Source: Parahoeflea alexandrii
GTDB lineage: Bacteria > Pseudomonadota > Alphaproteobacteria > Rhizobiales > Rhizobiaceae
Direction: 5' to 3'
NCBI RefSeq assembly: GCF_024105735.1
Contig: NZ_JAAAML010000004.1
Location: 496,001-560,000 of the forward strand
Length of the DNA stretch: 64,000 nt
The notes beneath the pieces were generated by a model that made no database searches, was not told where the DNA came from, and saw nothing but the letters and a program-made list of their open reading frames with translations. Of this stretch, positions 1-64,000 are shown piece after piece. How positions within the stretch are numbered: the stretch's first letter is position 1; every line of letters begins with the position of its first letter. Position numbers and translations under genes: made by a program.

Positions 1-1256
1 CGGTCCGGACCGGGCACGTGTTGGACGGAAATCTGTTCCACACCAAAGCCCTGGGCGCGCAGCGCCTTGAGCATCGACTGGTTGTCTTCCTTGATCTGAC
101 GATAGGCTTCGGCGGTCTGAACCTTTATCTCGACCGACAGATCATCACCGGTAAGCTTGAGCACCGCGGTGACGCTGCCCAGCGACACCGGATTGAGCTG
201 AAGCTTAAGCGTATGCAGGGTCTGCCCCGGCTGCGAGAGGCCCGTCTGCGTGAGCTGCTGCGCCGGAGCGGCCTTCTGCGCCGCGATCGCCGTACTTCCG
301 GCTTCGGCCAGTGTGCGGGTCAGCAACTGTCCATTGGCCGACATGTTCTGGGCAGGCATGAACTTGCGGGATTCGACCACTTCGACCTTGCCGCCCTTGG
401 CGCCCATTGCATCGTCGAGGCGACGGTCGGCGACATCACGCTGGCGTCCGCCATTGCCACTGCGGAGATCGCGCTTTCCAGCTTCCGCATCGGTGGGCTG
501 GGCCGAGCCTTCCATGCCAAGCGCACGCATGACTTCCCGGACCGATGTCTGATCTTTCTGGCGCTCCGGCCCTGTGTCCGCCGCGGGGGCCTTCGGCCCG
601 GCTTGCACAGCTGCCTGGGCCGCGACTGCGGCTACACCGCCGGTGGCTGCCTGTGCGGCTGCGGCCGGCGCGCTGGCACGCTGGTCGGATTGAACGGTGT
701 TTGCCTGGAGGCTGGCTGCCTTGGCCTTGTCGGATGATTGTGCGGCAACCTCAGCCTGTGCGGCATCACCATCGGCCTTCGGTTCAGCGACATTTGCAGG
801 CTTTGCGACCGCCGTCACCCGGGCTTGATTGGCATCGGCAGCTGCCGTCTTCCCTGCAGCAGCGGCGATAACGGCTGCCATCTCGTCATTGCCGGCCTCG
901 GGATCGGCCGGCATTCCGTTTGCCTGTTCAGTCGGGAGTTCTTCGCCTGGCGCAGGCTGTCCCAGTGCAGCATCATCCGAGTAGGATGCACTCGACATCA
1001 GGCCCGTGAGCAGGTTCAGGATCTCGTCTGACTGCGCAGCCTGCTCGTTCGCATCGTCTGCTTCGTCGCGCACGGCCGAGGCTTCATCAGCCTTGTTGAC
1101 CCGGTCGCGATCAGCGGTGGTGCCGCGTTTTTCCTGTGAAAGGGCGGCGGAGAATGCGTCATCGCGACCGTCCCCGGCCGCTCCGTTGCCATCGCCGGCC
1201 TTGGCTGCGGGCCGAGCAGGCACCTGCCGCTGCATCACCATGTCCAATGCGCTCAC
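1..1256 (-). CDS. fliK: Flagellar hook-length control protein FliK (MotD), partial
   Basis: FliK is the secreted molecular ruler that lets the flagellar export gate switch from hook to filament substrates; rhizobial literature also calls it MotD. About 418 residues are visible and the 3' end lies outside the window. The first ~300 residues are Ala/Gln/Asp-rich and of low complexity. A compact C-terminal domain follows from about residue 335, with the FliK-like stretch LKLQLNPVSLGSV. The GTG at 1256 is preferred because GGAGAGGAAAG lies just upstream; an in-frame ATG at 1241 is the alternative. It starts 18 nt after the motC stop, so it is probably the last visible gene of the motB-motC-fliK transcript. 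Identification rests on the C-terminal domain plus position. Confidence 0.88.
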   Translation of the reverse strand, partial: MSALDMVMQRQVPARPAAKAGDGNGAAGDGRDDAFSAALSQEKRGTTADRDRVNKADEASAVRDEADDANEQAAQSDEILNLLTGLMSSASYSDDAALGQPAPGEELPTEQANGMPADPEAGNDEMAAVIAAAAGKTAAADANQARVTAVAKPANVAEPKADGDAAQAEVAAQSSDKAKAASLQANTVQSDQRASAPAAAAQAATGGVAAVAAQAAVQAGPKAPAADTGPERQKDQTSVREVMRALGMEGSAQPTDAEAGKRDLRSGNGGRQRDVADRRLDDAMGAKGGKVEVVESRKFMPAQNMSANGQLLTRTLAEAGSTAIAAQKAAPAQQLTQTGLSQPGQTLHTLKLQLNPVSLGSVTAVLKLTGDDLSVEIKVQTAEAYRQIKEDNQSMLKALRAQGFGVEQISVQHVPGPD

Positions 1257-1274
1257 GAGGCTTTCCTCTCCACT

Positions 1275-2813
1275 TCACTCAAGCAGCTTGTCTATGCGCT
1301 CGAGTGCCTGTTTGCGGTCCGACACATAACCCTTGAAGGTTTCGTCTTCCGCGGCACGCAACTCCTCATTAGGGGTCTTGGCGCGTCTGAAAATGGGACT
1401 CCCGGCTTTCTTTTCGCCATCGGCAGCAGTCTTCAAGGGATCACCGGCCTGTGTCATGTCCGGTTGCTGTATCATGGCCGGCATTGCTTGCGTGAAGCTG
1501 TCGGGCAGTGGTTTCTTCACGACTTCACTTGCGACAATCTCTGCTGCCTTGCGCAAAGCACGGTCACGGCGCGACAAACGGGCGCCCGACAGTGCATTGA
1601 TGCTTTGAAGAACACCGTCGACGCCGTCGGTCGGGATCTTGGCCATGCCGGAGTAGAGCTCGGCCATGGCCTGTGGTGCCGTGTCATTGATTCCGAGCAA
1701 CGCCTCGGCCCTGTCCGAAGCAAAGACCGCAAGATCGCGCAGACCCGAAATGGCCGCCTTGCGGGCGATACGCAGATAGATCTCGCGTTTTCTCGGCCGG
1801 TCCATGAAGGACAGGATCTCGCTCAGGCCCTCATCACCGATGGTTTCGTAATTCAGAAGCACGAGGTCGACCACGAGATCGGCATACTGACCGGCATAGG
1901 GCGAATTGATGAAACGGCGCGCATAGAGTTGCGCGTAATGCAGTGCCTCCTCCACCATGTTCTTCTGTGCCGCGATGAACAACGAGCGGCGCAACGCGGC
2001 TTCCTCGACCAGCGTCCCCGGCGCCGTCAACCGGGCCCAGTCAAACAATTCGAGCGCTCCGGAATCGTTGAGCGCAGCGGTGACATTGGCCGCCACCAGC
2101 GTGATATAGGGACCGATCTCGGTATCACGGTAGATCTCGACCACCTCGGTGAGTTCCGTCTGCGTCTTGGCAGCGCGGCCGTTCAGATAGGCCCGCAGGA
2201 CCGTGGTCACCTCGTTGTCGAAATTGCCGAACTTGTCCTTGATCGCAAGAATGTCGAGCGTGGCGGGATTGCCGCCACTCATGGCATAGATCAGGGCGGC
2301 ATCGACATTGCGGGGATCGTCGAAGACCTTCTGGTCTGCCTGACGCAGCCGGCTGTCGATCACGCCAATGAGAAAGCGCTGCATCTCCATGGCGGAATGA
2401 TCGCCCTGGACGACCGCGTCCTGAACGAACTGCAGAGAGCGGACCAACTTGTAGGGTTCGAGGCTTTCCATCTGCTCGCCGATTTCCAGCCCTGCCACTT
2501 CGGCCGGTTCGGAAAACGGTGCCTTGACACCTTCGGTCTCGGCACTCTGGGGATCAGCAGCTGCGTCGTCGCCAGCTCCGTCCACCATGCCGGCTGCCGG
2601 CTGGTGCGGATTGGCTGCGCCGTGTGATTCCGCAGATGTCTCGCCATGCTCCGGAGCCGAGGCAGCGTCCTGCCCGCCGGTCCCGGATTTGGCGCCGTGA
2701 AACAGCTCAAACGGCAATGGTTTCGCCGGCTCCTGAGCCAGCGCACCAAACGCAAACATCGCCGCGGCAGCGGCGAAGCTCACAGGCGCGGGATAGAAGG
2801 CGCGCCGCACCAT
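1275..2813 (-). CDS. motC: Periplasmic motility protein MotC
   Basis: MotC is a rhizobial periplasmic protein that works with MotB to control stator function and hence flagellar speed. The 512-residue product starts with a signal peptide (MVRRAFYP, then an Ala-rich hydrophobic stretch ending near ALA-QE). A Gly/Glu/Ala-rich linker runs to about residue 110, then a long, mainly helical body with repeat-like helices. It seems longer than MotC as I recall it from Sinorhizobium (about 430 residues), mainly through the linker. Its ATG overlaps the motB stop as TGATG, so translation is probably coupled. Its dedicated chaperone gene motE is at 12092-12613. Confidence 0.9.
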   Translation of the reverse strand: MVRRAFYPAPVSFAAAAAMFAFGALAQEPAKPLPFELFHGAKSGTGGQDAASAPEHGETSAESHGAANPHQPAAGMVDGAGDDAAADPQSAETEGVKAPFSEPAEVAGLEIGEQMESLEPYKLVRSLQFVQDAVVQGDHSAMEMQRFLIGVIDSRLRQADQKVFDDPRNVDAALIYAMSGGNPATLDILAIKDKFGNFDNEVTTVLRAYLNGRAAKTQTELTEVVEIYRDTEIGPYITLVAANVTAALNDSGALELFDWARLTAPGTLVEEAALRRSLFIAAQKNMVEEALHYAQLYARRFINSPYAGQYADLVVDLVLLNYETIGDEGLSEILSFMDRPRKREIYLRIARKAAISGLRDLAVFASDRAEALLGINDTAPQAMAELYSGMAKIPTDGVDGVLQSINALSGARLSRRDRALRKAAEIVASEVVKKPLPDSFTQAMPAMIQQPDMTQAGDPLKTAADGEKKAGSPIFRRAKTPNEELRAAEDETFKGYVSDRKQALERIDKLLE

Positions 2814-4093
2814 CAGCTCCCTTCGGCCTCGACAAGGATCTCGATGCGGCGGTTGACCTCGGAATAGGGATTTTCCGGATCCTTGAGCCGGCGGTCAGCA
2901 AAGCCCGAGACCTGGATGATCCTGTCCTCTGGTACGCCGCCGCGGACGAGCATGAAAAGGGCGGAGTGTGCCCGGGCGGTCGAGAGCCGCCAGTTGTCAT
3001 CATTGCCGGATGTATAGGGCCTTGCATCGGTGTGACCGCGAATCGCGATGGCGCCGGGCCGTTTTGACAAAAGCTCGCCGATTTTCTCCATGGCAACAAC
3101 AAGGTCACGGCCCGGCACGGCAGATCCGACATTGAACATGCCGAAATCAAGCTGGTCGGTGAGCGAGACGAGCAAGCCGCCCTCGGTCGGGGTGACGGTC
3201 AGGCCTTCGGCCAGCTTGCCGACGGTACCGCCGAGTGCCCGGGCGATCTCCTTCTGGAGCTCCTCGGCCTCGGCCTCCGCCTTGGCGATCTTGGCTTCTT
3301 CTTCGGTGGTTTCCGACCCGTTTCCACCTTCGCCGGCAACATCGGCGGACTGGTTGCCGGTCGGTCCATCCTCGGGATTGCCACCAAAGTTTCCGGCCTG
3401 CGCATAGGGATCCTCAAGCAATCCCAGATCGTCAATCGCGTCGGGGGGCGCATTGTTCTGCGGGTAGCCGTCGGCTTCCACCATGGCCTGGCTATCCTCA
3501 AGCGACTTGCGCTCCTGCTCGATCTGTTTCGACCAGAAATCCGGATCGAAAGGATCGCGGTAGGCATCACCGCCGGATGCGCCGGTTGCAGGTCCGGATT
3601 GCGAAGCACCGCCATCGCCTTTTTCGGAGATGTTGGTCTGGGTTCCCGTTTCCTGGGCGATTTCAGCCAGTACCGAGAACGGATTCTCGAAATAGTCGGA
3701 TTCGGAATAGTCCTGCTTTTCTCCGGCGGTGCTGTTTTCCTGGTTGCCGACCTCGGCCGCCTTGCCGTCGGTGGTCCCCTGACCGTCCGACTTGGATTTC
3801 GGTGCCTTGGCCTCACCGTCCTGGGTGTTGCCAACCTGCTTGATGCCGCGATCGGTCGGCTTGTCGTCCATCAGCTTGATCGGGTTGAAGTAACTCGCGA
3901 CAGAGGCCTTGCTTTCCTCGTTGGCGGCATTGACCAGCCACATCACCAGAAAGAAAGCCATCATTGCAGTCATGAAGTCGGCGTAGGCGATCTTCCAGAC
4001 GCCGCCATGGGCACCGTCATCGGCGTTGTTACCACGCCGCTTGACGATGATGATCTCGTTCTTGCCCTGGTGGGTTGAGTCGCCTTCGGCCAT
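2813..4093 (-). CDS. motB: Flagellar stator protein MotB
   Basis: MotB pairs with MotA as the proton-driven stator and anchors it to peptidoglycan. The 426-residue product has a short cytoplasmic N terminus, one transmembrane helix at about residues 32-54 with the proton-carrying Asp at position 39 (YADFMTAMMAFF), and a very long Gly/Asn/Glu-rich linker at about residues 60-290. A C-terminal OmpA-type peptidoglycan-binding domain follows (IRGHTDARPY, then VNRRIEILVE). The long acidic linker is characteristic of rhizobial MotB, which acts with MotC. The start overlaps the stop of the upstream fliH-like gene by one base (TGATG). MotA is encoded separately at 20286-21164 on the other strand. Confidence 0.95.
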   Translation of the reverse strand: MAEGDSTHQGKNEIIIVKRRGNNADDGAHGGVWKIAYADFMTAMMAFFLVMWLVNAANEESKASVASYFNPIKLMDDKPTDRGIKQVGNTQDGEAKAPKSKSDGQGTTDGKAAEVGNQENSTAGEKQDYSESDYFENPFSVLAEIAQETGTQTNISEKGDGGASQSGPATGASGGDAYRDPFDPDFWSKQIEQERKSLEDSQAMVEADGYPQNNAPPDAIDDLGLLEDPYAQAGNFGGNPEDGPTGNQSADVAGEGGNGSETTEEEAKIAKAEAEAEELQKEIARALGGTVGKLAEGLTVTPTEGGLLVSLTDQLDFGMFNVGSAVPGRDLVVAMEKIGELLSKRPGAIAIRGHTDARPYTSGNDDNWRLSTARAHSALFMLVRGGVPEDRIIQVSGFADRRLKDPENPYSEVNRRIEILVEAEGS

Positions 4094-4710
4094 CAGAGAA
4101 CCTCAGCCAGAGCTTTGGACCATTCCTCGAGGCGGCTGGCAAACTTGGTCTTGTTGATCTCGACCTCAATGTCGAACTGGTCGTTGCGGTGGACTTCGAA
4201 CCTGTCGGCATCGGCACCGATATTGGCCTGCAGCGCTTCGACCAGAGCGTCAGGTCCGGAGACGCGGATCTGACCGGCGTTTTCCAGCGCCAGGATCTTG
4301 CGGATCTCGTCGGAGAGGCCGGAGAGAATGCGGACGCGAAGCGCCTCATCGATCAGCGGCTTGAGGACGGCCTCAACATCACCGGCGATCATGTCAGCGA
4401 TTTCTGCGCTTCTTGCGGCAATAGCGTCGGGAATTTGTGTCGCGGCACTGGCTTCAAGCTCTTCACGCAGGGCCGCGAGCTCGGCGGCGTGAAGATTTTC
4501 GATGGCGAGATGTTCTTCTTCGAACTTGCGGGTCAATTCAGCCCGCGCAATCGCTTCGCCCTCCGCCCGGGCCTCGGCGCGGATGCTTTCGACATTGATG
4601 TTGGGCAGCGCTGCGGGCTTGTCTTCTTCTTCCACATGCCGGTCAGCATGGAAACCGCTCATATCGGTGAATTCGAAATCCGGCAGATACCTGGCGAAAC
4701 TGGCCGTCAT
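4093..4710 (-). CDS. FliH-like flagellar assembly protein
   Basis: This is a 205-residue, acidic, helix-rich cytoplasmic protein with no signal peptide. Its central segment (about residues 40-110) is Ala/Glu-rich and probably coiled-coil, as in FliH, the stator-like regulator of the export ATPase FliI. The C-terminal half contains the FliH/YscL-like pattern LKPLIDEALR and VEALQANIGADADRFEV. Rhizobial islands carry a gene here, between the flagellins and motB, and no other fliH is visible near fliI. FliH is therefore the best guess, but similarity seen by eye is only at the pattern level. It is first in the unit with motB, motC and fliK. Confidence 0.6.
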   Translation of the reverse strand: MTASFARYLPDFEFTDMSGFHADRHVEEEDKPAALPNINVESIRAEARAEGEAIARAELTRKFEEEHLAIENLHAAELAALREELEASAATQIPDAIAARSAEIADMIAGDVEAVLKPLIDEALRVRILSGLSDEIRKILALENAGQIRVSGPDALVEALQANIGADADRFEVHRNDQFDIEVEINKTKFASRLEEWSKALAEVL

Positions 4711-4901
4711 GAGCCTCTCCGTTTGGTGGCAATTGCTGACGATAGCCGGTTCACTGTCTTTCCCTTCGAGAATTGAAGGCGGGGACTGCAGGATCCGGCT
4801 GCGCCTTCATGCGCGTGAGAAACCTAGGGAGTTAAACTTGTGTGAGAATGACCTCGGGCTGCCCGACCCGATGAAAAATGCCCGTCCTCACCAAGATTTG
4901 C

Positions 4902-4939
4902 GCTGATCCGCACCAAGGGCAATTTTGGTGCGGATCAGC
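4902..4939. repeat. Perfect 14-bp inverted repeat in the gap between flagellin 1 and the fliH-like gene
   Basis: The arms at 4902-4915 (GCTGATCCGCACCA) and 4926-4939 match perfectly around a 10-nt loop. It lies in the 304-bp gap 4711-5014, downstream of the first flagellin on the minus strand, and could act as its terminator. No T-run follows on either strand, so a Rho-independent role is uncertain; mRNA 3'-end stabilisation is also possible. The rest of the gap should hold the promoter for fliH-like-motB-motC-fliK; no clear box was found. Confidence 0.6.
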
Positions 4940-5014
4940 TGATCCACCATGTCCGTTGACCGGCGGCACGGTAGAATTCGATCATCCAGCCCGCCCGTTC
5001 AGGGCCGGTCCGGC

Positions 5015-5992
5015 TTACTGCCGGAAGAGCTGAAGGATGTTTTCCGAGTTGGTGTTGGCGATCGACAGTGACTGGATGCCGAGCTGCTGCTGCGTCTGCA
5101 GGGCCTTGAGGCGTGTCGATTCCTCGTTCATGTCGGCGTCGACCAGACGGCCGATACCCTTGTCGATGGAGTCCATCAAATTGGCGACGAAGTCTTCCTG
5201 CATGGAGACGCGCTTGTTGACGGCACCGAGATTGGATGCGGCATCGGTCATCGTGGTGAGAATGGAATCCACCACCCTGATCATATCGTCAACCTGGGCA
5301 TCGGTGGTGGTCGCGGCCAGGGTGATGGCCGTACCGGATGCCTGGGTGCCGGTGGTCGAGCCCGTATCAATCAGGAAGTAATCGCGGGTTGCGGTACCGG
5401 TTGCGTTGGGATCAAGGGCGTTGGCGTCGATATCCTTGGTCAGGATGCCGAGGCTTTCGTTGGCGGCGCCGATCATGGTCAGGCTGGTGACGTTGATGTC
5501 GAGCGTGGTGATCGAGACGAGGCCGTTGACGTCGCGGTTGAAGCCGCCGACGACCGACTTGGTTCCGGCGGCTGCGGTCGAGGTGTTGTTGAGCCAGTTC
5601 TCGCCGGAGAACGATGCCGAAACGGCAATCGACTGAAGCTGGTTCTTCAGCTCTGTCAGTTCCTTGTCGATCTTGGTCTTGTCGACGCCAGGCTCGCGGG
5701 CCGCAACCAGCTTTGCCTTGATTTCGGAAACCACGTCGATGGAGCTGTTCATCGCGGTGTAGGCGATGTCCACCTTTGCCGCACCCAGTCCCAATGCATC
5801 CTTGACGGTGGACAATGCCTTGTTGTCGGACCGCATGGTCGTTGCGATCGACCAGTAGGCCGCGTTGTCACCGGCGGTTTCGACGCGGTAGCCCGAAGAA
5901 ACGCGCGCCTGCGTCATCTGCATTTCTGAATTGATTGTGCGAAGTGTCTGAAGGGCAGCCATTGCGGCTGCGTTGGTCATGATGCTGGTCAT
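5015..5992 (-). CDS. fla: Flagellin 1
   Basis: This 325-residue flagellin is a filament subunit exported by the flagellar type III apparatus. It has the conserved N-terminal D0/D1 helix (SSGYRVETAGDNAAYWSIAT) and C-terminal D1/D0 helix (TQQQLGIQSLSIANTNSENI), with a short variable middle, as in rhizobial complex filaments. The ATG at 5992 (MTSIMTN) is preferred over an upstream in-frame start because all four paralogues begin this way and GGGGGC lies at ribosome-binding distance. It is the most divergent of the four copies in N- and C-terminal details, for example QTLRTINSEMQ. By position next to motB it may correspond to flaC of Sinorhizobium. Confidence 0.96.
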   Translation of the reverse strand: MTSIMTNAAAMAALQTLRTINSEMQMTQARVSSGYRVETAGDNAAYWSIATTMRSDNKALSTVKDALGLGAAKVDIAYTAMNSSIDVVSEIKAKLVAAREPGVDKTKIDKELTELKNQLQSIAVSASFSGENWLNNTSTAAAGTKSVVGGFNRDVNGLVSITTLDINVTSLTMIGAANESLGILTKDIDANALDPNATGTATRDYFLIDTGSTTGTQASGTAITLAATTTDAQVDDMIRVVDSILTTMTDAASNLGAVNKRVSMQEDFVANLMDSIDKGIGRLVDADMNEESTRLKALQTQQQLGIQSLSIANTNSENILQLFRQ

Positions 5993-5999
5993 ATTTAAA

Positions 6000-6024
6000 T
6001 GCCCCCTATAATTGCCCAGGGACA
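6000..6024 (-). promoter_or_regulatory. Flagellin 1 leader: predicted Shine-Dalgarno-sequestering hairpin
   Basis: In the mRNA (minus strand) the sequence UGUCCC at 6024-6019 can pair with GGGGCA at 6005-6000, which contains the Shine-Dalgarno region of flagellin 1. One pair is a G·U wobble. The other three flagellin leaders carry the same UGUCCC opposite a perfectly complementary GGGACA. The block CCGGTATGTCCC is shared by all four leaders. Confidence 0.55.
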
Positions 6025-6124
6025 TACCGGCCTCAATTCCGGCTACGATGATCTTGCGTCATGCAACCGGTTTGGCACTTGCCTTGCTCGCCGGTTCATC
6101 GTTGGTAACTAATCGGTAAACGTT

Positions 6125-6144
6125 TATGGTTAACGAGGGGTTAA
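6125..6144 (-). promoter_or_regulatory. Conserved 20-nt flagellin upstream box (copy 1)
   Basis: Minus-strand sequence TTAACCCCTCGTTAACCATA, about 133 bp upstream of the flagellin 1 start. Related 20-mers occur at 7480-7499, 8715-8734 and 10018-10037. The common pattern is TTAA, six variable bases, then GT(T/A)AAC- or GTAACC-like followed by (C/T)A(T/C)A. It may be a promoter element or an activator site, for example for the flagellar regulator Rem. It overlaps a small dyad AGGGGTT-N5-AACCCCT at 6136-6154. Confidence 0.45.
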
Positions 6145-6294
6145 TTCAACCCCTAAATCTACTAATGAAAACCTGTTGCTGTTTACTTCTTGCTGTTTTA
6201 GCGAAGCTGTAACGAAGGTTTTACAACGCGTTACCGCGCCGCACAAAGTTCGATGCCAGTCGCAATCAGGGTTGGACCAGCGAGCAACGCGAAA

Positions 6295-6320
6295 GGGCCG
6301 CATCGTCCCCGATGCGGCCC
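6295..6320 (-). terminator. Terminator of flagellin 2
   Basis: The 11-bp stem GGGCCGCATCG (6295-6305) pairs with 6310-6320 around a 4-nt loop. Read on the minus strand it follows the flagellin 2 stop (6371) and is followed by TTT. A T-rich run on the other side means it could work in both directions. Confidence 0.75.
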
Positions 6321-6370
6321 TTGTTTCCTGTTGCCGTGGCCGCCCGAAAGCGGCCCACTCACGTCCGGTC

Positions 6371-7342
6371 TTAACGGAAGAGCTGCAGGATGTTTTCCGA
6401 ATTGGTGTTGGCGATCGACAATGACTGGATGCCGAGCTGCTGCTGTGTCTGCAGGGCTTTCAGGCGGGTCGATTCCTCGTTCATGTCCGCGTCAACCAGA
6501 CGGCCGATACCGCTGTCGATGGAGTCCATCAGGTTGGCGACGAAGTCTTCCTGCATGGACACGCGCTTGTTGACGGCACCGAGGTTCGAAGCCGCATCGG
6601 TCATCTGCGTCAGCATCGAGTCAACCGCGCGGATCATGTCGTCGACCTGTGCGTCGGTGGTTGTCGCAGCCAGTGTGATGGCCGTACCGGAGCCGGCGGT
6701 TGCCGCTGTACCATCGGCATCGATCAGATAGTAGTTGCGGGCGGTACCGGTGGCATTGGGGTCCAGCGCATCGGCATTGATGTCCTTGGTCAGGATGCCG
6801 AGGGCTTCGTTGCCTGCGCTGATCAGGGTGGTCGAGGTCACGTTGACCGAAAGAGTGGTGATCGAGACCAGGCCGTTCACGTCGCGGTTGAAGCCGCCGA
6901 CGATTTCCTTGGTACCGGCAGCCACGGTGCCGACATTGTTGAGCCAGTTCTCACCGGAGAACGAGGCGGATTCGGAGATCGAAACCAGCTGGTTCTTCAG
7001 CTCGGTGAGTTCCTTGTCGATCTTGGTCTTGTCGACGCCAGGCTCGCGGGCGGCAACCAGCTTTGCCTTGATTTCGGAAATAACGTCGATGGCCGAGTTC
7101 ATGCCGGTGTAGGCAACGTCGACCTTCGCGGCACCGAGTCCGAGTGCATCCTGAACGGTGGAAAGCGCCTTGTTGTCCGAACGCATCGTGGTTGCGATCG
7201 ACCAGTATGCGGCATTGTCCGCAGCAGTTTCGACACGGTAGCCGGAGGAGACGCGGTTCTGCGTCATCTCCATGTCGGAGTTGATGGAACGGAGGGTGGC
7301 GAGCGCAGCCATTGCTGCGGAGTTGGTCATGATGCTTGTCAT
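6371..7342 (-). CDS. fla: Flagellin 2
   Basis: This 323-residue flagellin begins MTSIMTNSAAMAALATL and has conserved D0/D1 ends (SSGYRVETAADNAAYWSIAT and QQLGIQSLSIANTNSENI). The short variable middle (about residues 190-225) differs from the other copies: NYYLIDADGTAATAGSGTA. Start ATG 7342 is shared in sequence context with the paralogues and preceded by GGGACA at ribosome-binding spacing. It lies between its own upstream region (7343-7600) and its own terminator, so it is probably an independent transcript. Confidence 0.97.
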   Translation of the reverse strand: MTSIMTNSAAMAALATLRSINSDMEMTQNRVSSGYRVETAADNAAYWSIATTMRSDNKALSTVQDALGLGAAKVDVAYTGMNSAIDVISEIKAKLVAAREPGVDKTKIDKELTELKNQLVSISESASFSGENWLNNVGTVAAGTKEIVGGFNRDVNGLVSITTLSVNVTSTTLISAGNEALGILTKDINADALDPNATGTARNYYLIDADGTAATAGSGTAITLAATTTDAQVDDMIRAVDSMLTQMTDAASNLGAVNKRVSMQEDFVANLMDSIDSGIGRLVDADMNEESTRLKALQTQQQLGIQSLSIANTNSENILQLFR

Positions 7343-7347
7343 TGAGG

Positions 7348-7376
7348 TGTCCCTATTGACGATCTTACGCGGGACA
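7348..7376 (-). promoter_or_regulatory. Flagellin 2 leader: predicted Shine-Dalgarno-sequestering hairpin
   Basis: In the mRNA, UGUCCC (7376-7371) can pair with GGGACA (7353-7348), which forms the Shine-Dalgarno five nt before the AUG at 7342. The loop is 17 nt. The element sits next to a CCGGTA...CCGGTATGTCCC direct repeat that is conserved upstream of the other flagellin genes. Confidence 0.6.
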
Positions 7377-7479
7377 TACCGGACTCGGTTACCGGCAACG
7401 GTGGCCAGGCATCATACCCATCGCATCCGGTTTCCTCCGATCCGCGACCCACCATTTCTTGACAACCAAAATGTCGGAT

Positions 7480-7499
7480 TATGGTTACTGAACACTTAA
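7480..7499 (-). promoter_or_regulatory. Conserved 20-nt flagellin upstream box (copy 2)
   Basis: Minus-strand TTAAGTGTTCAGTAACCATA, 138 bp upstream of the flagellin 2 start. It is part of a roughly 120-bp upstream segment that is nearly duplicated at 8615-8734 before flagellin 3. Confidence 0.5.
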
Positions 7500-7529
7500 C
7501 CGTGGTGACTTTCTTACCGGTGCGTGAAC

Positions 7530-7560
7530 AAAAAAACGCCGGGGATTTCTCCCCGGCGTT
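7530..7560 (-). terminator. Terminator of flagellin 3
   Basis: The perfect 11-bp stem AACGCCGGGGA (7535-7545) pairs with 7550-7560 around a 4-nt loop. On the minus strand it is followed by a run of seven Ts (complement of A 7530-7536). It is 41 bp past the flagellin 3 stop. The same stem recurs after flagellin 4. Confidence 0.9.
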
Positions 7561-7600
7561 GTTGTTGGGCCCAACCCTATGATCGGGTCTGAAGCGCTCC

Positions 7601-8575
7601 TTAACGGAACAGCGACAGGATGTTCTGCGAGTTGGAGTTGGCGATCGACAGCGACTGGATGCCGAGCTGCTGCTGTGTCTGCAGGGCCTTCAGGCGGGTC
7701 GATTCCTCGTTCATGTCGGCGTCGACCAGGCGGCCGATACCGGTTGTGATCGAGTCCATCAGGTTGGCGACGAAGTCTTCCTGCATGGAGACGCGCTTGT
7801 TGACGGCACCGAGGTTCGAAGCGGCATCGGTCATCTGCGTCAGCATCGAGTCGACAACACGGATCATGTCGTCAACCTGGGCGTCGGTGGTGGCTGCAGT
7901 CAGGGCAATCGCGGTACCGGAAGCCTGCGTACCGGTGGTCGAACCGGTGTCGATCAGGAAGTAGTCGCGGGTTGCGGTGCCGGTTGCGTTCGGATCCAGC
8001 GCGTTGGCATCGATATCCTTGGTCAGGATGCCGAGGCTTTCGTTGGCAGCACCGATGAGAGTGGTCGAGGTGGTGTTGACTGCCAGGGTGGTGATCGAGA
8101 CCAGGCCGTTCACGTCGCGGTTGAAGCCGCCGACGATTTCCTTGGTGCCGGCAGCAGCAGTGCCGGTGTTGTTGAGCCAGTTCTCACCGGAGAACGAAGC
8201 GGATTCGGAGATCGAAACCAGCTGGTTCTTCAGCTCTGTCAGTTCCTTGTCGATCTTGGTCTTGTCGACGCCAGGCTCGCGGGCCGCAACCAGCTTTGCC
8301 TTGATCTCGGAGACGACGTCGATGGCCGAGTTCATGCCGGTGTAGGCAACGTCGACTTTCGCGGCGCCAAGGCCGAGAGCGTCCTTGACGGTCGACATGG
8401 CCTTGTTGTCCGAACGCATGGTTGTTGCGATCGACCAATACGCGGCGTTGTCTGCAGCCGTCTCAACCCGGTAACCGGAAGAAACGCGGTTCTGCGTCAT
8501 TTCCATGTCGGAGTTGATCGAACGGAGAGTGGCGAGTGCAGACATTGCTGCGGAGTTAGTCATGATGCTTGTCAT
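7601..8575 (-). CDS. fla: Flagellin 3
   Basis: This 324-residue flagellin has conserved termini (MTSIMTNSAAMSALATL; SIANSNSQNILSLFR). Its variable middle, DYFLIDTGSTTGTQASGTA, is identical to that of flagellin 4 at protein level and over 236 bp at DNA level, which suggests gene conversion. Start ATG 8575 has GGGACA at correct spacing. It is flanked by its own upstream box and a strong intrinsic terminator. Confidence 0.97.
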   Translation of the reverse strand: MTSIMTNSAAMSALATLRSINSDMEMTQNRVSSGYRVETAADNAAYWSIATTMRSDNKAMSTVKDALGLGAAKVDVAYTGMNSAIDVVSEIKAKLVAAREPGVDKTKIDKELTELKNQLVSISESASFSGENWLNNTGTAAAGTKEIVGGFNRDVNGLVSITTLAVNTTSTTLIGAANESLGILTKDIDANALDPNATGTATRDYFLIDTGSTTGTQASGTAIALTAATTDAQVDDMIRVVDSMLTQMTDAASNLGAVNKRVSMQEDFVANLMDSITTGIGRLVDADMNEESTRLKALQTQQQLGIQSLSIANSNSQNILSLFR

Positions 8576-8580
8576 GGAAG

Positions 8581-8611
8581 TGTCCCTTTTGACAAAAAAA
8601 TACGCGGGACA
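8581..8611 (-). promoter_or_regulatory. Flagellin 3 leader: predicted Shine-Dalgarno-sequestering hairpin
   Basis: UGUCCC (8611-8606) is complementary to the Shine-Dalgarno GGGACA (8586-8581) with a 19-nt, U-rich loop (TTTTTTTGTC in the sense strand). The AUG follows five nt later at 8575. The arrangement matches those before flagellins 2 and 4. Confidence 0.6.
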
Positions 8612-8714
8612 TACCGGACTCGGTTACCGGCAACAGTGGCCAGGCATCATGCCCGTCGCTTCCGGTTTCCTCCGATCCACGACCCACCATTTCTTGACGA
8701 TCAAAATGACGGAG

Positions 8715-8734
8715 TGTGGTTACTGAAGGTTTAA
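8715..8734 (-). promoter_or_regulatory. Conserved 20-nt flagellin upstream box (copy 3)
   Basis: Minus-strand TTAAACCTTCAGTAACCACA, 140 bp upstream of flagellin 3. Spacing and sequence match copy 2 closely. Confidence 0.5.
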
Positions 8735-8772
8735 TCGGGAATTATTTATTCGACGGGATTGTTTCGGAATGG

Positions 8773-8801
8773 AAAAACGCCGGGGATTGCTCCCCGGCGT
8801 T
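8773..8801 (-). terminator. Terminator of flagellin 4
   Basis: The perfect 11-bp stem AACGCCGGGGA (8776-8786) pairs with 8791-8801 around loop TTGC, with five Ts following on the minus strand. It lies 41 bp past the flagellin 4 stop, the same distance as the identical stem after flagellin 3. Confidence 0.9.
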
Positions 8802-8841
8802 CTTTACATGCTCAAACTCGAAACTTAGTCTTAAGCAATCC

Positions 8842-9816
8842 TTAACGGAACAGCGACAGGACGTTCTGCGAGCTGGAGTTGGCGATCGACAGAGCCTGAA
8901 TACCAAGCTGCTGCTGGGTCTGCAGAGCCTTCAGGCGGGTCGATTCCTCGTTCATGTCCGCGTCGACGAGACGGCCGACACCCTTGGTGATCGAGTCCAT
9001 CAGGTTGGAGACGAAGTCGTCCTGCATGGAGACGCGCTTGTTGACGGCACCGAGGTTCGAAGCGGCATCGGTCATCTGCGTCAGCATCGAGTCGACAACA
9101 CGGATCATGTCGTCAACCTGGGCGTCGGTGGTGGCTGCAGTCAGGGCAATCGCGGTACCGGAAGCCTGCGTACCGGTGGTCGAACCGGTGTCGATCAGGA
9201 AGTAGTCGCGGGTTGCGGTGCCGGTTGCGTTCGGATCCAGCGCGTTGGCATCGATGTCCTTGGTCAGGATGCCGAGGCTTTCGCCGGCGGCACCGATCAG
9301 GGTGGTCGAGGTCACGTCGACGTCGAGCGTGGTCAGCGTGACCAGGCCAGCGGCGTCACGGTTGAAACCGGCAACGATGTTCTTGGTGCCGGCAGCAGCC
9401 GAAGTGGTGTTGTTGAGCCAGTTCTCACCGGAGAACGAAGCGGATTCGGAGATCGAAACCAGCTGGTTCTTCAGTTCTGTCAGTTCCTTGTCGATCTTGG
9501 TCTTGTCGACGCCAGGCTCGCGGGCAGCAACCAGCTTCGCCTTGATTTCGGAGACGACGTCGATGGCCGAGTTCATGCCGGTGTAGGCAACGTCAACCTT
9601 CGCAGCGCCGAGGCCGAGAGCGTCCTGAACGGTGGAGAGAGCCTTGTTGTCCGAACGCATGGTGGTTGCGATCGACCAGTAAGCGGCGTTGTCTGCAGCT
9701 GTCTCAACCCGGTAACCGGACGACACGCGGTTCTGCGTGCTTTCCATGTCGTTGTTGATCGAACGCAGGGTGGCGAGCGCAGACATAGCTGCGGAGTTGG
9801 TCATGATGCTAGTCAT
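8842..9816 (-). CDS. fla: Flagellin 4
   Basis: This 324-residue flagellin is closest to fliP, the position of flaA in Sinorhizobium. It has conserved D0/D1 ends, with small changes (RSINNDMESTQ, QALSIANSSSQNVLSLFR). The middle is identical to flagellin 3 over a 236-bp DNA block, while the segment before it (NIVAGFNRDAAGLVTLTTL) is diverged. Start ATG 9816 is preceded by GGGACA. Its upstream gap of 325 bp is the longest of the four. Confidence 0.97.
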   Translation of the reverse strand: MTSIMTNSAAMSALATLRSINNDMESTQNRVSSGYRVETAADNAAYWSIATTMRSDNKALSTVQDALGLGAAKVDVAYTGMNSAIDVVSEIKAKLVAAREPGVDKTKIDKELTELKNQLVSISESASFSGENWLNNTTSAAAGTKNIVAGFNRDAAGLVTLTTLDVDVTSTTLIGAAGESLGILTKDIDANALDPNATGTATRDYFLIDTGSTTGTQASGTAIALTAATTDAQVDDMIRVVDSMLTQMTDAASNLGAVNKRVSMQDDFVSNLMDSITKGVGRLVDADMNEESTRLKALQTQQQLGIQALSIANSSSQNVLSLFR

Positions 9817-9821
9817 GGGAT

Positions 9822-9859
9822 TGTCCCTTTAAAAAATAACGCAATACTGAGGAGGGACA
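9822..9859 (-). promoter_or_regulatory. Flagellin 4 leader: predicted Shine-Dalgarno-sequestering hairpin
   Basis: UGUCCC (9859-9854) can pair with GGGACA (9827-9822), the Shine-Dalgarno before AUG 9816. The loop is 26 nt and A/U-rich. A CCGGTA direct repeat next to UGUCCC is kept, although the surrounding leader has diverged from flagellins 2 and 3. Confidence 0.6.
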
Positions 9860-9971
9860 TACCGGGCTTATGTTTTTACCGGTCATGCGGTTCGGCATCA
9901 TGCCTGTCGGAACCCCTTGACTTCGCAAGAGTGTTCCTCCCCGTCATGTTGGCACCATAATCCCAGTTGGC

Positions 9972-9996
9972 GCTTTCGAATTGATTAATCGAAAGC
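9972..9996. promoter_or_regulatory. Dyad GCTTTCGA-N9-TCGAAAGC upstream of flagellin 4
   Basis: A perfect 8-bp inverted repeat with a 9-bp A/T spacer, 156-180 bp upstream of the flagellin 4 start and downstream of fliP. No T-run follows on the minus strand, so it looks more like a protein-binding dyad than a fliP terminator. Confidence 0.35.
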
Positions 9997-10017
9997 CAAA
10001 TAAGCGAGTAAATTCAA

Positions 10018-10037
10018 TATAGTTAACCGTCACTTAA
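10018..10037 (-). promoter_or_regulatory. Conserved 20-nt flagellin upstream box (copy 4)
   Basis: Minus-strand TTAAGTGACGGTTAACTATA, 202 bp upstream of flagellin 4, so further away than in the other three genes. It lies in an A/T-rich stretch with a second GTTAACCATAA-like repeat at about 10038-10048. The 325-bp gap 9817-10141 otherwise shows no gene. Confidence 0.4.
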
Positions 10038-10141
10038 GTTAACCATAACAATGCTTGAGATACCGCCACACCGGGCCGGAGAGCAGCATCAAGCGGGCGC
10101 CGGAATCAGGTCCGCGCACGGCTGCTCAGGCGTAAACCTGT

Positions 10142-10879
10142 TTACACAAAGGAGCGAACGAGGCTTCCGACAAGCAGGTTCCAGCCGTCGATGAGGATGA
10201 AGAAAAGGATCTTGAACGGCAGCGAGATCGCCGTCGGCGGCAGCATCATCATGCCCATGGACATGGTGATGGTGGCGACCACCAGATCGATCACGAGAAA
10301 CGGCAGGACGACAAGAAATCCGATCTCGAAGCCGCGCCTGATCTCAGAGATCATGAAGGCGGGGACCAGAACGCGCATGTCGATCTTGCCTTCCGTTTCG
10401 GTCGTCTGGCCGCGCTCGGTGGCAATGTCGATGAATAGGTTGAGATCCTTGGGACGGGTGTTGACCAGCATGAACTCGCGAAACGGGTCGGCGATGAGCT
10501 GGATGGCCTCCTCTTCGCTGACCTGGTTCTCGAGAAGCGGGCTCACGCCCCGCTCCCAGGCGCGATCAAATGTCGGGGCCATGACATAGAAGGTCATGAA
10601 CAGGGACAGGCTGACCAGAATCATGTTGGCCGGCGTCGTGGCCAGCCCCATGCCGGCGCGCAGAATGGCGAAGGCGATGATGAACCGCGGAAAGCTGGTC
10701 ACCATGATGAGGATGCCGGGCGCCACTGACAGAACGGTCAGCAGTCCGAAGGTACGGATGATCCAGCTTGCAACGGATCCGTCAACCGGGGCCTGGAGCA
10801 GATTGGGATCCAGAACCTGGCCGTGCGCCGCCGTTGCAATCGCCATCATGGCTGCAAAGGCTGATAGAAATCGAATCAT
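10142..10879 (-). CDS. fliP: Flagellar export gate protein FliP
   Basis: FliP forms the core of the flagellar type III export gate in the inner membrane with FliQ and FliR. The 245-residue product has a cleavable signal peptide (ending near AAHGQ) and the FliP signatures PRFIIAFAILRAGMG and MRVLVPAFMISEIRRGFEIGF. Four hydrophobic segments are visible. Its ATG overlaps the fliL stop (ATGA). It is the last gene of the flgB-to-fliP run. fliQ, fliR and flhA are not in the window. Confidence 0.97.
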   Translation of the reverse strand: MIRFLSAFAAMMAIATAAHGQVLDPNLLQAPVDGSVASWIIRTFGLLTVLSVAPGILIMVTSFPRFIIAFAILRAGMGLATTPANMILVSLSLFMTFYVMAPTFDRAWERGVSPLLENQVSEEEAIQLIADPFREFMLVNTRPKDLNLFIDIATERGQTTETEGKIDMRVLVPAFMISEIRRGFEIGFLVVLPFLVIDLVVATITMSMGMMMLPPTAISLPFKILFFILIDGWNLLVGSLVRSFV

Positions 10880-11379
10880 TCGATCACAAATGTCCTCAAA
10901 AGGAGGTCGTTGACGCGGCCTTCCGACCGCAACTTCACGCGTTCACGCAGATCCTCGCGCAGATACTGAAAGCCGCGCGGCCCTTCTATCTGCTGAAGCG
11001 ATACGGTGCGCAGATAGGCAAGCATGTCCTGGTGGATCCGATCCGCCATCGCCTGATCGGGTTCATCGATGAACACGAGAGACACTTCGATTCGAATCCA
11101 GTTGTCGGAAGGATATGACAGGTTTGTGGTGATCGGCTCAAGCGCAAGAACGTTTTCCCGCGGTTTGTCCTCAGCCTCTTCCTCTTTTTTCTCGTCCTTG
11201 CCTTCAGAACCTGCAGATGCAGCCGTTTCCGGCTGATCCACCTGCGGCGCGATAATGCCGCCGACCATCCAGCCGCCTCCAGCCGCGACCAGGCTGAGCA
11301 CCAGCACGACCGCAATGGTGACGATCAGACCGGACTTCTTCTTGCCGCCATCGTCTTCTGCGCTTTCAAAGTCAGCCAT
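10876..11379 (-). CDS. fliL: Flagellar basal body protein FliL
   Basis: FliL is a single-pass inner-membrane protein next to the stators. It has 167 residues: a short cytoplasmic tail, a transmembrane helix (about residues 17-40, LIVTIAVVLVLSLVAAGGGW), a Lys/Glu-rich linker and a periplasmic FliL domain (IRIEVSLVFIDEPDQA). The C terminus LLLRTFVIE is usual for the family. It starts 11 nt after the flgH stop and overlaps fliP. Confidence 0.96.
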   Translation of the reverse strand: MADFESAEDDGGKKKSGLIVTIAVVLVLSLVAAGGGWMVGGIIAPQVDQPETAASAGSEGKDEKKEEEAEDKPRENVLALEPITTNLSYPSDNWIRIEVSLVFIDEPDQAMADRIHQDMLAYLRTVSLQQIEGPRGFQYLREDLRERVKLRSEGRVNDLLLRTFVIE

Positions 11380-11390
11380 GGGTCACGCCG

Positions 11391-12095
11391 TCAGATCGGA
11401 GAAAGGATATCGACAAGCTGCTGACCGATCGGCGGTTGCTGCACTTCGGTCAACCGACCGCGACCACCGTAGGAAACCCGGGCTTCCGCAATCTTGTCGT
11501 AGGCCACGGTGTTGTTGTGGTCGACATCGAGCGGCCGGACAATGCCCGCCACGTTGAGAATGCGGAGTTCCTGGTTGACCCGGACTTCCTGGCTGCCGCT
11601 GATGACGAGATTGCCGTTCTGCAGGATGCCGGTGACGACCGCGGCCACACGCAACTGCAGTTTCTCGGACCGTTCAGTCGTGCCCTGCCCCTTGGTCGAG
11701 GTGTTGGAGCCATATTCAAGGTCACCGGCGCCAACGGCGGAGATGACCGGAATGTTCATGCCGAGATTCATGCCGCTCGCATTCTTGCGGCTGCGGTCGG
11801 TGGCATTGTCAAAGCTGGCCTTGTCGTTGATGGCAAGATCGACGGTGAGAATATCGCCGACGCTGACCGCGCGGGCATCCTGAAACAGCTTGGAACGGCG
11901 ATCGTCCCAAAGCGAGAAGCTGCTTGAGCGCGGTGGCGGCTGCTTGGGATATGCCGCCATTTGCGGCGTTTCCCCATAGGCAAGACCGGACCCCACCGGG
12001 CTCATCGACGGCGCCTGACCAACCTCGCTCAAGGTCTGCGAGTTGCACCCGGCCAGGATGAGAGCAAGAACGGTAATGGCTGAAGCCCTAATCAT
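11391..12095 (-). CDS. flgH: Flagellar L-ring lipoprotein FlgH
   Basis: FlgH builds the outer-membrane L ring. The 234-residue product has a lipoprotein signal with lipobox LAGC (Cys at about residue 17). Family motifs include DDRRSKLFQDARAVSVGDIL and, near the C terminus, GRGRLTEVQQPPIGQQLVDIL. It overlaps the motE stop by four bases, so L-ring, P-ring (flgI) and MotC chaperone (motE) genes are translationally linked. Confidence 0.97.
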   Translation of the reverse strand: MIRASAITVLALILAGCNSQTLSEVGQAPSMSPVGSGLAYGETPQMAAYPKQPPPRSSSFSLWDDRRSKLFQDARAVSVGDILTVDLAINDKASFDNATDRSRKNASGMNLGMNIPVISAVGAGDLEYGSNTSTKGQGTTERSEKLQLRVAAVVTGILQNGNLVISGSQEVRVNQELRILNVAGIVRPLDVDHNNTVAYDKIAEARVSYGGRGRLTEVQQPPIGQQLVDILSPI

Positions 12096-12613
12096 GACGG
12101 ATCCTCGGGTTGTTCGGGTGCCGCGGCTGCGGCAATGATGGTCGTGAGGGCAGCCGCCTTCTTGGTATCCATCTCGTTGAGTATCGAGCTTGCGAGTCGC
12201 GGGCTGAGTTTCATGACGATGGCAGCCGCAATGCCCGGCTTGACGATTTCCAGCTGCGCGGCAGCGGAATCGGGAGCCATGTTCTTGTAGATTTCAACCA
12301 GCTGCGAGTCGGCCACCTGCATGAAGTCTTCCCGCTTTTTCAACCATTCGCGGTACTTTTCGGACCGCTCCTCGAGCAGGCCGATCCGTTCGTCGACTTC
12401 CGCCTGAAGCTCTTCGAGCTCCTTCTTCTGCAGAAGATAGCGCTGGTCACGCGCTGCATCGGCGATGTTGCCGCAGAAGGCGCGGATCTCCTCTTCAAGA
12501 GTTGGCGCCGGCGCCTGCTGGGCAAATGCGCCGGGAGCGACCAGGCCCAGAAGGACAACCGCGGCTGCGCCACGGAACCATCTGCGGGAGGGTGACTGCC
12601 GCGCGCTGTTCAT
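12092..12613 (-). CDS. motE: MotE, periplasmic chaperone for MotC
   Basis: MotE is a small rhizobial periplasmic protein needed for folding and stability of MotC. The 173-residue product has a signal peptide (RWFRGAAAVVLLGLVAPGAFA), a central coiled coil at about residues 50-110 (KKELEELQAEVDERIGLLEE) and a C-terminal MgtE-N-like helical segment with LSPRLASSILNEMDTKKAAAL. It sits between flgI and flgH with ATGA overlaps on both sides. The distance from motC suggests co-regulation rather than co-transcription. Confidence 0.9.
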   Translation of the reverse strand: MNSARQSPSRRWFRGAAAVVLLGLVAPGAFAQQAPAPTLEEEIRAFCGNIADAARDQRYLLQKKELEELQAEVDERIGLLEERSEKYREWLKKREDFMQVADSQLVEIYKNMAPDSAAAQLEIVKPGIAAAIVMKLSPRLASSILNEMDTKKAAALTTIIAAAAAPEQPEDPS

Positions 12614-13809
12614 TGCAGCACCAGTTCGGCATGCAGCGCACCGGCTGACTTGATGCCCTGGAGAATGGCGATGATGCCGTCGGGCTTGACGCCGATCGAG
12701 TTCAGGCCGGCGACCAGCGTTCTGAGATCCGGCCCGTCGATGATGGCGACCTGGCCACCGTCGACGCCGGCGGTGATGTCGGTGAGCGGTTCCACGGCTG
12801 TCACGCCGTCAGAGAACGGCAATGGCTGGACCACGGTGGGCGTTTCGTTGATCTGGACAACCAGCGTTCCATGGCTGACGGCAACCTTGGAGATACGGAC
12901 ATCATTGCCGATGACGATGGTGCCGGTGCGCTCGTTGACCACGACACGCGCGGGTGAATCGGTCTCGACGACAAGACCCTCGAGTTCCGCGGTCAGGCGA
13001 GCGAGGTCGGCGCGGGGCGGCTTGCGAACCGCCACAGTGGTGGAATCGCGGGCTTCGGCGATCGGCGTGCCGTAGCGCGCTTCGGAGAATGCATTGATGA
13101 CGTCGGCCATGCCCACGGCCGTTGTGAAATCGGGATTGCGGAGCTGGTAGACCAGCCCCTCGGTCTGTTTGAAGGTCGCCGGAATCTCGCGTTCGATGAT
13201 TGCGCCGCCGGGCAGGCGGCCCGCGGTCGCGGTGCCCTGCTGGAGGATGGCCGCGTCGCCTTGCGCATTGACCGCGGACACGATGACGGAGCCCTGTGCA
13301 ACCGCATAGATCTGGCCGTCCGGCCCCGACAGCGATGTCATGACCAGTGTCCCGCCACGCAGCGAGGTGGCGTCCCCCAGAGAGGAGACCGTGACATCGA
13401 TCCGCGAACCCAGGCTGGCGAAGGGCGGCAGATTGGCGGTGACGATCACGGCCGCAACATTGTTGACCCGCGACGCGCCGCCTTCTGTGGAAATGCCAAG
13501 ATTTTGCAGCATTGCACGGAGCGACTGTTCGGTGAACGGCGAATTGCGGAGGCCGTCACCGGTTCCCTGCAAACCGACGACGAGGCCGTAGCCAATGAGC
13601 TGGTTGTCGCGTCCTGCCTGCAGCGAGGCAATGTCCTTGATGCGCGATGACGCGCCCGCCGGCCGGATGAAGCTCAGCCCCGACCCGGAGGCAAAGTCCT
13701 CGACAGACCGTGAGCCGTTAGCCGCATCCATTGCAGGCCCCGGCCCGGATCCGGCGAGGCAAATCATGGCAATCCAGATGCTGAATATCTTGGCAATCCT
13801 GCGGATCAT
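12610..13809 (-). CDS. flgI: Flagellar P-ring protein FlgI
   Basis: FlgI forms the periplasmic P ring around the rod. The 399-residue product has a signal peptide (about residues 1-26) and strong family motifs: RIKDIASLQAGRDNQLIGYG, LVVGLQGTGDG and the C-terminal VDGGQVAIIDGPDLRTLVAG. Start ATG 13809 overlaps the flgA stop. Insertion of the ring depends on the chaperone FlgA, encoded immediately upstream. Confidence 0.97.
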   Translation of the reverse strand: MIRRIAKIFSIWIAMICLAGSGPGPAMDAANGSRSVEDFASGSGLSFIRPAGASSRIKDIASLQAGRDNQLIGYGLVVGLQGTGDGLRNSPFTEQSLRAMLQNLGISTEGGASRVNNVAAVIVTANLPPFASLGSRIDVTVSSLGDATSLRGGTLVMTSLSGPDGQIYAVAQGSVIVSAVNAQGDAAILQQGTATAGRLPGGAIIEREIPATFKQTEGLVYQLRNPDFTTAVGMADVINAFSEARYGTPIAEARDSTTVAVRKPPRADLARLTAELEGLVVETDSPARVVVNERTGTIVIGNDVRISKVAVSHGTLVVQINETPTVVQPLPFSDGVTAVEPLTDITAGVDGGQVAIIDGPDLRTLVAGLNSIGVKPDGIIAILQGIKSAGALHAELVLQ

Positions 13810-14288
13810 TTCGCGGCCACCCGTATGCTGCCGTTGTCCATAACCGTGCCGGACACGATCAGTCCGGATTCTATGTTGCGGACACGGATGAAATCGCCGA
13901 TCGCCGCATTCTCAAGCGGCGTGCCGGCTGCGGTGATGGTCAGGCCATTGCCGCTGAAGACAAGTTGAACCGTCTTGCCACGCTCGACCGCCCAGGAATC
14001 GCGCAATGCAGCGACCGGGATGGTCCGGCCTGGCAACAATGTGCGGGTGGTCACCTTGCCAAGCACCTCGCTGGTGATCTCGGCATAGCCGCCGCGCAGG
14101 TTCGGGTTGGTGACATCGACTTCGCGAACCATGTCGGCCAGCAGTTCCTCGCCGGGATAGATGGTCCGTTCGGGAACCACCGCGGTGCCGCGGCCGGCCT
14201 GCGCCGCGGGAACGGCGCAGATCAGCCCGGCCAGGACAACTGCCGCGCGAAACAGGCCTTGCAGAGGCGTTGTGGGGCGAAACGTCAT
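13806..14288 (-). CDS. flgA: P-ring assembly chaperone FlgA
   Basis: FlgA is a periplasmic chaperone for P-ring formation. The 160-residue product has a signal peptide (FRAAVVLAGLICAVPAAQA) and an SAF-type domain (RTLLPGRTIPVAALRDSWAV, VQLVFSGNGLTI). It lies 20 bp downstream of flgG and overlaps flgI by four bases. Confidence 0.94.
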   Translation of the reverse strand: MTFRPTTPLQGLFRAAVVLAGLICAVPAAQAGRGTAVVPERTIYPGEELLADMVREVDVTNPNLRGGYAEITSEVLGKVTTRTLLPGRTIPVAALRDSWAVERGKTVQLVFSGNGLTITAAGTPLENAAIGDFIRVRNIESGLIVSGTVMDNGSIRVAAK

Positions 14289-14308
14289 GTCTGCCTTGTC
14301 CCTTGTTG

Positions 14309-15097
14309 TTACCTAAGGTTCTTGGAAACGACGGACGCCATTTCATCCGCCGCCTGAATGATCTTCGAATTCATCTCGTAGGCTCGCTGGGCGGAGATCA
14401 GGTCGGTGATTTCCTTGACAGGATCAACATTGGAGGCTTCGAGATAGCCCTGCTGGATGTGGGCAAACCCGGGATCCGCGGGAACACCGACGATCGCCGG
14501 ACCGGAGGCTACGGTTTCACGGAAAAGGTTGTCGCCGAGCGGCTCAAGGCCGGCCTCGTTGACGAAGTTGGCGAGGGTCAGCTGGCCGAGATCCTGCAAT
14601 TCGACATCATCGCCGATGCGGGCCAGAATCTGTCCGGTGCGGGAAATCTGCACTTCGCTGGTCTCATCGGGGAAAGTGATGCCGGGGACGACCACGTAAC
14701 CGTCGATGGTAACCAATTGGCCGTCGGCGTTGGTGTTGAAGGCGCCGGCGCGGGTGTACTGGGTTTCACCGTCCGGGGTCTCGATCTGGAACCAACCGCG
14801 CCCGACCAGCGCCAGATCCAGCTTGTTCGAGGTGCCGACCAGGCTGCCCTGGATGTGCAGGTTGCGCACGGCCGAGGTCTGCACACCGAGACCGATATGC
14901 GCGCCTTCGGGAACGATCGCCTGGTTGGAGGCATTGGGAACGCCTGAGTTGCGCTCGACCTGGTAGAGCAGATCGGAAAACTCGGCGCGGGCCCGCTTGA
15001 AGCCCGTCGTGTTGATGTTCGCCACGTTGTTGGCGATCACCTCAAGATTGAGCTGCTGGGCATTCATACCGGTAGCTGCGATGGCCAAAGCCTTCAT
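14309..15097 (-). CDS. flgG: Flagellar distal rod protein FlgG
   Basis: FlgG forms the distal rod. It has 262 residues with the N-terminal flagellar rod/hook motif ([20 protein letters not shown]) and the matching C-terminal helix ([20 protein letters not shown]). It is exported without a cleaved signal. Start ATG 15097 follows the fliE stop by 10 nt. Confidence 0.97.
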
Positions 15098-15107
15098 GGC
15101 GTGTTCC

Positions 15108-15452
15108 TCAGATTTGCATACGTGCGATTTCGAGATAAGCAGTGACCATCTTGTCGCGGATGGCGACTGCGGTCTGCAGCGACTGTTCGGCCGTCATGAT
15201 GGCGTCGACGACATCACGGGTCGGCACCTCGCCGCGGATGGAGGCGAAGGACTGGCCTTCCGCGACCTTGAGGTTGCTCACCACACCTTGACCGAGGTTT
15301 TTCATGGTATCGGCGAAAGAGCTCGGGGACGGGCCCGCTATCGCGGCGGCCATGTTCGGCATGCCGGCTGCACCGGCCATGTCGGCATCGCGCGCGCCAG
15401 CCAGGCCCGAAAGGCCGGAAATGCCGGAAATTCCTGAAATCTTGTCAATCAT
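15108..15452 (-). CDS. fliE: Flagellar basal body protein FliE
   Basis: FliE joins the MS ring to the rod and is an early export substrate. The 114-residue product has a Gly/Ala-rich N terminus and the conserved C-terminal segment [20 protein letters not shown] followed by [10 protein letters not shown]. Start ATG 15452 overlaps the flgC stop (ATGA). Confidence 0.96.
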
Positions 15453-15874
15453 TGGCCAGCCCTCAGCAGATCGATGGTCATGGATACCAGTTCCCTGGTT
15501 TGTTTGACGGTCTGGAGATTGGCTTCGTAAGACCGGTTGGCCTCGCGCATATCAGCCAGTTCGACCAGGACGTTGATATTGGGCAACTTGACCATGCCAT
15601 TTCTGTCAGCCGCCGGATTTCCGGGGTCGTATTCCATGGTGAACTCGGCCGGATCGACATCGATCTTGGACACTTCGGCACGCGAAGCGCCGAAGGTGCG
15701 GTCGAGTTCCCAGGAGAAACTGATCGTCTTGCGGCGATAGGCGTCGGCTCCCGGCGTGTTCCCGGTCGACTGGGCGTTTGCGAGGTTCTCGGAGAGCACG
15801 CGCATCCGGGTTTCCTGAACATTCAGGCCGGAAGAGGCGATGCGGGAGGCGAGAGTAAGCGGATCAACAGGCAT
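15449..15874 (-). CDS. flgC: Flagellar proximal rod protein FlgC
   Basis: FlgC is a proximal rod subunit. The 141-residue product has the rod motif [20 protein letters not shown] and the C-terminal helix [19 protein letters not shown]. It begins 2 bp after the flgB stop and overlaps fliE. Confidence 0.97.
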
Positions 15875-15876
15875 AA

Positions 15877-16260
15877 TCAGCGCCTCACGGTCAGAAGCAT
15901 CATGCGGTGAAAGGCTTTCACCAGTCCCGTGTTCATTTCGTACATGCGTTTGATTTCTCCGGTCTTGCTCAATTCCTGCGGCAGGCTGACCGAGTTTCCG
16001 GAAGGCTGGACATCCACGTCACCAAAGCTTCCGCTGCGGACCGATCCGCGCATCAGGTCTTCCTGGATATGTCCGGGATGGGTTGCCGCCATGCGAACCT
16101 GCGGCTGGGTCTTGTCGAGCACGGCCTCGAATGCCGCCACTTCCCGCGTCGCATAACCGGGTGTGTTTGCATTCGCGATGTTACCGGCAACCACGCTCTG
16201 GCGCACGGTGAGCCAGTGAGATTGCTTGGATGCCAGTTCGAAAAGCTGAATCGGCTGCAT
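15877..16260 (-). CDS. flgB: Flagellar proximal rod protein FlgB
   Basis: FlgB is a proximal rod subunit. The 127-residue product has the motif [20 protein letters not shown] and a C-terminal helix with [20 protein letters not shown]. It is the first gene of flgB-flgC-fliE-flgG-flgA-flgI-motE-flgH-fliL-fliP. The promoter should lie in 16261-16475, upstream of a terminator; no clear consensus was seen there. Confidence 0.96.
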
Positions 16261-16475
16261 GGCGTTTCCCTGTCCTTAACAAGCCCGGAGACTAGGCCGT
16301 TAATCTTGCGTGTGCCTTACGGAAGAAAGCCGACGCCGCCCTGCTCCATACCGATGGAACGGACCACCGGTCCCTGCCCCCGCACGGGATCGACCGGCCG
16401 GATGCGACGGGTGTGCATGAAGGCGTCCGACGCGACCGGAGTTGCCCACATATCCGGGGTGTGCACGCGGCGTGA

Positions 16476-16507
16476 AAAAGCCGCCGGAAGCGCATCCGGC
16501 GGCTTTT
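16476..16507. terminator. Strong intrinsic terminator between the fliI unit and flgB
   Basis: The perfect 13-bp stem AAAAGCCGCCGGA (16476-16488) pairs with 16495-16507 around loop AGCGCA. The arms begin and end with A/T runs, so it can work in both directions. It separates the flgF-fliI-DUF transcript from the flgB operon on the minus strand. Confidence 0.88.
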
Positions 16508-16517
16508 AAGGCCTGTT

Positions 16518-16563
16518 AGGTCAGGAAGGGAGCGACTTGGCTCCGGTCAGCTTCACCTGACCT
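16518..16563 (-). other. Nested hairpin at the stop codon of the fliI-linked gene
   Basis: Outer arms AGGTCAGG (16518-16525) and 16556-16563 are perfectly complementary. An inner 5-bp stem GGAGC/GCTCC (16529-16533 with 16540-16544) sits inside. It starts right at the stop codon of the upstream gene, 11 nt before the intrinsic terminator on the minus strand. It may protect the 3' end or assist termination. Confidence 0.4.
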
Positions 16564-17141
16564 CAACGCTGGATGACCTCACCGTTGGACGTGATGATCA
16601 CCCACTGCCCATCGCGCTTCTCGAGAGTGGCAAGGCGGGAATTGTCCGGCAACACCGAACCGATGCGCACAATGTACATGCCCGACTTGTCCTCGATCAG
16701 CGCACGGCCATTGGCGACATGCAACAATTTGTAGAGGGGCTTGCCGGGAAACGTCCTGTCGGGGTCAACAATGGTCGCCGACGGCGGTCCGCCGTTGCCC
16801 TCTTCGCCAAGATTGGAAACCGTAGCGGTGGTGATCGGATCGAAAGCTGAGGGCTCGGCGCTTCCGTCATTTTCATCCGGTATGGCCAGCGGCGAGACAT
16901 TGACGACGGAACGGCCGCCGGATTCGGGAAGGTCACGGGTTTCGCTGTATCCCATGGGTGCGATGCCGAAGCTTTCCTGGTTGAAGAAGACGTACCATGG
17001 GAAGAATGCCGCAGCGGTTGCCAGCAGAAAGCCGGTGACCGCCACGATCCGATCACCCGAGCGCCTGGCCTTGGGTGCGGGCATCGGAGCCTGATCTTGG
17101 GTCTCGATCGCATCGGTCGCGATCTTGGAAGCTTCGGTCAC
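16563..17141 (-). CDS. Conserved rhizobial flagellar-island protein, single-pass membrane
   Basis: The function is unknown. The 192-residue protein has a cytoplasmic N terminus of about 30 residues, one transmembrane helix (about 32-52, IVAVTGFLLATAAAFFPWYV), a periplasmic Ser/Pro/Asp-rich linker, and a C-terminal folded part (about 130-192) with YKLLHVANGRALIEDKSGMY and VIITSNGEVIQR. That C-terminal pattern resembles type II secretion or pilus accessory domains only loosely. The GTG start overlaps the fliI stop (GTGA) and GGAAAGGA lies upstream. A gene of this kind sits between fliI and flgB in rhizobia, so a role in basal body assembly is likely but not shown. Confidence 0.75.
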   Translation of the reverse strand: MTEASKIATDAIETQDQAPMPAPKARRSGDRIVAVTGFLLATAAAFFPWYVFFNQESFGIAPMGYSETRDLPESGGRSVVNVSPLAIPDENDGSAEPSAFDPITTATVSNLGEEGNGGPPSATIVDPDRTFPGKPLYKLLHVANGRALIEDKSGMYIVRIGSVLPDNSRLATLEKRDGQWVIITSNGEVIQR

Positions 17142-18517
17142 GGTTTCGTCCTTTCCTTGGAGGCCGGCGCCACGGGCAAGCCCGCCGCAGCCTTCATTGC
17201 ATCCGCGAGTTCGGCAAAGGCATCTTCGCTTGGCGGCTGTTCAGGTGTCTGGCGCAGGGTCTCATAGATGACCGGGGTCTGCTTGATCGCCATTTCCAGT
17301 TCGGCATCTGAGCCTGCGCGATAGCCGCCAATCAACCTCAGGTCGCGGGTTTCCTCGAAACGGTGAATGAGGGCCTTGAGCCGCATCACCAGTTTCTCCT
17401 CGTCACCACGCCAGGCCTTTCGCGCCAGACGCGAGATCGAGGTCAGCGGATTGACCGGAGGATAACGGCCTTCGTCGGCGAGTGCGCGATCAAGCACCAG
17501 ATGCCCGTCGAGAATACCACGCGCGGAATCGGCCACCGGGTCGTTGTGGTTGTCGCCATCGACCAGGATCGAGACAATCGCGGTGATCGCGCCCGCCCCT
17601 TCCGGTCCCGGACCGGCACGTTCGAGCAAGCCTGGCAGGGCGGTGAACACAGATGCGGGATAGCCGCGAGCGACCGGCGGTTCACCCGCAGCCATACCGA
17701 TCTCACGCAGCGCATGGGCAAACCGGGTCAGGCTGTCGACAATCAGCAGGACATTCTCGCCAGTATCGCGGAAGTGCTCGGCAATGGCCATTGCCGTCAG
17801 CGGCGCCAGCTTGCGCTGCATCGGGCTTTCATCGCTGGTGGCAACCACGGCGACGGTCTTGGCCATGTTCGGGCCGAGCGTGTCCTCGATGAATTCCCGG
17901 ACCTCGCGGCCGCGCTCGCCAACAAGCGCCACCACCGCGCGATCGAAGTCGGCCGCCTTGGCAAACATCGACAGCAGGGTCGACTTTCCGACACCGGAAC
18001 CGGCAAAAACACCCAACCGCTGGCCCTGGCACATCGGCGTGAAGACATCGACGACGCGAATGCCGGTCTTGAGCGGCTTGTCGACCCTTTGCCGCAGCAT
18101 CGATGCCGGCGCGGCACCGGTGACCGGGCGAGAAGCCGGGCCCTGCGTGAGCGGGCCGAATCCGTCGACGGGCTCGCCAAGCGCGTTGATGGTGCGACCG
18201 CACCAGCTTTGATCCGGCGACAGCCTGAACGGCCCGCGGCGCCAGACCCGTTCGCCGATATTGGCCTGGGATGCACCATCTACCGGACAGGCGATCAATT
18301 CATCCGGTCCAAGACTGACCACCTCGGCCAGCTTGCTGGTGCCGCCATGGCGAAAGGTGAGGAAATCGCCGATTCGGACATGCCGCGACAGGCCGGCGAC
18401 GACGCAGTGGCCGGGGGCCACGGCCGTGACCGTGCCAGATATGTCGTAGGCGCCTTCGGGAGTGGAGAAGGTGCGCACGGTCTCGGCAAGCCTGGCAAGA
18501 GCCGGCCGGCCGCTCAT
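17138..18517 (-). CDS. fliI: Flagellum-specific export ATPase FliI
   Basis: FliI powers delivery of substrates to the export gate. It has 459 residues with an F1-ATPase beta-like fold, Walker A GVFAGSGVGKSTL, Walker B VLLIVDSLTRFAH and the family segment AGEPPVARGYPASVF. The ATG at 18517 is preferred; a TTG at 18547 would add ten residues but has poor ribosome-binding spacing. The gap to flgF is 55 bp. The end overlaps the next gene by four bases. Confidence 0.96.
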   Translation of the reverse strand: MSGRPALARLAETVRTFSTPEGAYDISGTVTAVAPGHCVVAGLSRHVRIGDFLTFRHGGTSKLAEVVSLGPDELIACPVDGASQANIGERVWRRGPFRLSPDQSWCGRTINALGEPVDGFGPLTQGPASRPVTGAAPASMLRQRVDKPLKTGIRVVDVFTPMCQGQRLGVFAGSGVGKSTLLSMFAKAADFDRAVVALVGERGREVREFIEDTLGPNMAKTVAVVATSDESPMQRKLAPLTAMAIAEHFRDTGENVLLIVDSLTRFAHALREIGMAAGEPPVARGYPASVFTALPGLLERAGPGPEGAGAITAIVSILVDGDNHNDPVADSARGILDGHLVLDRALADEGRYPPVNPLTSISRLARKAWRGDEEKLVMRLKALIHRFEETRDLRLIGGYRAGSDAELEMAIKQTPVIYETLRQTPEQPPSEDAFAELADAMKAAAGLPVAPASKERTKP

Positions 18518-18572
18518 GGCGTGCAGGTCTCCGGCAAGGGGCTGCAACCTTTCCCAGTTTCAGGCATCAAGA

Positions 18573-19298
18573 TCATTGCCCGCTGCCAAGGGTTCGGATG
18601 GCTTCCTTGAACACATTCTCGGTGGAGTTGGTCATCGCCGAAATGTTCTCGAATGCACGCGAGATGATGATCAGCTTGCTCATCTCGGACATGGCATTGA
18701 CGTTGGAATTCTCGATATAGCCCTGCAACAGACCGGCGCTTTCCTCATCGAGCACCGGTTCGGGCTGAATGGTGGGGACAATGCCCAGCGGCGCCTTGCG
18801 GGTAAATCCGGCGCTGAAATCGGCCGTGAACAGGCCGATCGCACCGCGGCGGAAGCCATCCTGGGTCAAACCGCCGTCACGGCCGGCCTTGGGCGCCTCT
18901 CCGTCGGGATCGAGCTGGATCGGCGCTTCACCCGGGTCGAGCACCGGGTAGCCATCGATGTTGACCAGCGCGCCGGTATTGGTGAGCGTGAAGCGGCCGT
19001 CGCGGGTCAGCATCTTGCCGGTCGGCGTTTCGATCATGAACCAGGCGTCGCCACGAATGGCGAAGTCGAGCGCGCTGCCGGTCGTCTTCAGGCCGCCATT
19101 CGCGGTGGAAAGGTAGTCCTGACCCTCGTCGACGAAGGACACATCGGTCGATCCGGTGTTGGCCAGGACCTCGTTGAACTTGACCTCGGTCGCCCGGAAG
19201 CCTGTGGTATTGGCGTTGGCGACGTTGTCGGCCAGAGTGGTCAGACGGCGCTCAAGCGCAATCTGGGATGACAATGAAACGTAAAGCGAACCCTGCAT
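18573..19298 (-). CDS. flgF: Flagellar proximal rod protein FlgF
   Basis: FlgF is a rod subunit of the FlgG/FlgE family. The 241-residue product has the N-terminal motif TTLADNVANANTTGFRATEV and a C-terminal helix ISRAFENISAMTNSTENVFK. Start ATG 19298 overlaps the stop of the upstream DUF1217 gene, indicating one transcript. Confidence 0.95.
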   Translation of the reverse strand: MQGSLYVSLSSQIALERRLTTLADNVANANTTGFRATEVKFNEVLANTGSTDVSFVDEGQDYLSTANGGLKTTGSALDFAIRGDAWFMIETPTGKMLTRDGRFTLTNTGALVNIDGYPVLDPGEAPIQLDPDGEAPKAGRDGGLTQDGFRRGAIGLFTADFSAGFTRKAPLGIVPTIQPEPVLDEESAGLLQGYIENSNVNAMSEMSKLIIISRAFENISAMTNSTENVFKEAIRTLGSGQ

Positions 19299-20080
19299 CA
19301 GCGGCCCCCGAGTTTGAGATTGTTGATGGAGAGCATCAGCTCCGGCGTAATGCCGAAACCGGTGGACGAACTCAGCAGCAGGCTCGAACCAGCCGACCCG
19401 AAGGACGGATTGTCCAGCTCCCAGAGAGCCGTGAACCGCTGCATGAAGGTGTTGAGTTTCTCAGGATCCTTGAAATCCTCGATGTCGAGGCGCGATCTGA
19501 GCATGTCGGCCTGCTTGTCGATATCTGACGCCGCGATTTCAGCCGGAATGCCGAGAGCCGTGCGGACCACTTCGTAAAGCGCCGTGTCGGCAAGAATGCC
19601 GTAAACCGAATCCAGTTCCGGCGCGGTCCGTTCGAAGTAAAGCGCCAACCGCACACCAGTGTTATCGACGCCGGCTTCCTCCTCGAGGGTCAGCCGGTGG
19701 TATTTGTCGACCGTTCCCTGCTGCGCCTTGGTGAAGATGGTCGCGGTTTCGCCGTTGCGGGCAAAATTGTAGGTTTCGGCGAATTCCTTGTACTTGGAGT
19801 CGGCAAGCTGGTTGGCGAAGGCGTCATCCTTGTCGACGCCTTCGGTCAGCACCTTGCGCATGAAAGCCTTGGCATAATTCATGTCTTCGAGACCGTGCGC
19901 CTTCATGGCATAGTTGAAGACCCGCGTATCGGCCATGAATTCGTCGATGGATTTAATCTCGGAAATCCGCTTGAGATAATATTCGCTCTCCCGGGCAACC
20001 TGGGGCTGGCTGGCGATCCGCTCGATCGAGCGCGGCAGGTCCCGCGCGATCAGATTGTAGCTGGTGTATGTTGACGTCAC
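19298..20080 (-). CDS. DUF1217 family flagellar-island protein
   Basis: This 260-residue, helix-rich soluble protein belongs to the alphaproteobacterial DUF1217 family, recognised from [20 protein letters not shown] and [20 protein letters not shown]. Its biochemical role is unknown; the family is confined to flagellar loci. The GTG at 20080 is chosen because GGGGGTGA, close to the ideal Shine-Dalgarno, sits six nt upstream; a GTG at 20089 overlaps that site. It is first in the unit with flgF and fliI, divergent from motA. Confidence 0.8.
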
Positions 20081-20170
20081 CGGATTCACCCCCGTTGTGC
20101 CTCAGGGCGCGTCGCGCGGATGCAAATCCGGCGCAACCGCTGCAAGCATGTCCCGGATTAGGCCATCTTG

Positions 20171-20235
20171 CTTGTGCGAAGCTGAAGATTGTCAGGAAGC
20201 CATTCATCAAGCAGCCAGATTCAGCTTCACACAAG
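20171..20235. promoter_or_regulatory. Long inverted repeat in the motA / DUF1217 divergent promoter region
   Basis: Arms CTTGTGCGAAGCTGAA (20171-20186) and 20220-20235 are complementary at 15 of 16 positions around a 33-bp spacer. The element fills much of the 205-bp gap between the DUF1217-flgF-fliI unit and motA and ends 50 bp before motA. It is a candidate site for a dimeric regulator controlling both directions, or a leader hairpin. Confidence 0.55.
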
Positions 20236-20285
20236 GCTCAAGCCGTAGTGATTGGTATGCATGTAAATCATTGCGGCGAGGCGTC

Positions 20286-21164
20286 ATGAATATCATTATC
20301 GGGTTTGTCATCACCATTGGCTGCGTGCTTGGTGGATTCATGGCGATGGGCGGACACATCGAGGTGCTCAACCAGCCGTTCGAGCTGGTCATCATCGGCG
20401 GCGCCGCGATTGGCGGCTTCATCATGACCAACCCGGTCAAGACCATCAAGGACACGATCTCGGCCCTGGGTGAAGCCTTCAAGAACAAGGTTCCCAAGGA
20501 ACGCGAGTATCTGGACACCCTGAGCATCCTCTACTCGCTGATGCGTGACCTGCGCACCAAGAGCCGCAACGAGATCGAAGCGCACATCGACAATCCGGAA
20601 GAATCCGAGCTGTTCCAGTCGGCCCCGACGATCCTGAAGAACAAGGAACTGACCTCGTTCATCTGCGATTACGTTCGCCTGATCATTATCGGCAATGCCC
20701 GTCCGCATGAAATCGAAGCGCTGATGGACGAAGAGATCCAGACCATCGCGCAGGATCGGCTGAAATCCTACCATGCGCTGAGCACCATGTCGGATGCCTG
20801 CCCGGCCATCGGCATCATCGCCGCCGTTCTGGGCGTGATCAAAGCCATGGGCGCGATCAACGAATCTCCCGCAGTTCTCGGCGGCCTGATCGGCGCGGCG
20901 CTGGTGGGTACGATGCTTGGAATTTTCCTTTCCTACTGTGTGTTCAGCCCGATTGCGACCAACGTGAAGATCGTCCGGACCAAGCAGAACCGGCTCTACA
21001 CCATCGTCAAGCAGACGCTGCTGGCCTACATGAACGGCTCGGTTCCGCAGGTTGCCCTTGAGCACGGCCGCAAGACCATCTCGTCCTATGAGCGCCCATC
21101 CATTGACGCAGTCGAGCAGGAAATGATGAATCCTGGCGGCGGTGGCGACGCAAAGGCGGCTTGA
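20286..21164 (+). CDS. motA: Flagellar stator protein MotA
   Basis: MotA forms the proton channel and torque-generating part of the stator with MotB. The 292-residue product starts [20 protein letters not shown] and has four transmembrane segments. The cytoplasmic loop carries the charged helix region, and [19 protein letters not shown] marks the third helix. An in-frame extension upstream to 20064 exists but runs through the promoter region and lacks MotA character. It is first in motA-fliM-fliN-fliG-flhB; motB lies far away on the other strand. Confidence 0.96.
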
Positions 21165-21168
21165 CCCG

Positions 21169-22122
21169 ATGAGCGCTGCACCACAAAAAGAGCAATCTGC
21201 AGAGCAGCTGGCCTTCGACCCCGACCTGCTGGATCGCATGATCGGCGTCAAGGGCAATGGCGCGGACATCGAGTCCCGAAGCCAGACCCTGCTCAATGCG
21301 CTTGGTCCGGTGCTCTCCTCTGCCTTTCTGACGGCCACCGGGGTGACGATCGACGCCCGTCCCGGCGATATCCATCTGGGCCGCCGCCGCGAGTTGCTCT
21401 CTCAGTTGAGCGGCGACACCGTCTACTGCGAAGCGACCATTGCCAACTGGTCCAACGACATCTGCAGCCTGTGCGGCACGAAACTGATCATCGGCATGGT
21501 GGAATGCCTTCTCGGTGGTTCCGACCCAGACCAGCTCGACATTGCTGCCCGGCCCCTGTCGGGCATCGAACTGGACATGTCCCTGGTGGTTTTCGAGCAG
21601 CTCAATGACAGCCTGCGCAACCTGGTCGCGGCAAAGCCTGACGCGAAGGCGAGAGCAAAAAACCCTCAGCCGGAACATCCCGAGGCGGAAGACGATTCGA
21701 TCGCGGATTTCCATGCAGTCGCCTTGACGCTGGATATCGAATTCGGCGCGGTCGCAGCACCCTTGACACTTATCCTGCCGCAATCCGTGCTGCTCAAGAC
21801 CAAGGTCAACTCGTCCAAGCTCAACAAAAAGGCCGACGGGAACAAGGGCGAATGGGCCGAGCGGCTGAGCGACCGGGTTTCGAAGTCGCAGATCAGCCTT
21901 CAGGCGGCAGTGGCACTGGAATCCCTGGAACTTGGCGAGATAAGCCGTTTGCAGCCCGGCGACCTGATTGCGTTTGCCCATAATGGCGACATCGAGGTCA
22001 CTCTGAGCGCAAACGGACAACCCCTTTACACCTGTGCGCTGGGGCGCGCGGGCACACGTTATATGGTTAAGGTCGAAGGCCAGGCAGGGCCGGACGAAAA
22101 CTGGAAAACCGATTTCAAGTGA
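21169..22122 (+). CDS. fliM: Flagellar switch protein FliM
   Basis: FliM is the middle part of the C ring and receives CheY-P. The 317-residue product has an N-terminal region (AEQLAFDPDLLDRMIG), a CheC-like middle domain and a C-terminal SpoA domain (LQPGDLIAFAHNGDIEVTLS). Conservation with enterobacterial FliM is low, as is usual in rhizobia. The ATG at 21169 lies four bases after the motA stop and is preferred over an in-frame ATG at 21142 within motA. Confidence 0.85.
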   Translation: MSAAPQKEQSAEQLAFDPDLLDRMIGVKGNGADIESRSQTLLNALGPVLSSAFLTATGVTIDARPGDIHLGRRRELLSQLSGDTVYCEATIANWSNDICSLCGTKLIIGMVECLLGGSDPDQLDIAARPLSGIELDMSLVVFEQLNDSLRNLVAAKPDAKARAKNPQPEHPEAEDDSIADFHAVALTLDIEFGAVAAPLTLILPQSVLLKTKVNSSKLNKKADGNKGEWAERLSDRVSKSQISLQAAVALESLELGEISRLQPGDLIAFAHNGDIEVTLSANGQPLYTCALGRAGTRYMVKVEGQAGPDENWKTDFK

Positions 22123-22182
22123 GATGATGGCCAGGAAGCCCCATGGCAGGCTCCGGGCAAGCTTCAGGCGGGATAAAGACAT

Positions 22183-22890
22183 ATGGCTGGTGAAAAAGCA
22201 CTCGATGGCATTGATGATCTGATGGCGCAGGACGACAGCGCGATAGATGAAGCCGTGGGTGATCTTCGCGGCGTATTGAAGAAAGATGCCGGCTCAGAGC
22301 CCGGTCTCACTGAAGAAAGCGTGGATGGTATGGGTGGCGCAGCAGCCTTTGGTTCCGATTTTGGCGCAGACTTCGAGGATGACGCCACAGCCGACGACCC
22401 GTTCAACATCGGTGATTCGGCAGCAGACACTTCCGATTTCGGCGCGGGCCTCGACACGCCTGGCCTGGATGGCGGCGATTTCGCAGGCGGGGCGGATTTC
22501 GGCGGAGACTTCGGCGTCCCGGATCTGGACGGACCTGCAGCCGCAGCAGCCGGCAATGCGCTGGTTCAGGATTTCGGTTCGGCACAGTCTTCCAATCCCG
22601 GCGTCAAGATCGGCGCCAGCGGTTCCACCAACCGCGTCGACCTGGTTCTCGGCATTCCCATAGATGTGCAGATCATTCTCGGTTCGAGCCGGATGGCAGT
22701 CTCCACACTGATGAACCTGTCTGAAGGCGCGACCATCGCGCTGGACCGGAAGATCGGAGAACCTGTGGATATCATGGTGAACGGCAAGCTTATCGGCCGC
22801 GGAGAGATTACAGTTCTCGAAACCGACGACACCAAGTTCGCCGTCAAGATCATCGAAGTGATCGGCGAACCGCAGAAGAAGTCGAACTGA
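22183..22890 (+). CDS. fliN: Flagellar switch protein FliN
   Basis: FliN forms the base of the C ring. The SpoA domain occupies about residues 145-235 ([40 protein letters not shown]). An N-terminal acidic Asp/Gly/Phe-rich extension of about 140 residues makes the protein nearly twice the length of enterobacterial FliN; such extensions are common in alphaproteobacteria. It lies 60 bp after fliM and one base before fliG. Confidence 0.94.
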
Positions 22891-22891
22891 T

Positions 22892-23938
22892 ATGACAAGC
22901 TATGATGAGTTCAGCCCCGAGAGCACCGAAGTCAGCACAGCGCTGACCCCATCGGAAAAAGCCGCGGCGGTTCTGCTCGCCATGGGAAAGCCGGTTGCCG
23001 GCAAGCTGCTCAAGTTCTTCGAACACGAGGAACTGCAGGAAATCATCCAGAAAGCCCAGAACCTGCGCACCATCAAGCCGCAAGAGCTTGTCGAACTGGT
23101 CAACGAATTCGAGGACCTGTTCAGCGAAGGCACAGGCCTGATGGACAACGCCAAGGCGATGGAAGGCATCCTGGAAGAAGGCCTGACACCCGACGAAGTC
23201 GATGGGCTTCTCGGACGGCGCACCCAGTTCCAGAGCTATGAGACATCTATCTGGGACCGGCTTCAGGATTCCGATCCGGACCGCGTCGGCAAGTTTCTGC
23301 AGAGCGAACATCCGCAGACCGCTGCCTATATCGTGTCGATGCTGCCGACAGCCTTTGCCGGCCGGACGCTGATGAAGCTGCCGGAAAAAGTGCGGGTGGA
23401 CATCGTGCGCCGTGCGGTCGACCTGAAGAACGTCAACCCGCGCGCTGCCGAGATCATCGAGGCCCGGGTCCGGGATCTGGTCGCCACAATCGAGGCGGAA
23501 CGGTCGAGCACCGGTTCGGTCAAGGTGGCCGAGATCATGAACGAGCTGTCCAAGCCGGACGTCGAATCACTGCTCGGCGCGCTTGAAACCGTTTCAAAGA
23601 CCGCCGTGGATAAAGTGCGGCCGCGTATCTTCCTGTTCGACGATATCCTCCTGATGCCGCAGAAGAGCCGCGTAACGCTGTTCAACGACATCTCGGGCGA
23701 TATCATCACCACCGCCTTGCGCGGCGCCGACCAGGCCCTGACCGACTCGATTCTGTCGGCCATCGGTGCACGCCAACGCCGGATGATCGAATCGGATCTG
23801 GCCGCCGGAACCGCCGGCGTCAGCACCCGGGAAATCGCGGTTGCCCGGCGCAGCATCGCCCAGGAAGCGATCAGGCTTGCCGGACTTGACCAGCTGACGC
23901 TGCGTGAGAATCCATCCGCAGACGCCGAAGCCGCTTGA
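22892..23938 (+). CDS. fliG: Flagellar rotor-switch protein FliG
   Basis: FliG is the rotor part that contacts MotA and the MS ring. The 348-residue product has N, middle (SEHPQTAAYIVSMLP, the EHPQ motif) and C-terminal domains; the C domain carries the charged torque helix with IFLFDDILLMPQKSRVTLFN. It lies between fliN and flhB with very short gaps. Confidence 0.97.
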   Translation: MTSYDEFSPESTEVSTALTPSEKAAAVLLAMGKPVAGKLLKFFEHEELQEIIQKAQNLRTIKPQELVELVNEFEDLFSEGTGLMDNAKAMEGILEEGLTPDEVDGLLGRRTQFQSYETSIWDRLQDSDPDRVGKFLQSEHPQTAAYIVSMLPTAFAGRTLMKLPEKVRVDIVRRAVDLKNVNPRAAEIIEARVRDLVATIEAERSSTGSVKVAEIMNELSKPDVESLLGALETVSKTAVDKVRPRIFLFDDILLMPQKSRVTLFNDISGDIITTALRGADQALTDSILSAIGARQRRMIESDLAAGTAGVSTREIAVARRSIAQEAIRLAGLDQLTLRENPSADAEAA

Positions 23939-23950
23939 GCCTGAGCTGAG

Positions 23951-25042
23951 ATGGCTGAAGGCGAAGACAAAGACAGCAAAACAGAAGAACCAACAGAGAA
24001 AAAAATCCGCGACGCGGTGGACAAGGGCAATGTGCCCTTCAGTCGCGAGGTCCCGGTCTTTGCCTCGACGCTCGGCATGCTGGTGTTTCTCGTGTTCTTC
24101 CTGCCCAGCAGTGCGGCCAGGTTCACCGAAACACTGCGCGACCTGTTCGAGCAATCGGATGGCTGGCGGCTGACCACCGGCGGCGACGCGATGGCGCTGT
24201 TCCAGCTGCTGTTCTTCGAGGCCGGCGGCATTCTGCTTCCTGCATTCGCACTGCTGATGGGATTCGGTATCGCCGCATCGGTGCTGCAGAACATGCCCAG
24301 CCCCGTTCTCGACCGGGTTCAGCCGAAGCTGGAGCGGATTTCCATCATCAAGGGTATGGGTCGGATCTACGGCCCCAAGGGCCTGGTGGAATTCGCCAAG
24401 AACATCTTCAAGATCGTGGTGGTCTCGACTGTCGTGGCAGTGGTGATGCGGACGGAGTTCTATCGCTCGCTCGATTTCATGTTCATGGACCCGATCCTGG
24501 TCGCCCCCGACATGGCCCGCATGGCCGGCAAGGTTGTCGTGGTGGTGCTGATCTGCACGGCGACCCTGGCCATCGTAGACATTCTCTGGACCCGCTACAG
24601 CTGGCACCAGGACCTGAAGATGAGCAAGCAGGAGATCAAGGACGAATTGAAGCAGTCGGATGGCGATCCGATCATCAAGGCGCGTCAGCGCTCTCTTGCC
24701 CGCGACCGGGCACGCCGCCGGATGATCGCAGATGTGCCGCGCGCGACCCTGGTCATCGCAAACCCGACCCATTTCGCGGTCGCCCTGCGCTATGTGCGCG
24801 AAGAGGGTGGCGCCCCGATTGTCATAGCCAAGGGCCAGGACCTTATCGCGCTGAAGATCCGTGAAGTTGCCGAAGCGCACGGAATTCCAGTATTCGAAGA
24901 TCCTCCGCTTGCGCGCTCCATTTTTGCGCAAGTCTCGGTCGATAACTTCATCCCGCCGGTGTTCTACAAGGCTGTGGCCGAGTTGGTGCACCGTATCTAT
25001 TCGGCCAAACCAAATTCCACTATTCCAGGCGCGCGCTCATGA
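23951..25042 (+). CDS. flhB: Flagellar export switch protein FlhB
   Basis: FlhB controls export substrate specificity together with FliK. The 363-residue product has four transmembrane helices and a cytoplasmic domain with the self-cleaving motif NPTH ([14 protein letters not shown]), followed by [19 protein letters not shown]. It is 12 bp after fliG and overlaps the next gene by four bases (ATGA). Confidence 0.97.
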
Positions 25043-25491
25043 AACAGCATCCCTTTACCGCCGAGCAGGAAAAAATCATCGCAGACGCGATCTGTACTGT
25101 TGCGAGCGAGCTGCGTCTGATCGACGTGGCTGACCTCATCTCCATGCTTCGCTTCGAACGGCATGGCGACCTTGCCGATCTGGTGGCATCGGCGGCAGAG
25201 ATGTATTTTCTGCCCGGTACGGTGAAGCTCGGCATCGGCGGGGACTATTATCTCGACTGGGGCGGTCAGCCGCGGGTGGTGCTGGATCTCGAGATCCGTC
25301 CCAAGAAAGTGACGATCTATGCGCGGCTGGTGCTTGAGCAGGATTGTGGCGGAATCGAAATCAACCATATCGATTTCGAAGAACCGCTGGACGATCCCGA
25401 CGACAACACGGTCGTTCTTGCCGAAAGCCTGCGCGCCGCGGCCTTCCGTCCCTTCGTCTCGGCGGTGCATGTTTCGCGCCGCTCAGCCTGA
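25039..25491 (+). CDS. Conserved rhizobial protein downstream of flhB
   Basis: A 150-residue soluble protein of unknown function. Helical residues 1-60 ([20 protein letters not shown]) precede a beta-rich part ([20 protein letters not shown]). It has no signal peptide, membrane segment or recognised catalytic motif. The start overlaps flhB by four bases, so it is translated with the motA-flhB operon. A gene of this size is at the same place in Sinorhizobium. It may be a motility accessory factor. Confidence 0.75.
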
Positions 25492-25554
25492 GACACTCAC
25501 CGACCGAGCAAGTTCCACACACACCACGATAGCCTGTTGCCTGCTAAGGGCCAT

Positions 25555-25574
25555 CGGTTGGGGATGAGCAACCG
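25555..25574. terminator. Weak possible terminator between convergent genes
   Basis: CGGTTG (25555-25560) and CAACCG (25569-25574) form a 6-bp stem with an 8-nt loop, followed by CTTTCG on the plus strand. It is the only hairpin seen in the 109-bp gap between the converging flhB unit and visR. The T-run is poor. Confidence 0.3.
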
Positions 25575-25600
25575 CTTTCGGCTGCACGCACCGACGCCAG

Positions 25601-26338
25601 TCAGGCGATGACACCGAGCCTGATTGCCTTGGCGATTGCCTGGATTCGATTGACAGCGTTGAGCTTTGTGGTTGCCGAGCCCAGATAGGCGTTGACGGTG
25701 TGAACCGACAGATTGAGCTGTTCGCCGATCGCTTCGCTCTTCATGCCATTGCCAACAAGCTGCAGGCACTCGATTTCCCGATCGTTGAGATTTTCGGTAC
25801 CGACAGACATCCCGAACGCGAGCCGCAACTTTTCGCGCATCACCGTTACGGACTTCCGGTGCATGTCCATCAGCAGATCATTGTTGAGTATGGCACGGGC
25901 ATCGAAGAACACCACAAACCCGTTGCCCATCGTTCCAAGCTGCACCGGAAATGCAAGGTGCAGAGCCGTCCCGTCATCGGTGCGGACAATGGTTGCCGGG
26001 GAGTGTTCGAAGACAACAGCGTCCCGCGGCGCCAGAATCAGCGGACAAGGGGACGAATACAGGTGACCGAGCAGGAACTCGGATCTGTCGCGGATGAAAC
26101 TGTTCACCTGATCCTGCGAACCCGGACTCTGAACCACGCATTCGATCTGTCCCGGCTTCAGCAGTGTGTGGGCCTGGACAGTCAGCAGTGCGAACGCCGT
26201 GCTGCCACACAGACGCTGCATGGACACGAGCTTGGGAAACAGATCCGCAATCGAACCTGCATTTCCCGCCACACCAGCACCCGGGGAGCGTTCCGAGCGC
26301 TCCGGGGCTTGCGCATCTTGATAGGCTCCGAATTCCAT
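25601..26338 (-). CDS. visR: LuxR-family motility regulator VisR
   Basis: VisN and VisR form a heteromeric LuxR-type master activator of flagellar, motility and chemotaxis genes in rhizobia. The 245-residue protein has an N-terminal sensory (autoinducer-binding-like) domain and a C-terminal LuxR helix-turn-helix (NLNDREIECLQLVGNGMKSE, then LNLSVHTVNAYLGSATTKL). It is assigned as VisR because it is the second gene of the pair, as in Sinorhizobium. The gap to visN is 17 bp. Confidence 0.88.
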   Translation of the reverse strand: MEFGAYQDAQAPERSERSPGAGVAGNAGSIADLFPKLVSMQRLCGSTAFALLTVQAHTLLKPGQIECVVQSPGSQDQVNSFIRDRSEFLLGHLYSSPCPLILAPRDAVVFEHSPATIVRTDDGTALHLAFPVQLGTMGNGFVVFFDARAILNNDLLMDMHRKSVTVMREKLRLAFGMSVGTENLNDREIECLQLVGNGMKSEAIGEQLNLSVHTVNAYLGSATTKLNAVNRIQAIAKAIRLGVIA

Positions 26339-26355
26339 AAGGGGCGTTCCTCTGG

Positions 26356-27069
26356 CTATATAATGCGCTGGCGAACAGCAAATGCAACTGCTTCGGAGCG
26401 GGTTTTTGCACCAGTCTTGTTCATTATGCTGGTGATGTAGTTGTTGACCGTGTTGCGCGAGATCCCGATTATCAATGCAATTTCATCGCTGGTCTTGCCC
26501 TCGCCTATCCAGGACAGACATTCAACTTCCCGAACCGTGAGGTCGGACAATGCGTAATTGTTCGATACGATCTCGGGAAATTGCGCCGTGTGATAGGCGG
26601 TTGCCAGTGCCACGTCGCGCAATCGGTCATGGGAAACCGAGGCGTCCTTGTCGAACAGAAGAGCCAGCAACATGCGAGCCTGACCGGCATTGTAGGGTAT
26701 CAGGCACATCCGCCGCGCATATTCGGGTGACAGGTCCACCGAAGCGTCAATCTCCTGAAACATCGGCTCGAAGGCCTGCAGGCAGCGCCGTACCTCGCTT
26801 GTACGGGCCTCTGAATCAACGAGCGTCGCCCCGTACTGACGAACAAGGTTGAACGGCCAGTCCGACGTCACGATGAAATCGTGGTTCCGGTCCGAATAAA
26901 GATCGGTACGGGCAAGCAGATAGGATCGCGCACCGGCGTAAGTGCAAATCAGGTCCATCCCGCCGGCCAGTTGCCCACGAGTCCGCTGAGCTTCCAATTC
27001 ATGGATAAACGCCCCGCGCGCGATCATCGACTGCCCTTTCCCCGTACGCGCCATCACCAAGCGACGCAT
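26356..27069 (-). CDS. visN: LuxR-family motility regulator VisN
   Basis: This is the partner of VisR. The product of up to 237 residues has an N-terminal ligand-binding-like domain and a C-terminal helix-turn-helix (LTVREVECLSWIGEGKTSDE, IIGISRNTVNNYITSIMNKT). The start is uncertain: ATG 27069 is the longest; ATG 27027 (MIARGAFIHELEA) has a better ribosome-binding site, GGGGAAAGGG. A 12-bp palindrome CCACGATCGTGG (27076-27087) lies just upstream of the longer start. Confidence 0.88.
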   Translation of the reverse strand: MRRLVMARTGKGQSMIARGAFIHELEAQRTRGQLAGGMDLICTYAGARSYLLARTDLYSDRNHDFIVTSDWPFNLVRQYGATLVDSEARTSEVRRCLQAFEPMFQEIDASVDLSPEYARRMCLIPYNAGQARMLLALLFDKDASVSHDRLRDVALATAYHTAQFPEIVSNNYALSDLTVREVECLSWIGEGKTSDEIALIIGISRNTVNNYITSIMNKTGAKTRSEAVAFAVRQRII

Positions 27070-27652
27070 CTACAACCACGATCGTGGATCGGCCCCGCAG
27101 AAGCACAGACGATCTGCGCGAGAGTTCGTGATGTGCCCGCCGGGCCAAGCCGCCACTTGTGATTCCCGGCAAAAGGCGAATCAACGAATCAATCCAGCCA
27201 CGGCCATAGTGTGCCGAAAATTACCCCGAGAAAACATGACCATTTTCTGGGACTGGACATATTGCTTTATCTCTGAGCGAATTTCAGCCTGATCCCGGTG
27301 ATTTGCCAGCTACCGGGTCGAATCACTCACAATGTGCGAGCGGGCGCCGTCAAGACCTTCGCGCGAGCGCATGATGAATTGGTCACGAGCCCGGCCATTC
27401 GGCCGCAACTGCGCTGACAGTCGCGTTCTCACAACCGGGCCCCGATTGTACGGAGCGCGAAGCATGGTCCCAGTTCCGGTTCGTGGGAAGGAAAGCTCAA
27501 TCGCGCAAGCGGGTTGGTGATGACCATGGACGATGTGCCGCCGGGTGAGACCATTGGCGCGGGCGTCGAGCCTGCCGCCAGAACTTGATCCGTCAGGGGG
27601 CGAGCCGCCTGGGCCGGTGCAGTTCGAACCGGCCCGACTTGTCATGCCGGGC
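27070..27652. other. Intergenic region between fliF and visN
   Basis: No supported gene was found in these 583 bp. The visN-visR promoter must lie here. The palindrome CCACGATCGTGG at 27076-27087 and an 8-bp hairpin GGGCCGGT/ACCGGCCC at 27611-27635, just past the fliF stop, are the visible structures. The hairpin has no T-run, so fliF termination there is uncertain. Confidence 0.6.
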
Positions 27653-29332
27653 TCAAGCTGCTTCGCTCGAAGCCCAGCTCCGGAGGATTTTCGCAGCGCG
27701 TTCCTCGTTGATCTCGACCATGCGGGCAAGGCGCCGCTCCGGACCTTCCTTGACGCGACGGTTGAAGGTGCCACTGTCCTCGAGCTCGAGTTCGGATTCG
27801 CTTTCCTCGCCGAAGCCAAAGTCTGCACCGAAGCCTTCCATTGGCATCGAGCCACCGCCCATGGCCGCCGGCGAGAAGTCCGGCAATTCCAGTTCATCAT
27901 CCATGCCAAGTTCATCCTGGCTGGAAGCGCCGGCAGTCCCGCGAAGCAGCGGACGGAAGCCGAACATGATCAGAAGGACAGCAACCGTGATGAACGCCAG
28001 GGCATTGATGATGGTGCCAAGCTGTGTCTTCAGCGTATCCATGAAGCCCGGTTGCGCTGCATCGGCGGTCAGGATCTCGCTGGCAAGGAATTCCATGACG
28101 GTGACAGTGGCGCGATCGCCGCGCTCGGCATCAATGCCGGAGGCAGAGGCAACCACCTGCTCAAGTTCGGCAAGATAGGCAGCGGTCTGCTCAGGTGTCG
28201 GCTCTCCACCCAGCATGGCATCGATGCGGGCCTTGTTGACCACGACCGCGATCGACAGGCCCTCGATATTGTAGCTGTTGCGGACAGTGGAAACCGTCTT
28301 CGAGTTGATCTCGAAATTGGTTTGCTCTTCCTTCCGCTCGGCCAGTTCGCTGGATTTCGGGCCAGCGGCGCCGGTGGCGTCAGGCCCCTGGTCGGGAATG
28401 TTCTGCTCGACGGTCGCAGGCGTCGCCGCATTGGATTCGCTGGATGTCTGGTTTTCCCGGGTTATGCGGATGGACCGTTCAACCCGGGATTCGGGATCGT
28501 AAACGGTTTCCTGAATCTGCTGACTGTCGGTGTTGACCTTGGCGTTGACGCTGGCCCGGAAGTTCTCGATGCCGAGAAACGGCGACAGGGCTTTTTCGAT
28601 GTTGGTTTCGACTTCGCCCTGAACAAGCTGCACGATCGAGAGCGAACGGTTGAGGTTCGAGTTCGAGAAGTCGTCGCCGGCGGCAAGCAGCTTGCCGGTC
28701 GCGTCGAGCACAGTGACTTCATCAATGGTCAGACCGGGAACCGAAGACGCAACCAGATGCCGGATCGAATCGGCGGTCCGGCCGGCGATGTTGTTGCCGC
28801 CGCGGACCATGACCGATGCCGAAGGCTTCTGGTCTCCACGCCGGAAATTGCCGCGATCCGGCATGACGATGTGAACGCGCGAGGCGGAGATGCCGTTGAT
28901 GGACTGGATGGTCCGGGCGATTTCGCCCTCAAGTGCGCGCACCCGCGTCACTTCCTGCATGAAGCTGGTCAGTCCGAGAGAGCCGACCTGATCGAACAGT
29001 TCGTAGCCCGCGGTGTTGGAGGACGGCAGGCCGCGCTCGGCCAGCAGCATCCGTGCACGGCTTGTCATGCCCGCAGGCACTGTGACAGAACTTCCGTCCG
29101 TACCGGTTGCGAAATCTATATTGGCTTCTGCAAGAACCAGGCTGATCTGATTGATGTCTTCGCCGGAGAGCCCGATATAAAGGGTCTCACGCGTCGGCTT
29201 GTTGAGAAATATCGCGGAACCGATAATCAGAAAAATCGACAGGGCGCCAACCCCGACAAGAGCAAACAACTTCGTCTGACCGAGGCCGGCCAGATTCTTA
29301 GTAATTTGTGACAGCTGGTTCAACAGACTCAT
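27653..29332 (-). CDS. fliF: Flagellar MS-ring protein FliF
   Basis: FliF forms the MS ring in the inner membrane, on which the rod and C ring assemble. The 559-residue product has an N-terminal transmembrane helix (about residues 16-40), YscJ/FliF repeats (ARMLLAERGLPSSNTAGYEL, EGEIARTIQSINGISASRVH), a second transmembrane helix (about 435-455) and an acidic C-terminal FliG-binding tail. ATG 29332 (MSLLNQLSQITKNL) is chosen over a longer in-frame start at 29368. It lies about 106 bp downstream of cheT and may be read from the che operon or its own promoter. Confidence 0.96.
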   Translation of the reverse strand: MSLLNQLSQITKNLAGLGQTKLFALVGVGALSIFLIIGSAIFLNKPTRETLYIGLSGEDINQISLVLAEANIDFATGTDGSSVTVPAGMTSRARMLLAERGLPSSNTAGYELFDQVGSLGLTSFMQEVTRVRALEGEIARTIQSINGISASRVHIVMPDRGNFRRGDQKPSASVMVRGGNNIAGRTADSIRHLVASSVPGLTIDEVTVLDATGKLLAAGDDFSNSNLNRSLSIVQLVQGEVETNIEKALSPFLGIENFRASVNAKVNTDSQQIQETVYDPESRVERSIRITRENQTSSESNAATPATVEQNIPDQGPDATGAAGPKSSELAERKEEQTNFEINSKTVSTVRNSYNIEGLSIAVVVNKARIDAMLGGEPTPEQTAAYLAELEQVVASASGIDAERGDRATVTVMEFLASEILTADAAQPGFMDTLKTQLGTIINALAFITVAVLLIMFGFRPLLRGTAGASSQDELGMDDELELPDFSPAAMGGGSMPMEGFGADFGFGEESESELELEDSGTFNRRVKEGPERRLARMVEINEERAAKILRSWASSEAA

Positions 29333-29438
29333 TCTGTATCCGCGCTCAATAAAAGATGCCGGCCACATTGACCGGTATGTTCACCCTAGATGGCGAAACT
29401 TGCGCGAAGATGGTCTGCGGGTCCGCTTTACCCCGCGG

Positions 29439-29831
29439 TCAGAAAAACTCCAGGTCTCCCGATGCCTTCTGGTAGGTCTCGGCTGATGAGGGTGCATGGA
29501 TCGAGGCCATGAGGCGCCGCTTCATGTCTTCCAGCGTGATCACATTGAGGGCTGTGGTGATGTCGATGAGGTGCTCAGGCTCCAGCCTTTCACTGATACC
29601 GTCCAGGAAATCCGCCAGGCCGTGGGTCTTCTGAACCGCCAGATCGATCCCCTGCATCACCCGCATATGGTCGGGAGAGGCCAGGAACTCGGTCGACCGG
29701 CCATTCGACAGCAGCGGCTCGAGCCTTTCGATCAGCTGTGCAACATCAACGAGTTCCGACCGGATACGGGCCATCACTTCACGCAACGGCTCACTTGCGT
29801 CGCCGCCGTGGTCATGGGGCAATTGCGTCAT
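29439..29831 (-). CDS. cheT: Small chemotaxis protein CheT
   Basis: This is the last gene of the rhizobial che operon; the 130-residue helical protein is named CheT by position and size. Two features are visible. Helix segment GIDLAVQKTHGL has Asp63 and Gln67 as a DxxxQ motif, the arrangement used by the CheY-P phosphatase CheZ. The C terminus ends GDLEFF, close to the CheD C terminus (TSIEFF). CheZ also ends in a short acidic-hydrophobic CheY-binding tail. Whether CheT is a phosphatase cannot be told from sequence. The gap to cheD is 14 bp. Confidence 0.8.
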   Translation of the reverse strand: MTQLPHDHGGDASEPLREVMARIRSELVDVAQLIERLEPLLSNGRSTEFLASPDHMRVMQGIDLAVQKTHGLADFLDGISERLEPEHLIDITTALNVITLEDMKRRLMASIHAPSSAETYQKASGDLEFF

Positions 29832-29845
29832 GATGGTGGAACTCC

Positions 29846-30400
29846 TCAGAAAAACTCGATCGATGTGTCCACCGGCTTCGGTGCAATGATTTTTGGCGGC
29901 GCTGTTTCGAGTGCCACGGTCTTCTGCATTTCCGCACCCGATAGCGGATACTGGCGCGCACGGCCGCTTACGGGGAAATACTCGAGCTTGCGCCCGACAT
30001 CGCCGCCGGTGTTGCTGCCAATAATACGGATGCCCTCATCTGTTAGAAACTGCTGGGCAAACTCAGCGTTCTTCTCTCCGACATTGGAGAAGCCCGCGAT
30101 TGTCTTTGCGCCACCGATAATCTTGGCTTCCAGACGTTCGCGGCGGGCACCCTTCTTGAGCAGGCCGTTGATCAGCAATTCCATCAAGTGCACGCCATAG
30201 CGGGTTGCTTCCCCGCCCGAGCCATTGGCCTGGCCGGGCAGAAGAAAATGATTCATGCCACCGACCCCGGCGACGGGGTCACGCATGCATGCGGCCACGC
30301 AAGAGCCCAGAATGGTCGACAACACGACGTCCGGATCGTCCGATACTTTATACTCACCCTGGATCACATGGATCCTTCGGAACTGGACGTCTGCTGTCAT
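29846..30400 (-). CDS. cheD: Chemoreceptor glutamine deamidase CheD
   Basis: CheD deamidates glutamines in chemoreceptors. The 184-residue product carries the catalytic Cys in [16 protein letters not shown] and the catalytic His in [10 protein letters not shown]. The C-terminal tail DTSIEFF is similar to that of CheT. Start ATG 30400 overlaps the cheY2 stop by four bases. Confidence 0.96.
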
Positions 30401-30786
30401 TTCAGAGATCCAAACACGGCCTCGATCGCCGCTTTCATCTTTTCAATGGTGAACGGCTTGGCCAGAACGTTGTTGGCGCCAAGTGCCGCCGCCTTCTGAA
30501 CCAAGGCCCGGTCACCCTGGGCCGTCAGCATGATAAAGGCCGCTTTCTTGGTTGCCGGATTGGACCGGACCGCCTGGAGAAAGCCGAGACCATCCATTTT
30601 CGGCATGTTGAAATCCGAAATCACCAGATGGTGTGGTTGCTGGGCCATGATCTTGGCACCCTGCTCTCCATCACCGGCCACCGTAATCTGGGTGAAACCG
30701 AGCTGCTGGAGCGCGTCGCCGAGCAAGAGCCGGCTGGTCACCTGATCATCAACAATAAGAACCTTGATTTTCTGTGCAATGGACAT
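30397..30786 (-). CDS. cheY2: Chemotaxis response regulator CheY2
   Basis: CheY2 is the main motor-binding response regulator in rhizobia. It has 129 residues, a single receiver domain, acidic pocket Asp13/Asp14, phosphorylation site Asp58 (VISDFNMP) and Lys in LAKPFTIE. The ATG at 30786 overlaps the cheB stop by one base (TGATG); an in-frame GTG one codon earlier is less likely. Asp58 fits the usual CheY2 numbering with this start. Confidence 0.94.
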
Positions 30787-31853
30787 CACGCGACCCTATC
30801 TTTGCGAGAGGTTGTAGTTGTTGACTTGAGGACTTCTTCCCCAATCTGATTGAGAGGCAACTGGAAATCGACGGCACCGATTTCGTGCGCGACGCGCGGC
30901 ATGCCGTAGACGACACAGGTTTTTTCGTTCTGGCCGATGGTGGTGGCGCCAGCCTTGTGCATTTCGAGCAGTCCGGCCGCACCATCACGGCCCATTCCCG
31001 TCAGGATGATCCCGACCGCCTTGCGCCCTGCGAGCCGGGCGACCGACTGGAACATGACATCGACGGAAGGCCGGTGTCCGTTCACGGGTCCACCTTCGAC
31101 CAGCATGCAGCGCGGCGCTGTCGGGTTGGATATCTCCATGTGACGGTCACCGCCCGGCGCCAGGTAGATGCGGCCGATCTCGAGACGGTCGCCATCTTCG
31201 GCCTCCTTGACCTGGGGAGCGCACAGCCGGTTGAGCCTTTCGGCGAAGCTCTTGGTAAAGGTGGCGGGCATGTGCTGAGTAATGACCGTCGGAGGGCAAT
31301 TGGCCGGAAACTTGGTCAGCACCGCGATCAATGCCTCGACACCACCGGTCGATGCCCCGATGGCAATGATCTTGCGGGCCGGCTGGTAGTCGCTGGGCGC
31401 CGAGTAGGCCGGAGCGGCAGCGACCGGCTGCCCACCGACCACCGGCTCAGGCAAGTGGCGCTGCGAACGCGCGGCCGCCTTGACGGTCTCGGCCAGTCCC
31501 GCGAATGGCTGCGGGTCGCCGGGCAATGGCTTGCCGATGCAGTCGAAAGCGCCGATCTCGAGCGCGGCCAGGGTGGCCTCGGCGCCGCGCTGCGTCAGCG
31601 TGGACACCATGATCACCGGCATCGGCCGGAGCTTCATGATCTTGTCGAGAAACTCTATGCCGTTCATGTTCGGCATCTCGACATCGAGAGTGATCACATC
31701 GGGGTTGAGCTGCTTGATCGCCGATCGCGCTTCAAGTGCGTCGGCGGCCTCGCCCACAACCTCGATGCCCGGATCGGAACGCAGAACCGCCCTGATCAAG
31801 CTCCGCATCGTCGGAGAGTCGTCTACAACAAGTACACGGGTGCGTGCTGTCAT
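30786..31853 (-). CDS. cheB: Chemoreceptor methylesterase CheB
   Basis: CheB removes methyl groups from receptors for adaptation. The 355-residue product has an N-terminal receiver domain with phosphorylation site Asp57 (VITLDVEMP) and a C-terminal methylesterase domain with the Ser in [11 protein letters not shown], the His in ITQHMPATF and the Asp in [10 protein letters not shown]. It lies 5 bp after cheR. Confidence 0.97.
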
Positions 31854-31858
31854 GGTTG

Positions 31859-32740
31859 TCAGATCCTCCCCTTGTGCCGGTAAGTGGTGATGGCCGTGTT
31901 TTCAAAGCGGTCCTTGCCCTCGCCGGACAGACGCTCCGAGTGGCCGATATAGAGATGCCCTCCCACCGGCAGCAGGTCGGCATAGCGAACCCAGATCTTC
32001 GCCTGGGTCGGTTCATCGAAATAGATCACCACGTTGCGGCAGAAAATGACATCGAACGGACCGCGGAACGGCCATTGTGCCATCAGGTTGAGTTCCTTGA
32101 AGCTGATCAGCTGCTTGACCTGATCGCCAACCTGCCAGCGCTTTTCCGGCGTCTGGGTGAACCATTTGCTGCGCATGGCCGCATCGACGGTCTCAATGGA
32201 CTGGCCATCATAGATACCCGCCTTGGCCTGGGCGATGATCTTCGGATCAATATCCGTGGCAAGGATCTTGATATCCATCGTCGCAACGTTCGGCGCCATA
32301 GCGAGCAGCGTCAGGGCAATCGAGTAGGGTTCCTGGCCATCGGAGCAGCCCGCCGACCAGATCCGGACCCGACCGCCGGCCCTGGCCCGCGTGAGAAGAT
32401 CGGGAAGAACGACCGTGCGGAGATGATCGAAATGATGGTTTTCCCGGAAAAACCGGGTGAAGTTGGTGGTCAGAAAGCTCAGCATCTCGCGGCGCTCGTC
32501 CGCACCGGCGGCAGAGCCCACAAGGTCACAGTAGTCCCTGAAGCTGTTGAGCCCGATCTGGCGCAGCCTCTTGGACAGCCGCGAATAGACCAGCGACGCC
32601 TTGGTTTCGTTGAGAGCGATACCTGCATCGGAATAGATCATTCCGGCAATCTCGGCGAGATCCTTGCGGGTGAGCGGATACTCTCCCTTCACCAGGGTGT
32701 CGTCAGGCCGTCCGGATTGAAGAATTGCAGCGGCGCTCAT
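31859..32740 (-). CDS. cheR: Chemoreceptor methyltransferase CheR
   Basis: CheR transfers methyl groups from S-adenosylmethionine to receptor glutamates. The 293-residue product has an N-terminal CheR-N domain and a SAM-binding domain ([52 protein letters not shown]). Its ATG overlaps the cheW stop by four bases. Confidence 0.97.
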
Positions 32741-33192
32741 GCGGCCTCACTTTCAAGGGTCTCAAAAAGGGCGTGGAGTTCGACAAAGCAGATCATGCGG
32801 TCATCCATCGGGATCATCCCGCGGATCAGCTCACGATCCACCGACCGGCTGACGTCCGGCGCCGGTTGTATGGAGTCAGTGGCGACAGTGAAGATGTCAG
32901 AAACTGAATCCACCAGCAGACCGATTGTCTGCTCACCGATCCGGGTGACGATAATGACATGTTCCTGCGTCGGTTCGGACGCAGCCATCCCCAGGCGCAG
33001 CGACAGGTCCATTATCGGCATCACCACGCCGCGAAGATTGATCACGCCACGCACATGGTCCGGCGAATGCGGCAGGATCGTCGCAGGTGTCCAGCTGCGG
33101 ATTTCCCGCACGGATATGACTTCGACGCAAAACTCCTGATCACCAAGCGTGAAAGCGATCAACTCCAACATGTCATTATCCGAAATCCGCAT
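32737..33192 (-). CDS. cheW: Chemotaxis coupling protein CheW
   Basis: CheW links receptors to CheA. The 151-residue product has a CheW-like domain (LIAFTLGDQEFCVEVISVRE, VRGVINLRGVVMPIMDLSLR). The ATG at 33192 (MRISDNDM) is chosen because AGGAGG lies nine nt upstream; an in-frame upstream start at 33222 would overlap that site. It lies 13 bp after cheA. Confidence 0.96.
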   Translation of the reverse strand: MRISDNDMLELIAFTLGDQEFCVEVISVREIRSWTPATILPHSPDHVRGVINLRGVVMPIMDLSLRLGMAASEPTQEHVIIVTRIGEQTIGLLVDSVSDIFTVATDSIQPAPDVSRSVDRELIRGMIPMDDRMICFVELHALFETLESEAA

Positions 33193-33205
33193 ATGGCCTG
33201 TCCTC

Positions 33206-35512
33206 CTAACCGGTCGCCGCAAGCATCATGTCAGGGCTCAGCGGCTGGCCGCGTGAAGCCGTAACGACTGCATCGACATCAAGGATGAGTGCCACCCTGC
33301 CATCGCCGAGAATGGTCGCCGCGGCGATGCCCGGAACGTTGGTGTAGTTGGCCTCGAGGCTTTTGATGACGACCTGGCGCTGTCCTTGGATGGCGTCGAC
33401 CATGAGGGCTCGCTGACCGCCGCCTTCGGATTCGACCAGCAAGGCCACACCATCGACAGGGTTTGCGAGATCCGAGCGGAAGTTGAGGATGTTGCCGACG
33501 TCGACCAGCGGACAGAAGGTATCGCGGATGGCGATAAGCCGCTGGCTTGGGCCAAAGGAATGGATGTCCGACTTCTCAGGCTGAAGCGTCTCGACGATCG
33601 CCGTGAGCGGCACCACCAGGGTCTGGTTGGCAACTGTGACGACCATTCCGTCAAGAACCGCGAGCGTCAACGGAAGGCTCATGGTGAAGACCGAGCCCTT
33701 GCCAGGCTTGGAGGTGATCGAAATCCGGCCTCCGAGTGCCTGGATCGAGCGTTTGACCACATCCATGCCGACGCCACGACCGGAGATATCGGAGATTTTG
33801 TCGGCGGTCGAGAAACCGGGATGGAAGATCAGGTTGTCGATATCCTCATCGCTGAGGTTTGCATCCGCCGTGATCAAGCCGTTCTCGATGGCCTTGGCCT
33901 TAACGCGTTCACGGTTGATGCCTGCACCGTCGTCGGCGATTTCGATGACGATACGGCCGGACCGGTGTTTCGCGCTGAGACGCAGGACGCCTTCGGCATT
34001 CTTGCCGGCCTCGGTGCGCTTCTCTGGCGTTTCCAGGCCGTGGTCGACGGCGTTCCGGATCATGTGGGTCAGCGGCTCGGCGATCTTGTCGATAACCGTC
34101 TTGTCGACCTCTGTGTTTTCCCCTTCGGTGACCAGGCGGACCTGCTTGGCGGTCATGTCGGCGATTTCGCGGACGATACGTCCCATACGCTGGAACACCG
34201 GCTTGACCGGCTGAGCGCGGATGGCCATGACGCTGTCCTGGATTTCCCGGGTCAGCTGCTGCAGCTCTTCAAGGCCGAGATTGACGGCGGACGAACCGCC
34301 ACTTTCATTCTCGACGACGCTCTGCGCCAGCATGGCCTGATTGATCACCAGCTCGCCAACGAGGTTGATGAGGCGATCAACGCGATCAAGGTCAACGCGG
34401 ATGGTCTGCGGAGCGGCAGGAACGGCGGGAACCACGGTTTCCTTCTTCTCGGCTTCGGCCGCAATCGCCTTGGCGGCCAAGGGCAGATTCGGTGGCGCCA
34501 TGGATTCGTCGCCAGCGGCCGCGGGAGCCGCAGCAGCGGGAGCGGGCGCTTCTGGAGCAGCAGCCTCTGCGGAAACCGCGGGGACATCCTCCAGCAGAGA
34601 AAGATCAAACGGCACGGCCGCCATCGGCTGGTCTCCACCCTGCGCATCCGGAGCGGCAAAAGCCTCCTCGTCGGCGCCGGCGGTGATTTCGACGGTCGAG
34701 TCCCATTCGACGAATTCGAAGACGTGGCGAACGGCTTCCTCGTCCTGATCGGTTTCAACCCGGATTAGCCAGGAGAAGTACGCACCTTCCGGATCAAGCA
34801 TATCGATCGATGGAAGGTCGTCTGCCTCGCAACGAACCTGAAGATCACCGAGCTTGGCAAGCTCGCGCAGGATCAGAACCGATTCATTGCCCTTCGCATA
34901 GAGATCGGACCGCGGCTTGAAGCGGACGGTGAACACCGAGCGGCCGTCCTCGATGGCCAAATCGTCGTCGCCATCGAGAGCGTCAAAGCTGAAAGGCACC
35001 GGCTGAAAGCCACTGTCATCTGTGGGTTCGGGCGCTTCGGCAGCCGGAGCCGGCGTTTCGGCCTGCGCGGGCTCGGGGGCCGCAGCAGCGGGGGCCGGAG
35101 CCGGTGCAGCGGAGGCGCTCGGCAGAGGCTGGCCCTTGGCATAGGCTTCGAGCTCGGCAACCAGACCCGAGGTACGGGAACTTTCGACAGTGCCGCCATC
35201 GCGTGAGGCCGCCGTCAGGTCAGCCAGAACATCGGCGGAGCGAAGCATGACCTTGAGCAGGTCCTGCGAAGCTTCAAGCTTGTTGGATCGAACGCAATCA
35301 AGTGTTGTCTCAAACACGTGAGCGAAAGAGACAAGGTCATCGAGACCAAAGGCTCCTGCGCCACCCTTGATCGAATGCACGGCGCGGAAAACCGCGTTGA
35401 CCGTTTCCGGATCGGTGTCGCCATCATTGAGTCGGAGCAGACCGGATTCCAGTTCAGCGAGCTGTTCCTCGCATTCCTGGAAAAAGATCTCCTTGATTTC
35501 ATTCATATCCAT
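33206..35512 (-). CDS. cheA: Chemotaxis histidine kinase CheA
   Basis: CheA phosphorylates CheY1, CheY2 and CheB. The 768-residue product has an Hpt domain with His46 (AVHSIKGGAGAF), an Ala/Pro/Glu-rich linker (about 130-170), a P2 region, a second Ala/Pro-rich linker (about 300-350), and a dimerisation domain. The kinase core carries the N box (HMIRNAVDHGLETPEK), G1 (ADDGAGIN) and G2 (GRGVGMDVVKRSIQALGGRI), and a C-terminal CheW-like domain ends the protein. The stop is 13 bp before cheW; cheY1 ends 13 bp before the start. Confidence 0.97.
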   Translation of the reverse strand: MDMNEIKEIFFQECEEQLAELESGLLRLNDGDTDPETVNAVFRAVHSIKGGAGAFGLDDLVSFAHVFETTLDCVRSNKLEASQDLLKVMLRSADVLADLTAASRDGGTVESSRTSGLVAELEAYAKGQPLPSASAAPAPAPAAAAPEPAQAETPAPAAEAPEPTDDSGFQPVPFSFDALDGDDDLAIEDGRSVFTVRFKPRSDLYAKGNESVLILRELAKLGDLQVRCEADDLPSIDMLDPEGAYFSWLIRVETDQDEEAVRHVFEFVEWDSTVEITAGADEEAFAAPDAQGGDQPMAAVPFDLSLLEDVPAVSAEAAAPEAPAPAAAAPAAAGDESMAPPNLPLAAKAIAAEAEKKETVVPAVPAAPQTIRVDLDRVDRLINLVGELVINQAMLAQSVVENESGGSSAVNLGLEELQQLTREIQDSVMAIRAQPVKPVFQRMGRIVREIADMTAKQVRLVTEGENTEVDKTVIDKIAEPLTHMIRNAVDHGLETPEKRTEAGKNAEGVLRLSAKHRSGRIVIEIADDGAGINRERVKAKAIENGLITADANLSDEDIDNLIFHPGFSTADKISDISGRGVGMDVVKRSIQALGGRISITSKPGKGSVFTMSLPLTLAVLDGMVVTVANQTLVVPLTAIVETLQPEKSDIHSFGPSQRLIAIRDTFCPLVDVGNILNFRSDLANPVDGVALLVESEGGGQRALMVDAIQGQRQVVIKSLEANYTNVPGIAAATILGDGRVALILDVDAVVTASRGQPLSPDMMLAATG

Positions 35513-35525
35513 GGGGAAGATCCTG

Positions 35526-35891
35526 TCAGGCGGTTACACGCTCAATGGCTGCGATCAGCTTGGATGGGTCAAAAGGCTTGACAATCCAACCGGTTGCTCC
35601 TGCTTCACGAGCGCGGTTCTTCTTTTCCGCGTCGCTTTCCGTGGTCAAGACCAAGATCGGAATTGCCCGGTAACGGTCGTTCTGCCGTACGCCTTCGATA
35701 AAACCGAAACCATCAAGACGCGGCATGTTGATGTCGGTGACGATGACATCCGGGTTGGATTCCTCGAGTACCTCGAGACCTTCAACACCATCTTCCGCCT
35801 GCACAATGTCAAAGCCTGCATTGTTCAGGGTCACCAGCAACATGTTGCGGATGGTTCGCGAGTCGTCGACCGTGAGAACCTTCTTTTTCAT
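35526..35891 (-). CDS. cheY1: Chemotaxis response regulator CheY1
   Basis: A 121-residue single receiver domain: Asp9/Asp10, phosphorylation site Asp53 (VIVTDINMP), Thr/Ser in LTTES and Lys in IVKPFDPSK. In rhizobia CheY1 acts mainly as a phosphate sink for CheY2-P. The start overlaps the cheS stop by four bases, fitting the reported CheS-CheA-CheY1 partnership. Confidence 0.95.
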   Translation of the reverse strand: MKKKVLTVDDSRTIRNMLLVTLNNAGFDIVQAEDGVEGLEVLEESNPDVIVTDINMPRLDGFGFIEGVRQNDRYRAIPILVLTTESDAEKKNRAREAGATGWIVKPFDPSKLIAAIERVTA

Positions 35892-36187
35892 TTCAGCATC
35901 TCCTTTGGAAGCAGGGCTTCATCCGAAATTCCTAGTAATTGCAGCGTCTTGACGAAGACTTCCGAGGCCGGTTCGACCTTGAAGTGCTGGTCTTCGGCAC
36001 GCCAGCTCTTTGCCGCTGCAAGCAGCACCTGGATGCACTGGGCGCCGACGCGGTTGACGTCGGACGCGTCGATATCGATGTCCTCACCCTTGTGTGCGAG
36101 CACCTGTTCGTGCAGCCGGCTGGCTGCGTTGAGGTCGAGGACCTCAGGCAGTTTCAAAACTTTCGGTGATGTACCGTCAGACGACAT
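35888..36187 (-). CDS. cheS: STAS-domain chemotaxis protein CheS
   Basis: CheS is a small STAS-domain protein which in Sinorhizobium binds CheA and speeds CheY1 dephosphorylation. The 99-residue product shows the STAS pattern (LKLPEVLDLNAASRLHEQVL, DIDASDVNRVGAQCIQVLLA). The ATG at 36187 has GAGGA at good spacing; an in-frame ATG at 36241 would add 18 residues. It lies between icpA and cheY1. Confidence 0.88.
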   Translation of the reverse strand: MSSDGTSPKVLKLPEVLDLNAASRLHEQVLAHKGEDIDIDASDVNRVGAQCIQVLLAAAKSWRAEDQHFKVEPASEVFVKTLQLLGISDEALLPKEMLK

Positions 36188-36250
36188 GTCGACTATCCTC
36201 GCTGGTGAATGGGCGTGCGCTGTTGGACGCGATCTGTTCATGAATCAGGC

Positions 36251-37852
36251 TCATCGCGCGAGCCTCCGCTGTGACGGCTGGTCATTCTCGGCCGGGCCGG
36301 CTGTCCGCTGGGCGGACAGATCGATGCTCTGGAAACCGGCATGACGCTCCTGGCGGTGCCGCCGGATCTGCTCTCCAAGTTCGGAAATGACAAGTTTGAG
36401 GTCGGCGCCCTTCTCGGCCGCGCCGACAAAACGCGCATTGCCGGACCCGATCAGACCGGTGATCTCGCCGAGAGAAGCGGCCGAACCGCCAATGTGACCG
36501 GCCTCCGCCTGTGCCTGGGTGCCAACGCCTGCAACAGCTTCCGAAATGCCGCCGACCTGCTCAACCAGTCCGGAAATGGCAGAACGGGTCTGGTCAACCA
36601 GTTCGACGCCACGGCCGACATGGGATTTTGCGTCGGACACCAGTTCCTTGATTTCATTGGCAGCACCGGCAGATCTCTGCGCGAGTGCACGTACTTCGGA
36701 GGCAACCACGGCAAAGCCTCGGCCGGCATCACCGGCCCGTGCCGCCTCGATGCCGGCATTGAGCGCCAGCAAGTTGGTCTGAAAAGCGATTTCCTCGATC
36801 ACCGAGATGATCTTGCCGATCTGTTCGGCGGAATTCTCGACACCCGCCATGGCGTCGATAGCATCAGCAACCACACGGTCGCCGGCTTCTGCACTCTTGC
36901 GGGCCTGGGAAATCAGGATTTCGGCTTTCAGGGCGATCTCGGCGGTTTGTTTAATTCGTCCGGCGATCTCGGAGAGGGTGTCGTGCTCTTCGCTGACCGA
37001 GGCACCCTGGCGTTCGATCTCGAGACGAACAGCCTCGATGTCGTCGCTCAACCTTACGGCAAGCTGCTCTGCTTCGGCGAGGCTCGCGGCGGATCCGGTC
37101 ACAAGATCCTCAAGCCGGCTGACGGCGCGATTGAAATTGTCGGCAGCCTGCTGGTGCTGTTCTATCTCCAGAGGGGCGACGCGCACCGAAAGATCGCCTT
37201 CGGCGAGGCGTGCAAGTGCTGCTCCGAGCGTGGATTCGACAAGGCTACGCTCGTTTGCGATGTCCGTCTCGCGCTGCCGGGCAGATGAGCGTGTTTGCTC
37301 GCCAAGCCGGTGGGTTACCTGCACATCGATATCGATGAGGGCTGCCTTGACGACATCGACGAGACGATCGGCCAGAAGGTTGCGCTCGGACTGGCGCGAA
37401 AAGCTCTTGAACAGGCCGGTACGGCTTTCATCGACAAGCCGGCGGATCACCCGTTCCAGGACCAGGGCGTGGCCGCCGATCGACCAGCCTGCATCCAGGC
37501 CGATGCGCTGGCGCACCTCGCCCAGAATAACTGACCTGTCCGCATACAAACCATCGAAACGGCCATCGGCGAGGATCGACCAGTGGGCCACTTCGAGTTC
37601 CTCGAGCCGGTCGATCTGGCGGGGGGATGAGAAAAGCGAAGCGATTTCAGGTGTGTTCTGGAGCCGTTCAAAGAATGCGGAAAGGGCGACGCGGGCCTCT
37701 GCCTCGATCATCGGCCGGATTTCGCGCAGGCGATCACCGCTCTGCTGATCAAGCCGGGTCAGCGCAATCCGCGCGCGCAGGCCGTCAGCAGCCGCTGCAT
37801 CCCTCACCCTTGCTTGAACCTGCCCCACGCGTTTAACCCCAAAATCCGGCAT
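36251..37852 (-). CDS. icpA: Soluble globin-coupled chemoreceptor (IcpA-like)
   Basis: This is the first gene of the che operon: a 533-residue cytoplasmic methyl-accepting protein with no transmembrane helix. An N-terminal protoglobin-type sensor (about 30-185; [36 protein letters not shown]) is followed by a signalling domain with hairpin tip [20 protein letters not shown]. In globin-coupled sensors the proximal heme His comes two residues before RIGL; here that segment reads GEVRQRIGL, with Arg instead. Heme binding by the usual ligand is therefore doubtful. No C-terminal CheR-tethering pentapeptide is seen. The name follows the Sinorhizobium gene in the same place. Confidence 0.9.
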
Positions 37853-38272
37853 GCCGCCGAAAACATCAAATCGGGCTTTTTTGCTGCGTTTCCGGTGTCA
37901 CAGACGCCGCTGTCCCTGTCACACTCGTGACAGTACACAGCCGGTGTCTTGGATACCGTGCGCCGCTTGGCCCATGAGAAACTGGAAATCCGGATCTGAC
38001 CGGAACCTTCGAGCGGCTTCATGCCTTTGTGGGAAGCGGTGCCATCGCACCAACCACAATCCGTAGGTTAGATTGTTTTTTACGTATTAATCCTTGCCCG
38101 AAGGTTAACGCCGTTTACCAGTGTTAATCATGTTTTGCTCCAATTCCGTTTCGGACTTGACGAACTCGGGTCCGCCGGAGGCCACACTTGTTGACCTGTT
38201 GCAAGCTTCGGGCAAGTTGCAGCGGATAGTTACTGTCCTGTCGATGACAATGATGTCAGTTGGGAACGAGCA
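37853..38272. other. Upstream region of the chemotaxis operon
   Basis: The gap of about 420 bp on the minus-strand side of icpA shows no supported gene. It contains the dyad at 37916-37933, two CCGGTGTC repeats at about 37892 and 37941, and an A/T-rich stretch at 38070-38130 that may hold promoters. Confidence 0.5.
37916..37933. promoter_or_regulatory. 18-bp dyad upstream of icpA, candidate operator
   Basis: CTGTCAC (37916-37922) and GTGACAG (37927-37933) form a perfect 7-bp inverted repeat with a 4-bp spacer, 64-81 bp upstream of the icpA start. Size and symmetry suit a LuxR-type dimer such as VisN/VisR; this assignment is only a guess. Confidence 0.4.
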
Positions 38273-38383
38273 ATGATTGTTCTAGGAATAGGCGCCGCCG
38301 CAATCGCGCTGATCACTCTCGCAAGCTTTTCACTTCTTCTTCGCACGACAGAAACACGTCGTCGGGTCGAACGTATTTTCTGA
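38273..38383 (+). CDS. Candidate 36-residue single-pass membrane peptide
   Basis: This short frame encodes MIVLGIGAAAIALITLASFS, then LLLRTTETRRRV and ERIF. It predicts a 24-residue transmembrane helix followed by a basic cytoplasmic tail. GGGAACGAG lies just upstream of the ATG. No homologue is recognised. It lies alone between the che operon and the iron operon. It is supported only by its hydrophobic/basic layout and ribosome-binding site. Confidence 0.45.
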   Translation: MIVLGIGAAAIALITLASFSLLLRTTETRRRVERIF

Positions 38384-38465
38384 CCCGGAAACACCAAAAC
38401 GGTGGCGCGACTGTGCGTGTGTGAGCCTGTCCGCTGACAACATGCTCAAGAGCTAACTATTTAAT

Positions 38466-38493
38466 CATTGACTGCAAGATCTTGCAGTCAATG
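38466..38493. repeat. 28-bp perfect palindrome
   Basis: CATTGACTGCAAGA (38466-38479) is followed directly by its reverse complement to 38493, with no loop. It lies 82 bp after the small peptide frame and 95 bp past the DUF1513 stop. No T-run follows, so it looks like a protein-binding site or a cruciform-prone element more than a terminator. Confidence 0.65.
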
Positions 38494-38587
38494 CGGACCG
38501 CTGTCGCCGTCTGACTGCTGTGTCTGCAACTGTTTCCGACATCGGCAGCCCCACCGGTACCGTCAGAATCAAGTGGTGCCCGGCCTT

Positions 38588-39664
38588 CTACAGGCCGATG
38601 ATGTGATTGTCCCAGGCCCGATCATGGGTTGCATTGCCAAAGCTGCCGGCCTCACTGGAGCTGACAAAGCCATCGCGCCGGGCCTGAACTCCGCATGTCC
38701 CGGGTTTCATGTCGATCTCGAGCGCCTTGCCGGTGAGGGTATCGAGCGTGACCACGACGCCGCTCTTGGGTGATGTGACAGCGAGCGTCACACCATCATT
38801 GCCAATGGCGACGGAGCCTGCATACTTGCCAAGGGCTGCGGCGGCGGCACCATCGAGTTCGACCATCGAAAGCCCCTTGTCCTGATCCAGGCAGGCGAGA
38901 ACAGGAACATCGTCGAGGAGGTCGCCTTCGTACTGGCCGCCGATCCAGACCTGGCTGCGGGCGTCCACCGCCATATGCCGAAGCGACAGGCGGTGGAGCC
39001 GCGATGCCAGGACGTGGAACGAAAGCAGCGAGCCGGTTGCAATGTCGATCAGCACGACCGACGGCGCCATGGTCGGAAGGTTGAGCTTCTGACGCCCCTG
39101 GTCCGGGTGGGTGCGGATACCGCCATTGGCAACACACAGGGTCTTCCCGTCAGGCATCAGAACGATCTCGTGCGGACCGATGCCGCCGGTGGCGAATTCA
39201 CCGAGCCGCTTGAAGCCATCGGTGCCATCGTAGATGCCAATGACACCATCACCTGTTTCATAGGCGTTCTCGGCCGCATAGAGCAGACGGCCGTCAGCGG
39301 AAAAAACACCATGGCCATAGAAGTGCCGGTTGTGCGGCGTATGAAACAGCTGAGGTTCGGCGGCCTTCCATCGGTCAAGCGCAAGTGCGAAATTGCCTGG
39401 ACGCCGGGCGAAAGCCACCAGCCACCTGGCATTCGGGCGGGCTGCAAAACCATGCCCGCGGCCGGGCAATGGATGGCTTGAGACAATCGCATCGTCGCCG
39501 TCCAGGATCGAAATTCCGTAGCCGCCCTGGCGATCCTTGTAGGCGGCGGCGAACAGGACCTCGGCTGCGCGCAGTTTTTCCGCGTTGGCGGGCGTGAGAC
39601 CGCCCAGCCAGGCGAGCCCCGCGCCCGCGAGAAACGCACGCCTTTCCAGAAGAAGAGGTTTCAA
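38588..39664 (-). CDS. Tat-exported DUF1513 protein of the iron operon
   Basis: A 358-residue periplasmic protein with a twin-arginine-type signal (LLLERRAFLAGAGLAWLGG) and a beta-propeller-like repeat pattern, including HEIVLMPDGKTLCVANGG and RHMAVDARSQVWIGGQYEGD. Members of DUF1513 occur next to imelysin and di-heme genes, but the activity is unknown. The start is TTG at 39664, overlapping the imelysin stop, with GGAG seven nt upstream; there is no ATG before the signal. It is the last gene of the seven-gene iron operon. Confidence 0.85.
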   Translation of the reverse strand: MKPLLLERRAFLAGAGLAWLGGLTPANAEKLRAAEVLFAAAYKDRQGGYGISILDGDDAIVSSHPLPGRGHGFAARPNARWLVAFARRPGNFALALDRWKAAEPQLFHTPHNRHFYGHGVFSADGRLLYAAENAYETGDGVIGIYDGTDGFKRLGEFATGGIGPHEIVLMPDGKTLCVANGGIRTHPDQGRQKLNLPTMAPSVVLIDIATGSLLSFHVLASRLHRLSLRHMAVDARSQVWIGGQYEGDLLDDVPVLACLDQDKGLSMVELDGAAAAALGKYAGSVAIGNDGVTLAVTSPKSGVVVTLDTLTGKALEIDMKPGTCGVQARRDGFVSSSEAGSFGNATHDRAWDNHIIGL

Positions 39665-40749
39665 TCGCCGTCTCCGAAGGAAAAACCGACAGCAAGACCA
39701 CCCGCCTGGGCGAATTCCTGATCCAGGCGATCGATGATGATCCTGATGGCGTAATCGAGATAAACCAGCTTGTCGCGGGTCTGCGGTTCTCCAAGTAGTG
39801 CCGCCACGGGAGCATCAAGGCTGCTCGCTGTGCGAACGGCCTGGTCGAACTCAAAGCGTATCGTGTCCGCAAGCCTTGGCGCGCTCTGCTGTGAGACGAT
39901 TTCAATGCCGCTTAGATTGAACATCGCCTCGAGACCATCGAGGTTGGCGCGGATTGACGCCATCGTCATTCCGGACCGCCAGAAAAGCGCCGATTTGGGC
40001 CTGTCCCGGTTGGCGTCTTCGCGGTCGAGGAAAGCATTGATGCGGGTGTCACGGATGGCTTCAAGCCCGTGAATCATCTGGCCGAGCAGCAGGTTGAGAG
40101 CTTCAGCATCGGTTCTGAACAGGGGATTTGACGCCGCAGGTGCAAGAAACGCCGCTGTCAACTCGCCTCCATCCCGCCATCCGTCGATGAGCTCCCGGGA
40201 CAGATTGACCAGATTGCCGGCGGCAGCACGGGCAAAGGCACAGCGGTGCGATGCTTCCGCACCGGCCAGTTGGTCGCTGCCGCTGCCAAAAAGAATGAAT
40301 TCGAGAGCGCCCAATCCCTGCATGGCGACGCTCTGAGAGGAGAGTGTCTCTACCTTAATAACGCTTTCGTTCCGGGACGCGATGGCTGCCTGGACCTGTT
40401 TGCGCCCGGTGCCCTTGCGGTCCGGGAAAAACAGGATGCGCTCAAGCCGGTTTTCGGACATCACCGGGCCGATTCTGAGCCATTCCATCCGGGACCAGCG
40501 ATCAACCGTGGCACGAAAGCCCGAACGCGCCGCCTCCAGGTGCTCGCCTGACGGGGTTGCGCACAGTTCCGCGAGGGACGTCTCCAGGTCAGAGGCAGCG
40601 ATGTTGACTTCGTCGTAACCGGGCCGGATGTAGCTGACCAGCATCCGTTCCAGTACGGGCCCGATCGGCGGAAGCGCCGCTTCCTGCTCCGACCGGGCGC
40701 CGGAAGCGGCGACGATCAGCGCCACCAGACAGATCAGGATACGGTTCAT
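39661..40749 (-). CDS. Imelysin-family periplasmic protein, variant lacking the GxHxxE His
   Basis: Imelysin (M75) proteins are helical periplasmic proteins linked to iron uptake. The 362-residue product has a signal peptide (ILICLVALIVAASGARS). The place of the family GxHxxE motif reads GLGALEFILFG, so the His is replaced by Gly. RIGPVMSENRLERILFFPDR is also typical of this subgroup. The ATG at 40749 overlaps the di-heme gene stop (TGATG). Loss of the His suggests a role other than that of the first imelysin. Confidence 0.88.
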   Translation of the reverse strand: MNRILICLVALIVAASGARSEQEAALPPIGPVLERMLVSYIRPGYDEVNIAASDLETSLAELCATPSGEHLEAARSGFRATVDRWSRMEWLRIGPVMSENRLERILFFPDRKGTGRKQVQAAIASRNESVIKVETLSSQSVAMQGLGALEFILFGSGSDQLAGAEASHRCAFARAAAGNLVNLSRELIDGWRDGGELTAAFLAPAASNPLFRTDAEALNLLLGQMIHGLEAIRDTRINAFLDREDANRDRPKSALFWRSGMTMASIRANLDGLEAMFNLSGIEIVSQQSAPRLADTIRFEFDQAVRTASSLDAPVAALLGEPQTRDKLVYLDYAIRIIIDRLDQEFAQAGGLAVGFSFGDGD

Positions 40750-42329
40750 CACAGGCTTTCAAGGAACTCGAGGAGATTGTCGCGTTCGGACCGTTCCAGT
40801 GCGGCGAAGCCATCGCGGGCGGTCTCGGCCTCACCGCCGTGCCAGAGAATGGCCTCGGTCAGATTGCGTGCGCGGCCATCGTGCAGGAAGAAGGTATGGC
40901 CGTTTACAACCCTGGTCAATCCGGTACCCCAGAGTGGCGGTGTGCGCCATTCACGGCCATTGGCCACGCCAACCTGCTGGCCGTCGGCAAGGCCTTCACC
41001 CATGTCATGCAGCAGGAAATCGGAATAGGGCCAGATCAGCTGGAACCGATGCGCCTCGGTCTCAGCGGCGCGGGAGGTGACGTATTTGGGGACGTGACAG
41101 GAGGTGCAGCCAAGATCGTAGAACAACTGTTTGCCCGCCAATACACCGGCATCGTCAACCAGGCGGCGTGCCGGCACGGCGAGATTTTGCGAATAGAACG
41201 TGACCAGATCCAGCACCGGATCAGGAGCTTCGGTGTCACCGAGATCAGCCTGGACACCGATGGGCAATGCAAGGCATTCGGCCTGGCCTGCCGTGCAGTC
41301 GCCATGACCCGATGGGACATCGGGAGTGGAAATGCCAATGTCGCCTGAAAACGCGCCGGCGGTCTGCTGGCGCACCGTGGCATTCTGGGCCTTCCAGCCG
41401 AAGCGTCCAATGGCGAGCCTTCCGCTGGCGGGGTCGCGGGCCAGCGCGACGCGGCCGGAAATGCCGTCACCATCATCGTCATCCGGGTCGGCGTTGGCGA
41501 GAATGTCAGCCGGGTGAATGGCCTCGATCAGGCCCATGCCGGTCATCGGCGGAGTCATCCGCGGCGAAAGCGTCGTTTCCGGATCCAGCGGTCCGAAGCC
41601 AAGATCGGCAACGCTGTAGCTTGGCTTGCGAAGCGAGATCAGGGTGCCGTCGCCGAGTTCGAACGGCTGCTCCCGGTACTCGATCACCATCCGGCCCTCG
41701 GCCTTGAGGCCAGGCACCGCAAGGTCCTGAAGCTGCCCTCCATAGACCGGATCAGGCAACGACGCGGTCACGTATGTCTCAAGAGCCTGCCGCTCCTCGT
41801 CGTTCCGGGCCGGCCGGGCCAGCCGCAGGAACATGGAAGTTGCGTCCGCAGCCGCTTCGGGCGGATGGCCGCGGCCATCCTTGATGTGGCAGCTCTGGCA
41901 GGCCCGGGCATTGAAGAGCGGCCCCAAGCCGTCCGAAGCCAGGGTCGAGGAAGGAGACGACACCCAGAGCTTGCGGAACAGCGCATTGCCGAGCTTGAAT
42001 GTTTGTTCCTGCTTGAAACTCAGGTTGGTGTTGAAATGCGACAGGGCATCGCGATTGACCAGCTTGGTGGACGTACCGGCACCGCCCTGCATACGCTCGA
42101 ACTTTTCCGCGGCATCGAAGCTGGTGGCAGGCTTGACGACGCGCTCGACCCGTTTGCGATCGGTTTGGGTGAGGTCGTCGCGGTTGTGGGGCAGATCCGT
42201 GAGACGGTCGGCATAGGCCGGTAAAAGACCGGCAAGTACAATGGCCGCGACCGCAGTACCCGGCACTGCGAGAGAGAATGCGCGGGCCCCGGACTTGATG
42301 ATTTTACGTAATGAAAAGTGCTCGGTCAT
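40749..42329 (-). CDS. Di-heme c-type oxidoreductase of the iron operon
   Basis: A 526-residue periplasmic protein with a signal peptide (VPGTAVAAIVLAGLLPAYA) and two CxxCH heme sites (ACQSCHIKDG, CTSCHVPKY). It belongs to the DUF1111 / di-heme thiol oxidoreductase-like family found with imelysins. It is inferred to act in redox handling of iron outside the cytoplasm. The ATG at 42329 (MTEHFSLRK) is preferred over an in-frame start at 42410 without signal logic. The gap to bfr is 106 bp. Confidence 0.88.
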   Translation of the reverse strand: MTEHFSLRKIIKSGARAFSLAVPGTAVAAIVLAGLLPAYADRLTDLPHNRDDLTQTDRKRVERVVKPATSFDAAEKFERMQGGAGTSTKLVNRDALSHFNTNLSFKQEQTFKLGNALFRKLWVSSPSSTLASDGLGPLFNARACQSCHIKDGRGHPPEAAADATSMFLRLARPARNDEERQALETYVTASLPDPVYGGQLQDLAVPGLKAEGRMVIEYREQPFELGDGTLISLRKPSYSVADLGFGPLDPETTLSPRMTPPMTGMGLIEAIHPADILANADPDDDDGDGISGRVALARDPASGRLAIGRFGWKAQNATVRQQTAGAFSGDIGISTPDVPSGHGDCTAGQAECLALPIGVQADLGDTEAPDPVLDLVTFYSQNLAVPARRLVDDAGVLAGKQLFYDLGCTSCHVPKYVTSRAAETEAHRFQLIWPYSDFLLHDMGEGLADGQQVGVANGREWRTPPLWGTGLTRVVNGHTFFLHDGRARNLTEAILWHGGEAETARDGFAALERSERDNLLEFLESL

Positions 42330-42435
42330 ACAGCGCCACGCAGATATGGTCTTGCAGGCACATAAATTCTGAAGTCGGCGATCATAATCAATCCCGCGCA
42401 GAGCCCCCAAAAGGGCCCTTGTGTATTGCTAATAG

Positions 42436-42918
42436 CTACTCCGCATCCGCAGATGCGGCATTCAGCAGACCGTATTTTTCCTCTCCGAGACGCGAAAGAA
42501 GCTCGAGCTGGGTCTCGAGGAAATCTATGTGACCCTCTTCATCGGCGATCAGCTCTTCAAACAGGTTCTTGCTGACATAGTCGCCTTCCTGCTCGCAGAT
42601 ATCGCGTGACTTTGTGTAGGCCTTCCAGGCGTCCTGCTCGCCGGCCAGATCACATTCCAGCACTTCCCTGATGGTCTGTCCGATCCTCAGCGGCGCCACG
42701 GTCTGCAGGTTGGGGAACCCATCGAGAAAGATGATCCGCTCGACAAGCTTGTCGGCATGCTGCATTTCCTCGATGCTTTCCGCACGTTCCTTGGCGGCAA
42801 GCTTGGCGTAGCCCCAGTCTTCCAGCAGCCGGTAGTGCAACCAGTACTGGTTGACCGCACCGAGTTCGAGGAACAGGGCCTCGTTCAGGCACTCAACGAC
42901 TTTTTTGCTCTTTTTCAT
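42436..42918 (-). CDS. bfr: Bacterioferritin
   Basis: Bacterioferritin stores iron as a 24-mer with heme. The 160-residue product carries the diiron ferroxidase ligands (Glu18, Glu51, His54, and Glu residues in ECDLAGE and ELIADEEGH). Met52 in EEMQHADK is the axial heme ligand and keeps the usual number when translation begins at ATG 42918. A TTG one codon earlier is a less likely start. It is 46 bp downstream of bfd. Confidence 0.96.
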
Positions 42919-42964
42919 CAACAGTCCATGTCCTTGTGGTTAAAACGCCTCGCATTTTGCACCA

Positions 42965-43282
42965 TCAGGTCAATTGTGGCGACGGCCTTTTGGAAGCCAC
43001 TCTTCTTTTTGCATTCTCCATGCGGACACGCTGGTCGGCGATGCGTGCGAGCAGATCCACCACCTTCGGCGCAGGGCTGTTCATCAACGAATGGTAGCGT
43101 TCGGTTGTCTCGACGATAATATCAATCACACCGGGAAAGCAACCACAGCACTTGCCACGTGCGCTGACGGCCTGGAACACCTTTCCGGGGGTGATCAATT
43201 GCCACTCATCCTGGTCGAGAAACTCAATGATGACCTGCTCGATGTCCTTCCGGGTAACGATGTTGCAACTGCAAACGATCAT
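42965..43282 (-). CDS. bfd: Bacterioferritin-associated ferredoxin Bfd
   Basis: Bfd is a small [2Fe-2S] protein that reduces bacterioferritin to release iron. The 105-residue product has Cys4 and Cys6 (MIVCSCNIVT) and the pair in ARGKCCGCFPGV, the four-Cys pattern of the family. The C-terminal extension (about residues 65-105) is longer than in E. coli Bfd. It lies directly between imelysin 1 (10 bp) and bfr. Confidence 0.95.
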   Translation of the reverse strand: MIVCSCNIVTRKDIEQVIIEFLDQDEWQLITPGKVFQAVSARGKCCGCFPGVIDIIVETTERYHSLMNSPAPKVVDLLARIADQRVRMENAKRRVASKRPSPQLT

Positions 43283-43292
43283 GGCGCCTCAC

Positions 43293-44573
43293 TCACTGAA
43301 ATACGGCATCGGGACTGTCGAGGCTGTCAGACCCCTCCAGTTCGACAGCGCCGAGATCCAGCGCGGCAATAGCGCGCTCGATCGAGCGGGTCTGGGTGAT
43401 CAGGCCGTCGATAGCGGCCTGGACTGCAGCGTTGCCCTCATCATTTCCAACGGCAATCATCTGGTCATAGGCCTCGACGGCTTCGGCACGCGCCGCCATG
43501 GCTTGCATCGCGGCAACGGTGGCATCGAGATCGGCCGAAAGTTCCCGAGCGATGGCAGGATCCTTTTCAACCAGCAGATCGGCGAGCGAAGGGCCGCTGA
43601 TGACGGAGCCGTCCGGCCTGGTGTAGTTTCCGGTGTAGGCCGAGCGAATGCCGACCGCATCATAGAGATGCGAATTGTGGGTGTTGTCGGAGAAACAATC
43701 GTGCTCCTCCTCGGGATCCCCGAGCAGGAGACCGAGCTTCATGCGTTCACCAGCCAACTCGCCGTAGGACAGCGACCCCATGCCGGTGAGGATTGTCGAC
43801 AGGCCGCCAGCCACGCCCCGCTCCGTGACAGCGATGCGCGCAGGGCCGCCGGCTTTCCAGTTGGCTGCCATCTCTTCAAGATCGGCGACCAGCAGATCGC
43901 TTGCAGCACCGAGGTAATCCCGGCGGCGGTCGCAATTGCCATTGGTGCAGTTTTCGAGGCTGTAGTCGCTGGCAGGACGGGTGCCGGCACCCGGACCATT
44001 GCCATTGAGGTCCTGCCCCCAGAGCATGAATTCGATCGCATGGTAGCCGGAAGCGACATTGGCCTCGATGCCGCCCGCTTCCTGCAGTGTCTCGGCGATA
44101 AGCGCGGGAGTGATCACGCCCGCATCGACAGTCCGGCCATTGATCTCGATGGAAGGATTGGCGACCACATTCGCTGTGAAGAGCGAGTTCTCGTCGCTCT
44201 CCGAACCGTAGCTCACATCGACATAGTCGATCAGCCCCTCATCGAGCGGCCAGGCGTTGACCCGCCCTTCCCAGTCATCAACAATCGGGTTGCCGAAACG
44301 GTAAACCTCGGTCTGCTGGTAGGGGACGCGGGCCGCACGCCAGGCGGCGCGGGCGGACTCAAGCGTATCTTCCGCCGGTTTTGCCAGAAACGCCTCGATG
44401 GCAGCATCAAGCGCCTTCGCGCCGGCCAGAGCATCATCGAACTTGGCTTCGGCGACATCGACATAATGGGCGATGACCGCCTCGGGGCTGACATCGGCAG
44501 CCGCAACAGGACTGAGGCTGGTCGAAGCGGCAAGGCCAAGAACAAGGAGGTGGGCTATGCGTATCATGGTCAT
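43293..44573 (-). CDS. Imelysin-family iron-regulated periplasmic protein
   Basis: A 426-residue protein with a signal peptide (IRIAHLLVLGLAASTSLSPV). It keeps the imelysin GxHxxE motif as SGYHAIEFMLWG and an upstream motif YRFGNPIVDDWEGRVNAWPL. Related proteins are called IrpA or imelysin and bind or handle iron/heme outside the cytoplasm. The ATG at 44573 (MTMIRIAH) is chosen; a longer frame to 44741 would run into the upstream gene and hide the signal peptide. It is 17 bp after the Cys-rich gene and 10 bp before bfd. Confidence 0.92.
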   Translation of the reverse strand: MTMIRIAHLLVLGLAASTSLSPVAAADVSPEAVIAHYVDVAEAKFDDALAGAKALDAAIEAFLAKPAEDTLESARAAWRAARVPYQQTEVYRFGNPIVDDWEGRVNAWPLDEGLIDYVDVSYGSESDENSLFTANVVANPSIEINGRTVDAGVITPALIAETLQEAGGIEANVASGYHAIEFMLWGQDLNGNGPGAGTRPASDYSLENCTNGNCDRRRDYLGAASDLLVADLEEMAANWKAGGPARIAVTERGVAGGLSTILTGMGSLSYGELAGERMKLGLLLGDPEEEHDCFSDNTHNSHLYDAVGIRSAYTGNYTRPDGSVISGPSLADLLVEKDPAIARELSADLDATVAAMQAMAARAEAVEAYDQMIAVGNDEGNAAVQAAIDGLITQTRSIERAIAALDLGAVELEGSDSLDSPDAVFQ

Positions 44574-44590
44574 GTCCGTCTCTGCTTTCG

Positions 44591-45121
44591 TCAGTGAAGC
44601 GATCCGCTCGCCGGAGATCCGGAAAACACGGATCTCATGTCGATATCGGCGATCGCACTCAACGGGATCGGCGCAAGCCTCTGGCTGTGACCGAACAGGA
44701 TCCCCGCATAGGCACTCGCGCGTTCGATGACCTCGATACATGTATCCGAACAGGTGAGCAGCCTGGCTGACTGGACCAGCAGATCCTCATCACCATGCTG
44801 CGCGCCCGACACCATGCCCAGGACAAGGCATTCGTCGCGGCACAGATGCCCGGCGCCCGGCTTGTAGAAACGCAACGGGCAGGTGGCGCAGGCGCCCAGC
44901 TGCCTGATCAGTTCAGCCATTGCATCAAGCGCAACCTGGCCATCGATTGGGCCGAGCGCACGCGCATGAGCGGCCCAGGCGGCGTCCCAGTAGCGCTGAT
45001 CAGAATGGGCAAGCCCGGCCACCCAGTTGCGATAGCCATTGACCACTAGGTTTTCCGGTTGCTGGCGCAGATAGGCTGCGGCTGGGCACTCTGCCAAATC
45101 TTCGTGTTCCATCGACGCCAT
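44591..45121 (-). CDS. Cys-rich cytoplasmic protein, first gene of the iron operon
   Basis: Not recognised. The 176-residue protein has seven cysteines; six form three pairs: Cys78-x2-Cys81, Cys94-x3-Cys98 and Cys124-x3-Cys128 (ACATCPL, LCRDEC, TCSDTC), with His92 nearby. There is no signal or membrane helix. The pattern suits an iron-sulfur or zinc site. GAGGATGAA gives a good ribosome-binding site for ATG 45121. It is the promoter-proximal gene ahead of imelysin, bfd and bfr, and an ICE-like dyad is upstream. An electron-transfer or iron-handling role is inferred only from this context. Confidence 0.85.
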   Translation of the reverse strand: MASMEHEDLAECPAAAYLRQQPENLVVNGYRNWVAGLAHSDQRYWDAAWAAHARALGPIDGQVALDAMAELIRQLGACATCPLRFYKPGAGHLCRDECLVLGMVSGAQHGDEDLLVQSARLLTCSDTCIEVIERASAYAGILFGHSQRLAPIPLSAIADIDMRSVFSGSPASGSLH

Positions 45122-45187
45122 TTCATCCTCACGGATCTAAATATGAGTGTTTCGGTAATGTATAATGAAAGTAGAGTCAAACAGTAT

Positions 45188-45208
45188 AGTTTAGAATGAA
45201 TCCAAACT
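45188..45208. promoter_or_regulatory. ICE-like (Irr-type) dyad upstream of the iron operon
   Basis: AGTTTAGAATG-AATCCAAACT is a 21-bp dyad with 8 of 10 positions paired. The left half TTTAGAA equals the Irr ICE half-site as I recall it (TTTAGAA-N3-TTCTAAA); the right half fits five of seven. It is 67-87 bp upstream of the Cys-rich gene. Irr control of bfr-type genes is known in rhizobia. Confidence 0.5.
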
Positions 45209-45385
45209 GTTAGCAGATGCATGGCTCTCCGATATCGAAGCACCGTCACGGCGCACGCATCCGGCCAAGCCCTTCCCAGCCAGCGTAAAATTCCGGTCGC
45301 GCATTGCCGATCGCAGATCCGCGCCTAGGTTCACCTCAACGCCGCATGCGACTGTACGCAGGACGGGGCGCCGAGGACATGAGAC

Positions 45386-46135
45386 ATGGCTGAACCCAGA
45401 CGCCCTTCGATAGCCCTTATCATCGGCAGCGGCCCCAGCGCCCCATCGACCCGGCACTGGCCGAAACCGTCCAACATGAAGATCGTTGCCATCAACAATG
45501 CCTGGCAGGCGCGACCGGATTGGGATTGCCTGGTGCATGCCGGTGATTTCCCGGTCGCCCGCAGGCCGGACCGGTTGATGCCCGGACAATCGGTGCACAG
45601 CCATGAGAGCTATGTTCCCGCCCAGAACCGGTTTGGCGGCTTCGTCTATGGCGGCGGCACAATGGCGTTTACCGCCGGGTACTGGGCGCTGGACACGCTC
45701 CGGCCAGACATTCTTGCCTATTTCGCCTGCGACATGACCTATTCCGGCAAGGTGACGCATTTCTACGGACAAGGCACCGCGGATCCGCTGCGCGCCGACG
45801 TCACGTTGCAATCGCTGGAAGCCAAGTCAGCCCGGCTTATGGCCCTTGCCGGACGGCAGGGATGCGCCTGCGTCAACCTCTCCAGTGAGCCGGTTAGCCG
45901 GTTGCTGTTCCCGCGGATCCGGTTTGACGAACTGGACAAGCCGGCAGAACCGGTACAGACCGATGCCGCTGCAATGGAGGCCGCGCTGCTTGAGGAAACC
46001 CGGCTTGGCTACATGGTCGAAGACGGGGAGTACTGGCACCACGCTGAACGGTTTGACGCATCGGCGCTGTCCAGGATCGACGACATGTGGTTGCGGGTGT
46101 GTCAGCCCGCACAAAGGCAAAAGCGCTTCGCCTAG
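45386..46135 (+). CDS. Unrecognised 249-residue protein with a Rossmann-like start
   Basis: The family is not recognised with confidence. The N terminus SIALIIGSGPSAPSTRHW has a Gly-rich nucleotide-binding-like loop, followed by MKIVAINNAWQARPDWDCLV and later YFACDMTYSGKVTHFYG. This order recalls glycosyltransferase-associated or DUF115-like proteins, but only weakly. There is no signal or membrane helix. It is monocistronic on the plus strand, convergent with the acyl-CoA ligase and divergent from the iron operon. Confidence 0.75.
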   Translation: MAEPRRPSIALIIGSGPSAPSTRHWPKPSNMKIVAINNAWQARPDWDCLVHAGDFPVARRPDRLMPGQSVHSHESYVPAQNRFGGFVYGGGTMAFTAGYWALDTLRPDILAYFACDMTYSGKVTHFYGQGTADPLRADVTLQSLEAKSARLMALAGRQGCACVNLSSEPVSRLLFPRIRFDELDKPAEPVQTDAAAMEAALLEETRLGYMVEDGEYWHHAERFDASALSRIDDMWLRVCQPAQRQKRFA

Positions 46136-46204
46136 CCCGACAGCGCACGGAGCTTTTGGGCAAGTACCAAAGGCTGACCGGCCCGAAGTCCGTCGCGGCG
46201 CGGG

Positions 46205-47713
46205 TCAGGCAAGCCTGCTTCGCAGCTCTGTCTTGAGCACTTTGCCATAATTGTTCTTCGGCAAGGCCGTTTCGAAGACATAGGCCTTGGGACGTTTGAA
46301 ACCGGCGATGAGCGAACGGCAATGGGCGTCGAGTTCGGCGGCGGCAGGCGTCTCGTCACCGGATGCCACAATGAAAGCGACGACCTCCTCGCCCCATTCG
46401 GAGCTGGGCCGGCCGACCACGGAAACCTCCGCCACGGCGGGGTGGGTCAGCAAGGCCTCCTCGACCTCGCGCGGGTAGATATTGGTGCCGCCCGAAATGA
46501 TGACATCCTTGGAGCGGTCACGCAGGGTGAGATAGCCATCTTTATCGAGCGAACCCATGTCGCCGGTCCACAGCCAGCCGTTCCTGATGCTCTGGGCGGT
46601 GGCCTCGGGGTTTTTCCAGTATCCCTTCATCACCGGCGCACCGGCGGCGACGATCTCGCCGATCTCGCCCACAGGCATGTCCTCGCCATCCTCGCCGACC
46701 ACCCGGACCGAGACGCAGGATTGCGCGGTGCCGACCGACGCCAGACGTTCGCGCCATCGCGGATGTTCGCGGTCCATGACATCGTCGCGTGACAGCGAGG
46801 TCAGGGTCATCGGGCATTCGCCCTGACCGTAGATCTGAACGAAACGGGCGCCGAACTGTGCCGTCGCCGCCTCGATGTCGGCGAGATACATCGGGCCGCC
46901 GCCATAGACGATGGTGCGCACCCCCTGCCCCGCATACCCGGATTGCCGAGCCGCCGCGAGCCAGCGGCTGATCATCGTCGGGGCCGCAAACATGGTGACG
47001 TTGCCGAGACGTGGCGCAAGGGCCGAGAGTTCGTGTGCGTCAAACCCGCCGGACGCCGGAATGACATGGCGGCTGCCACGCAGCACGTGCATGAAATTGT
47101 ACAGACCCGCGCCATGCGACAGCGGCGCGGCATAGACCGCCGCGTCTTCCGGCAAAACGCCATCGACATCGACGAAATAGGCATAGGTCATGGCATGCAG
47201 ATTGGCGTTGGTCAGCATCACGCCCTTGGGCTTTCCGGTCGTCCCGGACGTGTAGAACAACCAGGCCAGGTCATCTGCCGCGCGGGGCTCCGGTTCGGCA
47301 AGCGCGGCAATCTCGGCGTCTGAAGCCGGGTCGGACGCCAGATCGTGGATCGCGCATCTGGCAGGCAGCAAGCCGGAGAGCTCATCATTGCCGGAGACAA
47401 ACAGCACCTTGGCTCCGGAATCCTCAGCAATGAAGGCTGCTTCGCGCGGATGCAGCTTGGCATTGATGGGCACGGCTGCGGCACCGCAGAACCAGATGCC
47501 ATAGAGCACCTCGAGATAGACCGGGCTGTTCTTCATGAAGACGGCAACGCGGTCGCCGGGCTCGACCTGGTGCCGGGCGCGCAGAAAAGCGCCGATGCGC
47601 GCGGCACTGGCTGCAAATCCGGCATAGGTTGCGACCAGATCCTCACCCGAAAACAGTGCCGGTGCATCAGGCTGCCTTCTGGCCGTGCGGACAAGCCATT
47701 CTGCTGGATTCAT
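46205..47713 (-). CDS. AMP-forming acyl-CoA ligase
   Basis: A 502-residue adenylate-forming enzyme that activates a carboxylic acid to its CoA thioester. P-loop-like motif YTSGTTGKPKGVML, YGQGECPMT (A5), WLWTGDMGSLDKDGYLTLRD (A7), and the C-terminal lysine region KNNYGKVLKTEL (A10) are present. The substrate is unknown; size and motifs fit medium/long-chain or malonyl-CoA synthetase-like members. GGGGGAGGCAAGG precedes the ATG. It is divergent from phaC with 243 bp between, so it may supply hydroxyacyl or acyl-CoA for PHA metabolism. Confidence 0.85.
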   Translation of the reverse strand: MNPAEWLVRTARRQPDAPALFSGEDLVATYAGFAASAARIGAFLRARHQVEPGDRVAVFMKNSPVYLEVLYGIWFCGAAAVPINAKLHPREAAFIAEDSGAKVLFVSGNDELSGLLPARCAIHDLASDPASDAEIAALAEPEPRAADDLAWLFYTSGTTGKPKGVMLTNANLHAMTYAYFVDVDGVLPEDAAVYAAPLSHGAGLYNFMHVLRGSRHVIPASGGFDAHELSALAPRLGNVTMFAAPTMISRWLAAARQSGYAGQGVRTIVYGGGPMYLADIEAATAQFGARFVQIYGQGECPMTLTSLSRDDVMDREHPRWRERLASVGTAQSCVSVRVVGEDGEDMPVGEIGEIVAAGAPVMKGYWKNPEATAQSIRNGWLWTGDMGSLDKDGYLTLRDRSKDVIISGGTNIYPREVEEALLTHPAVAEVSVVGRPSSEWGEEVVAFIVASGDETPAAAELDAHCRSLIAGFKRPKAYVFETALPKNNYGKVLKTELRSRLA

Positions 47714-47889
47714 ACCTTGCCTCCCCCGAAGCGGTCATCGCTTGCCACTGCGCCAAGCAGCGCATGGCCGCTTGACCGGCCCTCCGCGATTGCACCAGAA
47801 AAGCCCGGCTTGTGCCAAGCCCCAAATTCACCTTCCGGCAATCGCTCCACCGGGAAAGCAGCAAAGGAACGTGCCCGCACGCAACACCC

Positions 47890-47903
47890 TTGATATCGGT
47901 CAA
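47890..47903. promoter_or_regulatory. FNR/FixK-type box upstream of phaC
   Basis: TTGATATCGGTCAA matches TTGAT-N4-ATCAA at nine of ten conserved positions. It lies 54-67 bp before the phaC start, close to an activating position for a class II promoter, and about 180 bp from the divergent ligase. Oxygen-responsive control of phaC is inferred. Confidence 0.6.
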
Positions 47904-47956
47904 GGCATTCCGGTCGATCAGGGCCTAGCCTGCAGTCGAGAGGATGACCTGACCTC

Positions 47957-49777
47957 ATGCGAAAAAACAACGTTCACGCCATTGCAAAGCAGCCGGCTCG
48001 CGGAGAGCTCAAAACAGCTGCCCGGGCAAAGCTTTCCAGTGCAGCAAACGCCCACGCCGAACACCCCTATGCCGGCCTCGACCAGGCGTTGCGTGGTGCC
48101 GTTGCGCGGATGACGGGCGGCGTATCCCCCTTCGCGCTTGTGGAGACCTGGACCGACTGGGCCCTGCATCTGGCGCGGGCACCGGGACGGCAACTGGAAC
48201 TGGCCGAGCATGCCAGGAACAATACACTGAAACTGGCAGAGTTTGCCGCAAAGTCGCTCCCGGAGACGGCCCGGAAGGCGCCTTTTTCTCCCAAGGTCTA
48301 TGATCACCGGTTTGCGGACCCGGGCTGGCAGGGGTTGCCCTTCAGCCTCTGGCAACAGGCCTTCCTTGCGACGCAGGACTGGTGGGATCATGCCACCGAC
48401 GACATGCGCGGCCTGCGCAAGCAGGATTCGGACCGGACACGGTTTCTGGTTCGGCAATTGCTCGACACGGTGTCGCCATCGAATTTTCCCTGGCTCAATC
48501 CAGAGATCCTGGCCGAAACGGCCAGGACAGGCGGCCGCAACCTGGCTGAGGGCATGGTGCACGCCACCGATGACTGGCTGCATACGTTGAGCCAGGCGCA
48601 TACCCCACCACCCGAAGGCTACAAGATCGGCAAGGACATTGCCTGCACACCGGGTCAGGTGGTTTACCGGAACGACATTTTCGAACTGCTGCAATACACC
48701 CCGCAAACCAGCAAGGTGCAGGCTGAGCCGGTGCTGATCGTGCCTGCCTGGATCATGAAATACTACATTCTCGATCTCTCTCCGCACAATTCGCTGATCA
48801 ATTACCTGGTGGGCCAGGGTTTCACCGTCTTTGCCATCTCGTGGTGCAATCCGACCGCCGATCAGCGCGAGCTGTCGCTCGAAGACTACAGAAAGCGAGG
48901 GGTAATGGCTGCGCTCGACGCGATCACGGCAATCGTGCCGGGCCGGAAGATCCACGCCAACGGCTATTGCCTGGGCGGAACGATGCTGGCGATCGCGGCC
49001 GCGACCATGGCCCGGGACGGCGATGACCGGCTGGCGAGCGTCACCCTGATGGCGGCGCAGGTGGATTTCTCCGAGGCCGGCGAACTGCTGTTGTTTCTGG
49101 ACGAGAGCCAGGTTGCCTTTCTCGAGGACATGATGTGGACCCAGGGCTATCTGGACCGGCCGCAGATGGCGCGCGCTTTTGCCTCGATCAGGGCTGAAGA
49201 CCTGATCTACACCCGCGCGGTGCAGCGCTACTTTCTTGGGAAGGATGACCTGCCAACCGATATCGGGGTCTGGAACACCGACACGACCCGGATGCCTGCA
49301 AGAATGCATTCGGAGTACCTCAGGGGCCTGTTTCTGGAAAACCGGCTCTCTGCAGGACGGTTCGCGGTCGAGGGGCGGGTGATCGCTCTCAAGGATATCG
49401 CCGCACCGATGTTTGTGGTCGGCACCGAAACGGACCACATCGCGCCATGGAAATCGGTCTACAAGACGCGGCTGTTTACGGACACCGATCTGACCTTCGT
49501 GCTGACCAAGTCAGGCCACAATGGCGGTATACTTTCGGAACCGGGACACCCGAACCGTCACTACAGGATCGGTCACAGGGCACAAGGCGCACTTTATGTC
49601 GATCCGGACAGCTGGTTTGCCCAAACCGAACCAACCGACGGGTCCTGGTGGCCCGCGTGGACCGAATGGCTGAGCGCGAACTGCAGCGGCAAGGTGGCGC
49701 CGCCATCAATTGGCACGCCCGAGCGGGGCTATTCGCCGCTTGACGCGGCGCCGGGACGCTACATTCACCAGACTTGA
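47957..49777 (+). CDS. phaC: Poly(3-hydroxyalkanoate) synthase PhaC
   Basis: PhaC polymerises (R)-3-hydroxyacyl-CoA into storage polyester. The 606-residue product has an N-terminal PhaC-N domain and an alpha/beta-hydrolase core with lipase-like box GYCLGGT (catalytic Cys338) and catalytic His521 in SGHNGG. The length fits class I enzymes. The N-terminal 45 residues are basic and Ala-rich. No phaA, phaB, phasin or phaR is adjacent, so this may be a second, specially regulated synthase. Confidence 0.95.
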   Translation: MRKNNVHAIAKQPARGELKTAARAKLSSAANAHAEHPYAGLDQALRGAVARMTGGVSPFALVETWTDWALHLARAPGRQLELAEHARNNTLKLAEFAAKSLPETARKAPFSPKVYDHRFADPGWQGLPFSLWQQAFLATQDWWDHATDDMRGLRKQDSDRTRFLVRQLLDTVSPSNFPWLNPEILAETARTGGRNLAEGMVHATDDWLHTLSQAHTPPPEGYKIGKDIACTPGQVVYRNDIFELLQYTPQTSKVQAEPVLIVPAWIMKYYILDLSPHNSLINYLVGQGFTVFAISWCNPTADQRELSLEDYRKRGVMAALDAITAIVPGRKIHANGYCLGGTMLAIAAATMARDGDDRLASVTLMAAQVDFSEAGELLLFLDESQVAFLEDMMWTQGYLDRPQMARAFASIRAEDLIYTRAVQRYFLGKDDLPTDIGVWNTDTTRMPARMHSEYLRGLFLENRLSAGRFAVEGRVIALKDIAAPMFVVGTETDHIAPWKSVYKTRLFTDTDLTFVLTKSGHNGGILSEPGHPNRHYRIGHRAQGALYVDPDSWFAQTEPTDGSWWPAWTEWLSANCSGKVAPPSIGTPERGYSPLDAAPGRYIHQT

Positions 49778-50053
49778 AGCGCCAGTGTATTGTCGTCAGG
49801 CTGCACAACCGTGCCGTGCCGATAGCCGCTTGGGGACCGGTGAACGGGCCTTAGCGCGTGTGCCGACTACCGCCATTCCCCCAAAAATCTCATAGAAAAA
49901 TTAGCCGTTTGTTATTCCAATAGAAGATATCTCTTAATTACCGATTGTTCATGCAGTAGCCGTCGGCCGGTCTTCGGGAAAGGCCGGATCCGGAGAGGTC
50001 AGCGATGCCGATGCTCGATCTCGTCTCCTTCGCGCGGATTAGCAGCAGGCACA

Positions 50054-52288
50054 ATGATGGCATTTCCGATCCCCCCGAACGAGCATCAGAGGTTGGCAGC
50101 GCTCCACCGGTTGAAAATACTCAACACGGAATGCACTCCGGAATTCGATGCAGTCGTCAACATGGCCATCGCCATGTTCGACGCTCCGATAGCATTGATC
50201 TCTTTCGTCGACCGGAATGCGCAATGGTTCAAGGCAAAACAGGGGATCGAACTTGCCTCGACCAAGCGCAGTGACGCGTTTTGCAGCCACACGATCATGC
50301 AAGAGGGCGTGTTGGTGGTGGAAGATGCGACCAAGGACCAAAGGTTCTGCAACAATGACCTGGTGACCGCCGCTCCGCACATCCGCTTCTATGCCGGAAT
50401 TCCGGTTTCGTCGGATGGTGAAACGCATGTGGCAACCCTGTGCGTCATCGATACCAAACCCAGAACATTCTCGGATGAACAGCAAAGAATGCTGATCGAG
50501 TTGCGCAACATCGTGGCGGGCCTGATCCAAGCGCATGCGATCGCCAACGAAGCAAAAAGCTCCGAGCGCAATGCACGCCAGCGGCGCAAGCTGCTCTCCC
50601 AGGTCGAGCGTATGTCAAAAATCGGCGCCTGGTCACTTGATACGCAAAGGCTGGTCACCGAATGGTCGCCGCAGGTTTATGTCATTCACGAATATGACGG
50701 AACCGAGCCGCCCAGTCTTGAGCAGGCCATCAGTTTTTATCCCGAGCACGAACGGGGACGACTGACGCAGAAGATCAACATGTGCATCGAGTATGGCGTT
50801 CCCTATGAAATCGAGTGCGATTTCATCACCGCGAAGGGCAACCAGCGCCGTGTGCGCTCAAGCGGGGAGATCGAACATGGCGAGGACGGCACCAAGTTTC
50901 TGATCGGCATCGTCAAGGACATTACCGAGCAATCGCAGCAGGAGGAGAAACTGTGGCGCGCGGCGCATCTCGACAGCCTCACCGGCATTGCCAACCGTCA
51001 CTCCTTCCATGCCGAAATGCAGGAGCGGATCAGAGCCCGCAAGTGTGACAGCACTGAACTGGCTCTGCTGATGATCGATCTTGATGATTTCAAGGACATC
51101 AATGACAGTCTGGGCCATGTTGCCGGGGATGTGGTGCTGCGCACAGTCGCCGAGCGGATCTCCGAAACGATCTCGCACAATGCCTTTTGCGCGCGGTTGG
51201 GGGGTGACGAGTTTGCGGTCGTGCTCAGCAGCACACCCGGACGCGGTGCCGCAGACGAAATCGGCGCCAAGCTGCTTGAAGAGATCAACCGGCCAATCAG
51301 GTTTGACAGGCACGACATTCGCGTCGGTGCTTCGATCGGGATTGCCGTCTCCACCTCGGGCAGCGAGGACGATCTTTTCGTCAGGTCAGATCTCGCGCTT
51401 TATCACGTCAAGCAGAATGGGCGTGGCGCCGCTGTGACATACACACCGGACATCACTGTCGCCTTTGAAGCCAAGAAACGCGCTGTCCTGATGATCAAGA
51501 GCGCGATCTCGGACGGGCGGCTCGAACCTCACTACCAGCCGATCATCGACCTGAAGTCACAGAAACTGCGTGGTGTTGAAGCCCTGGTCCGGGTCCGCAA
51601 CACGGATGGCACCTTGTCGGGACCTGCGGATTTCTGGCCAGCGTTGGGGGAACCTCAGTGCAGCCGCGAAATCGATGAAGTGATGCTCGAGCTTGCATTG
51701 CGGGATTTTTCACTGTGGAAGCTGTGCGGACTGGGTATCGAATTTGTCAGTGTCAATGCCTCGACCTCCTGCATTCGCTCCAGCAGCTATGCCGACCGGG
51801 TGCTGAGCAAGCTTGATGAATATGGATTAGACCCGAGCGAACTGAAGATCGAGGTCGTCGAAAGCGTATTTCTCGGCAGTGAAAGCAACGATGTCCGCGC
51901 CGTACTTGAGCGGCTTTCGGCGGAGGGTGTGCGGATCGCACTCGACGACTTCGGAACCGGCTATGCATCACTGAGCCATCTGCGGGATTACCCGATCAAC
52001 TGCATCAAGATCGACAAGTCGTTCGTCTCAGGTCTCGGACAGAACGGCAGCAACACGGCCATCGTCCAGGCCCTCATCGGACTTGGGCGTTCGATGAAAC
52101 TCGAGGTGATTACCGAAGGCATCGAAACCCAGGGCCAGCTTGACTTCGTCTCCGCATTGGGGAGCGATTTCGGACAGGGTTACCTGCTTGCCAGGCCGAT
52201 GGATGCGCAAGCACTTGCGCAATATGCAACCGCATCGCCTTTGCCGCATCCTGCTCGGGATGAGCGCGCACTCACGGCAAACGCTTAA
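50054..52288 (+). CDS. GAF-PAS-GGDEF-EAL cyclic-di-GMP turnover protein
   Basis: This 744-residue cytoplasmic protein has a GAF domain (about 25-165), a PAS domain (about 190-300), a GGDEF diguanylate cyclase domain (about 305-465; LGGDEFAV at about residue 383) and an EAL phosphodiesterase domain (about 480-735; Glu509 in GVEALVRV, DDFGTGYASLSHLRDYPI, EGIETQGQ). Both catalytic motifs look intact. The inhibitory I-site RxxD before GGDEF is absent (SHNA). Two ATGs in a row at 50054 and 50057 are possible starts. It is monocistronic; signals sensed by GAF and PAS are unknown. Confidence 0.95.
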   Translation: MMAFPIPPNEHQRLAALHRLKILNTECTPEFDAVVNMAIAMFDAPIALISFVDRNAQWFKAKQGIELASTKRSDAFCSHTIMQEGVLVVEDATKDQRFCNNDLVTAAPHIRFYAGIPVSSDGETHVATLCVIDTKPRTFSDEQQRMLIELRNIVAGLIQAHAIANEAKSSERNARQRRKLLSQVERMSKIGAWSLDTQRLVTEWSPQVYVIHEYDGTEPPSLEQAISFYPEHERGRLTQKINMCIEYGVPYEIECDFITAKGNQRRVRSSGEIEHGEDGTKFLIGIVKDITEQSQQEEKLWRAAHLDSLTGIANRHSFHAEMQERIRARKCDSTELALLMIDLDDFKDINDSLGHVAGDVVLRTVAERISETISHNAFCARLGGDEFAVVLSSTPGRGAADEIGAKLLEEINRPIRFDRHDIRVGASIGIAVSTSGSEDDLFVRSDLALYHVKQNGRGAAVTYTPDITVAFEAKKRAVLMIKSAISDGRLEPHYQPIIDLKSQKLRGVEALVRVRNTDGTLSGPADFWPALGEPQCSREIDEVMLELALRDFSLWKLCGLGIEFVSVNASTSCIRSSSYADRVLSKLDEYGLDPSELKIEVVESVFLGSESNDVRAVLERLSAEGVRIALDDFGTGYASLSHLRDYPINCIKIDKSFVSGLGQNGSNTAIVQALIGLGRSMKLEVITEGIETQGQLDFVSALGSDFGQGYLLARPMDAQALAQYATASPLPHPARDERALTANA

Positions 52289-52334
52289 GCTACCGATGTG
52301 CAGGTTCCAGTATTGGCAGCGGGCGGCCGCTGCA

Positions 52335-52367
52335 GAAAGGGCCGGGGCTGACAGCCCCGGCCCTTTC
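52335..52367. terminator. Bidirectional terminator between the GGDEF-EAL gene and glpV
   Basis: The perfect 15-bp stem GAAAGGGCCGGGGCT (52335-52349) pairs with 52353-52367 around loop GAC, with CTT/T-rich flanks. It lies between converging genes and can serve both. Confidence 0.88.
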
Positions 52368-52407
52368 CTTCCTGTCTGTTCCGGGCGCCTGAAGGCGCCT
52401 GGAGAGC

Positions 52408-54126
52408 TTACTGCCAGCTCTTGATCAGCTCGTCGTAAGAGACGGTCTGGGGTGTCTCATCCTCGTTTTCGAGCTTCGGATAAGGTGCACCCGGCTGTTC
52501 CAGCCAGTAGGACGCGTCCTGCGGCTCGTTCATCTTCGGACCGATGTCGCCCTGAACGCCTGCGCGTTCCAGGCGTTCCATGACCTTTTCCTGCGCTTCG
52601 CAGAGGCTGTCGAGCGCTTCCTGAGCGGTCTTTGCACCGGACATCGCATCACCGATGTTCTGCCACCACAGCTGAGCCAGCTTCGGATAGTCAGGGACGT
52701 TGGTGCCGGTCGGGGACCACTGGACGCGCGCAGGCGAACGGTAGAACTCGATCAGGCCGCCAAGCTTGTCGGCACGCTCGGTGAAGTGATCCGAGTTGAT
52801 GGTGGACTCACGGATGAAGGTGAGACCGACATCGGACTTCTTCAGGTCGACGGTCTTGGAGGTGACGAACTGTGCGTAGAGCCAGGCGGCCTTGGCACGA
52901 TCGACCGGGGTCGACTTCATCAGCGTCCACGAACCTGCGTCCTGATAGCCGACCTTCTGGCCTTCCTTCCAGTAAACGCCATGCGGCGAAGGTGCCATGC
53001 GCCACTTCGGCGTGCCATCTTCGTTCATGACCGGAAGGCCCGGCTCGACGGTTGCCGCGGTAAAGGCGGTATACCAGAACATCTGCTGGGCAACGTTGCC
53101 CTGGGCAGGGATCGGGCCGGCTTCACCGAAGGTCATGCCTGCTGCTTCCGGCGGGGAGTAGTTCTTCAGCCAGTCGATGGCCTTCTCAACAGCGTAAACC
53201 GCCGCAGGAGAGTTGGTGGCACCGCCACGGGTCACGCAGGAGCCGACAGGCTGTGAGTTTTCGTTCACGCGAATGCCCCACTCATCGACGGGAAGGCCGT
53301 TGGGCTCGCCCACGTCACCCATGCCTGCCATCGACATCCACGCATCGGTGTAACGCCAGCCGAGCGAGGGGTCCTTCTTGCCGTAGTCCATGTTGCCGTA
53401 GACAGCGCCGTCGACGCCAAGATGCGACAGATCGCGGCCGGTGAAGAACGCAGCAATGTCTTCGTAAGCCGACCAGTTGACCGGAACGCCGAGATCGTAG
53501 CCATATTCGGCCTTGAAGTCGGCCTTGTTCTTCTCGTCGTTGAACCAGTCATAGCGGAACCAGTAGAGGTTCGCGAACTGCTGGGTCGGCAGCTGATAGA
53601 GCTTGCCGTCCGGACCGGTGGTGAACGAGGTGCCGATGAAATCGGCGACATCGAGCGTCGGGCTGGTCACGTCAGCGCCTTCGCCTGCCATCCAGTCGGT
53701 CAGGTTGCGGACCTGCTGGTAGCGCCAGTGGGTGCCGATCAGGTCGGAGTCGTTGACGTAGCCGTCGTAGATATTCTCGCCCGACTGCATCTGGGTCTGA
53801 AGCTTTTCGACCACATCACCTTCGCCGATCAGGTCATGCGTGACCTTGATGCCGGTGATTGCAGTGAACGCAGGTGCGAGAACCTTCGACTCATATTCAT
53901 GGGTTGCGATGGTTTCAGAAACCACCTTGATATCCATGCCGGCGAACGGCTTGGCGGCATTGATGAAGAACTCCATCTCGGCCTTCTGCTCAGCTTCAGA
54001 GAGCACCGAGAGACCACCGATTTCTTCTGCCAGGAACTTTTCAGCGGCAGCCATGTCAGCATGGGCAGAGCCCGTTGCCAACATGATTGCGGCACATGCC
54101 GTCGTGTTCAGTAGTAGATTTCGCAT
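52408..54126 (-). CDS. glpV: Glycerol ABC transporter substrate-binding protein GlpV
   Basis: GlpV is the periplasmic binding protein of the rhizobial glycerol importer GlpSTPQUV. The 572-residue product has a signal peptide (LLLNTTACAAIMLATGSAHA) and the fold of family-1 solute-binding proteins; it is long, as usual for this group. Motifs include ITGIKVTHDLIGEGDVVEKL and YGKKDPSLGWRYTDAWMSMA. GGGAGG precedes the ATG. It is the last gene of the glpD-to-glpV operon. Confidence 0.93.
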   Translation of the reverse strand: MRNLLLNTTACAAIMLATGSAHADMAAAEKFLAEEIGGLSVLSEAEQKAEMEFFINAAKPFAGMDIKVVSETIATHEYESKVLAPAFTAITGIKVTHDLIGEGDVVEKLQTQMQSGENIYDGYVNDSDLIGTHWRYQQVRNLTDWMAGEGADVTSPTLDVADFIGTSFTTGPDGKLYQLPTQQFANLYWFRYDWFNDEKNKADFKAEYGYDLGVPVNWSAYEDIAAFFTGRDLSHLGVDGAVYGNMDYGKKDPSLGWRYTDAWMSMAGMGDVGEPNGLPVDEWGIRVNENSQPVGSCVTRGGATNSPAAVYAVEKAIDWLKNYSPPEAAGMTFGEAGPIPAQGNVAQQMFWYTAFTAATVEPGLPVMNEDGTPKWRMAPSPHGVYWKEGQKVGYQDAGSWTLMKSTPVDRAKAAWLYAQFVTSKTVDLKKSDVGLTFIRESTINSDHFTERADKLGGLIEFYRSPARVQWSPTGTNVPDYPKLAQLWWQNIGDAMSGAKTAQEALDSLCEAQEKVMERLERAGVQGDIGPKMNEPQDASYWLEQPGAPYPKLENEDETPQTVSYDELIKSWQ

Positions 54127-54196
54127 ATTATCCTCCCTTTAAAGATCATGCGAGTTCAAGAGATGCGGAAGACCCGAATCTCCATTTGATTTGGTC

Positions 54197-54478
54197 TCAC
54201 ACCGTTCGGAAAACGCCGATGGCGTAGATCAGTGAGAGTCCAAGTGCCCACCACAGGTTGGGTCCGACCAGACCCAGCCATGCGAGATGGATGAAGGCGC
54301 TGCCAAGCAGCGATATGAAAAGACGGTCGCCCCGGGTCGTCTCGAAGCGGAGGATTCCGACCCGCGGGTTGCCCCCCGGCGAAAAGTATTCCCAGATGCC
54401 CATTCCGATCAGCAGGCCGGCGAGACACACCCAGAAAAGGCTGGTGGGCAGGGTCCAGGCCATCCATGACAGGTCCAT
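54197..54478 (-). CDS. glpU: Small membrane protein GlpU (DUF2160)
   Basis: A 93-residue protein with three predicted transmembrane segments (TSLFWVCLAGLLIGMGIWEY, LFISLLGSAFIHLAWLGLV, LWWALGLSLIYAIGVF). It belongs to DUF2160 and is found only within glycerol ABC operons. The exact role is unknown. It lies 11 bp after glpQ; glpV follows after 70 bp. Confidence 0.9.
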   Translation of the reverse strand: MDLSWMAWTLPTSLFWVCLAGLLIGMGIWEYFSPGGNPRVGILRFETTRGDRLFISLLGSAFIHLAWLGLVGPNLWWALGLSLIYAIGVFRTV

Positions 54479-54489
54479 GATCTTCCTCC

Positions 54490-55392
54490 CTATACCCGGC
54501 CGAGGGCAAAGCCCTTGGCGATGTAGTTGCGAACAAAATAGATCACCAGCGCGCCGGGAATGATGGTCAGCACCCCGGCTGCGGCGAGCACACCCCAGTC
54601 AACGCCGGACGCTCCAACCGTTCGGGTCATGATCGCCGAGATCGGCTTGGCGTCGGTGGTGGTCAGCGTCCGTGCGATCAGCAGTTCCACCCATGAGAAC
54701 ATGAAGCAGAAGAAGGCGGCGACACCGATGCCCGATGCGATCAGCGGCATGAAGATCTTGACGAAGAACTTCGGGAACGAATAACCGTCGATATAGGCGG
54801 TCTCGTCGATCTCCTTGGGAACGCCGGACATGAAGCCCTCAAGAATCCAGACCGCCAGCGGCACGTTGAACAGGCAGTGGGCGAGCGCGACGGCAATGTG
54901 CGTGTCGATCAGGCCGAAGGCGGAGTAGAGCTGAAAGAAGGGCAGCACGAACACCGCGGCGGGTGCCATCCGGTTGGACAGCAGCCAGAAAAACATGTGC
55001 TTGTCGCCGAGAAAGCGGTAACGCGAGAAGGCATAGGCCGCCGGCAACGCGGCACAGATCGAGATCACCGTGTTGAGGCCGACATAGATCAGCGAGTTGA
55101 TGTAGCCCGTATACCAGGACGGATCGGTGAAGATCACGGTGTAATTGTGCAGTGTCGGCTCGGCAGGAAAGAGCGTGAAGCTCGACAGGATTTCCTGGTT
55201 GGTCTTGAAGCTCATATTGATGAGCCAGTAGATCGGCAGCATCAGGAACAGGATGTAGAGACCGGGCACCAACCAGCGCGTGATGCTCTTCTTGGCGAAG
55301 CGGTTGCTGGCTCGCACATTGCTGGTATCAATCAGATTGGCCGGCTTGTTCATGGAACCCGCATTTGGCTGAGTGTGAGATGTCTGGTTCAT
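54490..55392 (-). CDS. glpQ: Glycerol ABC transporter permease GlpQ
   Basis: A 300-residue inner-membrane permease with six transmembrane helices and the EAA loop (EIDETAYIDGYSFPKFFVKI). It pairs with GlpP. The symbol here means the rhizobial permease, not glycerophosphodiester phosphodiesterase. Start ATG 55392 overlaps the glpP stop by one base. Confidence 0.93.
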   Translation of the reverse strand: MNQTSHTQPNAGSMNKPANLIDTSNVRASNRFAKKSITRWLVPGLYILFLMLPIYWLINMSFKTNQEILSSFTLFPAEPTLHNYTVIFTDPSWYTGYINSLIYVGLNTVISICAALPAAYAFSRYRFLGDKHMFFWLLSNRMAPAAVFVLPFFQLYSAFGLIDTHIAVALAHCLFNVPLAVWILEGFMSGVPKEIDETAYIDGYSFPKFFVKIFMPLIASGIGVAAFFCFMFSWVELLIARTLTTTDAKPISAIMTRTVGASGVDWGVLAAAGVLTIIPGALVIYFVRNYIAKGFALGRV

Positions 55393-56279
55393 CAGTCTTC
55401 CACCCTTGCGTCCGGTTTATCGACGCCGACATTGCTCATCACCGTGAAGAAAACGTAGCAGATGGTCAGCACGATCAGCTGATAGACAAGCGACATGGCT
55501 GCAGCCGGCCCCAGGTCGAACTGGCCGATGGCCTGCTTGACGAGGTCGATCGACATGAAAGTTGTCGAGTTGCCCGGCCCGCCGCCGGTCAGCACGAAGG
55601 GCTCGGTGTAGATCATGAAGGAATCCATGAAACGCAGCAGGAAGGCGATGATCAGCACGCCGCGGATCTTCGGAAGCTGGATGTAGCGGAACACGGACCA
55701 GCGGGACGCCCCGTCGATCTTGGCCGCCTGGTAGTAGGCCTCCGGGATCGACACCAGTCCGGCGTAGCACAACAGCACAACCAGGCTGGTCCAGTGCCAG
55801 ACATCCATCAGGATGATGGTTACCCAGGCATCAAACACGTTGCTGGCATAGTTGTACTCAAATCCCAGTTGCTCGATCGTGTGCCCAAGCAGTCCGATGT
55901 CGGCGCGGCCGAAGATCTGCCAGATGGTGCCAACCACATTCCATGGAATGAGCAGCGGCAGCGCCATCAAGACCAGGCAGACCGGGACCCAGATCCCTTT
56001 CTTGGGCATGGTCAGTGCAATCGCGATCCCGAGCGGGATCTCGATCGAAAGGATGATCATGGAAAAGACCAGGTTGCGGCCCAGCGCATTCCAGAACCGA
56101 TCCGAATGCAGCACATCCTGGAACCACTCGGTCCCGGCCCAGAAGAACTGGTTGTTCCCGAAAGTGTCCTGGAACGAATAGTTGATCACCGTCATGATCG
56201 GAATGATGGCGCTCAGAGCAACCAGCAAAAACACCGGAATGACGAGGAACCAGGCCTTGTTGTTGTAGGGCTTATCCAT
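55392..56279 (-). CDS. glpP: Glycerol ABC transporter permease GlpP
   Basis: A 295-residue permease with six transmembrane helices and an EAA loop (IPEAYYQAAKIDGASRWSVF). It forms the channel with GlpQ. It starts 2 bp after the glpT stop and overlaps glpQ. Confidence 0.93.
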   Translation of the reverse strand: MDKPYNNKAWFLVIPVFLLVALSAIIPIMTVINYSFQDTFGNNQFFWAGTEWFQDVLHSDRFWNALGRNLVFSMIILSIEIPLGIAIALTMPKKGIWVPVCLVLMALPLLIPWNVVGTIWQIFGRADIGLLGHTIEQLGFEYNYASNVFDAWVTIILMDVWHWTSLVVLLCYAGLVSIPEAYYQAAKIDGASRWSVFRYIQLPKIRGVLIIAFLLRFMDSFMIYTEPFVLTGGGPGNSTTFMSIDLVKQAIGQFDLGPAAAMSLVYQLIVLTICYVFFTVMSNVGVDKPDARVED

Positions 56280-56281
56280 AC

Positions 56282-57355
<1,074 letters not shown>

Positions 57356-57364
57356 GACCGATCC

Positions 57365-58447
57365 TCACCCCTGACCGTTCAAACCCGGTGCGAAGACCAG
57401 GTTTTCGTTGCGATCGAAGACAAACAGGTTTTCCTGGTCGAGATAGGCGGAGATCGCATCTCCGATTTCGACGCGATGCACGCCATGCATCAGTGCAACC
57501 ATATGGACGCCCCTGCTTTGAAGATGGATGAAGCTTTCCGAGCCGGTGATTTCTGTCGTCGAAATGGTGCAATCGAGCTTCATCGATTTGCCCTGCGGCT
57601 GATGCAGCGACATGTGGTGCGGCCGGACGCCGATCTTGTAGTCGCCGTCGCCAAGCCCGGCGATCGCGGCCGGTACCTCGATGCGGCTGGCATCGAAGAC
57701 GAAATCCGCGCCCGTTTTGGTCACCGGCAGGATGTTCATCGGCGGATCGGAAAAGGTCTGCGCCGTGAGAAGGTCCGACGGGCTGTTGTAAACGTCGATG
57801 GTCCGGTCGAATTGCGTCACCCGCCCCTGGCTCAACGTAGCCGTACGGCCACCCAGGAGCAGGGCCTCCTGAGGTTCGGTGGTGGCATAGACGAAGATAG
57901 CGCCGGTCTCGGCGAAGATCTTGGGCAGTTCCACCCGCAGTTCCTCGCGCAGCTTGTAGTCGAGGTTGGCCAGCGGCTCGTCGAGCAGCACCAGTTCGGC
58001 GTCCTTGACGAGCGCCCGGGCCAGGGCGGTGCGCTGCTGCTGGCCGCCGGAAAGATTGAGAGGCGTGCGGTCGAGATAGGGCGACAGCTTCATCAGGTCC
58101 GCGGCTTCGCGCACCCGACGGTCGATGGTGGCGCCGTCAACGCCGGCAACGCGCATCGGCGAAGCAATGTTCTCGTAGACGGTCATGGCCGGGTAATTGA
58201 TGAACTGCTGGTAGACCATGGCGACATTGCGCTTCTGCACCGGCATGCCCACGACGTTGGTGCCGTTCATCACGATCTCTCCGGAGGTCGGACGGTCAAG
58301 CCCGGCCATCAGTCGCATCAGCGAGGTCTTGCCGGACAGGGTCGGCCCGAGCAGAATGTTCACCGAGCCTTTCTCGAGCGTCATCGTCACATCATCGATG
58401 TGCAGATCCCGACCGACTTTCTTGCTGACGTTTTTCAGTTCCAGCAT
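57365..58447 (-). CDS. glpS: Glycerol ABC transporter ATPase GlpS
   Basis: The second ATPase, 360 residues: Walker A LLGPTLSGKTSL, intact signature NLSGGQQQRTALARALV, Walker B ELVLLDEPLANLD. The H-loop position reads YATTEPQEAL, so the switch His is replaced by Thr. The motif pattern is complementary to GlpT, which keeps the H-loop but has lost the signature. It starts 9 bp after glpD. Confidence 0.93.
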   Translation of the reverse strand: MLELKNVSKKVGRDLHIDDVTMTLEKGSVNILLGPTLSGKTSLMRLMAGLDRPTSGEIVMNGTNVVGMPVQKRNVAMVYQQFINYPAMTVYENIASPMRVAGVDGATIDRRVREAADLMKLSPYLDRTPLNLSGGQQQRTALARALVKDAELVLLDEPLANLDYKLREELRVELPKIFAETGAIFVYATTEPQEALLLGGRTATLSQGRVTQFDRTIDVYNSPSDLLTAQTFSDPPMNILPVTKTGADFVFDASRIEVPAAIAGLGDGDYKIGVRPHHMSLHQPQGKSMKLDCTISTTEITGSESFIHLQSRGVHMVALMHGVHRVEIGDAISAYLDQENLFVFDRNENLVFAPGLNGQG

Positions 58448-58456
58448 CTGAAATCC

Positions 58457-59974
58457 CTATTCCGCTGCAAGGTTCTGCAGTTGTCTGTTCTCGTCCATGA
58501 AGGCTTTAAGGCGATCGAGCTGCTCGCGCGAGAAGCGAATCCCGAGCTTGCTCCTGCGCCACACCACATCTTCGGCGGCCCGGGCAAACTCGTATTTCAT
58601 CTGGTAGCGGACTTCCGCTTCGGTCAGTCCGTGGCCGAAGTCCTCGCCGAGATCCTCGACTGAGCGCGCGCTGCCGAGGATCTCGCGGCATTTGAGCCCG
58701 TAGCCCCGGACAAGCCGCTCACTTTGGCCGGGCTGCAAAAACGGATACCGCGAGCGGATTTCGGCAAGCAGGGGAGCAAAGCCCTCGACGCCGAATTCGC
58801 CGCCAGGCAGCACGCTTTCCCGTGTCCAGGCCCTGCCCTTGGCACCGATCGCGTCTTCCACCTTCCTGAGAACCGATTCCGCCAGGCGCCGGTAGGTGGT
58901 GATCTTGCCGCCAAAGACATTGATAACCTTGGCCTCTGCGCCGCCGTCGGCGCGAAGGACATAGTCACGTGTGGCTTCCTGGGCCTTGGACGCACCATCA
59001 TCATAGAGCGGGCGCACACCCGAGAAGGTCCAGACGATGTCGTCCCTGGTCACCGGCTCGCTGAAATACTGGCTGGCGCCGTCGCACAGATAGGCGATCT
59101 CCGCATCGGAGATGTTCACGTCGGACGGATCGCCTTCGAAATCCTGGTCGGTGGTGCCGATCAGGGTGTAATCCTGCTCGTAGGGGATGGCGAAGAAAAT
59201 CCGCTCGTCCGAGTTCTGGAAGAAATAAGCCTTCGGATGCTCGAATTTCCGGCGGACGACGATATGGCTTCCCTGGACGAGACGCACATTGCCGGCCTTG
59301 TTCTGGCCGATCGATTCCCTGAGGATGTCATCGACCCAGGGGCCGCCGGCATTGACAATGAGCTTTGCCCGCACCTGCCGTGCCGCCTTGCTTCCATCGG
59401 CCTGAAGCTCGATATCCCAGCCGTCGCCCGAGCGTCTCGCCGAGACCAACTTGGTGCGGGTGAAGATGTCGGCGCCCCTTGCCTTCGCGTCCATGGCATT
59501 GAGCACAACCAGACGCGCATCATTGACCCAGCAATCGGAATACTCAAAGGCCTTGGCGAACTCATTCTTGAGCGGGCGTCCGGCCGGGTCGGTCTTCAGA
59601 TCCAGAACCCTGGTGCCCGGCAGGATCTTGCGCCCGCCGAGGTGGTCATAGAGAAACAGGCCAAGGCGCAACAGCCATGCAGGCCGCATGCCCTTGTGGT
59701 GCGGCAGCACAAACCTCATCGGCCAAATGATGTGCGGCGCCATCTTCAGAAGCACTTCGCGCTCTATCAGCGCTTCCCGCACAAGGCGGAACTCATAGTG
59801 CTCGAGATAGCGCAATCCGCCGTGGATCAGCTTCGTTGACCAGGAGGAGGTCCCGGAGCCGAGGTCGTTCATCTCCGCCAGTCCGACAGCGTAGCCACGG
59901 CCGGCAGCATCGCGTGCGATGCCACACCCGTTTATACCTCCGCCAACAACGAAGATGTCATAAACCCTGGACAA
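58457..59974 (-). CDS. glpD: Glycerol-3-phosphate dehydrogenase GlpD
   Basis: GlpD oxidises glycerol-3-phosphate to dihydroxyacetone phosphate with FAD at the membrane. The 505-residue product begins MSRVYDIFVVGGGINGCGIA with the FAD-binding GxGxxG-type loop; LGSGTSSWSTKLIHGGLRYL is family-typical. The TTG at 59974 is chosen because GGGAGG sits seven nt upstream; longer in-frame starts lack homology. First gene of glpD-S-T-P-Q-U-V. A glycerol kinase or glpR gene is not adjacent. Confidence 0.94.
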   Translation of the reverse strand: MSRVYDIFVVGGGINGCGIARDAAGRGYAVGLAEMNDLGSGTSSWSTKLIHGGLRYLEHYEFRLVREALIEREVLLKMAPHIIWPMRFVLPHHKGMRPAWLLRLGLFLYDHLGGRKILPGTRVLDLKTDPAGRPLKNEFAKAFEYSDCWVNDARLVVLNAMDAKARGADIFTRTKLVSARRSGDGWDIELQADGSKAARQVRAKLIVNAGGPWVDDILRESIGQNKAGNVRLVQGSHIVVRRKFEHPKAYFFQNSDERIFFAIPYEQDYTLIGTTDQDFEGDPSDVNISDAEIAYLCDGASQYFSEPVTRDDIVWTFSGVRPLYDDGASKAQEATRDYVLRADGGAEAKVINVFGGKITTYRRLAESVLRKVEDAIGAKGRAWTRESVLPGGEFGVEGFAPLLAEIRSRYPFLQPGQSERLVRGYGLKCREILGSARSVEDLGEDFGHGLTEAEVRYQMKYEFARAAEDVVWRRSKLGIRFSREQLDRLKAFMDENRQLQNLAAE

Positions 59975-60011
59975 TTCGACCCTCCCGGAACACGTCTCGC
60001 CGCCTCCAAAG

Positions 60012-60069
60012 CGAAACACCATCACAGAAAAAACGAAAATAATACGAATGTCAAACGAAATTCGCCGAA
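60012..60069. promoter_or_regulatory. Phased CGAA array upstream of glpD, likely GlpR operator
   Basis: CGAA cores occur at 60012, 60034, 60045, 60056 and 60066, steps of 22, 11, 11 and 10 bp, so all on one face of the helix. Three have the context AA(A/G)CGAAA. On the coding strand this reads TTTCG(T/C)TT, the kind of repeat bound by DeoR-family repressors such as GlpR. The array is 38-95 bp upstream of glpD. Confidence 0.55.
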
Positions 60070-60315
60070 GACACTCATGTTCGGCGGGGTCCGAGAGCAT
60101 GGCTGCGTCGGCAACCATACGCGGCCCGAACTCCTTGGATCCGGCTTATTGGGCCCTGCATTGACGTCCAATGTCCAAAGACGGATGCCGGTGACGCATT
60201 CGAAGGTCGGTTCAATCTTCGTTTACGTCTTGCCTTGGTGCCAATGATCACTGAAAGTGCCTCGGATTCGGGCAGCCCGCCCGCCGCCGCTACCGATTTC
60301 AGGCGAGGAGCCGAC

Positions 60316-61077
60316 ATGACGCAGTCAGGGTATTCAACGGACCTTTTCAAGGACAAGACGGTGGTTGTGACCGGCGCTGGCCGCGGCATCGGCCTTTCCG
60401 TGGCGCAGGCCTTTGCCGAGCATGGCGCCCGGGTGATTGCCCATAGCGGGCGGTCCGGCAGCGCCAAGGTATTTGCCGAAAGCCCGATAGAGCCCGTCGA
60501 GGCCGATTTCCTGGATCGTGACGGCGTCAATGGCTTCGTCGATGCCGTCCTTGCGAGGACGGAAACAATCGACGTTCTCATCAACAATGCCGGGACGATG
60601 CACGGCAGATTCCCGGCGGGCGAGCTGACCGACGAACAGTACGACAGCCTGGTGATGCTCAACCAGACCAGCGTGGTGATGATCTGCCGCGGACTTCTGC
60701 CGCGATTGCGGACGGCTGAGAACCCGTCGATCGTGAACACGGTTTCGATATCGGCGCGGACCGGCGGAAGTCCCGGATCCTCGATCTACAGCGCGACCAA
60801 GGCTTTCGTGGCGACCTACACCAAGGCGATCGCCCGGGAACTCGCTCCGGAGGGAGTTCGCGCCAACGCGGTGTCGCCCGGCACGATCGAAACGGGGTTC
60901 CACGAGCGCTACTCCTCGCCCGAGAAACTGGAGAACACCCGAAAATCCATCCCGCTTCAGCGGCTTGGCACGCCTGATGATTGCGTGCCGTCCTTCCTGT
61001 TCCTGGCCAGCCATCAGCTCTCAGGCTATATCACCGGCCAGGTCATCGAGATCAACGGCGGACAGCTGATCGCGTAG
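60316..61077 (+). CDS. Short-chain dehydrogenase/reductase
   Basis: A 253-residue NAD(P)-dependent oxidoreductase of the classical SDR family: cofactor loop TGAGRGIG, NNAG, catalytic Ser in NTVSISARTGG, and YSATK with the catalytic Tyr and Lys. The substrate is not predictable. The ATG at 60316 (MTQSGYSTD) has GAGGAG upstream; an earlier in-frame start at 60235 would include the promoter region. It is divergent from glpD. Confidence 0.92.
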   Translation: MTQSGYSTDLFKDKTVVVTGAGRGIGLSVAQAFAEHGARVIAHSGRSGSAKVFAESPIEPVEADFLDRDGVNGFVDAVLARTETIDVLINNAGTMHGRFPAGELTDEQYDSLVMLNQTSVVMICRGLLPRLRTAENPSIVNTVSISARTGGSPGSSIYSATKAFVATYTKAIARELAPEGVRANAVSPGTIETGFHERYSSPEKLENTRKSIPLQRLGTPDDCVPSFLFLASHQLSGYITGQVIEINGGQLIA

Positions 61078-61332
61078 AGGTTTTGCGGTGAAGCCGGTTG
61101 CCGCTGCTGGATTTTCTCTCGTCTCCCGGCAAACACCGCATCACGTCAACATTGCTCGAGAAATAGCGGCAACCCGGTGGCGGAGTGAAGACGTTTGTAC
61201 AAGACAATGCCTCATGTAAATTTTGGACACGGCCTTCACCACAGGCAGGTTGACGCCAGGCACTGACGAGGAAGGTGATCCGATCGCAGTCGCCTATGGC
61301 CGTGATTTCCCCGCTGGCAGCGGGCCGAAAGA

Positions 61333-61725
61333 CTACATGACCGTCCAACGCGCGTTGCGGTCCTTCTGCGCAAGCCACGCGGGATTGTCCTTCCAGCCTT
61401 CCCGGATCTCGCCAGCATTGATCGCTGGCTTCTCCTCCTCGCCACTGTGCTGCCTGGGAGCCTGGATGATTGTTGCTTCAACGATCCGGCCACCCTTTGC
61501 CAAGCGGCCTGTTCGTGAGAGATGTTTGTCGAAACCGGCAAACAGGTTGTCGATGGCCCGGCACGAACAAAGCTCTTTGCGGAACAGCCAGGTTGTCTTG
61601 GCACCATTGCCCGACAGACAATCGAAGCGCCGCCAAGAGCGGAAAGGTTGTCTTTCACATAGCCGTCCAAGCCGGGGGAGCGCTCGATCTTCGAACCATG
61701 CAGCCTGCTTACCCAAGCTCTGCAA
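61333..61725 (-). pseudogene. Decayed IS5-family transposase
   Basis: The minus-strand frame reads AKTTWLFRKEL, LFAGFDKHLSRTGRLAKGGR, IVEATIIQAPRQHSGEEEKP and GWKDNPAWLAQKDRNARWTV, which is the middle part of IS5-type transposases. The first catalytic Asp of IVDAT is Glu here, the sequence upstream is frame-broken, and a stop follows ARWTVM. No complete catalytic domain and no terminal inverted repeats were seen. Adjacent noncoding DNA (61078-61332) may be further remnant. Confidence 0.75.
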
Positions 61726-61783
61726 TCCGCGGTGTTCGCCGCGTTCACAAGAGCACTGCAGAAGGGTTTTGTCCCAAAGCCGG

Positions 61784-62128
61784 TCAGGCCGGGTGCGGCA
61801 CACCCCTCGAAGAAAACGCCGTGGGCGCCAGGAAGCTGTTGGAGATATTGGCGACAACCTCGCCATGCGCATCCTGGTGAGCTGCCCTAGCGGCAACCCA
61901 TTCAGGGTCGGTTGCGAAAGCACCCCATTTGCGCTCGCGTTCCTCGAGTGACTCCCAGGCCAGGAAATAGGTCAGGTCATGGTTCGATTCCCCGACCACG
62001 GTGGTAAAGAAACCCGCCGTACGAATGCCAAGCCGATCCCAGATGTTGAGCGTGGTATCCTCGAAGCGCCTGAGCAGGACCGGCAATTTGCCGGGAATAC
62101 AACGGTAGACACGCATCTCGTAGATCAT
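61784..62128 (-). CDS. NIPSNAP family protein
   Basis: A 114-residue dimeric alpha+beta barrel-type protein: MIYEMRVYRCIPGKLPVLLR, DLTYFLAWESLEERERKWGA. Function is unknown; such proteins are often near aromatic or carboxylic acid catabolic genes. The C-terminal few residues border on the transposase remnant, so the last part may have been altered. Confidence 0.85.
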   Translation of the reverse strand: MIYEMRVYRCIPGKLPVLLRRFEDTTLNIWDRLGIRTAGFFTTVVGESNHDLTYFLAWESLEERERKWGAFATDPEWVAARAAHQDAHGEVVANISNSFLAPTAFSSRGVPHPA

Positions 62129-62237
62129 CGGATTTCCTTCACTGGGGGGACTGAAACAGCTTTTGCTTTGAGGTCGCCGGCTATCAGGGGAACGGCAGGC
62201 CGGTGGTCATGCACCAACCGACCAGGGGGCCAGCGGA

Positions 62238-62612
62238 TCAGTCCGCGATGACAACGCTCTGATCGGAATAGCGGATGGTCAGGGTTATCGCCCCCTCGTT
62301 CATCATCCATTTGCGCAAGGTATAGGTACGCAGGCCGGCCTTGTGAAACGGGTCGGCGTCGGCGATTTCGCGCGCTTCGGCGGCGGATTGGGCCCGCAGG
62401 ATGATCATGCCACCCGAAGGGACATCATCGCCTTCCTCGTAGAAGGGCCCTGCCCCGAACAACTTGCCTTCACGCTCCAGCCTGACCTGATAGTCGAGAT
62501 GTTCGGGCAGTAGCTTTGCGATCTCTGGAGATCTCGCCGGCGTGGTGGTCACCACGTAGAATTCCTTGCGCAGCATATTGGCGGTGAGCTGATCAGGCGT
62601 CTTGTCGGTCAT
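62238..62612 (-). CDS. YciI-like / muconolactone isomerase-like small protein
   Basis: A 124-residue ferredoxin-like-fold protein. LLPEHLDYQVRLEREGKLFG and ADPFHKAGLRTYTLRKWMMN are typical of the YciI/YCII superfamily, with His and Asp that form the putative active site. The substrate is unknown. It lies 86 bp downstream of the transporter binding protein gene and 109 bp before the NIPSNAP gene; possible co-transcription. Confidence 0.85.
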   Translation of the reverse strand: MTDKTPDQLTANMLRKEFYVVTTTPARSPEIAKLLPEHLDYQVRLEREGKLFGAGPFYEEGDDVPSGGMIILRAQSAAEAREIADADPFHKAGLRTYTLRKWMMNEGAITLTIRYSDQSVVIAD

Positions 62613-62698
62613 GGGCGTCAGTCCCTGTGCATGCGGCGGCGGCAGTGGTCCAGTCGGCGAGGTCCGCCGGTCGAGCCGGCGAACCTCTTCAAGTGTGC

Positions 62699-63661
62699 TC
62701 AGCGCTTTTCAATACCGGCTGACTCGACAACCTTCTTCCAGGTTTCGATCTGCTGCTCGACCATGGTGCGCATTTCCTCGCCGGACATCGGTGACGGCTT
62801 TGCGCCCAGCTTTTCAATACGTGCAGCGACGTCCGGATCGGCGATTGCAGCGTGCACAGATGCGCGCACCTTGTCGGCAATGGCGCTGTCGACACCGGCC
62901 GGCATGCCCACGCCGGTCCAAGAAACAACGTCGAACCCGGGAGCAACGGTTTCAGCCAGTGTCGGAACGTCGGGCTTGTCGGGCCAGCGTTCCTTGGAGG
63001 AGACAGCCAGGATGTCGAACTTCCCGGCGTCCTGCTGCGGCGTCATGATGGTGCCGGTGTCGATGACAACGTCAACTTCACCACCAAGCAATGCCGTGGC
63101 TGCGGCTGCACCGCCCTTGTAAGGAACGTGGATGAAGTCAGCCCCGGTTTCGAGGTCCAGCAGTTCGCCTGTCAGGTTCTGGGTCGACCCAACGCCCGAG
63201 TGGCCGATCTTGATGGTTCCGGGCGCGGCTTTCGCCTTGGCGATCAGATCCTCGATGTTCTCGTAGGCACCAGCCTGGGCTGCGACAAAGAACGGGAACT
63301 GGCCGATGGTCGAGAGAAAGGTGAAATCGGCCAGGGGATCAAACGGCTGCGAGTTGTAGAGTGCTGCCGAGACGGCGTGACCGCCGACCATCAGCTGAAT
63401 GGTGTAGCCGTCGGGATCGGATTTCGAGACGAAATCGGAGGCGACATTGCCACCGGCGCCCGGCTTGGATTCGACCACGACGGGCTGGCCCAGGTCCTTG
63501 CTCATGGGTTCTGCCAGCAACCGGGCCACGGTGTCGGCGTTGCCGCCGGCGCCAAAGCCGATGATAAACCGGATGGATCTTTCAGGATAAGTGTCCGCGG
63601 CAAACGCGGTGCCTGACATCATGGCTACAACTGGCAGTGCCAGCATGAGTTTCTTCAACAT
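62699..63661 (-). CDS. Tripartite tricarboxylate transporter substrate-binding protein (TctC/Bug)
   Basis: A 320-residue periplasmic binding protein with a signal peptide (LMLALPVVAMMSGTAFA) and Bug-family motifs (YPERSIRFIIGFGAGGNADT, VVVESKPGAGGNVASDFVSK, KIGHSGVGSTQNLTGELL). It binds a carboxylated solute for the TctAB membrane part. GGGAGGTAA precedes the ATG. The partial tctA lies 45 bp upstream. Confidence 0.94.
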   Translation of the reverse strand: MLKKLMLALPVVAMMSGTAFAADTYPERSIRFIIGFGAGGNADTVARLLAEPMSKDLGQPVVVESKPGAGGNVASDFVSKSDPDGYTIQLMVGGHAVSAALYNSQPFDPLADFTFLSTIGQFPFFVAAQAGAYENIEDLIAKAKAAPGTIKIGHSGVGSTQNLTGELLDLETGADFIHVPYKGGAAAATALLGGEVDVVIDTGTIMTPQQDAGKFDILAVSSKERWPDKPDVPTLAETVAPGFDVVSWTGVGMPAGVDSAIADKVRASVHAAIADPDVAARIEKLGAKPSPMSGEEMRTMVEQQIETWKKVVESAGIEKR

Positions 63662-63706
63662 AATTTACCTCCCGATAGTTGACGGTCTAGCTTGAGTTTG
63701 AAGGCC

Positions 63707-64000
63707 TCAGACCGAGTAAGGCCCGCCTTGCGTGTTCTTGTCCTTCAAGGCTTTGCGATGTGAAACGATTGCGGAACCGATGGTGAAAGCCAACAATGCG
63801 GCCCCGCAGAAAACCAGCGTTGCGCTGATGGGACGGGTGACGAACACCGAGAAATCACCGCCATAGAGCAGCATGGTGCGGCGGAAGTTTTCCTCGAGCA
63901 TCGGCCCCAGCACGAAACCCAGCAAGAGTGGCGCGGGTTCGAAGCGATAGCGCCTCATGACATACCCGACGATCCCGAAGACCAGTGTGAGCACGACGTC
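63707..64000 (-). CDS. Tripartite tricarboxylate transporter large permease (TctA), C-terminal part
   Basis: The frame enters from the window edge; 97 residues of the C terminus are visible. LVFGIVGYVMRRYRFEPAPL, LLGFVLGPMLEENFRR and a final transmembrane helix (ATLVFCGAALLAFTIGSAI) are typical of TctA. No tctB is seen between this and the binding-protein gene, so it should be upstream, outside the window. Confidence 0.9.
   Translation of the reverse strand, partial: DVVLTLVFGIVGYVMRRYRFEPAPLLLGFVLGPMLEENFRRTMLLYGGDFSVFVTRPISATLVFCGAALLAFTIGSAIVSHRKALKDKNTQGGPYSV

Follow-up and report, generated by a model that had tools for sequence, protein, structure and literature searches.

Alphaproteobacteria hold flagellin back until the hook is built, a behavior attributed to FlbT and FlaF. 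The 64,000-nt stretch of Parahoeflea alexandrii DNA analyzed here (the window) contains four flagellin genes, and the question that it raises is whether their mRNA leaders carry a structure through which such hold-back could act. A preliminary description had proposed one conserved hairpin that hides the Shine-Dalgarno (SD) sequence of all four mRNAs and that could couple their translation to hook completion, perhaps through FlbT/FlaF-type factors. Overall, this first interpretation was partly supported. The leaders (Table 1; flagellin identity was checked in Pfam for two of the four ORFs, flagellins 1 and 4) suggest a branched RNA whose last predicted hairpin, P5, lies over the ribosome-binding site.

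Table 1. Coordinates of the flagellin genes, leader helices, promoter boxes, and chemoreceptor locus in the window
Feature	Position	Strand	Remarks
Flagellin 1 CDS	5015..5992	-	325 aa from ATG at 5992; Flagellin_N E 2.2e-32 (Pfam)
Flagellin 1 leader	5992..6106	-	ATG 5992; read from sequence
Flagellin 1 helices	P1 6102-6096/6051-6045; P2 6095-6091/6070-6066; P3 6065-6055; P4 6042-6039/6030-6027; P5 6024-6019/6005-6000 (SD)	-	P3 TGC-AUGAC-GCA
Flagellin 1 CtrA-type box	6129..6144	-	TTAA-N7-TTAAC, exact match; 26 nt before P1
Flagellin 2 CDS	6371..7342	-	323 aa; flagellins 1 and 4 are close paralogues
Flagellin 2 leader	7343..7459	-	ATG 7342
Flagellin 2 helices	P1 7456-7449/7404-7397; P2 7448-7444/7424-7420; P3 7418-7408; P4 7396-7392/7382-7378; P5 7376-7371/7353-7348 (SD)	-	
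Flagellin 2 CtrA-type box	7484..7499	-	TTAA-N7-GTAAC, 1 mismatch; 27 nt before P1
Flagellin 3 CDS	7601..8575	-	324 aa; flagellins 1 and 4 are close paralogues
Flagellin 3 leader	8576..8694	-	ATG 8575
Flagellin 3 helices	P1 8691-8684/8639-8632; P2 8683-8679/8659-8655; P3 8653-8643; P4 8631-8627/8617-8613; P5 8611-8606/8586-8581 (SD)	-	
Flagellin 3 CtrA-type box	8719..8734	-	TTAA-N7-GTAAC, 1 mismatch; 27 nt before P1
Flagellin 4 CDS	8842..9816	-	324 aa; Flagellin_N E 1.3e-31 (Pfam)
Flagellin 4 leader	9817..9951	-	ATG 9816
Flagellin 4 helices	P1 9948-9941/9890-9884; P2 9937-9933/9913-9909; P3 9904-9894; P4 9883-9879/9865-9861; P5 9859-9854/9827-9822 (SD)	-	A9944 bulged in P1
Flagellin 4 CtrA-type box	10022..10037	-	TTAA-N7-TTAAC, exact match; ~73 nt from P1, farther than other three
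STAS-domain ORF	35888..36241	-	PF13466 E 2.9e-15; next after chemoreceptor ORF
Chemoreceptor ORF (Protoglobin and MCPsignal)	36251..37852	-	PF00015 E 3.5e-41, PF11563 E 2e-21; first gene after the 37978..38071 leader
Element form with P1-P4, without P5	37978..38071	-	Upstream of chemoreceptor gene; pattern match 37990-38024

In the order of the leader, P1 encloses P2 and the mini-hairpin P3 (GC-AUGAN-GC) in a three-way junction, followed by P4, a CCGG/CCGG hairpin, and then by P5, in which UGUCCC is paired with GGGACA or GGGGCA across the SD on the mRNA strand of all four flagellin leaders. The window has exactly four copies of the sequence CCGGTATGTCCC. Each is on the minus strand and within the leader of one flagellin ORF (6019-6030, 7371-7382, 8606-8617, and 9854-9865). 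With up to two mismatches there were eight matches, an unremarkable number (13 of 100 shuffles), and the four extra ones, each with two mismatches, lie outside the flagellin leaders. GGGACA stands exactly where it had been placed in flagellins 2, 3, and 4, with loops of 17, 19, and 26 nt, and the GGGGCA of flagellin 1 does pair through one U·G, with a loop of 13 nt that the preliminary description had not given. The conserved block had been taken as one hairpin; UGUCCC indeed belongs to P5, but CCGG forms the separate hairpin P4, and the three-way junction upstream had gone unseen.

Folding with ViennaRNA gave P5 a mean pair probability of 0.77 to 0.96 in the four window leaders, with an unpaired probability of 0.04 to 0.07 on its 3′ (SD) side. 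The minimum free energy fold contained all of P1 to P5 in flagellin 2 and the same helices in outline in flagellin 4; in flagellin 1, P5 was present and the upstream part took a competing fold. In flagellin 3, all 27 model pairs are possible and the minimum was a different fold, with even P5 replaced, but the mean probability of P5 was 0.89 once 30 nt of coding sequence was added. With the same 30 nt, the pair probability of P1 was 0.00 to 0.01 in the four window leaders; its mean was 0.29 across the best 150 of 173 covariance-model matches (set A3), P1 being thermodynamically favored in some leaders only. The folding energy of the whole leader showed no decisive gain over shuffled sequences in any of the four (z, −0.75 to −2.40), and folding energy alone was uninformative for these leaders.

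Covariation was examined in Rhizobiaceae and close kin, where 178 starts yielded 173 distinct ones, 157 with at least 110 nt upstream, and 141 leaders after removal of near-duplicates; these were aligned blind to structure (mean identity, 49%). In that alignment, 84.8% of P1 cells were paired, with 170 both-side changes compared to a maximum of 79 in 300 shuffles, and P2 had 200 compared to a shuffle maximum of 122, whereas P3 only tied its maximum (28 versus 28 cells). On the flagellin protein tree, the compensatory double events numbered 41 for P1, 38 for P2, 8 for P3, and 7 for P4, compared to 1 to 7, 0 to 16, 0 to 2, and 0 to 1, respectively, when the pairing was slid. Among 68 matches from a sample of the order (set A4), 94.2% of helix cells paired, compared to 34 to 49% when slid. 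The decisive covariation is thus in helices that the preliminary description had missed, namely P1 and P2 and, less strongly, P3 and P4. A loose search for P1 helices placed anywhere in the leader told real leaders from permuted ones only to a modest degree, and the aligned tests were used instead.

For P5, the tree test (126 of 141 leaders usable) gave 36 pair-preserving single changes, 10 breaking ones, and no compensatory double changes in Rhizobiaceae and kin, because both arms are nearly invariant there. Conserved pairing had been offered as proof of the structure; the pairing itself is kept, with standard pairs in 98.4% of P5 cells in A3, but the proof by compensation does not follow in this group. 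Across the order sample, 94.9% of P5 cells were paired in A4, and two-sided changes occurred at all six pairs in one to three sequences each, for example UGUUCC/GGAACA and UGUCCU/AGGACA. In both sets, P5 pairing as a whole was above all of 1,000 shuffles, though not by much, and rows with a 5′ arm other than UGUCCC paired no better than with shuffled partners (0.94 versus 0.97 in A3; 0.89 versus 0.89 in A4). At the level of sequence, then, what argues for P5 is near-invariance together with G·U-tolerant pairing. Some unpaired positions were also conserved: the AUGA of the P3 loop was identical in 157 of 157 leaders although unpaired, as was the A between P4 and P5 throughout A3.

The claim of a masked SD also required UGUCCC to be part of the mRNA, and a start downstream of it is unlikely, since the entire element comes after a promoter-like box. 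This CtrA-type box, TTAA-N7-TTAAC, was present with at most one mismatch in 136 of 149 A3 leaders compared to 2 of 149 shuffled ones, and its end was 24 to 29 nt before P1 in 122 of 149 placements. Outside the family it was weaker (at most one mismatch in 16 of 68 A4 leaders). Because the box is upstream of P1, the element is expected at the 5′ end of the mRNA, with transcription probably starting just before P1.

The element is closely associated with flagellin genes. Two covariance models were used, R1, whose seed includes the flagellin 2 leader, and R2, trained on flagellin leaders only. R1 scored flagellins 1, 2 (the seed member), and 4 at 49.8, 113.6, and 49.2 bits, and R2 scored flagellins 1 to 4 at 70, 84.4, 92.9, and 66 bits, respectively. 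In the 4.9-Mb genome, R2 found four strong matches, all before flagellins, the next best having 14.9 bits; the P3-P4 pattern alone was unspecific, occurring at 14 places. All 150 A3 matches stand directly upstream of a flagellin, as do 28 of the 29 best loci in the order sample (the 29th, L143, was not assessable). Among 40 weaker order-level matches, 25 precede flagellins as judged by the N terminus, three (L165, L184, and L189) precede chemoreceptors identified in Pfam, and L200 is upstream of the chemoreceptor of L241. The other 11 had other or unresolved neighbors: L163 had no Pfam family, the frame of L178 was not settled, and the neighbors of L190 and L192 to L199 (E, 2.6e-5 to 2e-3) were not flagellin. 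In 289 genomes drawn from the class, no convincing R2 match was found outside the order (best, 26.3 bits), a search that would miss a divergent homologue, and no flagellin start was recognized after the class-level matches L147 to L162.

A second form of the element, with P1 to P4 and without P5, precedes a chemoreceptor gene in the window (Table 1). This site (L227) scored 19.1 bits with R2 (E, 3e-4, in a search of 101,604 bases) and was not among the 15 places listed from the whole-genome R2 search. Of 23 chemoreceptor loci, 14 bear the motif, and R2 recovered all 14 leaders at an E of 0.0018 or less; none of them has UGUCCC after P4. The motif was absent at the other nine, one of which (L244) has an R2 match at an E of 4e-4. 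Since the junction occurs here without P5, masking of the SD cannot be its sole role; together with P4, the junction would seem to be a tag common to late (class III) motility mRNAs.

As to what reads this tag, the FlbT/FlaF idea gained circumstantial support because flbT and flaF are nearby, CsrA had no match, and the element follows one FlbT subfamily. The two genes lie ~6 kb beyond the window (PF07378, E 3.3e-43; PF07309, E 6.1e-33), and the CsrA family had no match in any of the 21 genomes searched, this one included. Among 150 FlbT matches listed, the element was within 40 kb of 26 of 37 long-form genes compared to 3 of 113 short-form ones, counted against 53 genomes with stronger element matches. 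In a tree of 55 FlbT proteins (a chosen sample), the 27 element-linked ones grouped in a single clade (support, 0.735); five of the same genomes have second FlbT copies, which fell in the other clade (support, 1.0). Four members of the element clade came from genomes in which no confident element was found (G232, G136, G281, and G195). Of the two FlbT subfamilies, one is thus inherited together with the element; it is divergent, 17 to 31% identical to the other FlbTs. The reason may be no more than that the leader and this FlbT are parts of one flagellar system. FlbT, an alphaproteobacterial factor with reported action on flagellin 5′ leaders, is the likeliest candidate reader of the junction. 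Short-form FlbT resembled CsrA by eye, but there was no CsrA match in PDB sequences or Pfam; the only signals were weak Sm_like matches, the best at an E of 0.016, in 7 of 18 members. The sign of an FlbT effect could go either way, since FlbT is reported as a repressor in Caulobacter and an activator in Brucella. Insertions in flbT and flaF were recovered in a motility-loss screen of Agrobacterium fabrum (PMC9812332), which fits a positive role, and a 2015 review still listed the mechanism of FlbT as unresolved (PMC4347634).

Our leading interpretation, to which we give an even chance, is a modular leader in which FlbT reads the junction, P5 masks the ribosome site, and flagellin is timed to hook readiness. 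Module 1, the P1/P2/P3 junction with P4, would tag late motility mRNAs and probably be read by a protein, FlbT (with FlaF) being the best candidate. In module 2, P5, UGUCCC would cover GGGACA or GGGGCA and keep flagellin translation low by default, and a regulator on module 1 might alter the opening of P5 or the stability of the mRNA once the hook can accept filament subunits. We infer FlbT binding, the sign of its effect, and the link to hook completion. It is doubtful that the leader is instead a stability element, its junction and hairpins protecting abundant late motility mRNAs while ribosomes open P5 without a dedicated regulator. The P5-less junction of the chemoreceptor genes would suit such a role, and stability is a plausible output since FlbT is said to bind flagellin mRNA in Caulobacter and thereby promote its degradation (PMC4347634), but the strong conservation of UGUCCC and of the CA directly 3′ of the SD is difficult to account for unless selection acts to cover the SD or to keep a specific binding site. 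The leader could also answer a small RNA or an RNA-binding protein other than FlbT, through the invariant P3-loop AUGA or the conserved CCGGNAUGUCCC. That AUGA and the A between P4 and P5 are invariant although unpaired, but co-inheritance with the FlbT subfamily favors FlbT, and we consider this unlikely.

Multihelix junctions with an SD-masking helix are the typical architecture of riboswitches and RNA thermometers. A ligand- or temperature-sensing leader acting on flagellin translation is nonetheless very unlikely here, as no Rfam family matches the element, its conserved single-stranded core is small, and the genes served are, as far as recognized, late motility genes. The conserved blocks might act as DNA, as sites through which CtrA, Rem, or sigma factors govern transcription, with incidental hairpins, a disfavored and highly improbable view that the upstream CtrA-type box and the CtrA motifs reported near the start sites of Sinorhizobium meliloti flaA, flaC, and flaD (PMC3616915) would suit. 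However, the box is upstream of the element, P5 adjoins the AUG, and the P1 and P2 arms vary freely on the tree yet keep pairing, including G·U, which is RNA behavior; box placement and this covariation led us to set conservation by promoter alone aside. An upstream ORF opened by the AUG of CCGGNAUGUCCC and controlling flagellin by coupling has next to no chance of being right. That AUG is nearly invariant, and in flagellins 2 and 4 the frame that it opens stops across the flagellin start codon. Among 151 leaders, however, it falls at random into the three frames set by the flagellin start (54, 49, and 48; a further 6 leaders have no such AUG), for which reason the idea was set aside, and 9 of 14 chemoreceptor leaders have lost it.

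Among known systems, CsrA-FliW of Bacillus and Campylobacter holds flagellin synthesis back at the leader, a similar logic; control by CsrA was set aside here given its lack of a match in the genomes searched. Rfam family RF01736 (flg-Rhizobiales) is also a multihairpin Rhizobiales RNA upstream of flagellar genes. However, its consensus differs and has GGGA loops, and its best matches (L002 to L004, below the gathering score) precede flgF-like ORFs, as judged by eye, not flagellins. It had no match in the window at the gathering threshold (55 bits), in positions 4900-10200 up to an E of 5, or in the genome up to an E of 10, and none of 61 genomes passed the cutoff; the family was rejected. The FlbT-regulated leaders reported for Caulobacter fljK and Brucella fliC are closer, being flagellin 5′ leaders under posttranscriptional late-gene control; here too a flagellin leader is structured, as computed, and FlbT and FlaF are encoded, but the class-wide search found no convincing match outside the order and FlbT is divergent. 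SD-sequestering leader hairpins resemble the element in the conserved pairing of the SD within the flagellin leader. The structured leaders of serC, speF, suhB, ybhL, and metA (PMC1273637) share the discovery logic and the bacterial class, and the available text of that paper has no word beginning flag- or motil-. No description of the leader structure was found in the open-license literature.

We tentatively propose, at somewhat below an even chance, that the late motility regulon of Hyphomicrobiales carries its own order-wide class of regulatory RNA, that a coevolved FlbT subfamily reads its junction on flagellin and chemoreceptor mRNAs, that the SD-masking hairpin is a flagellin-only plug-in, and that one RNA-protein pair may set both when filament and chemotaxis proteins are made and how much of each relative to the other. 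Small and covarying, with its ribosome site masked, the leader RNA recurs four times in this genome and is found across rhizobia; it offers a defined substrate for questions of binding, sign, and coupling to assembly, and the chemoreceptor form without the SD-masking hairpin is a natural comparison for the flagellin form. The junction on both kinds of leader suggests that late motility genes of rhizobia and related bacteria share a posttranscriptional switch.

The UGUCCC block and the complementary hexamers that the preliminary description had reported in the flagellin mRNA leaders were all found where it had placed them, with four exact block matches, one in the leader of each of the four flagellin genes that stand in tandem on the minus strand. 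Pairing of UGUCCC with GGGACA (helix P5), which covers the Shine-Dalgarno (SD) sequence, had a mean pair probability of 0.77 to 0.96 in these four leaders; in the flagellin 1 leader, the hexamer was GGGGCA and the P5 loop was 13 nt.

This hairpin forms the last part of a larger structure. The window and 75 loci of Hoeflea, Rhizobium, Sinorhizobium, and relatives yielded 173 distinct flagellin leaders, picked by protein N terminus only; the closest database relatives of flagellin 4 were Hoeflea species, which points to a Hoeflea-like member of the Rhizobiaceae as host. In a MAFFT alignment of the 157 leaders with enough sequence, GCATGA.GC, CCGG, CCGG, and ATGT were near-invariant, ccg.cgtt was conserved ahead of the first CCGG, and the AUGA loop of helix P3 was identical in every leader. 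Read outward, the alignment showed the ccg.cgtt block to be the 3′ side of an outer stem. In the model, P1 (7 to 11 bp) surrounds the hairpin P2, which is variable, and P3 (NGC-AUGAN-GCN); P4 (CCGG/CCGG) and then P5 follow. The minimum-energy fold of the flagellin 2 leader was the model structure, and that of flagellin 4 matched it in outline, with a bulge. For flagellin 1, P5 was retained and the upstream part folded otherwise, and for the flagellin 3 leader alone the predicted minimum differed throughout, P5 reaching 0.89 once 30 nt of coding sequence was added.

In a 14-sequence seed, two-sided changes were seen at 4/8 pairs of P1, 5/5 of P2, 2/3 of P3, 0/5 of P4, and 0/6 of P5; among 150 leaders aligned to the first covariance model, the counts were 8/8, 5/5, 2/3, 1/5, and 4/6, respectively. 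Because a model-fitted alignment leans toward its own structure, changes were counted again in 141 leaders that had been chosen by protein only and aligned blind to structure. There, both-side changes in P1 and P2 exceeded all 300 shuffles and all slides, P4 had 34 compared to a shuffle maximum of 20, and P3 merely equaled its shuffle maximum of 28. Relatedness was allowed for by mapping changes by parsimony on the flagellin protein tree. Compensatory double events numbered 41 in P1 (slides, 1 to 7; random partners, mean 3.6 and maximum 13), 38 in P2 (slides, 0 to 16; random mean, 4.9, and maximum, 19), 8 in P3 (slides, 0 to 2), and 7 in P4 (slides, 0 to 1). Given these blind-alignment and tree results, the structured leader RNA is very probably real.

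The helix that the preliminary description had proposed, P5, is the least covarying part. On the tree, P5 had 0 compensatory events; 36 single changes preserved a pair, and 10 changes broke one. Overall, P5 pairing exceeded all of 1,000 shuffles, by a small margin, both in the best 150 of the 173 leader matches and in 68 matches from a sample of the order, and leaders with an altered 5′ arm paired no better than shuffled ones. All 6 pairs showed two-sided change in the 68 order-sample matches (some of the same family), each in 1 to 3 sequences only. The support for P5 is that both arms, with the CA that follows the SD, are near-invariant and that the pairing tolerates G·U.

By eye, genus g46 (loci L169, L173, L177, and L178) has lost UGUCCC, and the SD lies inside a small hairpin, for example GGUACGAGUACC, ending at the AUG; this hairpin appears to replace P5. 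In several leaders, a second, proximal CUGUC stands shortly upstream of AAGGGGCAG (A2 columns before the SD) and could fold over the SD as a small, competing hairpin. The P2 loop is commonly CAGGGCAA, like the SD arm AGGGGCA (L069, L089, L094, L106, and similar flaA-type leaders), and UGUCC might pair with either, as a pseudoknot or a switch.

A second covariance model, R2, was built from the 150 leaders, all of which have a flagellin ORF directly downstream. Its whole-genome search gave four strong matches, the four flagellins; the next scored 14.9 bits (E 0.29). R2 matched at E ≤ 0.1 in 85 of 249 genomes of the order sample, and many of the weakest are probably due to chance. The best order-level loci preceded flagellins in 28 of 29 cases, with one (L143) not assessable. 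Among the weaker ones, 25/40 preceded flagellins, 11/40 were other or unresolved, and L165, L184, and L189 were upstream of chemoreceptors; L200 stood before a chemoreceptor of genome G061. Across 289 genomes of the class, 15 had matches outside the order, all weak (best, 26.3 bits), none with a recognized flagellin after it.

The P3-P4 pattern occurred in the window in three flagellin leaders and at one further site, with 0.05 expected in all; genome-wide it occurred at 14 places and proves little alone. The further site lies before a chemoreceptor gene, where R2 scored 19.1 bits. The motif was present in 14 of 23 leader loci of homologous chemoreceptors in Rhizobiaceae, this one included. 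R2, trained on flagellin leaders only, detected all 14 (E ≤ 0.0018), and none of them had UGUCCC after P4. Therefore, the junction is common to flagellin and chemoreceptor mRNAs, and P5 belongs with the flagellins.

Coordinates of the leader, gene, and repeat features (G000, this genome)
Feature	Position	Strand	Remark
P1-P4 junction without SD-masking hairpin	37978-38071	-	Upstream of chemoreceptor gene
P3-P4 pattern	37990-38024	-	
Protoglobin-type chemoreceptor gene	36251-37852	-	After P1-P4 junction leader
STAS gene	35888-36241	-	With chemoreceptor gene
Extra hairpin GCTTTCG/CGAAAGC	9972-9996	-	Between CtrA-type box and P1, upstream of flagellin 4 leader
Terminator-like hairpin, then T run	7531-7560	-	Between flagellins 3 and 2
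Terminator-like hairpin, then T run	8771-8800	-	Between flagellins 4 and 3
Identical 236-base stretch	7779-8014 and 9020-9255	-	Flagellins 3 and 4
FlbT gene	G000:C9:489622-489993		

Upstream of the leaders, TTAA-N7-TTAAC, a CtrA-type motif, was found with at most one mismatch within 130 nt in 136 of 149 leaders, compared to 2 of 149 shuffled ones; it ended 24 to 29 nt before P1 in 122 of 149 placements. At the same threshold, it was found in 16/68 order-sample leaders and 1/14 chemoreceptor leaders. All four window leaders carry the box, the flagellin 4 copy farther off. Its position suggests that transcription likely starts just before P1. CtrA motifs have been reported for S. meliloti flaA, flaC, and flaD (PMC3616915). 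Since terminator-like hairpins (CGCCGGGG..CCCCGGCG) stand between flagellins 3/2 and 4/3, the leaders they part are probably on separate transcripts. The stretch shared by flagellins 3 and 4 suggests gene conversion between tandem copies.

As to what reads the junction, the FlaF and FlbT genes lie outside the window, ∼6 kb to the left of its first position. FlbT proteins of the order form two subfamilies, about 17 to 31% identical to each other. In the order sample, FlbT occurs in a long and a short form; among the 150 FlbT matches listed, the element lay within 40 kb for 26/37 long-form genes versus 3/113 short-form ones. When 55 chosen FlbT proteins were placed on a tree, one clade held all 27 element-linked proteins (three of them short-form), four whose genomes carry the element on a different contig, and four from genomes without a confident element; the other held the second copies from five genomes carrying both kinds, and at least five genomes have both. 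These linkage counts and clade memberships indicate that the leader and one FlbT subfamily are co-inherited, within two-FlbT genomes too. This fits a cognate pair, and co-inheritance is equally expected if both merely travel with one flagellar system. The junction may also be bound by another partner; CsrA had no match in any of the 21 genomes searched. Alternatively, the leader is possibly a stability element.

With FlbT as the candidate reader, the direction of its effect can be considered. A motility-loss screen in A. fabrum recovered flbT and flaF insertions (PMC9812332), and in other work, Brucella FlbT is reported as an activator and Caulobacter FlbT is described as negative. The A. fabrum insertions and the Brucella role suggest that FlbT may act positively in this clade.

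No Rfam 15 family matched the leader; RF01736 has a different consensus and stands before flgF. Searching an open-licence library of full texts turned up no description of the structure. In the proposed mechanism, the flagellin SD would be closed by default through P5, and the junction would be read by FlbT. The leader is classed with a known kind, the protein-responsive, SD-masking mRNA leaders.
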